Of a stretch of DNA of 64,000 nucleotides, positions 1 to 64,000 are shown one piece after another (within the stretch, counting starts at the first letter, position 1; each line of letters starts with the position of its first letter). The DNA lies in assembly GCA_018398585.1 (NCBI GenBank), contig JAGTTD010000011.1, positions 34,530,164 to 34,594,163 of the forward strand. The letters run 5' to 3'. A program made the translations under genes and the position numbers. A model generated the notes under the pieces. It saw nothing but the letters and a program-made list of their open reading frames with translations. It made no database searches and had not been told where the DNA came from. Source of the stretch: Simmondsia chinensis. Lineage: Eukaryota; Streptophyta; Magnoliopsida; Caryophyllales; Simmondsiaceae.

Positions 1-431
1 AAAAACTAAAAACCCAGTTTTACAAACAAAATTTCTTACTTTTGGTTTCTCATTCTAGGTTTCATCAAAACAGAAAAACCAAAAACAAGAAAAGAATCAT
101 ATTCAAAATATGATTTTTAGTTTCTATAAAAAACAACCAAAGAGGGCACCAACACGCCGTCACCGGATCCCATTAGAACTCCGAAGTTAAGCGTGCTTGG
201 GCGAGAGTAGTACCAGGATGGGTGACCTCCTGGGAAGTCCTCACCCTTAGGTTGGAGGCACTGGGAAACAGCCTCTTTTCAGGTTAACACCCTGAAGGGG
301 GAAGGCTGGGTACGTCCGCCCCCCCAGACCCTGTGTAGGCGGGAGCCCTTGAGGCACTGGGTATGTTCCTTTTTTGTTTAGTTTCTATAAAAAACAAAAC
401 CTACAGATAGAAAATGATGCCAAATAAGCCC
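1..431. mobile_element. MITE-like inverted-repeat element, left end outside window, split by a SINE
   Basis: The right arm (about 398-431, ending near AATAAGCCC) and the left stretch (1-136) are rich in AAAAACCAAAA and TTTTGGTTT motifs that fold on one another. The right terminus, read in reverse, starts like GGCTTATTTGGCATCATTTT. That resembles the ends of the elements at 13595-14208 and 28402-28634, which suggests one family. The 5S-headed SINE at 137-376 is inserted in it. No transposase is visible. The assignment rests on arm similarity judged by eye. Confidence 0.45.
137..376 (+). mobile_element. 5S rRNA-headed SINE, younger copy
   Basis: A 21-bp perfect target-site duplication flanks the element (116-136 and 377-397, starting TTTAGTTTCTATAAAA). 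The 5' part (about 151-245) is nearly plant 5S rRNA: the block from CACCGGATCCCAT through GAAGTTAAGCGTGCTTGGGC to GGATGGGTGACCTCCTGGGA is preserved. It therefore carries the 5S internal polymerase III promoter (A box about 183-203, intermediate element and C box about 214-240). The 3' part (about 247-365) is the GGAAACAGCCTC ... GCGGGAGCCCTTGAGGCACT domain known from Au-type plant SINEs. It ends in a short T run (369-375) that could act as a Pol III terminator. A long target duplication without TG/CA ends means retroposition by a LINE, not a 5S gene or an LTR element. Confidence 0.88.
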
Positions 432-779
432 TTGATATCTAAAAAACTGGCCATATGGAGGAAAATATTTTCCATTGAGATAAAAATTGCTACTCTATCA
501 GAGGAAAACATTTCCAATAAACGATATAAATATGATGGGAAAACATTTTTGTCAAAGCAAACATACATAAGAAGAGAGATGAAACCGAAAAATCCAGTTT
601 CATACTTTAAGACAGGGTTATAAACAGAATTAGCATATGACTTCTCGAGCCCTAGTCTCAATAAGGCATTGGTCTAGTGGTAAAGCTCCTAAGGTTTTCG
701 GACCCCTCTCCCCCTAATTGCGCTTACTCAACATAAACGAGCATGAGACAATGAAAAAATAAATGGTCGTGTGAATTAC

Positions 780-3459
780 CTCACAAAATACTTGTTGGGA
801 CTTGCAGCTCCATTTAGAGGTAGGAATGCAACTTAAATAATGACACCAAGAACAATGGTCATTCCCCTTAACTCCTCTGAAAAGCATCAACAGTCCCACC
901 GCTAATCTGCAGATATAATATTTTATACTCAAGAAACTTATAACAAGATATGGGTTCAAATAAAATTGAGGTTACCTTCAGTTAAAACGAGATCATCATA
1001 CAAGAGAGAAGAGTCAAAATTCAATGTATGTACAGAGGCCTCGTTAGTAAAACATGGTACAAGAATTAAACAGGAGTTAATGCGGATGAGTATTATTCGG
1101 CTTTATACATAAAAATTTCAGTTAAATGCTCTTGACTTATAAAAGGAATGGATAATATCAATCACAGTAGCCATAGCAGAAGTATAACACATAGCAAATA
1201 CTGTATAATCAATAATTTGAGAGTTAAAGTGATAAATTTAGCATATATATAATATAAATGTTCAATATAAGTGTAGGTTAATCATTTTCAATTATCATTT
1301 ATTTCATAAAAAAATGTAACATGTATTATGTGAATAATATCAAAACGTGTATTTTACTGTATTATTGCCAATTATATGTACATGCTCTTATCAAATGAGA
1401 ACGCACGGATGTGTTCAAAATGAGTGTTACACACATTTTTCACTAACAGAGCACAGATGTTCGAAGAGCTTACCCAGCAATTAGTAGTAGCGCAGAAGCA
1501 ACCCACAACACGTACTGATACATCTTATGCTTGGGTCTAGCAGCTGAAGAGATATAACCCCATGAAGCATGCTTTTGGCTAACCCATCCGAATTGCGGGC
1601 GTATCAAAAGCATGAATCCGAGAAGAAAACCGGTTACAAATCCTCCAATATGAGCAAAGTTGTCGACGTGTGGGAGAATTCCAACCGCTAGATTTATAAC
1701 GATGATCAAGACAAGCGTCAATAAGGCCGCCAACTGACCACCAAAATAGATGTCACATGACTGACATGGTAAAAGATGATATTTATGCAAAAATGCAGAC
1801 TTAGAGGTAGTACCTTATTGGCATATATTGTCCAATTAGTAATAAGCTCAGAAAGCATGGCTCCCAGTAAGCCAAAAAGCGCACCAGAAGCACCAACGGA
1901 AATTGTTGCTTGGAGAAATAAAGATGACAATATATTCGCACCGAAACCGGAGATGATGTATAATAAACCGATCCTCACTGTAAAAGGACATAACTAAAGT
2001 AAGACAAGTACAATGCAATCATAAGCAGTTGAACCATAGTTGCATGAAGTGAAAAGCAGATGTGGGAATGAGGAAACATGAAGTCAAGAAGTTTCTAACG
2101 CTCAAAGCGTGAAGGAAGTGTTTATATTACATATGTTAGTCATAGAAGTTCCATAGTCAATAATATGCAACAATGAAGACAAGTTAGTACTCCAATGAAT
2201 AGGATAAAAGAAATCGAGTCCAACATATTCGCACGATTAAATCATTGTTTGAATTGAGTGAGATAATTGGCCAAAAGATTGTTTCTTAAGTCTCTTCTTA
2301 TCCAAACTATTGTTTCTTAAGTCTCTTTTTATCCAAACAATTCAAGAATTGTTCTAATAGAGTTTCCCTTAAGTTTGATATTTGTTTGAAATGCGAATCC
2401 GACTTTGAGACACTGAATCGTCTTTTTAAGTATGAAAAGTTAGCATTTTACGAGTATGACACATGCAATAGCGTTTCTAGGTACAAAAGGAAAGCAAAAC
2501 AATAAAACAAAATAAGAAGCAAAAAGCACATACCAAAGCCAAATTCTTGCTCGAGCCGTATGCCAATGAATACGAGGCTCAACATATTGGCAAGCACATG
2601 GACTACGCCAGCATGAAGCCATATGCTACTAATTAGCCGCCAAGCTTGGTGATCATTTACCACCTTGTTAACTTCCAAGGCCCCCATCTTTTCCAAGCTA
2701 ATAAGAAAGAAAAAAATCCTTGTGAATAGAACTTCAATATTGCATCTCTTAGCACTTAGCAGCCACCTCAAAAGCCGAAAATGGATTGCTTTTTCACCGT
2801 AAACTTTTGCGGGACTCAAACAAAAAATGGCATGAGTGTAAATTCAATATCCAAATACCAGCAGTGTCCATCTTTTAAGGGAAACTAAAACAAATTTGAA
2901 GAATTTATACTTTGTTTGCATTGAAAGATTCAAGTCATTTATATTTAGTGTCCCGTTGAGAATCTGACCGGAGGGTGTCAGGGAAGGTTGACCCATCGAG
3001 TGGGTGACTTGACCGAAGGAGATGTCCTAGATGGGGCGGGGTCAACAATTTGGGGAAATCGGAATAAGTAAAAAATGACTACTTTCAAAAATAGTTTTTG
3101 TTTTTTTTTTAATATGAAAAAAAAAAAAAACCTAAATGATATGCACCGAAACTAGTAAACCCGCTTCTGTAATGAGAAAGAGAAGACACTTACGTAGAGG
3201 AGGAAGGGCCAAGAAGGGGATTTTCCTTCAGAGGTTGAAAAGAGACCCGTCCCAAAAAACCAGCAAAACATGAAACCGAGTACTTGGGGCAATCATTGAT
3301 GTACATGGTTATCACAAACAAGGCAACGCACGCAATCACAATTGTTGGTACCAGCCATGGAAACCACCTCTTGAACGGCCTGAACTCCACCTCTGGTGGT
3401 GGGGGGCCACGCATCTTCACTCGTCCCTCAGAGGCAGAGGAAGGCCCTCTTCCCGGCAT
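780..3459 (-). CDS. RBL: Rhomboid-like intramembrane serine protease, 3' end not in view
   Basis: A plant RBL-type rhomboid, a multi-pass protease that cleaves substrates inside membranes (family: Golgi or other endomembranes). Coding exons are 3459-3194 (ATG at 3459), 2697-2534, 1977-1814, 1733-1474 and 906-780. All have GT-AG borders and phases that join cleanly, giving 327 residues so far. Exon 1 has a proline-rich cytosolic start and the first membrane helix ([19 protein letters not shown]). Exon 2 carries [12 protein letters not shown], exon 3 the GASGALFG motif with the nucleophile serine, and exon 4 the [11 protein letters not shown] motif with the catalytic histidine. Exon 5 ends in the plant cysteine-rich tail ([17 protein letters not shown]). 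A good donor (GAG|GTAATT) follows at 780/779. Reading through instead would stop at 714. Relatives have roughly 60 more residues, so the last exon(s) probably lie left of position 1, with the MITE and SINE at 1-431 in the final intron. Active-site residues are intact. Confidence 0.9.
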
Positions 3460-3831
3460 TTTTGAGGGGAGAGGATCAAATCCTCAAATAATATTGCATC
3501 TGATTTAACGGATCATTGGGAAGTGTAGATACGTTAAGGGATGACAAAGAGAGAAATGCAGAGTTTGAAGCTAGTTCTATTGGGTTGGCTAGAATTAGAA
3601 TAGTGCTCAAACTTTGGATTTTGTTGTGGTTGTCTGGATCAAGGTTTTGCTGTTCCTGACAACAAATAAATTGTCTCTGGTTTTATGAGGTTTTTAAGTT
3701 GAGTACCAAAGAGGAAAAAGAAATTGGTTAAAGAGTAATTGATATGATTGCAGGAGAACGGCTCACCAACTTAATGCCTGCAAAAATATTCAGCAAAAGT
3801 AATAGTAAGAGGGTTTATACCAACAAAAACT

Positions 3832-3962
3832 ACAACAACAACAGACCCAGTGCCTCAAGGGCTCCCGCATAATGCAGGGTCTCGGGGGGTGGGATATACG
3901 CAACCTTACGCCTTTGGGATGCTACCCTAAAGGGAGGCTATGTTCGGGGACCCCAAACCTGA
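3832..3962 (-). mobile_element. Retroposon 3' end (Au-type 3' domain), minus strand
   Basis: Read on the minus strand it runs from about GGTTTGGGGTCC through ACATAGCCTCC and GAGACCCTGC to GCGGGAGCCCTTGAGGCACT and a (GTT)n tail. This is the same 3' domain as the SINE at 137-376 and the LINE at 9120-10328. The adjoining 3963-4018 stretch has AAAGCATAAA repeats that may belong to a LINE 3' UTR. I found no clear target duplication, so LINE versus SINE origin is open. It lies upstream of the rhomboid gene. Confidence 0.7.
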
Positions 3963-4018
3963 TAAGCATAAAAGCATAAAGCATCTAAGCGTAGAAGTGT
4001 AAAAGCATAAAAGAAATA

Positions 4019-5930
4019 AAGGCAATACAACAAATATTGAAAAACCCTACAATCAGATTCATACAGCTAGGAATATTACTTCTGCATCCAATTCCCCACA
4101 ATATCTGATTTTCTATGATCCACCACAGATATAATTCTGAAGTACATATCCCCAACAAAGATCGTTTATCAGAATAAATAACCAATGACTACAAGAAGAA
4201 ATCTTGTTTTTCTTTACTTGTTGATGGTTGGATAACTTGGAATATTGAATAGTGGCTATGACATTAAAGTTTATAAACGATGAAGAAATATTATAATGAC
4301 TTGTAAATTGTATGTTTGTCATTTTCAACCGTATCAAAAGATTAGAGCTAAGTTCAATGTTGAGTTACTGCAACATCTAAAAGTCGTAAGTCCAAACCAC
4401 CACTTTGCCCAAAATCAACCTCTACCTCATTATGTAAGCAATTTGCCATAACCAAATAAACGCCTCTATTTAAGCTTTAAAAATGGTGCAGCCTAATTTG
4501 CTTGCTTAGAATCAATTCTTTAGATAAATCTTTTTAGTTTGTACAAAAGGTCAAGTCATATGAGCTACATAACACACACCCCACTCCATATGTTCATTGT
4601 TCTGATTCAATCATGACAACAATTGTTACTGTGTAATGCTCTATGCACCAGAATTACATGACCAACTTGCAAGTCATGGCATCTATTCTGCATATGAAAT
4701 GTGATCAATTCTTTCAGCACAGAAAATGTCACAGACAAAACCCTTAGGGTCTCTCCTCCTTTTTGGCAACAAGGCAGAGACGGGTAAAGAGAAATAAGGG
4801 TAATACCCATACTTTTGTTTGGAAAAAATATTTTCAGGCAACAGAGGGTAAGATTTATCACCTGTTACCACCCAATTGGGTGTAAAAGGTTAAGGTTTTA
4901 AAAATTTGGACAATTATCATCCTTATTTTAACTATAATTCTCTTTACTCTTACCCCTTTACCCAATTGTCAAACAAAAGTAACCCCATGCCCCTCTTTAC
5001 TAAACATATAGAAATAAGGGTAGGATAACCCCTTACAACCCCCTCCGTACCACTAAAGTCTAAAGAATCATACTCTCCTGCTTCTTCTATCAGTAATCAT
5101 ATTTTCCGTGCTCATTGGAGGGGGGTTAACTCAAACAATAACCTGCCTCTATGTCAACTGTAGCTCGTGAATGATGGAATTATGAAGTAGTCAAATCATA
5201 AATCCTAATTGGTTTGATGGACCACACAATCAAACAGGTGGAAGAAAATCAACCATTCAATATAACCTGGAGGAAATCTCAGGATTACAGCGGAAGATTG
5301 ACAGCAGAAAATACAACTTCTAGCAACTATGGCCTCCACAGTGTGACTAGATTTAGGTACTCTGAAGTTGAACACTAATCACCTACATACTTTAATATTT
5401 CAATTTATACTATAAAATACCCTAAAGTTTAAAAATTTCGTCGCTCTTGAAAATGCTGATATGACACGACCTTTGCAATATACAAATATCTAACATGAAG
5501 TTCCAATGAATTTGTTTGTGATTTACTAAATTTTTGTTGGACACAAAGCATTTTCTGTTAAAAATTGGTCAAATTTTAAGAACTATTCACAAGATCAGAC
5601 TACCCACCTGATAACATTTTCAAACCTTTAGATATTTATTACATATATTCAAATGTAAAGTATTTTGGATAGACGCTGAAACACCTAAGTAATCAATTCC
5701 CTAAATAAAATGAGATAAACCCTTAATCCCCAAAACTAGCTGCAACTCACTGACTCGAAATTAAACAAACCCTAATTTACCGAAACAAAATTAAACACAC
5801 CCTAATGCAAGATACAGAGAACCTTTAAGATCGAAATCAAACCACATTTTCCGCTGTTCATTTTCCATCAACAAAATCAAAGCACAACAATCAAATTCTA
5901 ACCCTAGATTCCGAAATCAAACAGAGAACT
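4019..5930. other. Intergenic AT-rich DNA, no gene recognised
   Basis: Only short ORFs without recognisable domains occur. The stretch 4760-5040 has GGGTAA/TTACCC-rich arms (AATAAGGGTAATACCC; ATAAGGGTAGGATAACCCC) like those at about 6310-6470 and 6967-7010. This suggests a decayed MITE family, but boundaries could not be fixed. Confidence 0.4.
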
Positions 5931-5946
5931 CTAGATCTTCACATAC

Positions 5947-6013
5947 CGGCATAAACCACTGAAATGTAGAAGAGAAAGAAAGAGAAGAAGGAAGAATTTG
6001 ATCGTAATTTCAT
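5947..6013 (-). CDS. Possible orphan first exon encoding a signal-peptide-like start
   Basis: On the minus strand an ATG (6013-6011) opens a 22-codon reading frame beginning MKLRSNSSFFSFFLFYISVV and ending at a good donor (G|GTATGTG at 5946). A TATATAAT box lies about 50 bases upstream (6063-6071), next to a CT-rich leader typical of plant first exons. A basic start, a hydrophobic core and a small-residue end look like a secretory signal peptide. I could not find the next exon in 3500-5940. The exon may belong to a decayed gene, or may be a non-coding first exon of the rhomboid gene further down the same strand. Confidence 0.3.
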
Positions 6014-6471
6014 TGGGTTGGCTTGAACTCCAACGGGAAATTAATCTGCGCTGGCGTATGAGATTATATAGGGATGATGAATGAAGAAGAAAATTAATTG
6101 CTTTGCTTGCAGGCCAACGGTTCAACAACTTTCATGTCTTCGATAGTATAGATACCCTTTATATACTTAATTTGTTAAGTTAATAACTACAGATTTTAAT
6201 GTGGTACCATTTCAAGGCAAAACTGAATTTCCCTCTCCTCTACCATTTATGTCTTGTTTGATAATTAGGTACAGGAGTAAATAAGAAAAATATGATGTAA
6301 TATTTTATCATTATTTTAATATATCAAAGTAAGAGAAATAAGGGTAAAAATAAATAAATGAGTTATCTTTATTCGATAATTAGATAAAATAATAGGATAA
6401 AGTAAGTTAAAATAAGAGCAAAAATATTTTTTTTTTGTTTTGAACTTACCCTCCCTCTCATTACCCCCAAT

Positions 6472-6966
6472 TAGGGATGGCAATGGGGCTGGACGGGTAC
6501 GGGGGGCGCCTTCTCCATACTCGTATCCGCCACACAAATTCTATACCCGTACCTGCCCCATTCCTTGCCACGAGTATGAAGCGGGAACCCGTACCCGCCC
6601 CGACGGGTACAAACCCATACCCATTACCCGCCTCGTACCCACCTTGTTACCTATCCATTGTCCAACTTATTACACATGAAATTCGTTTCTTTTTTCCTTC
6701 AATAATAGCCATAACTTCATAATTATAAATTGCCTGAGAAATTTATTTTATATAAAATAACACAACGGGGATATTTAAGGTACGAGACCGGTTGGGAGGG
6801 GCGGGGCGGGTACAATCCTATACCCGTACCCGCCCCAGACCCGCGATGGGTATTGAAATGTGTACCCTACCCGTACCCGTTACCCGCATCATCTATACTC
6901 ATATCCGTCCCAAACGGGGCGGATGCCCATGGGTAACAGGTTTTACCCGCCCCATTGCCATCCCTA
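6472..6966. mobile_element. hAT-type MITE, 495 bp, complete
   Basis: The ends are inverted repeats, TAGGGATGGCAATGGGGC on the left and its complement on the right (GCCCCATTGCCATCCCTA, one base offset). A perfect 8-bp target duplication CCCCCAAT flanks it (6464-6471 and 6967-6974), as expected for hAT elements. The interior is GC-rich and repeats GGGTACGGG/TACCCGCCCC-type motifs; it has no transposase. The perfect duplication suggests a fairly recent insertion. ORFs across this stretch are by-products of the repeats. Confidence 0.87.
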
Positions 6967-7036
6967 CCCCCAATATAGGGTTTAAAGAAAATGAGAGTAA
7001 AAGGGGTTACCTCTTCAAAATTTGCCAAGCATATTA

Positions 7037-7712
7037 CTCCCCCACCATTACCCCTGTAAGGAGATGTGAACATCCATAAAACAGAAAGGAAGAGGGGACG
7101 AGGCTAGCCAAAGAAGAATTGGACGAAAACAATTGAACAGGACCTCGTCTTCCTCAACCTAAATGAAGAAATGGCTTTACATAGAACTCAGTCGAAGATT
7201 AGTATAGGAGTAGCCAATTTAGCATGGTTGTGTAGGAGCATCGAGCAGCCCTAAGCTAGTTCCATGTAGCGCTGGCGTATGTTGGTTGCCAAGAGCTCCT
7301 AGGACTCTCTCTCTCTCTCTCTTTCTCTCTCTTCCCTCTCCCTATACGCATTAGACGCTTTAATCTCTCTACTCTCTCTACATGCTTCTTTGCTTTTACC
7401 TTTTACCTTTTACCTTCTACCTTTTGCTTTGACTGATATGATTCTATGCATACATGCTTACTTGTGTACTTGTTTATTTGTTTACTTGCTTGCATGCATG
7501 TTTGCTTAGCAGGATCCCTATACTATATTTTACACGCTCTTCATATAGGTTATTCATAACTATCAATATCAATATCAAATATCAGGTTGGGGGTCATCGG
7601 AAACAGTCCCTCGTTAAAGTCTCACCCTAACGGAGGAAGGCTGCGTACATCTTACCCCTCAGACCTTGTGTAAGCGGGAGCTTTTGTGGCACTGGGGCTG
7701 TTGTGTGTATTG
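7037..7712 (+). mobile_element. 3' end of an RTE-type LINE, 5'-truncated
   Basis: The first part still reads as the C-terminus of a LINE reverse-transcriptase protein: TPVRRCEHP at about 7051-7077, then KKNWTKTIEQDLVFLNLNEE and MALHRT at 7110-7180. These match the same region in the LINE copy at 9120-10328 (APVRRCEQLHTT; DLTHLNLREKMALDRA) with stops mixed in. A 3' UTR follows (about 7200-7570) with a (CT)n tract at 7308-7337. The Au-type 3' domain follows at about 7580-7705 (GTCATCGGAAACAG ... GCGGGAGCTTTTGTGGCACT). No target duplication was found. This second copy independently shows that the LINE owns the 3' domain. Confidence 0.75.
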
Positions 7713-9103
7713 CTCCGTCACCAAATCGAGGAGGGTGAGACAGCTTCTATTTGAAAAATTTTGAGTTATTACTTGTTTGGTCTCTAATTTTCTAAATTTT
7801 TTCATATTGGTCCTCCTTTTTAAAAAATATTTTTAATATTTATAATTTTATTTAAATTATTATTTTTTTGTTTTTTGTTTTTCAGAATGGTGTCTAGTTT
7901 TTATTTTATAAATAAACTAGTGCCTTATTTTTAAATTTCTTACTGTCTTATTTCTCCTTTTCCCATTGAGTATAACGAAAATCACGAGAATGCCTTTCCT
8001 GCGCTCCAGTGGATTGGAACTTATAATTCCTAATTAAAATCTAATTCTATAAAATTGGGATAGAATTATAATTTTAACTCCAACAGGTAAATCATACATT
8101 AAAATTAAAATTCTAGACTCGAATTTTAGGTTTTAATGTGAATAGGGCTTTATGCATGATAACTGACTCCTGCAATCGGGGAAGCTATTAGTACTAGATA
8201 TGATATTGTCGTATGTCCGGCCCATGAGGCCTAGAAATTGGGCTACTGAGTCGTGTACAACCTAATATTTGAGCTAGTTTGCAAAGCCCATCTTGAAACA
8301 ACTACAGGCCCAAAAGGCCCAAAAAGGAAGGCAGCTTTACTTGACCAGAAAGCAAGGACAACCAGTACATCTCCTTATTGTTAATTTAATTAAACATATA
8401 ATAATAATAATAATAATAATTTTTGAACATTATAATAATAAGAATATTACATTATAAAAACAAAAAACAAGAGGAGAAATATCAAATGTAAGATGATTCT
8501 AACTAATAAGCCATGAATTCTCCTTTTTTTATTAGTAGGAGAACTCATAATACAAAATTTGATATCTAGTAGAAAAAATCCAAGAAACACACAAACAATG
8601 TGAGAATGGAAGATAACAAAAACATCCACTCAAGACGTCTGAAAACACTGGACAATTCTCCCTCTTATGTAACCATATGTAAAAATTCTATATATTTAAT
8701 TTAAATATTTAATTTATGTGCTCATTTATATAACAAAAAATAAATATGAAATAAAAATTAGTAGTAAATTAATTTTTATCACGTATTAAACAGACAAATT
8801 TGTTTTTTTTTTTTTGTGATTAAGAAATATATATTTCCACTCGACAAGTTGAGAATTTCGAAAGTGAAGTTTACAAATCTCCATGCAAATCAAATGTGCC
8901 CCAACCTTCCTAAAAAATTTTATTCACAAAATATTCGTAATTACAATTTTTCTTTCCAAAAAAAAGAAAATCATTTCGCTTTATAAAATTGTATGAGATT
9001 TATATTAAGTTGAGGTTAAAATGAAACATATGATGTAAAATTATGAAAAATATTTTCCATCTGTTAAGGAGAAGTTAATTTTCCTTCAACACATGAGAAC
9101 AGT
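7713..9103. other. Intergenic AT-rich DNA, nothing recognised
   Basis: Low-complexity AT-rich sequence with a short (TAA)n tract near 8398-8421. No ORF with a recognisable domain and no clear inverted repeat. Confidence 0.5.
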
Positions 9104-9119
9104 CTGCACATTGTAGTTA

Positions 9120-10328
9120 CAACAACAACAACAACAGTCCCAGCGTTACAGGGGCTCCCGCACGAAGCAGGGTTTGGGGGGTGGATGTACGTAGCCTTCC
9201 CCCTTCCGGGTGGAAGAGAGGCTGTTTCCGATGACTCCCATCATGAAGATCGAGTCGTCATGAAAGTATGGTATCCTGGAAACCATGGAAGCCACAAAGC
9301 ATCAGCTTAGGACACTGCGTTAACTAGCAGTATAAAATATATCCCACATAAGACAACTACAAGGCACATAGTAAAGCAAATAGTACATGACCAATAATAA
9401 ACGAATAATCGAGAAGCAACTAAACAACAGATAAGTGCACTACCAGGGGCTATGATTGCCTATAAATCTTAAACTACCAGTCACTCGCCGCACTACTCTA
9501 CGCTACCACATCCGCTACCCCTATGCTAGCCCTCCATCGTGCTCTATCTAAGGCCATCTTCTCCCTTAGGTTTAGGTGGGTTAGGTCGTGTCGGATTGTC
9601 TCCAGCCAACTCCTCTTTGGCCTGCCCCTCCCTCTTCTGCCTAGCGTAGTATGTAGCTGTTCACACCTCCTGACTGGAGCTGTGGTCGGTCTCCTGCTAA
9701 CATGTCAAAACCATCTCAAGCAGTGCTCTCTTAATTTATCCTCGATCGAGGCTACACCTAATTTACCTCTGATTACATCGTTCCTGATGCTATCTTTCCT
9801 TGTGTGGCCGCACATCTAGCGCAGCATCCTTATCTCTGCCGTTTTCAACCTCTGTGTTTGATGTTGTTTCATTGGGCGACACTTTGCCCCATATGACATA
9901 GCCGGTCTCACTACCGTCCTGTAGTATTTTCCCTTTAGCTTTAGCAGAAACTTTCTATCACAAAGCACCCCGGAGTCCATCCTCCACTTCTGCCAGCCTA
10001 CGTCAATCATGTTGTTGACATCCTCGTCAACCTCAACGTTCTGCCGTATCATGGAACCCAAGTATCTAAAACTCTCCTTACTCGGTACGATTTCCGATTC
10101 TATCTTGACATCCTCTGTACCAGTCGCAGTGGAATGGTCGAATTTGAATTTCAAGTACTCGGTCTTAGATCTGCTAATCCGTAATCCCTTCTATTCCAAA
10201 GCGCTTCTCCATAATTCCAACTTCTCATTTATGTCCGCTCGGGAGTCCCCTACTAAAACTATGCCATCTGCAAAATGCATACACCAAGGCACCTCTCCTT
10301 GGATGTGTCTAGTGAGCTCATCCATAAC
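9120..10328 (-). mobile_element. 5'-truncated RTE-type LINE with target-site duplication
   Basis: A near-perfect 16/17-bp duplication (starting CTGCACATT) sits at 9104-9119 and 10329-10345, differing by one extra T. Translated on the minus strand from 10328 down, it shows a degenerate reverse-transcriptase motif (MHFADGIVL, normally YADD-like). FRYLGSMIRQNVEVDEDVNN, the WQKWRMDSGVLCDRK region, KLKGKYYRTVVRPAMSYGAK, and the C-terminal LNLREKMALDRARWRASIG follow; these are hallmarks of plant RTE-clade LINEs. The frame is broken by stops. The 3' UTR covers about 9480-9245. It then ends in the Au-type 3' domain (9245-9137) and a (GTT)n tail (9136-9120). Sharing this end with the 5S-headed SINEs makes it the likely mobilising partner. 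Confidence 0.88.
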
Positions 10329-10363
10329 CTGCACATTTGTAGTTATTGATATAAAATTATAAG

Positions 10364-10610
10364 GGTTCATTTACCAGGCACTAATGCACCGGATCCCATT
10401 AGAACTATGAAGTTAAGTGTGCTTGGGTGAGAGTAGTATCAGAATGAGTGACCTCCTGGGAAGTCTTCGTGTTGCTAACCCTATAAGGCTGGGAGTCCTA
10501 AAAAACAACCTTTCGGCAGGGTTACATCCTGACAGGTAAGGCTTCATACATCTAAGCCCCCCCAGACCCCTACTTAAGCAGGAGCCCTTGAGGCATTGAG
10601 TTTGTTATTG
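10364..10610 (+). mobile_element. 5S rRNA-headed SINE, older full-length copy
   Basis: Flanked by an 18-bp duplication with 16 matches (10346-10363 and 10611-10628, starting TTGATAT). The head (about 10372-10486) spans almost the entire 5S rRNA, from ACCAGGCACTAATGCACCGG to CTTCGTGTTGCTAACCCT. The remaining 125 bp match the body and 3' domain of the SINE at 137-376 (CAGACCCC ... GCAGGAGCCCTTGAGGCATT) and end TTTGTTATTG. Several differences from 5S are CG-to-TG changes (for example GTGTGCTTGGGTG for GCGTGCTTGGGCG), the pattern left by decay of methylated cytosines. It landed immediately beside the LINE at 9120-10328. Confidence 0.88.
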
Positions 10611-10953
10611 TTGATATTAAGTTATAAGAAATTGAAACATAAGATGTAAAATATTTTTCTTTAAAAGGGAGAGGAAGTAGTTTTTTTATATAAAATATTT
10701 TATATATTCATTTTAGTTATTTAATACAACTATATAATATTAGACTCTAAAAATATTATCAAATAATTAGTTTGTTATAAAATAATAAATTTATAAATAA
10801 TAGTAATATATATAATTGGATACATAGATTTAAGCTCTTTTTGAACATTTGACCCACTTTTGAAGCAATCCCTTGCACTATTTTACAAGAAATCCCTACA
10901 CATGACATTTATCTTTTTCATATTCCTTCATTAAATTCAAACAACCTTGTACT

Positions 10954-13511
10954 TTGAATTTTTTCTTCACTTCTCTTTGGCCTCACAATATGCTGTCCAC
11001 AAAACCCCATCTCAAAGGCGATGAAGAAAAACTAGCCCCGACAGCACCCAACATTTTAACTTGGCTCGTTTTTTTCACCTCCTCCATTTTGACCCTCTCC
11101 TTTCTTTGTTATGATGCTTCATTCTTCGGATTTAGGTTCGCGTCACTTGAAATCTGGTTCAGTTACAAATTACCTCACAAGCTAGAAGAGTCGACTCAGT
11201 TAGACCCAAGTTATGGTCGGTACATCTATGTCCATGACATTCCACAACGGTTCAACAATGATGTACTTAGACAATGTAGCACACTTAATAAGTGGACCAA
11301 CATGTGTCAGTACATAGATAACTCGGGTCTTGGTCCCCATATCAAGGGCCCGAACCGGGTATTCCTTGGCTCAAGATGGTTCTCTACGAATCAGTTCTTA
11401 TTAGAAGTGATTTTCCACAACAGAATGAAGCAGTATAGGTGCTTGACTAATGACTCTTCCATGGCAACAGCCATCTTTGTGCCATACTACGTTGGTCTAG
11501 ACGTTGGCAGGTATCTTGAAGTTTGTGATTTGGGTTTAAGCCTCAAGTTCTATTTTAAAGCCAGTTATATTATGCATAGTAGCTCAGTGAGCTTGAATCT
11601 TGATCTTTCTTATATTACAATTATAACATGGGAGTTTGATGGAATCATATGCAAAGGTTTCACGACTCCCTTTACCCCTGAGTCTTTTTGACATTTGACT
11701 GCTCTTTAATATCATGACATGGAAAAGGATATCATTCTTCTTGCATCTTCTGATGGGTGAGTAAGACCAAGTGATATTTTATTAAAAAATCAATTGGCAT
11801 TAAGTACAGTAACCTTATATGTTTTTAAGGTGATCTTTTTTTTTTATATATATATATATATTACAACCCCCTATGAAACTTTATTATGACTCACATAAAA
11901 AATCCTCGACATTACTAATTAATTATGCCCTGTTTTAACTAAAGTAGCCATTGACCTTACACATCAACGTCTTTTCTACCAATATGTCAATCAATTAATG
12001 TCCAACTTTATTTGCTAAACTCACATGTAAAGTCCTCAACAGGTACCTCTGGGACTCCAGCACCACATTGAGGGACTCGGCCTCGCTTGAGCTTATCCAA
12101 TGGCTCAAAGCGAGGCCGGAATGGAAAAGAATGTGGGGACGGGATCACTTCCTAGTGGCCGGAAGGGTGACATGGGATTTCAGGCGAGCGAACGAGGAGG
12201 GATCGGACTGGGGAAACCGGCTGTTGTCGTTGCCCGAATCGAAGAACATGACGGCGTTGGTAATAGAGTCCAGCCCTTGGAATGACAATGACTATGCAAT
12301 TCCTTACCCAACTTATTTCCATCCTTCAAATGACACCAATGTGTTTGAATGGCAAGACAGGATGAGAACGCAACGAAGACCTTACCTCTTCTCCTTTGCA
12401 GGTAGACTGTTGAATCTATCTGTCTTTTTTAAGATGATAAAGAGATAAAATAATACTCTAATTAGAGCCGCTAGCATTTGGGGGAGGAAGGAAACGAGCT
12501 TCTAACCCAATAACTCGTGCTTTAAAGGTGGGTAGTCCAACCATTATACCAAACTCAATAGTTGTTGGACTCATGTTAGTGAGATATCAAAGTTCTAACA
12601 ATAGAGTAGACGTGATCCAGTTAGTACATGAAAAATGCATACATGTCAATCAATATACCTATCTTGTAAATGAAATAATGTGTCAAAATATTATTGAAAG
12701 AAATAAGTACTTTTTACACAATGCATTAACTTGACCTTATAGATTATTGGTTACTTAATGCTAACCTAGAACCAGCCCCATAAAACTTGACCTGCACCCT
12801 CTATTTTCATGTCGCATTTATGTTGTATTATCTTATCGTACTTGATTATGATGGCCTTATTTACAGGTGCACCAAGGCCACAATATAATGATTCCATTCG
12901 TAACGAGATAATCTCTCAATGCCTAGCTTCAAGGCCTAAATGCAAATTCCTAAAATGTGATCCTAATGTCAAGAACTGCGATCATCCTGGTAATCTGATG
13001 AAGTTGTTCAAAAGATCGGTTTTCTGCTTGCAACCACCAGGAGACTCGTACACAAGGCGATCCATATCCCGATTCAATCATAGCCGGTTGCATTCCGGTG
13101 TTCTTCCATCCAGGTTCAGCTTACATTCAATATCTATGGCATTTACCCAGAAATTATACCAGTTACTCTGTGTTTATACCGATGAACACTGTGAAAAACG
13201 GAAATGTCAGCATCGAAAAGAGACTGCTTCTGATACCTGAAATAGAAGTTTCATCTATGAGGGAGGAGGTTATAAGGCTAATCCCTCAAGTTGTGTATGC
13301 AAATCCCCCATCGAAACTCGAGACACTTGAAGATGCATTCGACATAAGCATAAACGAAGTGTTGCGTATGATTGAGAGGTCGAAGAAGGAGATGAAGGAG
13401 GGGAGAAAATCAAGAGAAGATTTTGAAGAAGAATATACTTGGAAGTATAGATTTTTTGGGGGTATGGAGAATCATGAGTGGGATCCTTATTTTGAAAGAA
13501 CAAAAGAATGA
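10954..13511 (+). CDS. GT47 exostosin-family glycosyltransferase (MUR3/KATAMARI-like), frameshifted
   Basis: Resembles plant xyloglucan galactosyltransferases: Golgi type II membrane enzymes that add galactose to xyloglucan side chains. Exons: 10954-11510 (or start at the second ATG, 10990), 12043-12401 and 12867-13511, joining in phase (about 520 residues). A membrane anchor ([19 protein letters not shown]) is followed by the exostosin start [15 protein letters not shown], then [55 protein letters not shown], and [27 protein letters not shown] and the acceptor-site block [16 protein letters not shown] follow. Between those last two motifs there is one extra base (TCCC at 13067-13070 where one codon is expected), shifting the frame. 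Downstream sequence stays well conserved in the new frame to the stop at 13509. So either the break is very recent or it is a read error; otherwise this is a pseudogene. The sugar donor and acceptor cannot be told from sequence. Confidence 0.85.
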
Positions 13512-13594
13512 CAATTCTAGCATAGATCAATAGCGGTAATAGAATTATTAGAAGAAGAATTGTATCCATAAAAGGGGGAAAAGTACATTGTTTA

Positions 13595-14208
13595 GGATCT
13601 GATTGGTATCGTTTTTTATTTCTAGCTTTGGTTTTCGTCAAACTAAAAACTAGATCTTGAAAACGATTTTTTTATTGTTTGTTTTATATTTCAGGGTTCG
13701 CTCTAACTATGAATAAACTAAAAATAAGAAGAGAGGGGGGGGGGGGGGGGGGGGGTGGCGCAGGAAAAAAAAAAAAACTGCTTGTATTATGTCTCAAATT
13801 TAAGTCTCAATTTCAAAGAGAAGGTCCGAAGTGGAGTGGAGGAATGAGGCCCTTAGGGTTTTTACCTAAGTATGAATACCCTTTCTCGGCTAGGATTTGT
13901 CTTGTACCATATATATACTTTTTGTACAGTTTCAGCCTCCAATGTCAATTTATATCTTCCATTTCAAATAGTAACAGCTTTCATACTTTTGCCCATGGGT
14001 TTTCCCTCATTTAAGGGTTTTTCATATAAGTCTTTATGTTATTGTCTCACTTTCTCTCTTCTCTATTCATTTTAGTTGAGATCTGGTTTTGAAATCTAAA
14101 GCGAACCCAATTCCTGGGTATTTTGCCTAACAATTTTTTTTTTTCGAAAATATGATTTTAGTTTCAAAAAACCAAAAGCTACAAATAGAAAACAATAACA
14201 AACAACCC
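13595..14208. mobile_element. MITE-like inverted-repeat element with a 21-base G run
   Basis: The left end (TGATTGGTATCGTTTTTTAT ... AGCTTTGGTTTT) and the complement of the right end (GGGTTGTTTGTTATTGTTTT ... AGCTTTTGGTTTTT) match over about 50 bp. The same end pattern occurs at 28402-28634 and at the window start. A pure G tract (13735-13755) and a poly(A) run sit inside. No transposase. It lies just past the GT47 gene. Confidence 0.5.
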
Positions 14209-14489
14209 TTTCATTGCAGGAGATTTGTACTGGAACTGGTAAACCATCACAAGGAAACTAGTAAGAACAACATTAACAATGAAAAGTTAACAACAAATTA
14301 GAGGTTCAATATACAGCGTGATCCCATCAAGAAGATACAAGATGCAAAAGAATTACCATTGGAATGATTCATCGTTTTCGATGGATTATGACAAATTCAA
14401 AACTAATAAAACAAACCGAGTCTGCGTCATGTGATCATTTCACCAGTACTCAAGACGACACGCTGGCAAACCTAGGACGAGCTCGCCAA

Positions 14490-17400
14490 TCAAAAATGTG
14501 CCAAGCTGTATACTAGAATCCATGCGAGCTGGACAACAAGCAAAAAAACAAAAAAAATTGGGCGCAGTGACCCATCAAACCAGAAGAGTTCTCAATCCAT
14601 GGTTACAATTTCAGAAAACTAACGGCGAATCAGAAAAAAAAAGGAGATTTAATGGATTTAGACTGCAAGATATTTCAAAAGATTCCATTAGACTGTTTAT
14701 TAGGATGAAGATGCAAAAATCTTTTGAATATTTTTTGAGAGTTGTTATTGCCAAAATGAAAAATTGTTATTGCAGAGTATATAGAAAATGATAGCCACAA
14801 AATTGCATTGGTAATAACAATCTTGCCATTATATTACCCAATCTTTATTTTAGTTAATAGGATAATTTAGTTATATTTATTTTATCCTTTTAATAATTGA
14901 ATAGTGTCTTAAGGATTAATTTATACCTACAAATATAGCTTTGTAATTAATTATTTGTAAGTTTCTAGAGAAATAATATTGAGTTTTGTTTCGGGGTAGT
15001 AAGTTGTGTGACATCACAGGGTCAAACAAAGGAAAAGAAGGCATACCAAAAAGAGTGTCATAGAGGCAAAAAGGCCCTCTTGAAGGAGAGCTCCATGACC
15101 CCCAAATTCTTCTTCGTCAATCTTGAGTATCAAAGCATAGTAGCCGTATATGATCGCAGTCGAAATGGCCAAGAACCTGCAGTCACAAAACGGGTCATCA
15201 TACTTCAATTATGTGGAATATAAAACTATTATTAGGTCTTCACCTAAGAACTTGAACTTTTGAGATAATGGTCCCTTCACATAGGGTGTGCATCCCCGGA
15301 AGGAGCATGTTAGAGTATTAAACAATTCTTAGGCCTTCACCTAATAGTTCAAACTTCTGGGATTAACAACATACTGAACAAGAAGCATAAAGTATGAATG
15401 ATACTGGAATACGAAAATATTTGAGCACTACAACAACCCGATACCTCAAAGAGGCTCTTGATATAGCAGAGTGAAAATATCCAAGCACTATAGTTTCAAA
15501 AACTTTATCTGGTTTTATACTTGCAGGCTAGGATGGGCATTCCGTACTAAATTGATGTATTGTGTGAAAACTATAACTAGTTTTTCTTCGTGCGATATCG
15601 GTTGGCATGTTTATATATAAAATAACTCTAAATCGCGTATTATCACTAATTAAGCCTGGATGTTATTGTTCTAAACAAAAGTGCATTGTATATTTGTAAT
15701 CAATTTAGAAATTGTCTTTTTCATTAATATGTCCAATCAATCTACTAAGATAGATAGATGGATGATGGCTGCCAATCATTGATACGAGGGAATTCCAGTT
15801 GAGCTCAAAAGCGAGGCAATCTAAAGAAACGGCTGAAGCTCTTTACAGACCGTATGATAATCTCTTCTCAAAAGGACAACACAAGCAGAAGACTGAAATA
15901 AATTCCTTATTAAGCACAAGAGAATCAGCGTTAACTTCAACCTCAGCTTCTTTAAGTTATGCATATCTAAGCACGAGCAACCGTACCTTTTGCAACTTCT
16001 CACGGAACAAGCTCAAACGTACTTGTTCTCAATTCTTTAGCAAGTGAGAATCCTCAATGACTGTTGAACATTAATATCAAGGTATTCATCTCAGGGATCC
16101 ATCGAAAGCAACATTTATCGCAAATTCAACGCACCTCCCATTATGACCAACATACCACATACTCTTGCTTGTGAAGTAATTCTACAGAACACTTAACAAT
16201 CCCTATACAATCAGACCATTAATTAACGACGCTCAAATCCTGATCTTGTAGCAGCATGATTCTACAAAATCACATGTTCCCAATAGATAAGTTTAAACTT
16301 CAACCAAGTAAATGCAGGAAGACATTTTCCTATAAACAGGTACCTGTTCTATGATGATGCTCGTTAAAACTTTATCTATTTTGGCACAAGCCACGAAGAA
16401 CCGTGAACTATATAAGCCAAATTAAACTAGAAAGGTGTTGTACAAGCACATTAAATTCTATTCCATAAAGGGATGCAAAGATCAACTTACACGAGGAGCC
16501 ATATGCCTCCCACCAATGGAATTGCACCCCAAATCAATCCACATACAAGTGCTACTGCTTGTCGAATCCAATGCAAAACATCACATACTTGGTCCTGTTA
16601 GCATCACAGAGGACATTAGATTTTGAATACTTGCCAAATTCACCCATCCCACAAATTCTTCTTTTTTTGGTCATCAAGTTGTCTCAGGACAGCTTATATG
16701 CACCTTGACTAATAATGGGTTACGTGTACCCCCATTCAGAACTTCTTTTATGCACAACAGGGTAAATTAGATCCAATGAATTGTTCGCATTCAATGACAA
16801 GATCTGAATCCCAAGCCCGTAGCTTGCACTAGTCCAAGTGTCTTACTACTTTGAGCCAACCCTCGTGTGTTCCATCTCATAGACACGAAATGCCTATAAT
16901 TAGGGTTGGCAAATGTGTGTCACGTCGTGTTCGTGTTATGGAAGGGGTCTCAAAAATGGAGTCAACCAAACCCTATCTGTTTACTAAATTGACCTCTCAA
17001 CCCTTACCCGTTTATTGGAGATTTTTTTTTTTTTTTTTTTGTTATATGATAGTTTCTCGACTTACATACTTCATGGTTGATACTAGCAATAAATACATGT
17101 CACGTTTATAATTGTTAAAATAAACTATCTAATTAATATACTAAATATAGTTTGAATTATCTTATGTGGGATAGGAGACTATTATATATAAACAACCATA
17201 GTATATCACTCAAATACCTAACATAACCATATAAATGGGTTAAGCTTGTCAAAAACGGGTTACAGGGGTCAAACCCAAATTTGGCCTAAACGAGTTAAAC
17301 CTCAACCCAAATTCAACCTGAACCCGACCCAAACCCGCTATCTTCATATCGGTTTTGTATCATGTTATCGCATCGTATCACATTTTGCCAACAATGATTT

Positions 17401-17727
17401 CTCAATAAATAACCGTGATAGAAATCATAAAGTCACCGTAAGTAACTCCTATACTAAATTCATAATTGAATGATTTCTTGCACAAAATCACAAGAATCGA
17501 ACACGAAGTTATCAAATATCACATACAATTCCCCTCCTTTATCTTCAGTAACAATCTCTGGCCAATTAAACAGTACCCATATTCTAATTAAACGAAATTA
17601 ACGGAAAAGATCAATGCTTTACCTTATCCCAGGAAGCATCAGGATCGAACAGCTTGGTCAAATTAAACGGGGACGAGTGACCATTCTGATGCTGATGCCT
17701 TACTTTCCCCGATTTCTTATCCTTCAT
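14490..17727 (-). CDS. Rab5-interacting (RAB5IF/Rab5ip) family membrane protein
   Basis: A small two-to-three-helix membrane protein of the Rab5ip family; animal relatives assist membrane-protein or respiratory-complex assembly, while the plant role is not well defined. Four exons: 17727-17623 (MKDKKSGKVRHQHQNG ... DPDASWDK), 16594-16491 (DQVCDVLHWIRQAVALVCGL, WGAIPLVGGIWLLV), 15176-15047 (FLAISTAIIYGYYALILKID, EEEFGGHGALLQEG) and 14528-14490 (LAWILVYSLAHF, stop at 14490). Exon lengths 105, 104, 130 and 39 sum to exactly 126 codons, and every border is GT-AG. The signature YGYYALILKIDEEEFGGHG is intact, so the gene looks functional. Most ORFs on either strand in this span are shadows of it. 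A tiny retroposon insertion (15431-15472) lies in intron 2. Confidence 0.9.
15431..15472 (-). mobile_element. 42-bp retroposon 3'-end insertion with 18-bp target duplication
   Basis: A CAACAAC tail plus a worn copy of the Au-type terminal domain (CCTCAAAGAGGCTCTTG) is flanked by GAAAATATTTGAGCACTA at 15413-15430 and GAAAATATCCAAGCACTA at 15473-15490, 16 of 18 matching. This is an extremely 5'-truncated LINE or SINE end within intron 2 of the Rab5ip-family gene. Confidence 0.6.
16902..17393. mobile_element. MITE-like element with GTTGGCAAA-type ends
   Basis: The left end GGGTTGGCAAATGTG and right end CACATTTTGCCAAC are inverted copies. Subterminal CACGTCGTGTTCGTGTTATG is loosely mirrored by CATGTTATCGCATCGTATCA. 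AACCC-rich blocks near both ends resemble the stretch at 48890-49260, which may be a second member. A clean target duplication was not found. It lies in intron 1 of the Rab5ip-family gene. Confidence 0.55.
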
Positions 17728-18039
17728 ACTCGCACAGGAAATCCACAACAACAAATTAAGAAAACTAAGTAGAAAAAATCAAACTTTATAAGCAATCGGG
17801 GTCAATTGAATCAATTAGGGTTCGAGAATCGAGTACTAGGGTTTTGAAGGGCGTGCTTCGATTGAGAAGCATAAATAATTGAGAAAAAGTTTGGATCTGA
17901 GGATGACAAGTAGAAGTTAATTGAATAAACAATGTAGATTTAGGGATTCGAAGAGGTTGGATTCAGGGACGGAATTACTGTAGGGTTGATGCCGCAAAGA
18001 TGAACACAGTAAAGTACGGGGTTTTAGTGGCGTCCGTAA

Positions 18040-18900
18040 AAAATTTTAGCAAGACTCCTCAATTTTGTAATTAATTATAATATATATTTTTTATACTTTT
18101 GATTTTAAAAAGTAATTTTTTGAACTTTATAAATTAATACGATATATCTCTTGCACTTTTAATTTTATAAATAACCCTCGAACTTTATAAATTAACATAA
18201 CACACTTTCTACACTTTTAATTTTATAAAATAGTCTCTAAACTTTATACAACAACAACAACAACAGTCTCAGTGGCACAGGGACTCCCTCATGAAAAAGG
18301 GTCTGGGGGGTGGATGTACGCAGCCTTCCCCCTTTCGGATGAAAAAGAGGTTATTTTCGAGGACCAGTCCCTAAACTTTATAAATTAACACAATATACCT
18401 TCTATATTTTCAATTTCATAAAATAAATTCTAAAATAAGATTAAAAAATTAAGATAAAAAAATATACGAAATTAAAAATTTTAAAATACATACTAAAAAA
18501 TATTTTCTAAAAATATTAAAAAATAAAAAATAAAATTATTATTATATTTTTTCATACTTTTTTTAAAAAATATCCTTCATAATTTATTCAAATTTTTTAA
18601 TTTTTTACTTTTTTTTATTTTGAAATTTATGAATGTATAAGCTGTGTGTTATGATTAATAACAAAGTTCAAGGGGTCAGGCATGTATAACAACAAAGTTT
18701 AGAGAGCTATTTTATAAAATTAAAATTATATGGGGTGTGTTGTGTTAATTTACAAAGTTCAAGGGCTATTTTTGAAATTGAAAGTGCAGGGGATGTATTG
18801 TGTTTAATTACAAAGTTTAGTGGGCTATTTTTCAATATTAAAAGTGCGGGAAGTGTGTTGTGATTAATTACAAATTTCAGGAGGTCTTACTATATTTTGT
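18040..18900. mobile_element. Fold-back element with tandemly repeated arms
   Basis: The left arm (18040-18440) has about four units of roughly 60 bp built on ACTTTTAATTTTATAAA ... AACTTTATAAATTAA. The right arm (18650-18895) has about four units of the complementary form (TTAATTACAAAGTT ... GGGCTATTTTT). The outer ends mirror each other (TAGCAAGACTCCTCAATTTT against GAAATTTCAGGAGGTCTTAC). The middle is AT-rich. Such structures are known from MULE-like fold-back elements. The retroposon 3' end at 18249-18365 is inserted in the left arm. Confidence 0.65.
18249..18365 (-). mobile_element. Truncated retroposon 3' end, 117 bp, nested
   Basis: A 17-bp duplication with one mismatch flanks it (AGTCTCTAAACTTTATA at 18232-18248; AGTCCCTAAACTTTATA at 18366-18382). 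On the minus strand it reads from GGTCCTCGAAAATAACC through AAGGGGGAAGGCTGCG to GGGAGTCCCTGTGCCACTGA and (GTT)n. This is the shared LINE/SINE 3' domain. The truncation and (GTT)n tail favour a LINE origin. Confidence 0.8.
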
Positions 18901-18944
18901 CCAAAACTTTATTTATGGAACTTTTGCCTCTTTATTTTGTTTAG

Positions 18945-19260
18945 TAAATAAGTCGAGTCGGCTCTCACAAAGTTTTAAAGATTCGACTTGTTTTGAGCTC
19001 AGTCGAGCTGAGCTCAAATCCACTTTGCATTCCTTTCTTAATATAATATATTTGCTTAAATATACCAACTGAAGCTAGTTTAAGCCGAGCTTGAACTTAA
19101 ATAAGCTGAAATATTGCAAACTTAATTCAAATGAGCTTATATCAAGTTGAGCCAGAGCTTTTGACGAGTTGAGTTTGAGCTTGAACTTTTCAGCTTCGTG
19201 AGCTTCGAGTCGAGCCTTGAGCCTAGCAAGCTTGGGCTTGGCTCAAATGGGGTCTTGGGG
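18945..19260. repeat. GAGCTT/AAGCTC-rich degenerate repeat
   Basis: Dense variants of GAGCTTGAACTT, GAGCTGAGCTC and GAGTCGAGCCTTGAGC, a composition seen in decayed plant hAT-type MITEs. No clean termini were found. Confidence 0.35.
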
Positions 19261-19488
19261 CCCGATCCTCAGAGTTAGAACACATGAGATTCACATATAA
19301 GATCAAGTAGGGTTCCATCTTAAAATCAATGGCAATATATGGAGCAACCCACTATAGTTATAAATTGATCTATTCACTCTCGCAACTCTAATGCGGGATT
19401 CTTATCCTAAACTCAACTATGGAGTTCGTACTCTTAACAAAGAGTTCCATTTTTTAGTTTTGATAAACATTTTTTTTGGTTTGATTTA

Positions 19489-19490
<2 letters not shown>

Positions 19491-19558
<68 letters not shown>
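19491..19558. repeat. (TAA)n microsatellite
   Basis: About 22 uninterrupted TAA units in an AT-rich intergenic stretch. Confidence 0.95.
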
Positions 19559-20817
19559 TACTACATTAAAGATAGAAAAAGTTGCTTTTAAAATATATTT
19601 TTTGGTTTGTAAAAACCAGAACTAATAATTAAAAATGACAATATTTGTTTTTAGATTTTTTTTTTAATTTGAGTAAAATTATAAAAGAGAAATTCAAAAA
19701 TCTAAAAATGCCTTTTGCAAAACTAACTTTTATTTTTGAAAAAATATAAGCTAAGAATGTAAAATGATATCAAATATATATATTTAAAATATTCTATACA
19801 TATTAATTTGCACACTATTTAAAGCATAGATTTGTTATTCAACTAATTTTATCAATTAAAAAATGGTAATTAATGGATATATACATACATTATACTATGA
19901 ATATTTAACGAATTAATTCGTTACAATATTTTCAAATTTTACAATATAATAGCTTTTTATATTAATAAGTAAAAAAATTTAAATGTATAGGACCTTAAAT
20001 TATAAGATACCATTCCAGGATTTGATCAAGATATATAATATTCTTGAAAAATAGTTATATCATTATAAACTTATTTTTATTATCAATCACATACATTATT
20101 TTTTATGATATATATTAATGTGTATTATAATATAAAGTAAAATATTAAACGTGTTTTAAAGCAAACCTCGATAGTACCTCCCTTATTCAGAATTGGTTCA
20201 TCAATTAAAATTTATTTTAAATCCCTAAAATTTTAGGATAAACCAAATGTTAATTAAATTAATATTTTGATTTAGTTATTGGACTAAGATTCGATTAACA
20301 AATTCCAATTTATGCCATCAAACTTAGGGTCTGTTTGGGATTGCTTTGAAAAGTCTGCTTTTTTTAGAAGCACTTCTTGTAAAAGCACTTTTGTAAAAAG
20401 TGTTGTTTCAAATAAGCAGTTTGTTAAAATATTTTTCAAATAAGCAGTTTGTTAAAATATTTTTCAAATATATAAACTATTTGTGAATTATATAAATTAT
20501 TTTTCAAATATATTAACAAATTTTAGGGTATCTGAAATAAACTTTATCAATTATTTAGTTTTTGTTTCAGCTTCTACTTCTTCACGTACATGAAAGGTGC
20601 TTGTTTGCCCTCCGAGAATCAATAATTAAAAATTTTAAATTATAAAAAATTAAATTAGTACAATAAAGACAAAAAACTAAATTTCAATATTACTTTTAAA
20701 TAATTTATTAATTTAATTTTAAAATTAATAATATTACCCAATATAAATTCTTTAGCTAGGCTTTGTTAAAAATTAGGGTTATTATTCTGATTAAAAAAAA
20801 TCAGGGTTATTAACACT

Positions 20818-21160
20818 GTATGTTCCTATACTTTATCAATTTAGTCATTGTACTTTTAATTGTGTCAAATTTAGTCAATATATAATTCATATTGTGACAA
20901 TTTAGTCCTTATAGCAAAATTTGTGTTAAATTTTTAATAAAAATTTTAAAGGTTTGGCTATGAATTGAGCTAAATTGAGTCAATGAATAGATTTGTAGTG
21001 GGTTGCTTGCATCTAATGTAATTGTCATTAAAAATTGTATCAAAAATTTAATTTAAATTTGATCAAAGGACTAAATTGACACAAAATAAATTATAGAAGG
21101 ATTAAATTAGCATAATTAAAAATATATAAACTAAATTAATACAATAAAAAAATAGAGGGA
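20818..21160. mobile_element. MITE-like element with AT-rich long inverted arms
   Basis: The left arm (CCTATACTTTATCAATTTAG, TCATTGTACTTTTAATTG) is mirrored by the right arm (AGCATAATTAAAAATATATA, AACTAAATTAATACAATAAA). Further ATTTAGTC-type units lie in each arm, the same style as the fold-back element at 18040-18900. No coding capacity. A retroposon tail abuts it at 21161. Confidence 0.5.
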
Positions 21161-21270
21161 TACAACAACAGACCTAGTGCCTCAAAGACTCATGCCTAAA
21201 CAAAGTCTAAAAAAATAGGTGTACACAACCTTATTTCTTTAGAATATAACCTTGCCTAAGGTGTTTGAGG
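21161..21270 (-). mobile_element. Old retroposon 3' end
   Basis: ACAACAACAGACCTAGTGCC, CTCAAAGACTCATGC and GTGTACACAACCTTAT are a decayed Au-type 3' domain in minus orientation. No target duplication recognised. Confidence 0.55.
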
Positions 21271-21554
21271 AAATCTTTGATCTAAATAATCTTAAAAATT
21301 ATAAAAAAGTTTTTACTTACTGAAAAAAATATATGTGCTCTGGGTCCCCTGTGCTTGTCATTTTGCCTTGTATAACAACGGTCTCATTATAATCGGAAAC
21401 TACGAAATCAACGCAAAATCTTTATCCCATGTCCTGTTTCCGATTCTTCTGTAACTTCCTTCTCAACTAACCAGATTCGATTTGATCAATCTGATTTAGG
21501 GTTCCTTTTTCTCTGATTTTTAGATTGATTTTTGCATCCAATTTGAATCGAAAG

Positions 21555-24500
21555 ATGGCTAGCCCTAATAAGAAGCAGGATGGCAAGGGCTTTTTCGCAG
21601 CGATGAGTTCGGGTTTCTCCATGTTCGGCAACGCTATGCATAGATCTGTCACAGGGTATTTCAATCGCTTTTATCGTGTTGAGTTAATTTTGATTATCTT
21701 TTGGTTTAATACCAATTGATTAATATGTGATACGGATGTATCTGGGCCAGAAGCTGATAATTTGTTAAGGTTTCTATACGTGAGCCTAGTAGAATTCAAC
21801 GTAGGAGTTGTGAGAGAAAAATTAATATATTAGCCTAGTGGGCTACTGGATAATGTCAATTGGTTTTAGGATGCAATCTCATTTGACTTATATATGAATC
21901 TCATGTATGCCAACTCCTTGGGCACGGTGAAGTTTTAACATAATTGGAATTTTGAATTCCGAATTCACCTGATTGCTGTTTGTTAAGAACTTCTCACATG
22001 GGAGTTTAGTAAGAATCCCACGTTAGAATTATAAGAGTGAAAAGATTAACGTATAAGTTTAATGGGTTATTTTACATAATGCCTATTAATTTTGAGATGG
22101 AACTATTTGGGCTTATATACGAACCTCATCTATACCAATTTAGTGGGTCAGGCCTAAGGTCTGGTCAAATTTAATACTGTTGAATTCTGATACGAGCGTG
22201 CAATTCGTTGCCTTTGTTGTGGCAATTCTTGCTAAATATTTGTATGAAGTCTCGTATGTTGATTTTATGCGCCAAAGAGCAAGAAAGCCTCTAGCTTGAA
22301 CACCGTGGTTGTAATTATATATCGGTTGTCGGTTGGTATATGCTGTGATCAATTCATAAGTATGTTTTCTGTTTGCTTTATCATAGAAAGGCGTTTCTAT
22401 GTGTGATTTCCAATTTGGGCAAGGTGGGGGTAGCTTGGTTGTGTCTTGATCTAAAATTGAACAACCACCCAGTTCCTCAAAGAGGCTCCTGCCAAGACAA
22501 AGTTTGAAGAGGGTAAGACGTATGCAACCTTACCCCTGCAGGATGCTATCTTCTAGAAGGATTGTTTCCAAAGGGTTCCTAGCCCTAAAAAGAATACTAA
22601 AATTTTGAAAATAGATTGAAACTGAAATAAAGCAGTAAATGGACTAAAAGTAAAGAGGAAAGTAAGAAAGGATCGAGATGACACTAGTTTTATTGATTGT
22701 TTTCTAATACACACTCGAGTCTGTTTGTAGAGTCTATTGGGCTACCATATTGCTTTTTGGCCCATATATACTGATTTGGGTATGTATCAAGTCGGCTGCG
22801 TTCCACTTGTGGTGGGCAGCGGCATACTGACATGGGAGAAGCTGGCAACCGCAGCCCCGCGAGAACATAACCACCTGGAGCAGCGCCGAGATGGGTTGTC
22901 CCGGTCACTCCAGGGATTACCGAAGGAAAGTTTCTGCCCATATAGGCACCAGCATGGAAACATCTGGGCTCTCCTGGCCTCATCTTGGGTGCAACCATGA
23001 AAAGGAACTGGTGAGGGGGGATGGGGCGGGGTTGTATTTGTTAGCCATTGGTATTTTAGAAGCTTTTATGAACTTACGATTTTACTTTGGCAGTGATACC
23101 ATGTAAAATAGTAGTATTAAATGGCATATCTAATAGGATTGGTTTGTGTGTGTGCGCGTGCGCGTGTATAGTACATAAGTTTGTGAAGTACAATAATATC
23201 TCTAATATAAATATAGATCTAAATAATATCGACAGAGATCTAGATACACGAAGTCCTAGATATATTCTGATATCCAAAGGAGGTCCATGGTCCAATTTCA
23301 ACTAGGCTGGAGTGTGGAATTGCTTCCTCCTTCTGTAGAAGAGGATACATAGCTCCTCTTAGTCTTTGGGTGTCTAATCCATGTCATTAAATGTGTTTAG
23401 GTTGCTTGGTTATGAAAATTTGGAGGTTATAAACCCAGAGGGAGGAAAGGATGATGCAGAGGAAGAAGCGCACAGAGGACGATGGAAACAAGAGGTATGC
23501 CATGTCCTGTTGCCTTTATGCTTCTGGAACGTGACACACGTTTTCACACATTTTCTGATTATTAAAAATGGTGTTTTATTCTAACTTTACTTTTATATTT
23601 CATTTGGGCTTGGCGCTAAGTACGTCTTTCATTTGATTTTGTTTGAAAGCTTTAAATGCCATGGAAGACACTGCTAATGGTTAAATTCTGTTTTACTTCT
23701 TCAAAAACTTAATGTTTGAAAACTTCCTTTTTCCCCCTTACAGGAGCGAGACAGTTACTGGCGAATGATGCAAAAGTATATTGGTTCAGATGTAACATCA
23801 ATGGTAACACTTCCAGTCATAATATTCGAGCCAATGACCATGCTTCAGAAAATGGCAGAGGTTTGTGATTTCGTGTTTCTGAGATGAATTATACATGTGC
23901 ATTTTTGCCATATCACCAAAAGGATTGCATTAACGGTGCCAGTTGTATTATACCTTTGACAGTTAATGGAATATTGCCATCTTTTGGATCAAGCAGATAA
24001 ATGTGAAGATCCCTACTTGCGATTGGTTTATGCTTGTAAGTATTCTCCGACTCTGAGTGGTAATTAAGATTCATCAATGTACTTTTTAATATGAAAACTA
24101 AATTCATGCTACCATTTGCAGCTTCATGGGCTATTTCCGTCTATTTTGCCTACCAGCGTACCTGGAAGCCTTTTAATCCCATTCTTGGTGAGACCTATGA
24201 AATGGCCAATCATAATGGGATTATTTTTATTGCTGAACAGGTGGGTACTTCTAGCTCAAGGTAGCCTATTTCTCAAGCATCTTTTGGCCTTCGCATGATC
24301 ATGGATAGAGACCTCTCTTGTCTACTGCTACCGATAACCATATTATGGATTTGATTAAAAAAATAATTTGTATAGTGGATAAAACTCCTAGTATGATAAA
24401 AGTTAATTGACTAGTCTTTGTGGTTCTTGCTCAGTGGCAAATCTACCATAGATCTGTAAGGTGCATGGACCTTATAGCTTTAACGTAATGCCATATATGT

Positions 24501-27500
24501 ATATATAATACATTGATATCGTATGATTAGTGAATTTATATCTTGATGATTTACTTGTTATATATTTGCGTATTCTGGAACAATATTTCAGTATATGTTA
24601 TTACTAACTTATAAAATTATTTTTTTATTATGAAATTGGGCACTCCATTGTCAAATTTTTGGACATGCCAGTATTTGTACTCGCAATTTAAAAACTAGTG
24701 ATTACTGATAGTTTTCTGGCTGGTCATGGTTTAGGTGAGTCATCATCCTCCCATGAGTGCTGGGCATTGTGAAAATGAGCATTTTACATATGATGTGACA
24801 TCAAAGCTGAAGACCAAGTTTTTAGGGAATTCTGTTGATGTTTATCCTGTTGGAAGGTGAGTACATTTTTTTGGTTAAAAGAACACTTGTTTTCTTGCTT
24901 TCTATGTTGGTGATGTTTCTTATTTGTTGCTTCACTTGCTTCTTGATATACTTGTTTCATTGTGCCCTAATGAAATATTTCTGTAGTTGATGTATGGGTT
25001 TAATTGCTGCTAACGACTTTGGGTATGTTGTCTTTCAATGCGCACCAGCAAGAGCTCGATATGGTGGGAACACACTTTGGAGGACAAGACTAATCTAAAA
25101 CACTGAACAAAAAAAAGACTAATCTAAAACCTCATTTAGTTCTCTGTGTAGTATATATTTGTTAGTATGATAGGTTCCACTTTTCCTTAAACCTCTGTTT
25201 GGCCTCCTTTTATGGAAGTATGCATGTTATATCCTATTAATCAAGGAATGTAAGTGGGTATTGATTTTCTTTGAATTGGCCATCTGTGACCATATATTCG
25301 TTTATGGAAGTATGCATGTTATATCCTATTAATCAAGGAATGTAAGTGGGTATTGATTTTCTTTGAATTGGCCATCTGTGACCATATATTCGTTTATGGA
25401 AGTATGCATGTTATATCCTATTAATCAAGGAATGTAAGTGGGTATTGATTTTCTTTGAAATTGGCCATCTGTGACTATATATTCTTTTGACTTTTCTGCT
25501 TGCAGAACTCGTGTGACTTTGAAAAGAGATGGTGTAGTGCTTGATCTAGTGCCACCACCAACGAAGGTCAATAACTTGATTTTTGGGCGTACTTGGGTTG
25601 ATTCTCCCGGTGAGATGATAATGACCAATTTAACAACAGGGGATAAAGTCGTGCTTTATTTTCAGCCATGCGGTTGGTTTGGGTAAGCATTATTCTTATC
25701 ATTACCTGTACTTTTGTCATTCAGATGTTCCTAACGATGTCTTGTGTATTTGAGATCATTGCTTGAATCATCTTGATTTATGTTACGCATTGGAGCTTTG
25801 GCCATTTACCCCTATAATTCTTTTGGTATCAAAGGCATTGTATTCTAGTGAGTTCAGATGGAGTGCTATTAAAATCTATTCAAGAGTTTTGGACTTACCT
25901 ACTTGACACAGTTTGAGTTCTACAGCATTGTACCTTACTCGAAATTGTATTATTTGCAGGGCGGGTCGTTATGAAGTGGATGGTTATGTATATAATGCTT
26001 CCGAGGAACCTAAATTATTGATGACTGGTAAATGGAATGAATCAATGAGTTATCAACCTTGTGACATGGAAGGTGAACCGCTCCCTGGCACAGAACTAAA
26101 AGAGGTTGGTCTTTTGGAGTCATGACTGTAATTGTGTCTGAGCCAATGTAGGAACATAGGGGTAAGATTGATGGACATCGATTGTGGCGAGGTTCAAAAC
26201 CCCACTACGGTAATTGATACATCATTGATCTTGGCAAGGTTAAAAATCCCACTACATTGCAGCCAAATTCACCACATTGGTAGGCTAGGCCAAGGATATA
26301 CATAGATAGCCGGTTTCACCACCCTGGTTAGCTAGACCAAGGATACAGAAAAACACTCTAGTCGCACATAGAGAATTAGAAGAAAACACTCAATTTGATT
26401 GAGAACTTTCAATTGAAAATATTATTAATGAACTTGAATAAATGAAGAGGTACATATGAGCCTTTATTTGTAGATGGCTAGAGAGATAACAAATGACATA
26501 AATGACCATGAAACAATAATAAGAATAAAAGGGTAAAAGTGTAATTGCACAAAACCCTAGAGGTCTTGCCTAATAAGGAGATATATGCTCCCATAAATGA
26601 AGATATGCTCTAATTAATAAAACTCAAATTATTTCTAAAAATTAGGCTACTAAAGACTATAATAAATAAATTGACTAAATTAAAGCTAATTATCTAAATG
26701 GGGGTCAAACTTCATACATAAACTAGCAAGAAACTAGCCGCAGTGCCAATGAGATTCAATAAGCATAAGGCGGTAAGAAGCGGTCATCTCATGTCTGTAT
26801 CAAATGCGTGCTGGATGATTAAACCCTTTTTCCTTTACATGGCTGTGACTGTATTGGTGGGATCTATGTGATCTGTTTAATAATCAGTTTCACAACTGAA
26901 ATAAGGATATGGTTTGATCCGCTAACAAGGTCTGGCGTGGTGTATGAGCTCTCCTTTTTCAGGCCTGAATGAGGATAAAGTGCCCCAGAATGCCTTGTTG
27001 GCTTCTTGAACTAGTTGGTTTAAGTCTGGGGCCTTAGAATTGTAGCAACTGAAATTTAGTTGTATTCTGAACTGAACTTTTCTCTCCCCTCGACCGTAAA
27101 ACTACTGGTCTATTAATTTCTTGGGTTTTTTTTTTTTTTTCCCTTTTTTTTTCCTGCATGCTTCCAATACTTCTAAGACCTTAGTTAACATGTGATGGAA
27201 TCTTGGGGATGATTTTCTACCTCACGTCCATCATTATTGAAACAAGAGTGATATGATGAGGCAACAATCTTAATATCACAACGGTGGCTTTTCTTCTCGT
27301 GGCCTGTATAAATCTTCAGAATTGTATCTCCAATTTTATTATTGGTTACATGTAATTCGCTGTCTTTGATTTTGCTTTTAGACTGATTGGGACGCTGTGG
27401 TTTCTTTGTAGGTGTGGCGAGTCGCTGATACTCCAGCAAATGACAAATTTCAGTATACTTATTTTGCACACAAAATAAACAGTTTTGACACAGCTCCTAA

Positions 27501-28221
27501 GAAGTTACTGGCTTCAGATTCACGTTTACGTCCTGATAGATATGCACTTGGGATGGGTGACATGTCTAAAGCTGGTGCAGAAAAGAGCAGGTTTGTTTTC
27601 TACTATGTGTTGCAGCGTTGTCGTGGAATTGTTGATTAATTATGATTTCTAGCCAATGTTATCTTGCTTGTTCGGCATGTATGAATCTAATTTGCTTTAT
27701 TTGTTTGTTTAAGCTGAATTTTACAGTTATGCTTGGTGTTGATGGCATCTGTAGTCCGCTGCATAGAATTTGCATATTAAAAAGGATTTGCTTTGTTATG
27801 GGTTTGCTGCATAGAATACACATATTAGTCTGTGGCTGTTATATTTTCTTTTTGGGTCTCTTGCAGCATTTTAATTGTCTTATGTGAATGACCCTGCTAT
27901 TATGGCATGCTTGAAGTGTTGTCTTCATTTTATAAAACTTGATATTACTGGGATATGCTTTCCTATTTTTACAGTCTGGAGGAGAAGCAGAGGGCAGAAA
28001 AGAGAAATCGAGAAGCCAGAGGCGACAAGTTTGTTTCAAGATGGTTTGATTTAACTGAGGAGGTCACAACCACGCCTTGGGGTGAACTGGAGATTTATCA
28101 ATACAATGGAAAATATGCCGAGCATCGCGCTGCTGCAGATAGTTCTGAGGCTGCTGACGCGGAGGATGTCCGAACAAAGGAGTTCAGCCCATGGCAGTAT
28201 AATGACTTGTCTGTTGAGTAA
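21555..28221 (+). CDS. ORP3: Oxysterol-binding protein-related protein, ORP3 group
   Basis: A short plant ORP consisting mainly of the lipid-transfer (ORD) domain, without a PH domain. The family binds sterols and phosphoinositides and acts at ER/Golgi contacts. Ten exons: 21555-21655, 23401-23494, 23744-23860, 23963-24035, 24122-24240, 24735-24856, 25506-25682, 25960-26104, 27412-27590 and 27975-28221. All are GT-AG and total exactly 458 codons (457 residues plus stop). The start [20 protein letters not shown] and the run [20 protein letters not shown] are typical. The fingerprint EQVSHHPP spans exons 5-6 (HHPP at about residue 172). Other conserved blocks are [24 protein letters not shown] and FAHKINSFD near the end. 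The C-terminus [10 protein letters not shown] has no membrane anchor. Introns hold several repeats (22461-22580, 25210-25486). No lesion seen. Confidence 0.95.
22461..22580 (-). mobile_element. Retroposon 3' end in ORP intron 1
   Basis: ACAACCACCCAGTTCCTCAA, AGAGGCTCCTGCC, GTATGCAACCTTACCC and GATTGTTTCCAAAGG correspond to the shared LINE/SINE 3' domain in reverse orientation, well decayed. No target duplication recognised. Confidence 0.6.
22735..23035. other. GC-rich island of unknown origin in ORP intron 1
   Basis: This stretch is visibly richer in GC than the surrounding intron, and both strands stay open for about 90-100 codons (minus 22998-22690; plus 22737-23000). The minus frame is proline/glycine-rich ([17 protein letters not shown]). 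I do not recognise either translation. It could be a captured gene or transposon fragment; nothing proves it is coded. Confidence 0.3.
25210..25486. repeat. Minisatellite, three 92-bp tandem copies in ORP intron 6
   Basis: Units start TTATGGAAGTATGCATGTTA at 25210, 25302 and 25394. The first two are essentially identical, and the third has an extra A and one or two substitutions near its end. It stops about 20 bases before the exon 7 acceptor. Confidence 0.93.
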
Positions 28222-29673
28222 GGTAATTGTTGCGAATAAATGTGCTTATAGGCAGCTTTTGTTTAGTCACAAGTACGCGTCTAAGTATGCTTACCACCCC
28301 CCACCCCACCAAGGAAGAACGGAGGAATAGACGGGTTGTGAATTGCCCTTGTGTCTCGTCAGATATATAACCATTCTTGAACCTTAAACTAATAACTTAT
28401 TGGCTTGTTTGGTGTTGTTTTCTATTTGCAATTTTTTATTTGAGAAATTGAAAACTAGGTTTTGGAAATAATTTTCTTCAGTTTTTAGTTTTCTATTTCT
28501 AGTTTTTGCTCAAAATAGGGAGAAAAAAAAAATTGAAAGCAAAACACCAAAAACTAGAAAAAATGGTTTCCAAATTATGGTTTTTAATTTCTAAAAAAAC
28601 CAAAACTTGCAAACATAAAACAATACCACAGGCCGTGAACTTTTGGCACTCTTCGATTCTTGATATGGTATCAGTGTATCGAGTTATATTGGTTTGGTCT
28701 AAAATTCAACTCCTAATAACCTTGTTTATGTTAGTTCAACCCTAGCTCAAAGTAAGTACTTGTTAGTATGAAACCGTCGTCGTGCCTTGATCTAATAGTT
28801 TAATCGATTATATAGTTGGTTTCTAGGGGCATCTCTGCCCATATAGAACGCTCTGTTTCTCGGTCTTTATCTTAACTCATAGCAATCAGTTTTGTTGCAG
28901 AGAACTTCACTGCATCATGGTATATAAACAGAAATTTACACCGAGGCATTAACAATATGGTGATGCTCACTCATGCAAGCCAAGGTAATCCCTCAGCTAA
29001 TAGCATCAGATGAATCAATTTGTCGCAATATATATCTAATTTCTTCATCATCCATAACCGTGAATTTGATGGAGATGGGGGTCACTGCACCATCAACTGG
29101 TGGTTTGTATTATAAGACACTCAATTATCAGATACTTGCTAAAATTGCTTGTCAGACTATTTACTCATTGAGAATTGTGTACGATTACTCTGCGGAGACG
29201 ATAGCTTTAAGATTTGTACTCAATAGGTGTTGTCTTTATTGTCAATTTTCTCATAACTTAGTCTGTGTGTCAAAATGTGGATCACTTGGTTGTGTTCTTA
29301 CTAAAAATTGAAAGTTTCTCTAGAACATCTCTGTTCGTCTAATGTAGTGTAATGTCTGGGCTAGCTTATGTGCATCTTAATTAATTCCCAAGTTTCATGT
29401 ATTGCCTGTTCAGATCCTTTTTTATCTGTAACCAGGTTAGTTGAGGGCTTAAAGGCCCAGTGGGTGGTTCCAAAGATTTGCTTACACTCAATGTAATATT
29501 AGCCTCCTTTAACTAGTTCTTGCTAGTAATACGCATACACTCGGCCTAGCATCATTCGTTCCTTTTTCGATATGTTGCGAAAAGGGAAGGGAGGGAAACT
29601 CCAGATAAGTAGGGGGTTAACAATGTTTGATGAGGCTCAAAGTCAATTCATTAGCTCAAATTTGGTTCGATTA
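28222..29673. other. ORP 3' UTR and intergenic DNA
   Basis: The ORP 3' UTR probably takes the first few hundred bases. A MITE follows (28402-28634). The rest holds only domain-free ORFs. Confidence 0.4.
28402..28634. mobile_element. MITE, about 233 bp
   Basis: The left end GGCTTGTTTGGTGTTGTTTT and the complement of the right end (GGCCTGTGGTATTGTTTTAT) form inverted repeats that continue as AAAACTAG/CTAGTTTT arms. It belongs with the elements at 13595-14208 and 1-431. Target duplication not clear. Confidence 0.6.
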
Positions 29674-29681
29674 GATATGTT

Positions 29682-32600
29682 TAGTGGTGGCCATGGGCCG
29701 GGTCGGGCAGGGCCGGGCCCCAGGCCCGGCCTTTTTAACTAAATTAAAAAAAAAATTAAAAAATACATAGTCGTTTTGTACTAAAATTATTGTAATTCAT
29801 TGATAAATAATATGAGATACAAATATATTTCTTTCCAAGTATACGTGTTCAAAAAAAATAATACTAAATATATATAATAAATAAAATACAATATATAAGT
29901 AATTATCAAAAAAATATCAGTAAATAAATAATGTATCAAATATAAATATAAAGTTGGGGCCTAATATTTAAAAATACAAATTTATTTATCAAAAAATATA
30001 AAGTTTGACATATGGAGTGTGCGGTCATCTTTTGACGTAAATATTTGAAAGTAAATAATTAACATACAGAAGTCTTGAATCTTGATATCAGTCATATCGG
30101 GGGGTTTCTACGCCATCATTTGACGTATCAGTTGTGCGGTCGTCTTCTTCATCGCTCGATGAATTCATCTTCATTCTTTGTTGATCTCTTGCCTTAGCTA
30201 GCAGCCAATCTTTCAAGCACACAGACATCTCCAAACTCGACGGCGATAGCTTCGCCTTCTTCGTTCCAAGCAACCTGCCACCAAGACTGAAAGCACACTT
30301 CGATGCTACTGAAGACACCGAACAACTTAGTATATCACGTGCCATGGTGGAAAGCACGGGATACTGGGTTTGGTTTGTATTCCACCATTGTAACAGATCA
30401 AAATTCGGGTTGGCCCGCGGCCCGAAAATATGGACCATCGATGTCCGCAAATAATAATCTAACTCGTCACATGATGTGGGGGCTGCTGTGGGCGTAAATT
30501 GCTGCAACAATTTTCACGAATATGACGTGTGTAAACTACTTCCACTAGATGTGGAAGATCCTACTGCAGCAGTACTAGGATTATTGGACGCTAATTGATG
30601 GGAATATTGAGAAAATAAACTATGCAAGTCGTTATCGACATCGGCAATGAAAGTGTCGATATTAAGAGAAGGATTCAAATATGTGAAAAAATGTTGGCAA
30701 AACAAGTTGAAACCTGAGCGTTTACAACGAGGGTCTAAAATAGTTGCAAAGCAGTAAGTAAGAGGTAGTTCAGAAAAATATTTGGCAAGCTTTTCTTTCA
30801 TTGCCATAATCGATCCGAACAAAATGGGGTTGGATTGATTACCCACCATCCAATTTACAATATCAAGCAATGTTGATATTGCTTGAGGCATGGTCGGATA
30901 GTAGCAACCCGAAAAAAATGTTGTCGCGTCTTTAAACATGCTAAAAAATTTACAAATTTCATCTATTGTCTCCCAATGTATACCGTCCAGGTTGTAATCG
31001 CGCCATTCTACACGATTTTCCTGGGCGAATTTCATCAGAGCGTCTTTGTATGGTAGAATGCGTTCTAACATTACTACCGTAGACGACCACCTAGTTTTGG
31101 AGTCTAATTTAAATTGTTTATATTCTATATTATGCAACCTACATACATTTTTAAATCTTTTTTTCCTAGCGACGGATGCTTTAATTGATATTATTACAGA
31201 TCTTAAGGTGGCAAGGGATGCGTCTATAAGATCTAAACCATCCATTACCATTAAATGCAAAATGTGACAGATGCAACGAATATGAAAACACTTCCCACCT
31301 AACATGAGTCTCATTTTCCTAATTAAATGTGCTACGGATGCAGTGTTATTGGAAGCATTGTCAAACGTAATACTGAAGATACGTTGTTCTATGCCCCAAT
31401 CGCGGACTGCAGACATAATCGCACCCGTAATTACCTCGGCAGTATGGGGGCAATCTAAAAGCCCAAAATGAATTATTCTCTTCTGGATGATGAAGGATTC
31501 ATCGGTCCAGTGTGCCGTTATGCACATATAAGGTTGGCCGGGTGTGGACGTCCATACGTCCGACGTCAACGAGAACATGCTCGTGTTCGTCGCAAAAAGT
31601 GTATGTATCCCAATTTTAAGATTGTGGTACAACGTAAAAGCGTCCCGCTTTACGGTGTTCCGAGGAATCCTCACAATTGCGGGTTCACATTTCGTTGGAG
31701 GTAGTCGACGAAATGTGGGCTTTCACCGGTACTAAAAGGCCTTTCACTCAAAATTACATATTTAGCTAGTCCCATACGGTTGCTCTATTGAGAGAACCTA
31801 AAATTAGCAAGTGCACCGGTCACTTGCTGTACTAAACGTTGTTGGCTCTTTTCCGGGAATTGCTCGGGGTGGCACCTAAGTATATGTCTATTTAGTGTGC
31901 TTGTCCCACTGTCGGGTTGATGGCTAAAATTCTTAGGTGGGTCACATAATTTACAGGTTGCTTTATTAGTTGTCTTATTAAGGGTAAAGTGTTTCCATAC
32001 CCCACTAGTTGTACGCCTACTAGTCAAGGTACTAGTTTCAGGCTGGGCATTGGTGGTGGGGGTGGGTTCCTCATCAGTTTGTGAGTCTCCAACCCCACCA
32101 CTACTTGACTCATGATAATCTTGTGGTTGTGAAAAGTTATAATCTATGCTATCATCAGTGTATTGGGGTGTTGGGTCTGGTTGTATAAAAGCTCGTTCTT
32201 CAGTATCAAGTAAGACAATTGTAGTCTTTTTTGGGATTCTGGGTGGCCGAGAAGAGCTAGAACTAGCACGACCGGCTCCAGATGATGAAGAGTTGTGTGC
32301 CATATTAGTATAAATGATTATTATTTATAAAATGCAAGTAGTAATATAAATTAAATAACTAAAAATGCGAATCAAAAAAAATTACGATACTAAAATTACC
32401 GAAACGAGAGAACAATGAAATTCACACTTCAGCCAAATATTTTACGAACTTCGAACTTTAGAGCACAATTTTGCAATTAGCAAATTAGAGAAGATGGGAG
32501 ACGATGAATGTATAGAGAGAAAAGAGAGAATTGAAGATTTTGTGAGGAAATGAGTTGGGGAGGTTTAAATATTTATAGGAAAAAAAAATAAATTTTTTTT

Positions 32601-32779
32601 TTTTTTGTTTTTTGTAAAAAAGGAGCCGTTGGCTCTGTACAACAACAGAGCCAACGGCTCTTTTGGGCAGGGCCGGGCCTAGGCCCTGAAAAAAAATAGG
32701 CCCGGCCCGCTACAGTGCTGTGCGGGCCGGGCCGGGCCGAGCCGATTTCCGGGCCGACCCGGCCCGTTGGCCACCACTA
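29682..32779 (-). mobile_element. hAT-family DNA transposon, 3.1 kb, complete ends
   Basis: A perfect 8-bp target duplication GATATGTT (29674-29681; 32780-32787) flanks inverted ends TAGTGGTGGCCA and TGGCCACCACTA. Subterminal blocks on both sides are dense in GGGCCGGGC (29694-29740; 32668-32765). Next to the 5' end of the transposase unit is a perfect 15-bp hairpin, GAGCCGTTGGCTCTG and its complement (32622-32659). The transposase remnant is on the minus strand. Intact ends and duplication imply a recent insertion, possibly driven by another copy because its own gene is broken. Confidence 0.95.
30088..32303 (-). pseudogene. hAT transposase with BED zinc finger, disabled
   Basis: The N-terminal part (32303-31785) begins with a serine/proline-rich stretch and then a BED finger (GVWKHFTLN, CKLCDPPKNFSHQPDSGTST, LNRHILRCH). 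The middle part (31674-30514) has the hAT catalytic core (SLTSDVWTSTPGQPYMCITA, FSITFDNASNNTA, CHILHLMV, KTRWSSTVVMLERIL). The C-terminal part (30510-30088) has the dimerisation region (ELDYYLRT, FDLLQWWNTNQTQYPVLSTM, ARDILSCSVSSVASKCAFS). Three lesions separate the parts: an in-frame TAG (31785-31787), a frameshift near 31671-31678, and an in-frame TGA (30514-30516). The sequence is otherwise well kept, so inactivation looks recent. Other ORFs across it are shadows. Confidence 0.92.
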
Positions 32780-35016
32780 GATATGTTTAGGTTCGTAAAT
32801 ATATTAAAATTGACTGATTTGGACCCCTTTAGATTTACAAAATTATAGGTTCTTGCTTTATTGGGCTTGGGTGTTACTTGCTTAGCTAAACAAGTCGGTT
32901 TTACACGGGTTGAGTTTAAAACAAGGACAACTTTTTGAGCTTTCTAACAACTTAGCACAGTATAAGTTCGAGCCAGAATTTATTTGTTTTTGTTTAATAT
33001 AAGACAACTGGAACAGAACAGCACAACAGACACCTGCAGTCTGTGTTCCAGAGTTCTTGGAATCTGCTGTTTATGATCTGTATGGCAATGTGTGATGCCA
33101 GCTAGGCACCCTCAAATTTAAAACTTAAAATTTGCAAACGGATCATTGCAATTTCATCATTTCATGCATATGCTAGATCTTGGTAAGACTAGCCGTTAAA
33201 CTGTCTGATGAAGGCGTTTTGAAGTATAAACCTCTTATCTTTTTTGTTTCTGCAATGTATTTTACAATTATCGTGTGTGAATTACGATAGAGTATAAAAT
33301 CACTTATAAATTTTTACTTATTTAACTTAAATTTTTAAATAATTAGTTCTTTAATATGCTAATCAGAATCCTGTTGAAGAGGATACAAGTTTGAATTCTG
33401 CCAGCCCTCTATTGTGACATAATTTAAGCATAAAGTATGAGATAGACTCGTATAATATTCATACTTCAATGCCAACAAATATTTACGTGAGGAGGTATGT
33501 TATAAATTATAAAATTAATTTTGAACCTTCTTCAATCAGTTTAAACTTTTATGATAATTAGTTTTTTGACAGATTTGTAGGGTTCTAACCCCTCCCGCCC
33601 CCCTCTCTCCCAACCCAACAACACCGCCATTCTCAGCTATACTGTCATAAACTATAGTTTATTCGTCAAATTAAAATTTTGACTTATCGAAGTCGTATAT
33701 ATTCTTTCGACCAATACCTAATTTGATCCGAAATTAAACTTTTCATGTTTATTTTTAATCTGCGCCTTTTATGCTAACGGGTGCCACAACAAAATCAAAT
33801 AGTAAGGGAGAAACAAGGAAACAAAAATGAGAAAATTAAGGAAAGATACAGTTTATTTTTATTAATGACTAAATTACTCCATAATTTTTTAAATACTCTG
33901 TCCTTATTTTTTCATCTCTCTTTCCTTATTTTTCTTTTACTAATTAATTTTGTTGTGTTGTCGAGTGTCAAATATAACCCAAATTTTAAAACTTCTTAGT
34001 ACACCGAAAATTTTCGGTGATGCAAAAAGGCCAATAGATAAAGGGGGGGCCAAAGGGGCATCTTTTGAAGCTATTGTCCAATTACCTACGTTGTCATCGT
34101 CGTCTTGAGGGTCGACCACATTTAAAAAAAAAAAAAAAAGATAACCTTTGAATTATAAATTTGAAAACAAGGAAGTTATATATTTGCTATATATGTAAAC
34201 AAAGTAATATGCTTTAAAAAATAATTACGAATCAACAATTAATCCTGAAAAAAAAACCCAATAAAGACATTAGATACATCGTCAACCACTAACATAATAG
34301 TGTGTGACAATCGACAATGATGGCATTAATACCGGCGTGATGGCATGGTAACTAAAATGATTTCACTGTAATATATTATATCCCAATAATCAAAGGTGAT
34401 AAAAATACAAAAGACGTGATAATAAACATATATTAAATTATATATATAGCATAAAATTTTTAGCTTAGAAAATAATCTATAATATCACATGACATAAATA
34501 GGGAACTTTAAATCATCATAAAAATCACATATTAAATTCAAAAATATTTATTTTGTTAATAAGGGGAGTTATGAATTCAAATAGGTGACAACTTATTTTA
34601 TAATTCTTTTTTTTTTTGGACAAATATTTTATAATTCTAGTTTATTTATATATACTATAAAATAATAAATTTTATGGGACAATCCAATTTAGTGGCACAA
34701 GAATTGGAACAGGAAAGATCCCAATAAATATTCTCATTCCACCTTTAATTTGAAATTAAAATTTAATAAATAATATTATTTTGTTGAATTTTTTGAAGAC
34801 CATGTTCTATGAAGGGGCCCCAAGTGTTAGTAGTTTAGTAGTGGACGTGACACTGACAGGTGTCCCCCGCCAACAGATCGAGATGACCGGTTGCCCGTTG
34901 CCCCCGGTCCCACTTGCTGTCGTCAGTTTTTAACGCCGTCGACTACTTTTTCCTCCTACCTCCTAACTGCCGTTAAATTCTCTCCCTACCCTTCCCCTAA
35001 ATTCATTTATAATTCG

Positions 35017-35372
35017 GTAAATTACACATTAATTTCATAAGATTTAGTATATTAATTTTATTATATCTACAACTTTTAAAATAGTATTTTAGCTTAAAAT
35101 TTATACATATTTAATAAAATAATCTAAACAGTAGTTATCTAAATGTATGAAATCGACCTTCATCCAACCTCCCTTGATTAGTAATGTCACAACACAATAT
35201 GTGTGTGAGATGACGGGAATATCTAGGAGATAGTTGGTTTACTAAAAAAAAGCGGCAAGTTTTCATATATCTTATCAAATATATGTAACTTTTGGATGAA
35301 TAAATTATTTCATAAAATTTGTGGATAAAAGAAATAATGTTTCAGACGTCATGGCACTAATATGTAATTTAT
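35017..35372. mobile_element. Decayed MITE with AT-rich arms
   Basis: GGTAAATTACACATTAATTT at the left is mirrored by the complement of ACTAATATGTAATTTATA at the right. Internal ACAACTTTTAAAATAG and TATATGTAACTTTTGG blocks are also in mirrored order. No clean target duplication. Confidence 0.4.
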
Positions 35373-36228
35373 ATTTTTATAATTTAATAATTTTTATTAT
35401 ATATATTATCTATTTAATTATGTATTTATATTACGTAAATAAAATGGTAAATTTCATGTCAGTACTTTAAAGTTTGGTGTACTATTTTTTTTGAACACTG
35501 TGTACTAATTTTTAGTCCATAAATTTTATAAAATAATATATAATCTAAAAGTTACATTTTTTAATTAATAAACTAGTCAAAACGACAGCATGTAATTATG
35601 TAAAATGGCTCTCTCGTCCAACTTTTTTTATTAACTGTGCTACAACATTGGGATCCATGTAGATGTGAGAATAATGAGGGAATTGTGGATTTACCAACAA
35701 ATGATAATAAGTTTTATACCATTTCACACCTTTATTTTGATTATTTTATTAAATATGTATAACTTTTGAACCATAATATTATTTTATAAAGTTTGTGAAA
35801 AAAATTAATACATCAAAATTTTTTAACACAATACGTATAATTTAGGATATTAATATTAATTAATATACATAATATATGGAAAAGATAATGTACTTTGGAA
35901 ATCAGTTTTGATAAAGATTTAAAAAAATGAAAGGGATGTGGCCAATAAGTCTTGCACTTTTGGCCACGTTGGATAGCTTAAGTGTCAAAGGATATGCATT
36001 CATAGCGACATCAATCTTAACCTGATAAACAAATAAACCAAATTCTGCAAATAAAAAAAATATTTAAAAGATGATTGATGATTAATTTTTTATCATAACT
36101 TATGAATAATTAGTCCTCGGATCAACTCCCACACGCTAATTAATTTTATTATTATAAGGATTTATCTAACATGTACCAAAAGGGTACGCACATATTATTG
36201 GTTACAGTATAATAGTCTTCTATTTTGA

Positions 36229-36416
36229 TAATGGATTTTTCTAGCATGTGCCCTAGGAATATTTATTGCACTAAATTCTTGCATTTTATTGGTTCATATA
36301 AAAATAATAATATTTTTTCTTTTTAATATTTGAATGATTTAATAAAAATTTAATAAATACAAGTGCAATAAATATTCCTTAACATGTGCCCTAAAATTAT
36401 AATTTAAGAAAATCCT
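36229..36416. mobile_element. Short MITE, about 190 bp
   Basis: The left GGATTTTTCTAGCATGTGCC and AGGAATATTTATTGCACT blocks recur inverted at the right as AGTGCAATAAATATTCCT and TAAGAAAATCC. A related end is seen at 36565-36640, suggesting a second, broken copy. Confidence 0.5.
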
Positions 36417-38159
36417 TCACATGGTATAGAAAATCCGTTTGATGATATCAAGATATTACTATTATAATTTTATAAAATTATATGTGATATCTTTAAATTA
36501 AAATACAGTGCATTAATTATGAATTTAATTTTCAATAAAAATTAATTAAAAAATCAAAAAATAATTAAACTAAATGCAATAAATATACCTTAATTAACAC
36601 ATGTCATTTGGCCATATTTTAGAAAATTCTTATTATAATAACTTCGATTCTTGATATCATTTTGTTTTTAAACAATACTTCAATACTAAAGCGTTGTTTG
36701 TTTATTAGAGAGTACCACGAGAATTTAGAATTTATTGGAATTAAGTATCTACTATCTTGTTTAATTATCATAAAATTTGCTTAATATGAAAAGTGAAAAT
36801 TATATGGAAGTTTCTGTTAGTTTGATACACGAAAATAAACTTATCTGGGAGAACTATATATATTTTAATTCTTAAAAGTTTTATTTCTTATCTAGGCAAT
36901 CAAACATAAATACATTTTTTAATGAGAACTAAATAGCTTTTTTAAGATTAATAAAAGCAAAATACGTTATATTTAAAACTCAATTATGATTGTTTCATTT
37001 TCCATGTACCACTTTTTTTTAAAATCAAATTATTACATCAAGTAATTTTCATATGCAATAATTTTTTTAAACTTATCGATTTTCTATAATTAACATAATA
37101 CATGGATGCTAACCCTAATTACATTAGAGAAATAAACAAATCAAAAGAACTAAAAAACGAGCAGCGGAGGAATCTATGGCCGTATTGTGATTAAAATTAG
37201 GTTACGAAGAAATCAACTGCATGAAATGCCTATCTTTAGCGGTCCAAGATAAAATTTTCTTCTCTATGGATATGTAAAAAAATTAACGCTATTTAATATA
37301 AAAGAACTTTCTCCACGATGTATTATAATCATTTAATTAAATACAATATCTAAATTTAAACTTAAACCCTCACTTATAAATTATAAAATAATACTCAACA
37401 ACCCTTATGCATTGGCCAATTTCACATAGAAGTTGTATCACTGATCGACCATACATCTTTTTAGACCTATGACGTCATATCCGATTAAATGTCCTCTCAT
37501 TTTCTTATTAAAAGTAATAGCTTATCATATACTGCACAATAATACGTTTAATTACATTTTAAATAGTTTATAATAACCGACTTTACTAGAAATAAAAACG
37601 TAGTAGGACACTCTTAGTATTTGTCATTACAAAAATAAAAATACTTTTGATGATCAATCCATACTTTAACAATATAAAAGAAAATATTTATTATAACCAT
37701 ATTATTAATTTGCATTTATACTTTAAATAACTTGGTGGAAATTGTTCATTCATCCTGACGTTTTCGTTCTCCAAAAAGTTGATATCAGTGTGTTTTTAGG
37801 TGTTTTTAAATTTTAGAATCATTTTTTTTTGTTTTGCTTTTTTCCACTTTTACAGTCTTTCTAGGCTCCGTGTTGGTAAGTTCGCCGACTTTTATTAAGA
37901 GTCTTCCCTCTATTTATAAGAAAAAAAAATTTGAATATATTAACAACCTAGTACAGCGCCAAAGAAAACCCATTTCCCTTTTTTTTCTTTCGTCACTTTC
38001 AATTTAATGTGTTTTCAGGTGTCTTTAGATTTTATAATCTTTTTTTTTGCGTTGCTTTTAGTGTTTGCAACTCAATTTAAATTGATTTTGCAGTTCTCAT
38101 TTATAATAGTTTCTTATGTTTTATATTACAATAAAACTCAAAGTTATTAATCAGGTTAT

Positions 38160-38670
38160 TTATATTGACATTTTTAGAAATAATAAAAAGGACCATAACC
38201 TTTTTGAACTATTAAAAGGGCTCATAAGTATTTTTCATATTAATGAAAAGACCCCTAAATTTTTGTCGCATTAATAAAAAATTCCATCTCCGACATGATA
38301 ATGTCAATTTTAGTCGACATATCTGGCATAACAGCTGTGGTTTTATTAATATTACAGTAGAATGATAAAAGTACTAACAATATTTTGAAACAAATTAAGC
38401 GAAAATATATATCTTCTACATAATATAATATCTCGAATTTCGTGTTTATAAAGTAAAAATAAAGGTATTGAAGGGTACTTAAGGTCATTTTTTGTAGTAG
38501 CAATAAAAAGCAATTGTCACGTCAGCTCTGTCGATAAACAATGACGTTATTACACTTGTGAGGGGACTTTTTATTAATACATCAAAAACTTAGGGGCTTT
38601 TTTAATAATTCAAAAAGGTCAGGGTTCTTTTTATTATTTTAAAAAACGTTGGGGGTACTAAAATGTAAAT
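38160..38670. mobile_element. MITE with about 90-bp inverted arms
   Basis: The left arm (AATAATAAAAAGGACCATAA, CCTTTTTGAACTATTAAAAG) is mirrored by the right arm (CTTTTTTAATAATTCAAAAA, GGTCAGGGTTCTTTTTATTA). Each arm repeats an AAAAAG...CCCCTAA unit. Long arms suggest a MULE-type non-autonomous element. Boundaries are approximate. Confidence 0.6.
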
Positions 38671-38905
38671 AATTCTTACTAATACCAACATTACTTACAT
38701 ACTATGTCAAATTAGTCATATGATCGAGTTGGACTTACGTTAATAATAAAAAAATTTATTGACACAACCCAATATAGATCCACATATTGACTCAATTGAA
38801 TCAATCAATGACTAACATCAATGATATTTTGTTGATATAATTAAAAGTACAAGAATTAAATTGACATATTGAGATAAGCACATAAACTTTGGTGTAATAT
38901 TGGAT

Positions 38906-39085
38906 TTGCCTTAGTGGTAGGAGACAAGTTAAGGAAGAGAATGTTGTTTTAGCCCAAAATGTCTGGAGTTCGATTTTTCTTTTGAATCTCTTCCTAAGGA
39001 ATCATTAACTTAACTGGCTCCTGTGCCATGTGGGTCCCCACATAGGCCGGGGTTTACCGGATAATCAGGTTACTCGTTAGCAAAA
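38906..39085 (+). mobile_element. Possible tRNA-derived SINE
   Basis: An A-box-like TTGCCTTAGTGGTAGGAG is followed about 55 bases later by a B-box-like GGAGTTCGATTT, and then by a GTGGGTCCCCACATAGGCCG tail. The spacing fits an internal Pol III promoter. No target duplication established. Confidence 0.35.
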
Positions 39086-39539
39086 TATTTATAAAATTAA
39101 TTTTTTTATATTTTAATTTTATTTAATATAAATAACTATTCTGAATTAAAAAAAAATTTAAAACTAATTTAAAATAAATTTTGAAATATTACACTAACAA
39201 AGTAAATAACTCGTGAAAAATGTAAAGCCAATCAAATTAGAGGAGTTTGAAATGACTATATCCGGAAATTAAAATTTGAAAATGCATAATACCCACATAA
39301 AAACTCCAGAAAAAAAAAAAAAAAAACTAAAATCCCCTCTCTTTGTGACCGAACGTTTTTCTCGATCCAGCAGGGCAATCTCACCCGCACGATGCCATTG
39401 CTTTCCACGTGTCAAAATCTTAAACCCCGCAAAGTCGAAGAACAGGTCCAATGGTGGGTTAAACCTTACCGGGTATAGCCGGTGGATGGGAGGCTTTTAC
39501 CGGTAGGGCCGGTGGGAGGGGTCAATGGTATAAGAGCAG

Positions 39540-39835
39540 GGGTTTAAGCATCAAAGTTGGGTGGTTTTTGGAGGGTTTTGATGATCGAAAGGGGATAGAG
39601 AAGAGAGAGAGAGAGAGAGAGGATGAGATAAAGGTGAGAATTTTGAGAGGGAAAAAGGGTAAAATTGAAATCAATTTTATAGTGAGTGGCAGAATTATGG
39701 ATCCCAATTGGAAGATTTGAAGAAAGATCGATTCTTTATTGTTTTTTAATTCCTTCTTCGAGATCGCCGACGCTTGTTTGATCTTACAATTCCACTGGAA
39801 TTTGGGTTTTAGGGTTTCGATTTGGGGGTTGTCAG
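39540..39835 (+). promoter_or_regulatory. Promoter side and non-coding first exon of the telomere-binding gene
   Basis: A GGTATAAGAG motif near 39527-39536 may be the TATA region. It precedes a (GA)n leader (39604-39622), common in plant 5' UTRs. A good donor GTCAG|GTGAG occurs at 39835/39836, and an acceptor (TTCAG|GTCC) at 41101 precedes the ATG at 41160. The first intron would therefore be 39836-41101. Inferred only from signals. Confidence 0.5.
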
Positions 39836-41159
39836 GTGAGAAAAATCGAATTTAGGGTATAATTTTGTTCCAAATTTCATGTTGCTATTGCAATTAAGTG
39901 AAGGTTTGATTTTTTATGGGTGTTTGGGTCTTTGAATTTTGACACTTTTGTGTGTTTGATCTCTGACAATGAGTTTGATCTGATGGTTGAATAGATGGGT
40001 TTTTGCAAACTTTGAAGATTGGGGATGTTTTCTGTGTTTTGGATAAGATAATGAAGATATGGTCCCTTTCTTATGGCCTACAAATTGCTTTGATCTCTCC
40101 ATTTTGATGTATTTTAAATCCTTTTTTTGATATATTTGACATAAATTATGCTAATTTCTGAGGCTGGAACCCTTGAATTGAACGGTAACTGTTCAAGGGG
40201 TTTAGGTTAGGCACTGTTCATAGATGTTTGAACTGGGCTGATTTCTTAAGGGTTTTAGATCACAGTGCCACCCTTTAGCCTAAACCCATAGTCATTCACC
40301 CTTTGTTTCTCGTGGCGCAATATTTATTTTTTTTGTCCAAAAACTTAATTCTTCTGTCAAGTTTCATGATTACATCGTTTATTGGTGGCTGAATTATATC
40401 CTTTTTTTGATCATTATGCAATTTAATCCGATTTCTCGTTTGTTGGGTTAATAATTTCAACGAATCTGAGAAGGTTGTATGAGATGAAATGGTTTTGTCT
40501 GATTGAAATAACAGCAGTGATGTTGATGATGGGTAATGGTGCCTCCCAGATGTCTTATTTATTGCTTGATCGCTTTTATCTCTAGAGTTTTCGCCTTTGG
40601 GTGAACCCGAGAACATCCTTTAAAGTTGATTCCTTCACTTCAGTTCTTTTGGTGTCAGGACATTTATCTGTAAATTGCGTGAAACTTCATTTCTTTCCAA
40701 CTTTTCCTTTTTCTGTGGATCATGATTTAAACGTAATTGGTGGGTGTATGGTAGATCAGAGTTCATGTTTAAATTTTGGATCTTTTAATTCCATCTTTGT
40801 CAATCTACCATATGATATGACTGGAAAAAAGCAGCAGTTCATCTATTTTTATGTTTTCTAGATCTGCATCAATAATGCCTTTTAAACTTTCTACAATTGG
40901 CACCATGTACCACGTTCGTTGTCTTTATGAAATTCATGGTTTGTGTTATGTCACCAGTTGGATAACATTTATGTCCCCTGAAGGCACAAACTTTCACACG
41001 TAATTTACATCATAAGTTACATTCTTTCTCTCTTAGTAATGTTCCTTTTTCGACCAAAAAAATTTACCTTATAAGTTATTCTATTGTATATCTTGATTCA
41101 GGTCCTATAATACCAATACTCTCCTAGATTGAAGAGTCCTTGGGTATGTTCTCCACGAT

Positions 41160-44100
41160 ATGCAGTTGCACAAGAGGTTAGACTATGGATTCAGCGGCTA
41201 TCATGTTCCTTCTATTCCGAAAGCTGCAAGGTCTGCCAGGGTAAATTCATTTCCATCACTGGGCATTCATCGTTCTTTGCTCTTTTTTCATGCCTAATTA
41301 CTGATTCGAGCTTTTGATTTTTTGTGTCCAATCAAATTCTCATATCTAAATTTAGAGGAAGGGCCCGATCCAAAAGAAAGGTGAGGATGATCGAATGCAT
41401 GCTTTTGATCTACTAGCTTCTATAGCTGGAAAATTATTGCTTGAAGGAGAAAATTCTCCTAATGCAGCAAATACATCTGATCGAATAGGCCATTCTGTAT
41501 GTGCTTGCGATGCTGACGAGAAAAAGGAAAATGACGAGGGTGTGTCGGTGAAATCTTGTCCCTGTGATCAGGGAAGTTCTGGGATTATCTCACTTGCACC
41601 AGCACCGGGCTCTCGAGATCAGCACAAGCATTGCAGCTTCAAGGAAAAAATTGGCTCTCCACATGATGACTGTTCTGCACTTGCTCCGGTCATCACCCCT
41701 TCTAAATGCTTGGAGAAGGGGCGTTCTCTTGAGAAGGCTGTCGGGAATGATGATAAGAGTGAATTTAGTAGTCACCCAACTAAGTTAGAAGGATTCTCTT
41801 CTGGTATAACTGAATCTTGTCTTCCAAAACTCGAGGAGCATTTTAAGGAGCAGGTGCTATCTCAGCCAGTTAATCACAAAGAGATATCATTTGGTACTGA
41901 GACTGACAGTCGCAACTCGGAGGACCCACATTTGTCCAACAGCAAACCTACCATAGTACTGACCTCAGATATAGCAAAAGCATCTTTGGACAAAGGCCAC
42001 TGTCCGCATGGTGCTTTTTCCCCGTGTAGGGACAACGTAAAAGTAGTTTGTAGAGATGATGACGAAAACTCTTCCCACTGTAACCAACCTAGCTCAACAA
42101 TGAAGACAACTAGGTCAACTGCATGTATCGGTGATCGGAGATTAAGGAAATTATTGTCGTCCAAGTATTGGAAAGTAGCTCCAAAACCAAAGGATGGAGA
42201 TCTTTCAGATACCGGTAAGTGATTTATTCTCGTCCACATAGTTCTCCATGAGTTTTCTTTGGACCATTATTATCTTCATTATGATTGTCTCAATAATAGT
42301 AGAATTTATGGTGCTTCTGGTTGTAGAAATGCAGCCTGTTTATGATCACAGGAAAAATGGTTATAAACGTCAAAGGTCCCAGAGGATCTATCCTTTCAAG
42401 AAGAGAAAGTACTTCCATTGTAGTTCAGTACCACATTCTGATGACTGTAAGCCTGTATATAAGTCACCTGAGAAGGCTACTGATGCTACCGCCTCTCGTT
42501 TTGGCGCTATGGAGCATGCGGGTATGTTTTTGGCCTTCACATTGTTCTAATATCTGTTGTGAGTTTGACCTTTCACTAACGGTACATCATCTTGCAGCCA
42601 ATGGCACATCATCCTCAGTAACTGGCCAGAATATGTCCTTCCATTCTGGAGAGCCGCATGGTACGATATTACTTGATGGAAAGATTCTTATGTCCTATTT
42701 GGTCTCGGTTGAGCTCTGTACTCAATGAGTTTCTCATACGAGATATCTTTCATTTTACTCAGTAAAGGTTAGAATCAAGTCCATTCGGGTGCCAGAACTC
42801 TTCATTGAGGTACCAGAGACCGCAACTATTGGTTCTCTGAAGGTAGATGATTTTACATTCTGATTACACAGACATGAATATGAATGACAGAATGACACAG
42901 CCGGATACTTACATTCGTATTCCTGTAATTTAGAAGACACATTGCTCAAGCAATTTTTGATCGTTAGTGCATTATTATGAGATATTAGCATAAGAGTTAT
43001 TTTTTAATGTTTTGTCCATGAAAATGCATTCTTATGCTTACTTTTCAACAGAGGACTGTGACGGAAGCTGTGACTACATTGCTTGGAGGTGGATTGCATG
43101 TTGGAGTACTTCTTCAGGGGAAGAAGATTAGAGATGATAATAAGACACTGTTGCAATCTGGTATTTGTCGCAATAACAAAGTAGATGCTTTGGGTTTCAC
43201 CCTGGATCTGAAACCTTTACAAGCGTATCCTGCTGTGTGTTCTGAAGATCACTCCCTTTTGCTTTCTAGTGATGTCTCTGAGCCTTTGTCGAAGTAAGTT
43301 GCTAAATTTATTGCCCTAACCATACTCATAGTAACCTTATATTAAGGATTTATGCGATCCTAAGCAATTGGTTGAAGTGGTTAAAGACTTAGCACTTTAT
43401 GGACCATTAGATTTAGGGTTTGAGTCATATCATTACATGCAGATAGTTCTTTAGGGCCATTGGGCGTGTAAGCCCCAGTTTACCTTATTGTACTTGGAGA
43501 AATTTCTGACTGGGTAGTTTGTATAGACATTAGTTGAAGTGCGCGTTAGCTGACTCAAACACCCAGTTACCGGAAAAGATTATTTGCTTTCCATGCAACG
43601 ATTGATATGTTAGTTCACCTAATGTTGATTTACTCAGTTTATTTCTTCATTTTCTTTTGTTGGCGTTTGGGGCCTAAAACTTGTTGTCTCACATACCTTT
43701 ATACTCCAAATTCATGTTTTCAGGTGTCCACCAGCACAGAGTATAATTCATCATGACACTTCTCATGCTTTGAATGATCATCCGGTGCCTAGTGTGGGTA
43801 ATCTCATAGAAAGTGATCATGATTCGGCACCATCTCCTACTGAAATCTCCACTGAGAAAAGTACTGTTGATTCCAGAGCTTTGGTTACAGTTCCTGAAGG
43901 GACTCCCGAGGCTCTCGCTGTTGTGCCAGCTCAGCGAAAATCTAAGCCATCTGAGATGGCACAACGTAGAATTCGTCGACCTTTCTCTGTTTCTGAAGTT
44001 GAAGCGCTTGTGCAAGCCGTTGAAAGACTTGGTACTGGCAGGTGCGTTTCTTCAAATCCAACTCTCTTATTCATACTTATGCAGACGAGTCTAGCGATTC

Positions 44101-45572
44101 CATAACCAAACATTAACGTAAGCATGCCTTTTTTTCGATAACTGGGTTGTCTAGATTAGGACTCAGTTGAAGGGTAAAAATCCTAGACCTAATACGTCAT
44201 AATGCGTCAGGTTCAAATTTCTTATTACTTGCCGACCCCCTGTACGTACTTGTTTGCGTTGTTTATTCGGTTCGATGTACAATTTTCCTAATATACTTTC
44301 TTTAGACTTAGCATGGGTCTTCTTCTGTAGGTGGAGGGATGTCAAACTGCGAGCTTTTGATAATGTGAAGCATAGAACATATGTAGATTTGAAGGTAAGG
44401 AATTCACTTTACCAAATCAGCCATTATTTTCTGTTGTTGTAGTTGCTATGAGGGATCTGATCTTTGACATCTTTTTGAAGGTTGTTGCGTCTTTTCAGAT
44501 TCCTTGTTTTATTTATACTCCAAATCTAATCATTAGGTGGACCTTCTGATCTGGACCTATAAAAAGCATAGTCTAGTTATTAATATATTTTTATGTAATA
44601 GTTGGTACAGCAAATTGTTGCTTGTATTACTCGGCAATCATTGGGAATTCTTTATAGATATGTATTTTCATCTTGCGTGAGGAATCTCTTGAATTTAGTT
44701 CCACACCATTTGCATTTGATATGTATCTTCACCCTTTTATATTCGTTCATTTTTTTTTAGGGTAATGTAAAAGAAGGCAAGGTTTGGTTGCATAAGAAAC
44801 GACCTTGTTTCGTTAGAGATTAGTAATGATATGATAGGAGACATCATCGAGCCAGCAAATAGCTTAGATCATTGTTTTTTAATAGTCACATAACAACGAG
44901 TTTTTCGCTTTTCCCCCTCTTTTGGCTGATATTCGTGTGATGAGTGTAAAATCATTGCTGAACCTTCACGTAATAGCTTAAGTTGTTAGGATAAGCTGAT
45001 TTCTTAACATGGGATCAGAGCCTATTCGATTAAGAGGTTGCTAATTTGATTCCCAAAAGCTCCCATTCTCAATATAAGATCTTGGTTTTGAGGATCGTTT
45101 TCTCCCTTCAGTTGTTTGAGCTGTTGGATTTGGTGTAGCGGTTAGGCTACCGACCCTTAAGCATGAGGTCTGGATTCAGGCTCGTTTTCCCCACCCTCGG
45201 TTGTTGGTGACCCGTATTAGGACGATGTTGTACTCCTTACCATCTTAAAGAAAGAAGGAAAAAAAAAAGGGATGAAACAAACTTTGAGTTTCTATACTCC
45301 AAACCCAATGGCCCTTGTGCAATGATACATGTTAAGAGTACAAAATCATTTTTAAACCTTCATATGATAACTCGGTACTTTTGAAATAGATAGTTTCTTG
45401 ACGGTTGGGTTGATTGGAGCAGGATAAGTGGAAGACACTGGTGCACACGGCGAGAATATCGCCGCAGCAAAGAAGGGGAGAGCCAGTTCCCCAAGAGCTC
45501 TTAGACAGGGTCCTCACTGCTCATGCTTTCTGGTCTCAACAAGGTAAACAACACCAACTCAAACAGCAATAA
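41160..45572 (+). CDS. Telomere repeat-binding protein (plant TRP/TBP type)
   Basis: Nuclear protein expected to bind double-stranded telomere repeats. Nine coding exons: 41160-41240, 41356-42214, 42327-42521, 42598-42660, 42763-42842, 43052-43293, 43724-44041, 44331-44394 and 45423-45572. Borders are GT-AG and phases are consistent, totalling 684 codons (683 residues). The start MQLHKRLDYGFSGYHVPSIP and MHAFDLLASIAGKLLLEGEN are family signatures. A ubiquitin-like region follows in exons 5-6 (VKVRIKSIRVPELFIEVPET to VDALGFTLDL). The C-terminal telobox Myb is split over exons 7-9: RRPFSVSEVEALVQAVERLG, TGRWRDVKLRAFDNVKHRTY, and VDLKDKWKTLVHT, with the plant-specific extension (RISPQQRRGEPVPQELLDRV). 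The last 9 codons after WSQQ read from a possible donor (AAG|GTAAAC), so an extra 3' exon cannot be excluded. No lesion seen. Confidence 0.94.
43356..43500 (+). mobile_element. Possible tRNA-derived SINE in intron 6 of the telomere-binding gene
   Basis: GGTTGAAGTGGTTAAAGACT (A-box-like) and GGGTTTGAGTCAT (B-box-like) are about 40 bases apart, followed by a GTGTAAGCCCCAGTTTACC tail. No target duplication established. Confidence 0.3.
45126..45247 (+). mobile_element. Possible tRNA-derived SINE in intron 8 of the telomere-binding gene
   Basis: GGTGTAGCGGTTAGGCTACC (A-box-like) and GGTCTGGATTCAGGCTC (B-box-like) are spaced as in tRNA-derived SINEs. A GTTGGTGACCCGTATTAGG tail follows. No target duplication established. 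Confidence 0.35.
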
Positions 45573-46285
45573 CAATCTCACCCTTGCCTTCTTCTTTGAT
45601 TCTGAAGCTGGTGCAGGCTCATCTCTTATATTATATAATATGACATGAAAATTTAATTTCTTACTTTGACATTATATTATGATGAATAAAATCAATGATG
45701 ACTACGACGACGACGTAGATGTTGTATAAAAAATAGTAGTGACAGGGAGGGAGACAGGAAAAGCTCCCTCAGGATTGGCGGTCTTGTTATATGTAATTTG
45801 ATCGCGGTAGTCGATGTGGGGATTCATGTAAATAGGGGTTCGGGAACGGAATAAGAAGGGCATTGATGCGTCAAAAACCGAATATTATGTCATTGATGTA
45901 AAGTAAAATTTGCCCTGTGACTTGATTTGGTTCATTTGAAGACTAATGTAAATGTATGTGTATGTGATTGGAAGGAAACATATATGTAGCTTAAAAGGAT
46001 TGCTTTAATTGTCTCATTTCTCTCCTTATTTGTGATTCAAACTTAAGAATTAATACCTAGAAAGGTGGTCTTTTTTTCTTTTTTTTTTTTTTTTTAATTT
46101 TACGAGTTGTTGGAATTGTTTTTGTCAGGTGAAAATTATTATTGTCATGACAATGATGTAATTTACAAAGAATAATAGCAATGAGTTTATTCTGATAATA
46201 ATAAGTTTGTCTCGACAGTAACATTATCCCACTGGGAATAATTGTTGAGCATGGAGATGGAATATTCTCAAAGGCCATCTCTATC

Positions 46286-46718
46286 GAGCCAATGCCCAAA
46301 ATAACACAAAATAAAAAACATTTCTTAAACTAGCTTTTTAAGAAAAATATTTTCCAAAATGGTATCTATATCATCATTTAACTTTTTTATTTACTTTTTT
46401 TACTTTCTTATTTTATTTTTAATGTATTTATAATTTTTTAAATTTATAGTACTTTTTAAATCACAACAAATAAATTAAAATAAATTATTTATTAAATATT
46501 TAGAATAAATTTGTCTACAAATAATTTTACATAAAATTTAATAAATAATATAGTTTAATTTATTTATTATAATAAATAAAATATTATAAATTTAAAAATT
46601 TATAAATGTGTAAAAAAATAAAAAAATGATGACATGTATGTCATTTGGGAAAATATTTTTTTAAAAAAAGTTAGTTTAGAAAATATTTTTTATTTTGTGT
46701 TATTTTGGGCAGTGGCTC
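46286..46718. mobile_element. MULE-type MITE, 433 bp, complete
   Basis: A perfect 9-bp target duplication ATCTCTATC (46277-46285; 46719-46727) flanks inverted ends of about 75 bp: GAGCCAATGCCCAAAATAAC on the left, mirrored by TATTTTGGGCAGTGGCTC on the right. The interior is AT-rich without coding capacity. A 9-bp duplication with long terminal repeats is characteristic of Mutator-like elements. Confidence 0.92.
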
Positions 46719-48027
46719 ATCTCTATCAATAGTTGTCAAATTGCGTCATTTTCCACCAAAAAAAAAAAAAAGCGACTTCATCTTTATTTGATAATATGTT
46801 AGGATTGGAATAAATTTTTAATTATTTTTATTTTAGTTAAAAAGATTACCTATCTTTACTCTAGAGAAGTAGCACGATGTTTATTCGATATTTAATTTCT
46901 TATTCTAAGACGCAAGTTTTCTAGTTGATTGAGTACCTATTTTGTTCCGTATCAGTTTAGGGATTAAATTTTCTTTTAAACATAATTTTATAAGTTATTA
47001 TTTATAATTTAAAAAAATATTATTGAGTTTATTTATTGTGTAGCAAGTTGTGCTACATTATTATCATCGTTTTCGAATAACAATAATTGTTGTTGATCGT
47101 GTGGCTAAGCTTGCAGGGACTGTCTCTTTCTTCACTTGCTTGTTTCCCAATCACGTCTTTATCCCTCTTCACTTTTAAAAAGGTCCTCGGATTTTCGTCA
47201 CCATATGAATTATATCTTAAAATATTATTAAGTTACGAAGAATATGTTATTACTAGAATAATTTTATGATATATTGTTATTATTATTTACAATTAATGTC
47301 ATTACTTAGATAATAACTTGTTCTACTTTGGTGATGATACTCTAAAACATAGTACGTAATTATTTTTCTTCAATTTATTTACGTATTTATAAGGATATTC
47401 TTACTCTGGGCATCAATTGTCTTAGAAAATAACTCCAAGTGTCATTTATTGCTACATCTGATGGTAATCTTATTTTTTCTAAAATTTTTGAACTAATAAT
47501 TTAAAAAAATCGAAAGTCAATACTTACAATCGATCATGTGAATGCTAAAAGTAACAATTCGAGTGAGGCTCCCGTTATGTCAAAAGTGCCAATGTGACGT
47601 ACAAAGATAAATTGCATTTTGCCTACTATGGCGGGATTAGTAAGCATTATGCTGTGGAAGTATTTCTTTTTTGTTTTAAATTTTATTGTATTTATATTTT
47701 TGTTTTTGGGTTTTAGAGGAACAAACTTGTAAGATTTTTCAAAAAATAAGAGCCAAAAAAGTGAATAGTTTTTATTAAATACATGTTACTTTTTATTTTT
47801 CTAAAAATTATAAAATAGTGAACTAAAAGTGATAACGACGGGTTCAAAATAAATGTATTCTTTGCACTGATAAAAAAATGTTCAATTTGCAAAACTATAC
47901 AATGGCCGGTAACTTTGTATAGTATGTATTACTTACGGAGTATGAATTGCAAGTTTCGAAAAGGATACAAAATATTATATATTTTCAAGAAAAGAATGAA
48001 AAGGAATAAATGAAGTTTTAGAATATA

Positions 48028-48082
48028 CAATAACAACAACAACAACAGTTCCAGTGCCTTGCGGCTCCCGCATAACGCAGGG
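48028..48082 (-). mobile_element. 55-bp retroposon 3'-end insertion with perfect 21-bp duplication
   Basis: The flanks are identical over 21 bp (48007-48027; 48083-48103, starting TAAATGAAGTTTTAG). The insert is an (AAC)n tail plus AGTGCCTTGCGGCTCCCGC and ATAACGCAGGG, the terminal part of the shared LINE/SINE 3' domain on the minus strand. Confidence 0.9.
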
Positions 48083-49942
48083 TAAATGAAGTTTTAGAAT
48101 ATATTTATAAAATATGATTCTGTATTATTTCTTACAAAATATATATGATTAAAAAAAATATTCTTTATACTTTTTTGAAACATGATTTTTAAAAATTACT
48201 TTTCCAAAAAAGCAATTGGGCCCATTCGAGCACCTTTTTGTTTTTTTTCCATCGTTTTCCTACAAAGATCAAAACATAATTTAATTGGGCCCAATGGCCC
48301 AATTTCTGCTCCTTTGGTCACTTTTTAATTCGGCTGGCCCAGATAAGCAAACATTCAACCTAATCACCAATTCAAGTTTTCACTGTTCAAACAAGATTGA
48401 TTTTTTTTTTTTGGATCAAAAACAAGATTGATTGATATAGCGGTTAATGCTTGTTATTTTTAAATATGGGATTTTAGATTTGAGCCCATTTTCCTTTATT
48501 TTATGTATCGCTGGTTGTAATTTGGACAAAAATTGTAATTTTTACCATTAAAAAATGTTTCATTTTTCCTTCGAGAATCTAAGACTAAAAATTTTAGTTA
48601 TCGTCTCTTAACTTAGAAAAGAAAAATAAATTATGTTGTGGATGAACACTACTATATACAGAGTCGTTTATGCCATTGCACAAGTATCATTGCTCTAGCC
48701 CTGAGGGTTAACTCGACGTCAAGTACTGCAATATACTTTAGGGTGACGGATTAGGACAATCCTTAACTTTTCCCAATAATAGGAGATTTTTTTCCTTCTA
48801 TGTGTAATTCTTTAGAATCGAAGAGAGCATATGTAGGAAAAAATGTAACTAAAAATCACTCCCGTTTCTAACACGAAACTATGTCCAGCCCAAAAAAACC
48901 GACAACACTGCACCACTTCTAACCCGAAACGGCAACATGTACTTGTTAGGTTAGGGCCGATAAATATGATGTGCCATATTTGTATTCATGTTATACAAGA
49001 GGTTTTAGAAAAAGGGGTCAACTCGAGCCTAACCCATTTATTAAATATATAGGGTGCTCTCAATTCTTACCCTACCAAATCAATAAGTTTAATTATATAA
49101 GTGACTTTCTTTATCTAATGTTGGTTCGACAACTCATAAATATGTTACAAATATACCTTTCAGTTGATACCAACAATAAAACATAATATATTTATAATTT
49201 TATCAAATAAATTAACCAATTAGCACGATCAAATATAGTTTAAATCATTTATATCAACCAAAGCTACAAAAAATACAGACATTAGTGCAACATAACGCTA
49301 AGTAATCTAATATATAAATTAGGGTGCATTCAGACCTTTGTTAGTGGTGTGTGGACTCTATGTGCTTCATTTGATTTAATTTCGTTTGGTTGGATTCTAT
49401 GTGTGATGACAAAGCTCCATCCTGCTAATCTTTGTAATCACCATTGTTGGCTTAATCCACCTCGTGAACTCTTTGCTGTAATTCGGAATGATTTGAATGT
49501 GTAGTTTTTCGACCTGAGGCTGTTTCCGTCGATCAGAAAGAAAAAACCTAATCCCAATTTAACCCAACTACTTAAACTATTAAAAAATATTACCCTAAAT
49601 TTTGCTAACGAAGACTACGGTTACTCGGTAAATCTCGGTCCATGTGGCGACCTACAAATCATATGAGCCAATTAAGTCAAAGATTCCTCAGTGAGAGATC
49701 CGAGGAATTTAACTCCAGATTTTTAAATTTAAAGTAATACTCTATCTCTTTACTTGCTCAATCACTGAATCAAAGCCCCTGTAAGTATTATTCATATTGA
49801 CCTAAATTTAATCCCTTTACCTATATCAGATTGCACAGGAGAAAATGAGTGGAGAGAGAAAGATACAATCTTTCATTTACCAAAAAACTTAACTGCCTAC
49901 AAAGCTAGAAGCTGAATATATATACAAAAGACCAAGAGCACA

Positions 49943-50723
49943 TGGTTATCAAAATCGTAAGTCGGATCATAGGATCGTACGATCCTACGATCCCACTATG
50001 CCCTACCGACCCAAATCGAGTAAAACATCGTAATAAAGTAGACTCGTAACGAAATCGTGTAGGATCGGTAGGATTGCCGATTCTACACCGATTCTACCGA
50101 GTCAATAATAAAAAAATAACATATTTGAGGTCTGACGCCGATTCTACCTCGATTTTACCGATTCTACTCCGATTCTACCGATTCTACTAATTCTTCAGGT
50201 TATTTTTTAAATTTATTTTTTTCAACTTTTTTTTTTACTTTCCCCTTCCCCTTTCTCATTTTTTTCCTCTTCCCTTCTCCTCCCCCTCCTATAACTTAAT
50301 CCTAATCATTCTCTCACATCACACTCTTCACTTATCTTCATCGGCAGCCCTAGCCACCGCCGATTGCGGCCGACTGCCCCACCCACCCACCCAGGTTTGA
50401 CACTGACCCACGGGCCACACACAGACATAGCTCATTTTCTTTTTGATAAATAATTGATTTTTGTTTAATTTCTTATTTTTCTAACATATTGAGTTACTTG
50501 GGTAATTATTCTGATTTTTATTTTATTTATTTTCAGCTTGATTTTTTGGACTTTTTTTGATGTTCTTTATTATATATTTGAGGCTTATAATGTAATTTTA
50601 TTGGATACAAGTTACTGTTTTACATATAAAGTAGAATCTTACGATTCTCGATCCGATTCTATGATCCCGATCCTGAGTACTCCTCACCGATCCTATGTAG
50701 AAACCCAATTCTGACAACCTTGC
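49943..50723. mobile_element. Non-autonomous DNA transposon nested in the copia 3' LTR
   Basis: Interrupts the LTR exactly where the other LTR is continuous. The ends are inverted (TGGTTATCAAAATCG; complement of right end GGTTGTCAGAATTGGG) with subterminal GGATCATAGGATCGTACGAT against GGATCGGGATCATAGAATCG. A candidate imperfect 9-bp duplication (AAGAGCACA / AAAAGCAGA, 7 of 9) fits a Mutator-like origin. The left part repeats CCGATTCTACC-type units (50070-50190). No transposase. Confidence 0.75.
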
Positions 50724-50861
50724 AAAAGCAGAGAAAAAAGGCAGGAAACATAATTGCCAACAATCCCATAAAAATATCTAAATAAAAACATGAAAATATC
50801 TAAAAATATCTTAGAAGGATGAAAAAATATCTGAAATAGCAAACAATGCTAATACGCTCCC

Positions 50862-53800
50862 TCAAGTTGGGCCGAAGATACTGAGGAGACCCAACTTGCT
50901 AAGAAGAGACTTGAAGGAAGCAGGGGAAAGAGCCTTGGTGAGAATGTCTGCAAGTTGATGTGTGGAAGCAACATGAAGAGCCTTGATGATGTCAAGGAGA
51001 ACCTTCTCACGGATGAAATGACAATCCAGTTCAATGTGCTTGGTGCGCTCGTGAAAGGCTGGATTGTAAGTAAGATAAACAGCTGTTTGATTATCACAGA
51101 AGAGAAGAGCGGGCTGAGGATGAGGAACAGCAAAGCCAGCTAGCAACCGCAGCAGCCAGATAATCTCACAAGCTGTAAGAGCCATACTGCGATATTCAGC
51201 CTCAGCAGAGGACCTGGAGACTGTTGGTTGCTTCTTGGACTTCCATGATATGAGAGAATCACACAAAAATACACATAAACAAATGACTGAACGCATTGTC
51301 TCAGGACATGAGCCCCAGTCAGCATCTACAAATGCCTTGAGATGTAGTGAAGAAGCAGCGGAATAAAACAAGCTCTGACCAAGAGAGGACTTGATATAAT
51401 GCAGGACACGCAGGGCAGCTGCCATATGTGGTTGACGAGGGGCAGAGACAAACTGAGTCAGCTTGCCAACAGCAAAGGACAAGTATGGACGTGTGAAAGT
51501 GAGGTAGAGCAATTTGCCAATGAGCCTGCGGTAAGGCTCTGGATCAGGCAAGAGATCACCATCTTCACGACTGAGAGAGAGATTAGAATCCATAGGAGTA
51601 GAGGTGGGACGACAACCCAGCATCCCCACAGATTCAAGAACCTTGAAAGCATATTGGTGTTGGCATATAGAAATGCCAGAGGGTTGCCGAGCAATTTCAA
51701 GACCCAGGAAGTATTTCAGGGTGCCCAGATCCTTGAGATGAAACAGATGATGTAAATCCTCCTTTAAGCGTGAAACATAAGTAGGACTGCTGCTAGCAAT
51801 TATAATGTCATCAACATAGACAAGGACAGCATTAAAATGAGCAGAAGATGAAATAGTAAAGAGACTGTAGTCATTCGTTGACTGAGTGAAGCCAAGAGAG
51901 AGCAGTCCAGCAGAAAACTTCGCAAACCACTGCCGTGAAGCTTGCTTGAGACCATATAAGCTTTTGCGAAGACGATAAGACAGGGGAGTGGGCGCCCCCT
52001 GAACCTCAAAGCCTGGAGGAAGAGACATATAAACCTCTTCAGAGAGGTCACCATGAAGAAAAGCATTGTGAACATCTAGTTGGGAGAGATGCCAGTCTTT
52101 AATGGCTGCCAGACTGAGAAGAAGCTTAACTGTAGTAAGCTTGGCTACAGGGGAGAATGTGTCAAAGTAGTCAACACCTTCCTTCTGAGTATAACCTTTG
52201 GCCACTAAACGAGCCTTGTATCTCTCCAAGGTACCATCAAAATGAAGCTTGACTTTATACACCCACTTACAGCCAATCAACTTCTTGGAAGGAGGAAGGG
52301 GAACAATGTCCCAGGTGCCATTGGCCTCCGAGGCCGAGATCTCTTGAGCCATAGCTTCACACCAATGAGGAGAATGAACAGCCTGATGATAGAGCTCAGG
52401 TTCGTCATAGGTAGAAAAAGCAATTGAAAAGGCTTTATGAGTTGGAGAGAGGGAATCATAGGTAAGAACGTTAGCCAAGGGAAAAACAGTGGAGGAGCTG
52501 GAAGAGGAAGAGGAAGGGAGGTTGCAGTGATATTCTTGGAGATAGGAAGGGGGATGGCAAGTTCTGGTTGATTTTCGTGGAGCAGGAGGGGATGGGATAG
52601 CAACAGAAGCAGGTAATGCCTCGGGGAGAGATGAAGAGGATGGAACAGAAGGAGACTCAGTTGGTAACATAGGGGTAGGAGAGGGAGGGGATGGACTAGT
52701 GGGTAAAACACTAGGAGAGGGGGATTAGTCTATGTGTAAAGGGGGAGCATTGGAAGTAGGGAGACTTATGGAGGCATTTGTCAAGTCAATGTCTGCAACT
52801 GATTGACAAGGCATAAAGATATGGGAAAAGGGGTCTTCATGAGGAGGTATAAAGATTGAAAAAGAAAGATGGTCTCATGAAACACGACATCCCTAGAGAG
52901 GAAAATTTCCTTTTTTTGTATATCATAGAGTTTATATCCTTTAACCCCAAAAGGATATCCCACAAAGACTGCTATCCTAGCCCGAGGGGAGAACTTATCA
53001 CGGTGAGCAGTGAGGGTGGAGGCAAAACAAAAACAACCAAAAGGTTTTAAGTTGGAGTACTGAGGAGCTTTGCCATAGAGAAGCTCATAAGGGGCCTTTT
53101 TGTGAAGCAAACAAGAGGGCAATCTATTTATACGATGCACAACAGTGAGAACACACTCACTCCACAGGAAAAGAGGGGCGTTTGCTTAGAAAAGAAGGGC
53201 TCTAGCCACAGCTAAAATATGCTGATGTTTTTTTTCAACCACTGAATTTTTTTCAGGTCTGCCCACATTAGATGGTTGATGGATAATACCATGGGCCAAG
53301 TAAAAATGTATAAGGTTATAACTCTTTGCCATTGTCACTACGAAGGGTTTTAATTGGAGTTTTGAATTGTGTGAGAACATGGCTGTAAAAAGCAGGAATC
53401 CACTTAGCTACCTCTGACTTAAAGAGCATCATGTACAACCAGGTGATTCTAGTACAGTCATCCACAATACTCAAGAAATATCTATGCCCAAATAGAGATT
53501 TAAAATGGAAAGGACCCCAAATATCACAATAAATGAGATGAAATGTGTTGGGGGACAGATTATTATTGCATACAAAGGGTAATCTTTTCTGTTTTGCCAT
53601 GGGACAAACAAAATACGGTACATCAGAGTTATTGGACATTACATAAGGAATTAAATGCTGCAGAGCTTGCATCCTTCCCTTCCAAGAGTGACCAAGTTGC
53701 AGATGTCAAAGACTAGGAGCATGGATGGGTCTGAAATTAGGAGGACCTAATGGCAAGGAGACATTACAGGCTGCTGCTGTACCATGGCTAGGAAGAAGGA

Positions 53801-55369
53801 GGTAGAGATAAAAGCATCTCCGAGCCACCCCAATCGTAATCGATTTGGTGTGGTCCTGTATGACACATTTGTCAGCAATAAAAGAGACAACCAAATTTTG
53901 TGAGTTACACAACTGACCAACAGATAAGAGATTATATTTGAATTCAGGGAGAAACAGAACATCTGACATAACGAAGTTAGAGTTTATCTTAACAATTCCT
54001 TGGTGAGTAACAGCAGTGGAATTGCCATTAGGAAGGGTAACATGACCTTGCATGGTATGAGTCATTTTATCAAAAAGAATAACATTCCCACACATATGAT
54101 GGGAGGCACTAGAATCAATGATCCAGCAATTCTTGAATTTATCATGATTGAAGGAAGATGAAGAAGCAAAAGAATGAAAGGAAATCAGTGCTCTTATACC
54201 CGAGAGGGCCATGGATAAACCAGAGGCACTACCAGCATTGGCTGAAGCAATCTCCCGGTTGGTGTTGCCCATGGAAGAATGAACAAGATGACCACTCAAT
54301 AAGGTCATCAACTATTGGCACTGTTCTGGAGTGAATGAAAGCATAGCCTTCTCTGTTGGCACAGCCGAAGCTCCAACTTTGGGAGCGGTGTGACCTTTCC
54401 CTTTGGGCTTATATCCTGGAGGAAATCCATGGAGCTTGTAGCACTTGTCAATAGTGTGTCCAGTCATTCCACAATGTGTACACATAGGGCGCTCCCTTTT
54501 GCAATGCTTAGGCTGCAATTTGTTGTCCTCTGCTTTACCAAGCATAGCAACGTTTTAAGCAATCATAACCTGTCTAGTGCTGATCTCATTTTCAGCCTCT
54601 CGTTGAGTGATCTTGTTGAAGACCTCATTAATGGAAGATAAGGGTTCCAGCAGCAGGATCTGGTCCCTTACAGCAGTATATGTGTCATGTAGATCCATTA
54701 GAAATGTCATTATGTGGTCTTATTGCCTTACCTCCATCATATCTTGGACACAATGACACCCTTTCACGCCACAAGAACAGGGGAAATGGCTTTGTAGCCT
54801 ATGTACTCATCCCACAGTGTTTTTAGCTTAGCCAGGTAGGTAGTAACTGTCATGGTCTCCTGTTTCAGTTCTGAGATCGCTCGTTTGACCTGAAAAACCC
54901 TAGGTCTGTTCTTCTGCGAGTAACGAGCCCTAATGTCTGTCCACATCTCAGCTGCATTGCATGCACTGTTGATGCTTGTTCCAATTTCAGCAGAAACTAA
55001 ATTAGTGATCCAAGAGGTGATCACCGAGTCACAACGCTGCCACTTCTCATATAGAGGATCATCCTCCGTCGGTTCCATTAATTCCCCAGTAATGAAACCT
55101 AGCTTATTCTTTGACTGAAAATCTCTCTTCATTGATGTACTTCATGTATTGTAATTCTGAGGTCCAAGCAGCACTTGCGTGACCATAACCATTCCTGAAC
55201 CATCACTGTTGCTGAGGAAATACGGTGAATCATAAGGATCCTCAAGTCGAAAGTACTGCATGTTGAGCGATTCTTGCAGACCTCGTCCCGAATTCCTTTC
55301 TCCACTTCCAATTCTGTTGGAAATGCTTTCGAAGTTCGAATTCGCCATGGAAGGATGCAGATAAAGCAA
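50862..55369 (-). pseudogene. copia gag-pol remnant
   Basis: Pieces in order on the minus strand: gag start (55369-55142, MANSNFESISN) continuing at 55132-54764 (MKRDFQSKNKLGFI). The zinc knuckle follows in 54545-54312 (CTHCGMTGHTIDKC). The protease region is in 54311-53706 (WIIDSSASHHMC). Integrase pieces lie at 53672-53316, 53380-53186 and 53140-52781 (FHLIYCDIWGPF; RITWLYMM). A long intact reverse transcriptase/RNase H frame covers 52670-50862 (KLIGCKWVYKVKLHFDGTLE, DVHNAFLHGDLSEEVYMSLP, VLVYVDDIII, SRSSAEAEYRSMA, DNQTAVYLTYNP). At least five stops or frame changes break what should be one polyprotein, so it is not autonomous. Opposite-strand ORFs here are shadows. Confidence 0.93.
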
Positions 55370-55951
55370 GAAGAAGACACAGAAAAAGGAGTCTTGTAGA
55401 AGAAGTAACCGTGAGGAAGACGAGAGAGCGAGAGAGAGAGATCAAACAATTGTGACCTAAGAGAGAGAAAAGTGCAGTGAAAATTTTGAGTGCTCTGATA
55501 CCATATCAGATTGCAGAGGAGAAAATGAGCAAAGAGAGAAAGATCCAGTCTTTCATTTACCAAAAAACTTAATCGCCTACAAAACTAGAAGTTGAATATG
55601 TATATATACAAAAGACCAAAAACAGAAAAAAGGCGGAAAATGTAACTGCCAACAAACTCATAAAAATATGAAAATATCTAAAAATATCTTAAAAGGAAGA
55701 AAAAAATCTGAAATATCAAACAATGGTAATATGTCACGCGTGGTTCCGTAAGCCGGTTTCTAGTCAAAAACACTTTACCACCACTGCTTTGGCCCAAAAG
55801 GAGACAGACACATGGACCCAATCACAAAACCACCGGTGACCGTACCACCGGAGATGGCCGGTACACATGACTGCCAGAAGTTGAACCCCACCATCGGCTT
55901 TTGAAATTTCATCGACGGCTGCCATAGCCATTCATACTAATCTACACACTC

Positions 55952-56152
55952 TCTCCTCTTCTGCCCCTTTTTAACCCTAATTCCCCACCTACCCCTTCTT
56001 ATCTTCTCTCTCTCTCTCCAGGTACTTTGACCATTTTCTTCTTTAATCACTCTTTTTAGAGCATTTGGTTTCGTTTACTTCACTACTTTGTTCAAAATTA
56101 TACGCCTTTTTTTTGTGCTTAACTGGAGATTTTGGGTTCAATTTTGGGTTCA
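55952..56152 (+). promoter_or_regulatory. Duplicate of the GRAS gene's non-coding first exon and intron start
   Basis: About 200 bp, roughly 90% identical to 59241-59440, including the CT-rich leader, the TTTAACCCTAATTC telobox-like motif and a donor (CCAG|GTAC at 56021/56022). It is on the same strand and 3.3 kb upstream of the other copy. It may act as an alternative promoter/first exon for the GRAS gene, or be a relic of a lost neighbour. No coding exon follows it directly. Confidence 0.65.
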
Positions 56153-56279
56153 TATTTATTATTATTGCTTTGAAATCAAGAAAAAAATAAAATAAAATTG
56201 AGATTAAAATAAACAAAGCCTATATAAATCATCAATCGAACATTGCAACCAGCATTAGATTTTATTTAATCTTGAATTA

Positions 56280-56690
56280 GGCTATAATTGAAGAAAATTG
56301 ATGAACCCTATTGGTTGTTCTATGGACCCAATAAAAAGACGGGGAAAAATTACATCTTACAAGATTAATATCATAGACAATAGCATCTAACTCCCAAGGT
56401 GGCGGGTCATTCTCATCTGATAGAACTTGAATAAGATTTAGGCAATCTGATTCAAAATTAACAAAAATAAACCCTCTAGAGATAGCAAAATGACAAGCAC
56501 ACCTCAAAGCACGGCTCTCAAGCGAAGATATAGGACCCAGCCGAATCACAACCACACCAACCATCAATTAATCTACCCTTATTATCACGAACCAACGCCA
56601 ATCAGACTCTCATAGGAAAAATAATCCACCCATGCTGCATCAACATTAATTTTGACGATACGATAATTAACTGAACATACCACAAAGTTT
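56280..56690 (-). pseudogene. RNase H-domain fragment of a plant non-LTR retroelement
   Basis: Minus-strand translation across stops gives INVDAAW near the start, then IGPISSLESRALRCACHFAI (two-residue ambiguity at the start), SRGFIFVNFESDCLNLIQVL, and YDINLVRCNFSPSFYWVHRT followed by NRVHQFS. These are the ordered blocks of the RVT_3-type RNase H domain (acidic Asp of NVDAAW, ExxAL, ESDC, HVxRxxN). Only this domain is present, so it is a truncated fragment. Confidence 0.75.
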
Positions 56691-56751
56691 TCAAATACTA
56701 TTTCATTATATCTATTTATTATAATTCATATCTGACCCAAATATCAAAAGT

Positions 56752-56838
56752 GGGGTGGTGGCGCAGTTGGCTAGCGCGTAGGTCTCATAGCTAGATTGAG
56801 TGATCCTGAGGTCGAGAGTTCGAGCCTCTCTCACCCCA
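56752..56838 (+). tRNA. tRNA-Met (CAT), elongator type, with intron
   Basis: The acceptor stem GGGGTGG pairs with TCACCCC, and the discriminator A is at 56838. D-arm TGGCGCAGTTGGCTAGCGC is the A box, and GGTCGAGAGTTCGAGCCTC is the B box/T-arm. Anticodon CAT is at 56786-56788. A 13-nt intron (56790-56802) lies after position 37, as in plant elongator tRNA-Met genes. The mature length is 74 nt. The sequence matches the plant consensus closely and is likely functional, with CTTTTTAT-type T runs just downstream. Confidence 0.95.
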
Positions 56839-57135
56839 TTCTCTTTTTATTTTTTTATATATGTATATATATTTTCTGGTCCCCAAATTGATTAATTCAA
56901 ATGTAACTGGAGGCTTGTTTTCGTTGATCCAAAAACAAAAAATGTAACTGTGGGCTCACTTGGACTACAACCTGAATGAAAGTCTTAAACGTAGGGCATT
57001 GACCAGTCACCGGCGCATCAGGTCAACTCCGGTTCCAGAAATTGCGTAATCATTGACGTAAGCACTTTTAAAAAATGGTCATGCTCAAGTTGACTGGTCT
57101 TCTCTGTATTGTTGGACCAACACCTTGAAATTTCT

Positions 57136-57955
57136 CGAGTCGGTTTTCAAAATAATACTAACAAATAAAAAAATAAAAAAAATAATACTAAAAAATAAAA
57201 AAATAAAAAAATAATGCTGAAAAAAAAATATTTTCAAATCTACTGTTGAACCGCGTTTGCAAAACGCCTTTAAATTTCAATAAAATCGGATAAAAAAATG
57301 TGAGTTATATCAGTATAAACCGCGTCTACTAAACGCGGTTTACATATAAACCGCGTTTACAAAACGTTGTTTAACGTCAGTAATCCAAAAGCCCCTTTTT
57401 TTCACTTATACTTACCATTATGCCGCAATTCTTCAATTTTTTGTTCGTTTATAGTTTTTATTATGCCGTAATTTGTGATGATTATCACATTGATCCCATG
57501 TCTCTCTTAATGAAGCTCCAACATCATAAGTGGAGGTCAAATAACTCCAATAATAGTACTTGAAAGATCTCCAGTGTATAAGCAAAAGAAAGGAGGAGGC
57601 GAACGACGTGACTGGTAGTGGGTTAACGAGAAAGAGGCAGAGAAACGGTGAAAGCAGCGGAGAAAATACGCGTGAATTAGATAAACCTAGTAAACCGGGT
57701 CATAAAAACGCGTTTATAACAACATAAAACCTCGTCTTTAAGACGCGGTTTTATTAATATAATCGTGTCTTAATGACGCGGTTTAATAGATATAACCGCG
57801 TTATTAAAACGCGGTTTATGCCAATATTAAACGCTGTTTTTGGACGCGGTTTATCAAAGCCGTGTTTAGTAAACGCGGTTCAACAGTAGATTTGGAAATA
57901 TTTTTTTTTCAGCATTATTTTTTTATATTTTAGTATTGTTTTGGGAACCGACACG
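57136..57955. mobile_element. Long-inverted-repeat element with an array of AAACGCGG hairpins
   Basis: Ends of about 110 bp are inverted: CGAGTCGGTTTTCAAAATAA, AATGCTGAAAAAAAAATATT and CTACTGTTGAACCGCG on the left, mirrored on the right up to GGGAACCGACACG. Inside each arm sit about nine imperfect palindromes of roughly 26 bp with the form AACCGCGTnTA...AAACGCGGTTTA (57250-57370; 57690-57890). The middle (57400-57660) is ordinary sequence without a transposase. Flanks AAATTTCT and AATCTCTC are only weakly alike. Probably a MULE-like non-autonomous element. Confidence 0.75.
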
Positions 57956-58593
57956 AATCTCTCCATGATAATAACAAGAAACATTAAATATAATTAAATT
58001 GTTTATTTTATCATAAATGCGTGGCTATTTTATTATGATTTGGTTAAAAATAAATTTATTTTGAGATATAAAATATTGTGTATTTGTTAACACAGAGAAA
58101 GAGGAATAAAGTCACTCGTTTATGCTTATGATCTAAAAGTATCTTTATACTATATTGGAATTGTTATTACTGGCGATTCAGTGCAAAGCGGTTAATCTAA
58201 CATTACCGTATCTTTTCAAGTATAGCCGCTTGCACTTCTCATGCAATTGATCACATGCATGTGTTAATTTACGAGCTTCTCTATTATTTTAGCAACGCAT
58301 GAAGTATAAAATAAAACTTAAGGAAATTTTAATCTATTACATGAAAACTATAATCGATCAAGTTGAGTTTTTTAAAACAAGAATAACTTTAATTGTTGCG
58401 TGTTTAGTAACATATGATCTTTTTCTATTTTTTTGGTTAGTTTTAGCTGTTCAATTAAATATTGGTTTCTATCTTCGTTTAAGTCTGTAACTAACTTGAA
58501 AGTCTTCTTGCTTGACTTTCATTAATTTGTTTAGCGCATTTTATGTCCCCTTTTCCCTAATTTTAATTGTATACATTTTTTGTTATTTTTTAA

Positions 58594-58990
58594 TGTTGTA
58601 GATGCATTTTATATTAGAAGTATTCCAGAACTTTCCTAGAGTTTAATATTATTATTTTGTTAACCCTTGTCTTAGAGTAAGTCCAAGGGTATTAGTGTCT
58701 GTCTTTATGCTTGTATTGCTTGGCCTATATAATGGCCCCTTGTATATGCTCACATTATTATTCTCAATAATACAATTGTTCAATGGTATCAGAGCATACT
58801 CTAATCTAATTTTCTTTTCTCTTTCTTTTCGTTTCCGCTTTCTTTAATTTACGGATTGTGTTGAATATTTCAATTGTTTATAGTCGTTGCTGAATTTCTT
58901 TTCTCTTCCTAAATTTGTCAATGACAACTAACCATAATCAATCCGATACAAATATGTTACAGGCTTTATTTATCTTTTGTTTGTATATAT
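58594..58990 (+). mobile_element. 5' remnant of a second copia-type element
   Basis: A candidate LTR, TGTTGTAGATGC to ACAATTGTTCA (58594-58782), is followed by the primer-binding site TGGTATCAGAGCA (58784-58796). A leader and a gag-like start (MTTNHNQSDTNMLQA from ATG 58921) follow, then stop. The rest of the element is missing. It is distinct from the element at 49824-55731. Confidence 0.65.
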
Positions 58991-59235
58991 TAATATGAAT
59001 ATTGAATATTCAAATTTAATTATAAAAGGACTGCAATTATAGGTCATCAGTCACTTTCATTAACCACTCTGAGATTACTAATGAGTAAATAGTTATTTTA
59101 AAAAAGTTTATTGATTATGAATAATAATAATAAAATAATGCACACGTAAGGCGGGGACCCATTTGGGGACATTGAATGTGGGCAAGTTCTAGAAACTGAT
59201 TAATGCAATTTATTAATTTGTATTCAAATTTGCAT
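58865..59235 (+). repeat. Segmental repeat, copy 1 (upstream of the GRAS gene)
   Basis: 371 bp matching 62809-63180 at well over 90% by eye, same orientation. It begins inside the copia remnant leader and runs into unrelated upstream DNA (GGCGGGGACCCATTT region), ending at TTTGCAT. Because the repeat crosses the transposon/host junction, the duplication happened after the copia insertion. Confidence 0.9.
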
Positions 59236-59240
59236 ACATA

Positions 59241-59557
59241 TCTCCTCTTCTCCCCCTTTTTAACCCTAATTCTCCACCACTCCCTTCTTATCTTCTCTCT
59301 CTCTCCAGGTATTTTGACCATTTCATTCCTTAATCACTCTTTTTAGAGCATTTGGCTTCGTTTACTTCACTACTTTGTTCAAAATTATACGCCTTTTTTT
59401 GTGCTTAACTGGAGATTTTGGATTCAATTTTGGATTTAGATTATAATTTTTGATGGGTTGGGGTTAGGGTTGCAAAGTTGGAAACTTTCTTCCTTCTAGT
59501 TATCAAGTTTGACTGGGTTTCTTTTTTTTTTTTTAGTAAAATTCGATCTTTGTACCA
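59241..59557 (+). promoter_or_regulatory. GRAS gene 5' UTR exon, intron and leader
   Basis: The CT-rich leader (59241-59308) ends at a donor CCAG|GTATTT. An intron (59309-59536) ends in a poly-T tract and TTTTAG, and 21 bases later the ATG at 59558 begins. LISCL-type GRAS genes commonly have such a 5'-UTR intron. The first 200 bp are a duplicate of 55952-56152. Confidence 0.7.
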
Positions 59558-61828
59558 ATGGGTATGGATTCTCAAGTTTGGGGATTTTCTGATTATCCCA
59601 CAAATGGATATCCTTCTATTAATGGATCTATTTCACCTGGATTTGATGAATCCTTGAATTATACCAATTTGTTCAATTATAAAGATCCTACCTTTGATCT
59701 TACTTCATTGAATCTTCCAAACGCTGGTAATTTTAGCACATCCTTGGACACGAGCCCGGAATTTGAGAATTCTAGGGAGAGTGACGATTCTGATGATGTT
59801 CTTAAGTACATTAGTACTGTCCTCATGGAAGAGAATTTGGAGGAGGTGCCTTGTATGTTCCAGGATTCGTTAGCGCTTCAGGTGGCCGAGAAACCCTTTT
59901 ATGATGCACTTGGGAAGAAGTACCCTCCTTCCCCGAATCAACACCCGCTTATCGAGCAGTTTGTGGAGAGCCCGGATGGTCATAATAATAGTCGGGGATC
60001 GTCTAGTGAGGATAGCGGTGGCAAAAGTATCAGTAGTACCAGCTCAACTAGCCTTTTTGGTTCAGTAGGTGTGGGTGATTTTGGTGAAAATAAGGAAATC
60101 TTTGTAAAACCTCCTGCAGTTGAATCCATTTCTCAGCCATTTACGTTTTCCGAGTGGTCATTCAGCTCTTCGAGTGTCTCAAATGGCGCTACTAATACCG
60201 GGGTAGTGAGATCTTCTCTTGATATGCCAATGGATTTGAATATTTTTAGTGACAGAGATTCGATGATACAGTTCCAAAAGGGTGTGGAAGAGGCTAGCAA
60301 GTTCCTACCAAAGAGCAGTAACCTTGTTATTGATCTCGAGAACATCACTTTCCCTGACGAAACAGAAAAGGTCCTGGACGTGTCGGTGAAGAAGGAAATG
60401 GAGGATCCCTTGCGTGAAACGTATAGAGGACGGAAAGTTCACTATCTGGAGGATGAAGATTTGGAGGCACAAGGCAGGAGTAGCAAACAGTCAGCTGGTT
60501 CCGTGGAGGAAGCTGAGTTGTCTGACATCTTTGACAAGGTTTTGCTATGTCCTCACAGGACACAGGAGGCTTGCGCTAGTGCGGGTCTAGACTCGAGAAA
60601 TGAGGCAACTTGGAGATCAGAGTTGAATGGGCCTTTAGGGGGCTTCGAGGGAGGAAAGGCCCGCTCTAAGAAATCAAGTGAAAATAGCAAAAGTGTGGTG
60701 GATTTGAGGACTCTTCTGGTTCATTGTGCTCAGGCTGTTGCTTCTGATGACCATAGGACCGCTGATGAATTGCTAAAGCAGATCAGATGCCATTCGTCTT
60801 CTGTAGGGGATGGATCCCAGAGGTTGGTGCATTATTTCGCGAATGCCCTCGAGGCGCGTTTGGCTGGTACTGGTTCACAGATTTATACAGCTTTGAGTTC
60901 CAAGAGGACAACGGCTGCTGAAATATTGAAAGCGTATCAAGTTTTCGTTTGTGCCTGCCCATTTAAAAGGGCCTCGATCGCCTATTCTAACGATATGATC
61001 TTGAAAATGGCCAAAAATGCTTCAAAGCTTCACATCATAGACTTTGGAATCCTCTATGGTTTTCAATGGCCCGTCCTTATTCAACGCCTCTCAGACCGAG
61101 CTAGTGGACCTCCTAAGTTGCGTATCACTGGGATCGATCTTCCCCTACCTGGATTCCGCCCAGCAGAAAGAGTTGAGGCAACTGGGTCCCGTTTGGCAAA
61201 ATACTGTGAGCGGTTTAATGTCCCATTTGAGTACCATGCCATTGCTCAGAGTTGGGAGACAATCAAACTCGAGGACCTTAAGATTAGAGATGATGAGTTT
61301 GTTGCTGTGAACTGTCCTTATCGGTTCAAGAACCTCCTCGATGAGACAGTAGTTCTGGATAGTCCGAGGCATTATGTCCTAGATTTGATAAGAAAGATAA
61401 AACCTGATATTTTTGTGCATGGTGTTGTGAATGGTTCCTATAATGCCCCCTTCTTTGTCACTCGTTTCCGGGAGGTACTTTTTCATTACTCTGCGCTATT
61501 TGACATGTTCGATACCACTGTCTCCCAGGAGGATCCTGAGAGGAAAATGTTTGAGAAGGAGTTTTATGGACGGGAGATTATGAACGTTATAGCGTGTGAG
61601 GGCACAGAGAGAGTTGAAAGGCCCGAGACATACAAGCAATGGCAGGTTAGGAATACAAAGGCAGGGTTTAGGCAACTTCCTTTGGATATGGATCTCATAA
61701 AGAAAATGAGGACCAAGGTGAAGCGAAACTACCACAAGGATTTTGTGATCGATTTAGATGGTCACTGGGCGTTGCACGGATGGAAAGGGCGCATCACCTG
61801 CGCTCTCTCAGCGTGGGTTCCCTCTTAA
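59558..61828 (+). CDS. GRAS-family transcription regulator, SCL14/SCL33 (LISCL) type
   Basis: Nuclear transcriptional co-regulator; LISCL members such as SCL14 work with TGA factors in stress and detoxification responses. Single coding exon, 756 residues, a usual length for the group. The acidic N-terminus has LISCL motifs (DDVLKYISTVLMEENLEE, LQVAEKPFYDALGKKYPP) and a serine-rich stretch. GRAS domain blocks in order: LHRI (VDLRTLLVHCAQAVASDDHR, about residue 385), VHIID variant LHIIDFGILYGFQWP, LHRII (EATGSRLAKYCERFNVPFEY), PFYRE region (PDIFVHGVVNGSYNAPFFVT, RFREVLFHYSALFDMFDTTV), and SAW (DGHWALHGWKGRITCALSAW). A second ATG occurs two codons in; I kept the first. No lesion. Rearranged upstream DNA may affect its expression. 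Confidence 0.96.
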   Translation: MGMDSQVWGFSDYPTNGYPSINGSISPGFDESLNYTNLFNYKDPTFDLTSLNLPNAGNFSTSLDTSPEFENSRESDDSDDVLKYISTVLMEENLEEVPCMFQDSLALQVAEKPFYDALGKKYPPSPNQHPLIEQFVESPDGHNNSRGSSSEDSGGKSISSTSSTSLFGSVGVGDFGENKEIFVKPPAVESISQPFTFSEWSFSSSSVSNGATNTGVVRSSLDMPMDLNIFSDRDSMIQFQKGVEEASKFLPKSSNLVIDLENITFPDETEKVLDVSVKKEMEDPLRETYRGRKVHYLEDEDLEAQGRSSKQSAGSVEEAELSDIFDKVLLCPHRTQEACASAGLDSRNEATWRSELNGPLGGFEGGKARSKKSSENSKSVVDLRTLLVHCAQAVASDDHRTADELLKQIRCHSSSVGDGSQRLVHYFANALEARLAGTGSQIYTALSSKRTTAAEILKAYQVFVCACPFKRASIAYSNDMILKMAKNASKLHIIDFGILYGFQWPVLIQRLSDRASGPPKLRITGIDLPLPGFRPAERVEATGSRLAKYCERFNVPFEYHAIAQSWETIKLEDLKIRDDEFVAVNCPYRFKNLLDETVVLDSPRHYVLDLIRKIKPDIFVHGVVNGSYNAPFFVTRFREVLFHYSALFDMFDTTVSQEDPERKMFEKEFYGREIMNVIACEGTERVERPETYKQWQVRNTKAGFRQLPLDMDLIKKMRTKVKRNYHKDFVIDLDGHWALHGWKGRITCALSAWVPS

Positions 61829-62685
61829 ACCTCGTTTCCAACCCAAATTTGTTGATTCGCTTGTTTATGACGATAGTTTGAGAACTACCATCTAAAAGGT
61901 ACTGCTTTGCTCCGGTTTTTGATCATTTTGAAACAAATTGCTTGGAGTGATTGCTAACTGTGCGTCGCTTCGCAGTTCAAGAGATCGAGTATCGATCTTC
62001 ACATGTTTCAAAAACTGGATATGGATGTAAAATTGTTGATAAAAAAAGAAGGTTCATAATTTAGCAATTTTGAGCTCTTATGATCAGTCACAGCTTAGTT
62101 CAGAATTGCCCATTTCCTTCTCCAGTAGATCAAAAAAGTTGGCAGTTTGTAGGATCAGCATCTTGATGTAAAAAATTAGTTCCATGTATTGCTAGATATG
62201 TACTGTATTTTCGATGTATTGCAGAAAGTAACCCGTATATTTGTTGTATTTGTTAGATGCGATTCATATTACAACTTAAACTTTTGAAATAATCGGTTGG
62301 TTGGTGTGCTATCATATCCCCATTTAACATTGTTCGAGACCTGTAAGTCAAGATGGTGATGTCAGAGATTATGTTACTGCTTTGGCATGCATTTTTTGGA
62401 TTTTCTTACCAGATTTAATTTTGTTTTTACTAAATTAACGCAAAAACTATCAATCTTGATTGTTTTAACTTATTTGGAATATCTTTCCCAACCACCAGAT
62501 ACTGTGAGATACAATTCCGTGTCCCTATATACTTGTATTTATCTTATCCTATCTTTATTTTTTTGAACATTATCTTATCTTATCTGTAGTAGGCATAGTA
62601 TTGTAATGATATTTTATTTTCACTCTATAAATATGTGTCTACATCCCTATTGGGTATATTTGCTTCATAATTAATCTCACTGTTG
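61829..62685. other. GRAS gene 3' UTR and downstream DNA
   Basis: Probable 3' UTR to around 62250, judged from the TTGTTGTATTTG-rich end. The rest is AT-rich without features. Confidence 0.4.
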
Positions 62686-62697
62686 TATCTAGCACAA

Positions 62698-62748
62698 CAA
62701 TAACAACAAAGTGCCTCCAAGGGCTCCCGCAAAAGCAGGGTCTGGGCA
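62698..62748 (-). mobile_element. 51-bp retroposon 3'-end insertion
   Basis: CAATAACAACAAAGTGCC, TCCAAGGGCTCCCGC and AAAAGCAGGGTCTGG are the shared 3' domain. The flanks TATCTAGCACAA (62686-62697) and TATATAGCACAA (62749-62760) match 11 of 12. A second, more decayed tail follows at 62766-62806 (ACAACAAACTCAGT, AGGCTCTCACTAAAGGA). Confidence 0.7.
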
Positions 62749-62808
62749 TATATAGCACAATAATGACAACAAACTCAGTATTTGAAAGGCTCTCACTAAA
62801 GGAGCGTT

Positions 62809-63180
62809 ATATTTCAATTGTTTATTCTCGTTGCTAAATTTCTCTTCTCTTCCTAAATTTGTCAATAACAACTAACCATAATCGATCCTATACAAATATG
62901 TTACAGGCTTTATTTATTTTTTGTTTGTATATATTAATATGAATATTGAATATTCAAATTTAATTATAAAAGGACTGCAATTATGGGTCATCAGTCACTG
63001 TCATTAACCGCTCTGAGATTACTAATGAGTAAATAGTTATTTTAAAAAAGTTTATTGATTATGAATAATAATAATAAAATAATGCACACGTAAGGCGGGG
63101 ACCCATTTAGGGACATTGAATGTAGGCAAGTTCTTGAAACTGATTAATGCAATTTATTAATTTGTATTCAAATTTTGCAT
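62809..63180 (+). repeat. Segmental repeat, copy 2 (downstream of the GRAS gene)
   Basis: 372 bp, direct copy of 58865-59235, including part of the copia leader and the host DNA just upstream of the GRAS 5' UTR. It is bounded on the left by a retroposon tail remnant and on the right by the (AAT)n tract. Confidence 0.9.
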
Positions 63181-63191
63181 TTTGGCAGTGG

Positions 63192-63194
<3 letters not shown>

Positions 63195-63252
<58 letters not shown>
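63195..63252. repeat. (AAT)n microsatellite
   Basis: About 19 uninterrupted AAT units just after the segmental repeat. From 63253 to 64000 the sequence is AT-rich with no recognised gene. Confidence 0.95.
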
Positions 63253-63255
<3 letters not shown>

Positions 63256-64000
63256 AAACTTCGTATCTAAGACATTGACAAACCAAAAAAAAGTCTTTAT
63301 GCATAGTTATTAATTATTTAAAAAAATTTTATCAACAAAGTAATAATTTGACTTATAAATAATAAGAGTTATAAGATTATTTTAAAACTGTAATCCTGTT
63401 CTAACAATAATAATTTTAACATGATAATAATATTACTGTAAATTTTTTTTTAAATGTTGCTCTCTCATTTAAATGTTAATTGATTTTGAAGTGTAACTAG
63501 AGTAGAAACCATTTAAGCTTCAATGCCCATTGGAAAATATCGAGCGTCATTGCTAAACATCCTAATGATCGTAATTTATTTATATTTATACTCTATATTA
63601 ACTATAAATTCCCAAGAGCCTCAAATTTCTCGTCTTGAATTTTTAGGCTATCAACTATCTTATCTATGTTTATATATATATAAAAAGTTTAATTTAGTAT
63701 AATATCAATTATGTTCTCATAAATTATTATACCGACAAATTTTATTTTCATTTTAGTTATGATATATAAATATATTTTTTAAAATTTAATCACACATCAT
63801 GTATCTCATATTTTTAAATCCTAAAATAGGGTGTTTACCATTAAAGCTTTTAAAAAACAAATTAAATAAACTACAAATAGTAGAAAAGGAATTGCATGAG
63901 AGAAGAAAGAAATCGAAGGTGACGATGACAAAGCAATAAGACAATGCCACGTATGCATTAACGGCGACGATTCTCCAAATTTCAGACGAAAAAGTCGTTC

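Follow-up and report, generated by a model that had tools for sequence, protein, structure and literature searches.

A SINE family with a 5S rRNA-derived head and an RTE-type 3' end in the genome of jojoba

Why does a short plant retroposon begin with a 5S ribosomal RNA sequence? The question is raised by an element near the start of a 64,000-nucleotide stretch of DNA from jojoba, Simmondsia chinensis (the window, by which the whole stretch analysed is meant). A sequence-only reading had taken the element for a SINE with a 5S head and a plant-type 3' domain, the tRNA promoter of an ancestor having been exchanged for that of a 5S gene. The reading that we favor, with a probability of roughly 0.9, is that it is a member of a family of 5S-headed SINEs that would be transcribed from a type 1 Pol III promoter, mobilized by RTE-type LINEs and born by a template jump. 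Its claim to be a SINE, its relation to the LINEs of the same genome and the origin of its two parts are taken up below.

Two copies and an RTE-type LINE in the window

The element (copy a) is composed of the following parts.

137-376 (+): copy a, of the young subfamily Y, a short retroposon with a 5S head, a LINE-type 3' end of about 120 bp and a T-run
116..136 (+): left target-site duplication, TTTAGTTTCTATAAAAAACAA, agreeing at 21/21 positions with 377-397
377..397 (+): right target-site duplication, partner of 116-136
137..246 (+): 5S rRNA-derived head, by Rfam RF00001 and by alignment to plant 5S
~185-201, ~202-210 and ~215-234 (+): A box, intermediate element (IE) and C box of the head, all with intact words
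247..369 (+): body and tail, homologous to the RTE-type LINE 3' end by blastn and alignment
370..375 (+): 3'-terminal T-run, presumably serving as Pol III terminator and tail, its length varying among genomic copies

The 5S_rRNA model of Rfam (RF00001) matches positions 136-253 with 77 bits (E 1.4e-14) over model positions 1-120, its full length, and the promoter boxes are readable. The SINE with a 5S head that had been proposed at 137-376 fits its coordinates. The perfect 21-bp duplication reported around it was confirmed: 500 pairs of stretches drawn at random from the window yielded none with so high a score. The plant SINEs Au and TS begin with a head of tRNA origin that contains A and B boxes; copy a has a 5S head instead, and a search of the element for a tRNA match gave none. 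An internal TTTT of copy a, at 276-279, is lacking in the family consensus and might make Pol III terminate too soon.

The part beyond the 5S head matches the end of a LINE in the same window, near which lies a second 5S-headed element (copy b).

9120..10328 (-): 5'-truncated RTE-type LINE with the C-terminal part of the reverse transcriptase, followed by the 3' UTR, the terminal domain and a (TTG)n end
9133-9238 (-): terminal domain common to LINE and SINE, by tail alignment
10329..10345 (-): target-site duplication at the 5' end of the RTE copy, reading TAACTACAAATGTGCAG in minus-strand orientation, by eye
9104..9119 (-): target-site duplication at the 3' end of the RTE copy, reading TAACTACAATGTGCAG in minus-strand orientation, by eye
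10363..10614 (+): copy b, of the old subfamily B, with a 5S that begins at its first bases (GGGT) and is complete to the 3' end, then an RTE-type 3' end and a (TTG)-like tail
10346..10363 (+): target-site duplication to the left of copy b, TTGATATAAAATTATAAG, the 16/18 core of a longer imperfect repeat
10611..10628 (+): target-site duplication to the right of copy b, TTGATATTAAGTTATAAG, partner of 10346..10363

Reverse transcriptase motifs assign the LINE putatively to the RTE clade; Pfam gave no match for its 124-aa reverse transcriptase piece. All 150 scored sequences among 9,569 first-look candidates match this piece (its own included), with open frames of up to 680 aa, and in the genome sample described below the stretches L040 and L049 align with the LINE end at 62-63% over 568 and 571 bp. 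The duplication around the LINE reads TAACTACAA(A)TGTGCAG by eye, the 5' side being one A longer, and measures 9 bp by an ungapped script.

The tail of copy a is 75% identical to the RTE 3' end over 115 bp (blastn; rte3 423-528 against 254-367). In alignment, the SINE follows the RTE LINE ends from about CAGGTTGGGG onward and diverges upstream. As the non-5S part thus corresponds to the terminal ~120 bp of RTE-type LINEs nearby, the SINE is bipartite, a 5S head joined to an RTE tail. By alignment it has its 3' end in common with an RTE-type LINE of its own genome, and the window LINE is presumably of the type of its mobilizing partner. The plant-type 3' domain of the earlier reading is accordingly present after the 5S head, with the changed detail that it matches an RTE-type LINE end in the window. 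Its Au-type or Angio-domain character is putative; a 37-bp Angio-domain defines the Au/Angio-SINE superfamily. An arrangement of this kind has been described in tobacco, where the TS SINE has ~100 bases in common with the LINE RTE-1_Stu and ends in TTG repeats, plant RTEs being given in the same account as ending in TTG-type repeats (passages of PMC3747384).

The same 3' domain is also found without a 5S head at 3840-3960 (-), 7584-7702 (+), 18262-18361 (-), 21162-21266 (-), 22453-22588 (-) and 62693-62746 (-). These six pieces are probably truncated LINE ends. The third is flanked by a 17-bp near-perfect duplication, and the last adjoins a second partial match.

Copy b has the same order of parts as copy a, with 75% identity over 221 bp and an Rfam 5S score of 54.2 bits. 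Its duplication was equalled by 2 of 500 random pairs, and the outermost few bases at both of its ends overlap the duplications. It adjoins the 5' end of the truncated RTE-type LINE (9120..10328, -). Descent of copies a and b from one duplicated block is ruled out by their unlike flanks and unlike duplications.

The window holds other features as well. Open frames at 30088-32324 (-) resemble a hAT-type transposase, and those at 50862-55141 (-) a broken Copia LTR retrotransposon, both assignments being putative. A tRNA gene lies at 56751-56839 (+), called tRNA-Leu by ARAGORN (bacterial code) and tRNA with extra bases by Rfam. A GRAS protein is encoded at 59546-61825; its closest named full-length relatives, in the best 120 of 1,908 matches, are from Opuntia (66%, a value that three unnamed proteins reach as well) and Beta (64%), and in a tree with 19 chosen relatives it stands beside the core Caryophyllales (Opuntia, Amaranthaceae and Caryophyllaceae) with modest support (86/86), which agrees with a host in Caryophyllales.

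Dispersal and target-site duplications

The host genome was searched in 35 contigs totaling 831 Mb. The 24-base word that spans the junction of 5S and body, GGGAAGTCCTCACCCTYAGGTTGG (Y = C or T), occurs 3,328 times (1,677 on the forward and 1,651 on the reverse strand), and the same word read backwards, used as a control, occurs 0 times in the 831 Mb. Thousands of dispersed junctions in common, against none for the control, imply that copy a is no chance chimera. A family had been predicted to show itself by a 5S-to-body junction repeated throughout the genome, which is what these words on both strands amount to. A unique junction, or heads lying in tandem 5S arrays, would have spoken for an accident; neither was found, the 100 junctions listed of the 3,328 being spread along contig C1. 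A tandem 5S array is rejected on the same kind of evidence, since the junction and 5S-word matches are far apart in the lists shown.

Whole-element searches agree with the word counts. With copy a as the query, the 40 matches scored of 5,336 first-look candidates were the window copy and 39 others of 234-242 bp on many contigs, at 95-97% identity. With copy b, 40 were scored of 6,948 candidates, and there were the window copy itself, 39 other full-length matches at 83-87% and one 45-bp fragment. Copy a was also searched for in viral contigs, with 0 matches, one further match (L059) being a chance one without blastn similarity to the element, and in contigs of prokaryote genomes, again with 0; these are non-plant collections and so say nothing of other plants.

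An unselected sample of 200 kb was taken as 20 stretches at evenly spread positions on contigs C1, C4, C5, C6, C7 and C11. It contained two full-length members (L037 and L049), 80-81% identical to the young consensus, and in a scan of 20/20 stretches these were the only places with Rfam 5S above the gathering score. Extrapolated to the whole genome, two per 200 kb would amount to some 8,000 copies, the Poisson range being wide (about 1,000 to 30,000). The elements are thus short (~240-250 bp), dispersed and provided with a Pol III-type head, as SINEs in general are. With an A box, IE and C box in the head, they also qualify as 5S-derived SINEs of the SINE3-like kind. Copy a belongs to a large and probably recently active family.

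Target-site duplications were looked for around 30 young copies, copy a included. Flanking repeats reached p<0.01 against 870 cross-paired flanks in 23 of them, and 21 had a repeat scoring 12 or more within 12 bases of the element; 7 were without a clear repeat. The repeat of one copy (L014) lies 30 bp from the element and should be left out of the count. Two copies, L021 and L022, found on the small contig C33 and on C32, represent one insertion present twice with the same duplication, so at least one of them was duplicated along with its flanks, either as a duplicated region or through redundant assembly. Among older copies, 7/9 have repeats scoring 12-18, where the maximum of 72 cross-pairs was 10, and two (L051 and L057) have none. 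The expectation that each copy would have its own duplication is borne out by 21-23 of the 30 young copies and by 7 of the 9 older ones, whereas 7 and 2, respectively, lack a clear repeat. Two of the older copies, L054 and L058, are 5'-truncated within the 5S part and have perfect flanking repeats of 18 and 12 bp, a combination that is a mark of target-primed reverse transcription. Over the family, the duplications measure about 12-28 bp.

Subfamilies and the origin of the head

The copies fall into at least three subfamilies. In subfamily Y, made up of copy a and its close matches, the 5' end is changed, the region near the 5S 3' end is about 8 nt shorter than in subfamily M, and the tail is a T-run. 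Its mean non-CpG divergence from the consensus is 1.7% (29 copies, L022 being dropped); as the set was of top-ranked matches, it is younger than the average copy. The internal promoter words of the Y consensus are those of plant 5S, and the box words tested are exact in 26/29 (A box), 25/29 (IE) and 20/29 (C box) Y copies. The M members are L037, L049, L051-L055, L057 and L058, in which the 5S 3' end is mostly intact. Only L037 and L049 are unselected; L053-L055, L057 and L058 were taken from the listed places of a 23-mer spanning the M junction, and L051 and L052 for their CATCAG word. That junction, TTGCACCCC|TCAGGTTGG (also given as TCGTGTTGCACCCC|TCAGGTTGG), occurs as the exact 23-mer 505 times in the genome, against 0 for its control. 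The B members read are copy b and L060, in which 5S runs from base 1 (GGGT) to its 3' end and the tail is (TTG)-like.

The 5' end of 5S is lost in M and Y and kept in B. The new 5' end, ACCTAAGAGGG in M and CCAAAGAGGG in Y, shows partial complementarity to the region of the 5S-RTE junction. That of M can pair with the junction itself, and that of Y with GUCCUC immediately before it, with probabilities of about 0.4-0.8, as though a closing stem had been restored. Compared with shuffles, the heads gave no sign of a kept 5S RNA fold (z of -0.25 for the M head, -1.34 for copy a and +1.19 for copy b). A retained 5S fold is rejected, and a rebuilt closing stem has so far no support from folding statistics, the heads doing no better than shuffles and copy a not being 5S-like in fold.

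Were B on the one side and M and Y on the other founded separately, each by a fresh fusion of 5S RNA with an RTE 3' end? The B junction reads ...ACCC|TATAAGG against ...ACCCC|TCAGG in M, the tails are (TTG)-like in B against T-runs in M and Y, and the 5' ends differ as described. With the 5S 5' end missing from M and Y and the junctions unlike, a single origin is not proven. On the other hand, B and most M and Y copies have in common the word CATTAG, which departs from plant 5S and which may reflect common descent or else the state of the host 5S; L051 and L052 have CATCAG. Two separate births are possible, if the less probable course.

The exchange of a tRNA promoter for a 5S promoter in an Au/Angio-type SINE, as the sequence-only reading had it, has fared less well. 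Tails of this type are common to tRNA-headed SINEs of plants such as Au. For TS, a tail in common with RTE-1_Stu is published (passages of PMC3747384). The pattern of a tRNA B-box word, GGTTCGA, 8-38 bases before GAAACAGCCTC has 8 matches in the genome against a control of 0. On inspection, no fewer than 4 of these closely resemble the RTE tail word GGTTGGGGGTCC, and another belongs to a copy of the 5S-SINE. A tRNA-headed progenitor may have escaped so narrow a pattern, whose 8 matches stand against 3,328 for a single 5S junction word. In the 264 kb scanned with Rfam at gathering level, the single tRNA is a gene of its own, and no tail carries one. The part 3' of the 5S, moreover, is matched by RTE-type LINE 3' ends of the same genome, which makes the direct fusion of 5S and RTE sequences the simpler account and an exchange of promoters unlikely.

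A 5S head could also have come from Cassandra, a plant LTR retrotransposon with 5S sequence in the middle of its LTR, rather than from 5S rRNA itself. Cassandra resembles the jojoba element in being a plant retroelement with a 5S promoter; it is found across plants, Amaranthaceae and Caryophyllaceae included, and in some species its similarity to 5S exceeds 100 nt. The core common to all is ~70 bp, however, and is never at the LTR ends (passages of PMC10853983). The B copies (copy b and L060) have kept the 5S entire, base 1 and 3' end included, set between the target duplication and the RTE tail, which makes such a source of the head improbable, more so than an exchange of promoters. That the element is itself a Cassandra TRIM is rejected, as the target duplication directly abuts the head start and the tail end; the jojoba element differs further in having no LTR, duplications of ~12-28 bp and a LINE tail.

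Multiplication of a 5S pseudogene beside an RTE tail by segmental duplication or in tandem 5S arrays can be dismissed, the identical duplications of L021 and L022 notwithstanding, given junctions in both orientations (1,677 and 1,651) and copies with unlike flanks and independent target duplications.

Mechanism, known systems and meaning

The life cycle is most likely as follows. Pol III would start at the internal type 1 promoter of the 5S head and stop at the T-run. The head being an internal promoter, every full-length copy would bring its own promoter along. An RTE protein would then bind the common 3' end, nick the DNA and copy the RNA in place by target-primed reverse transcription, an insertion that would leave duplications of ~12-28 bp and some 5'-truncated copies. 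Movement by the RTE LINE protein is suggested by the common 3' end, the long duplications and the 5' truncation. At the birth of the family, the RTE enzyme probably switched from the RTE 3' end to the 3' end of a 5S rRNA and read this template through to base 1; a template jump is proposed because B, the oldest-looking subfamily, starts at 5S base 1 and because the RTE part of both B and M is attached where the 5S ends.

A point against this picture is that plant 5S genes probably depend on upstream elements, which a SINE cannot carry along. The 5S array of the host was sought with a 57-base plant 5S word, with 0 matches in the 831-Mb genome. The 19-mer GGATCCCATCAGAACTCCG has 35 dispersed matches, two of which (on C2 and C5) are the SINE copies L051 and L052, and a tandem 5S array with CATCAG-type words was not found in the assembly; GTACTAGGATGGGTGACC is a word typical of 5S genes. 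The host 5S may be unlike the query words, or the array may be unassembled.

BovB belongs to the RTE clade, and SINE3 is reportedly a class of 5S-derived SINEs (Kapitonov and Jurka 2003). The jojoba family resembles SINE3 in having a head that derives from 5S and contains the A box, IE and C box. It differs in its host, a flowering plant, the literature covered describing 5S-derived SINEs in animals and 5S-related ones in one fungus. By description, Ped-1 of the springhare, with a 5S rRNA promoter and a BovB tail, is of the same two-module design (PMC3747384, Table 1, among the passages covered); it differs in being from a mammal with BovB as the partner, whereas jojoba is a flowering plant. 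Au/Angio-SINEs and TS are alike in being plant SINEs with a conserved 3' end, and differ in having a tRNA head; the partner LINE of Au is listed as 'Nd' in the table of Ohshima 2013 (passages of PMC3747384).

A 5S-type Pol III promoter before a plant 3' end, taken by the earlier reading as a SINE family unusual for plants, is in keeping with this literature. One source ascribes 5S-type promoters to 'SINEs in animals' (passages of PMC10853983), and the portions covered of PMC10886601, PMC3747384, PMC9033089, PMC10741241, PMC11490119, PMC13295347 and PMC5787218 contain no 5S-headed plant SINE. None is reported in the open-access literature searched, in the portions covered, and priority as the first report of a 5S-headed SINE in plants is unproven. 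We consider it somewhat probable that the family is the first plant 5S-headed SINE lineage, formed by direct joining, perhaps twice, of whole 5S with an RTE 3' end, and comprising at least three subfamilies with a very young burst of several thousand copies, in which the core of the promoter remained close to 5S and the two ends of the 5S were remodeled.

SINE finders keyed to the A and B boxes of tRNA would miss a 5S-headed family. With young copies, old copies and a probable partner LINE in one genome, the birth of a SINE and the rules of a 5S-head promoter become testable. A young 5S-headed family of thousands of copies would mean that this type of SINE promoter arose in plants too, with an RTE-type tail as in the springhare.
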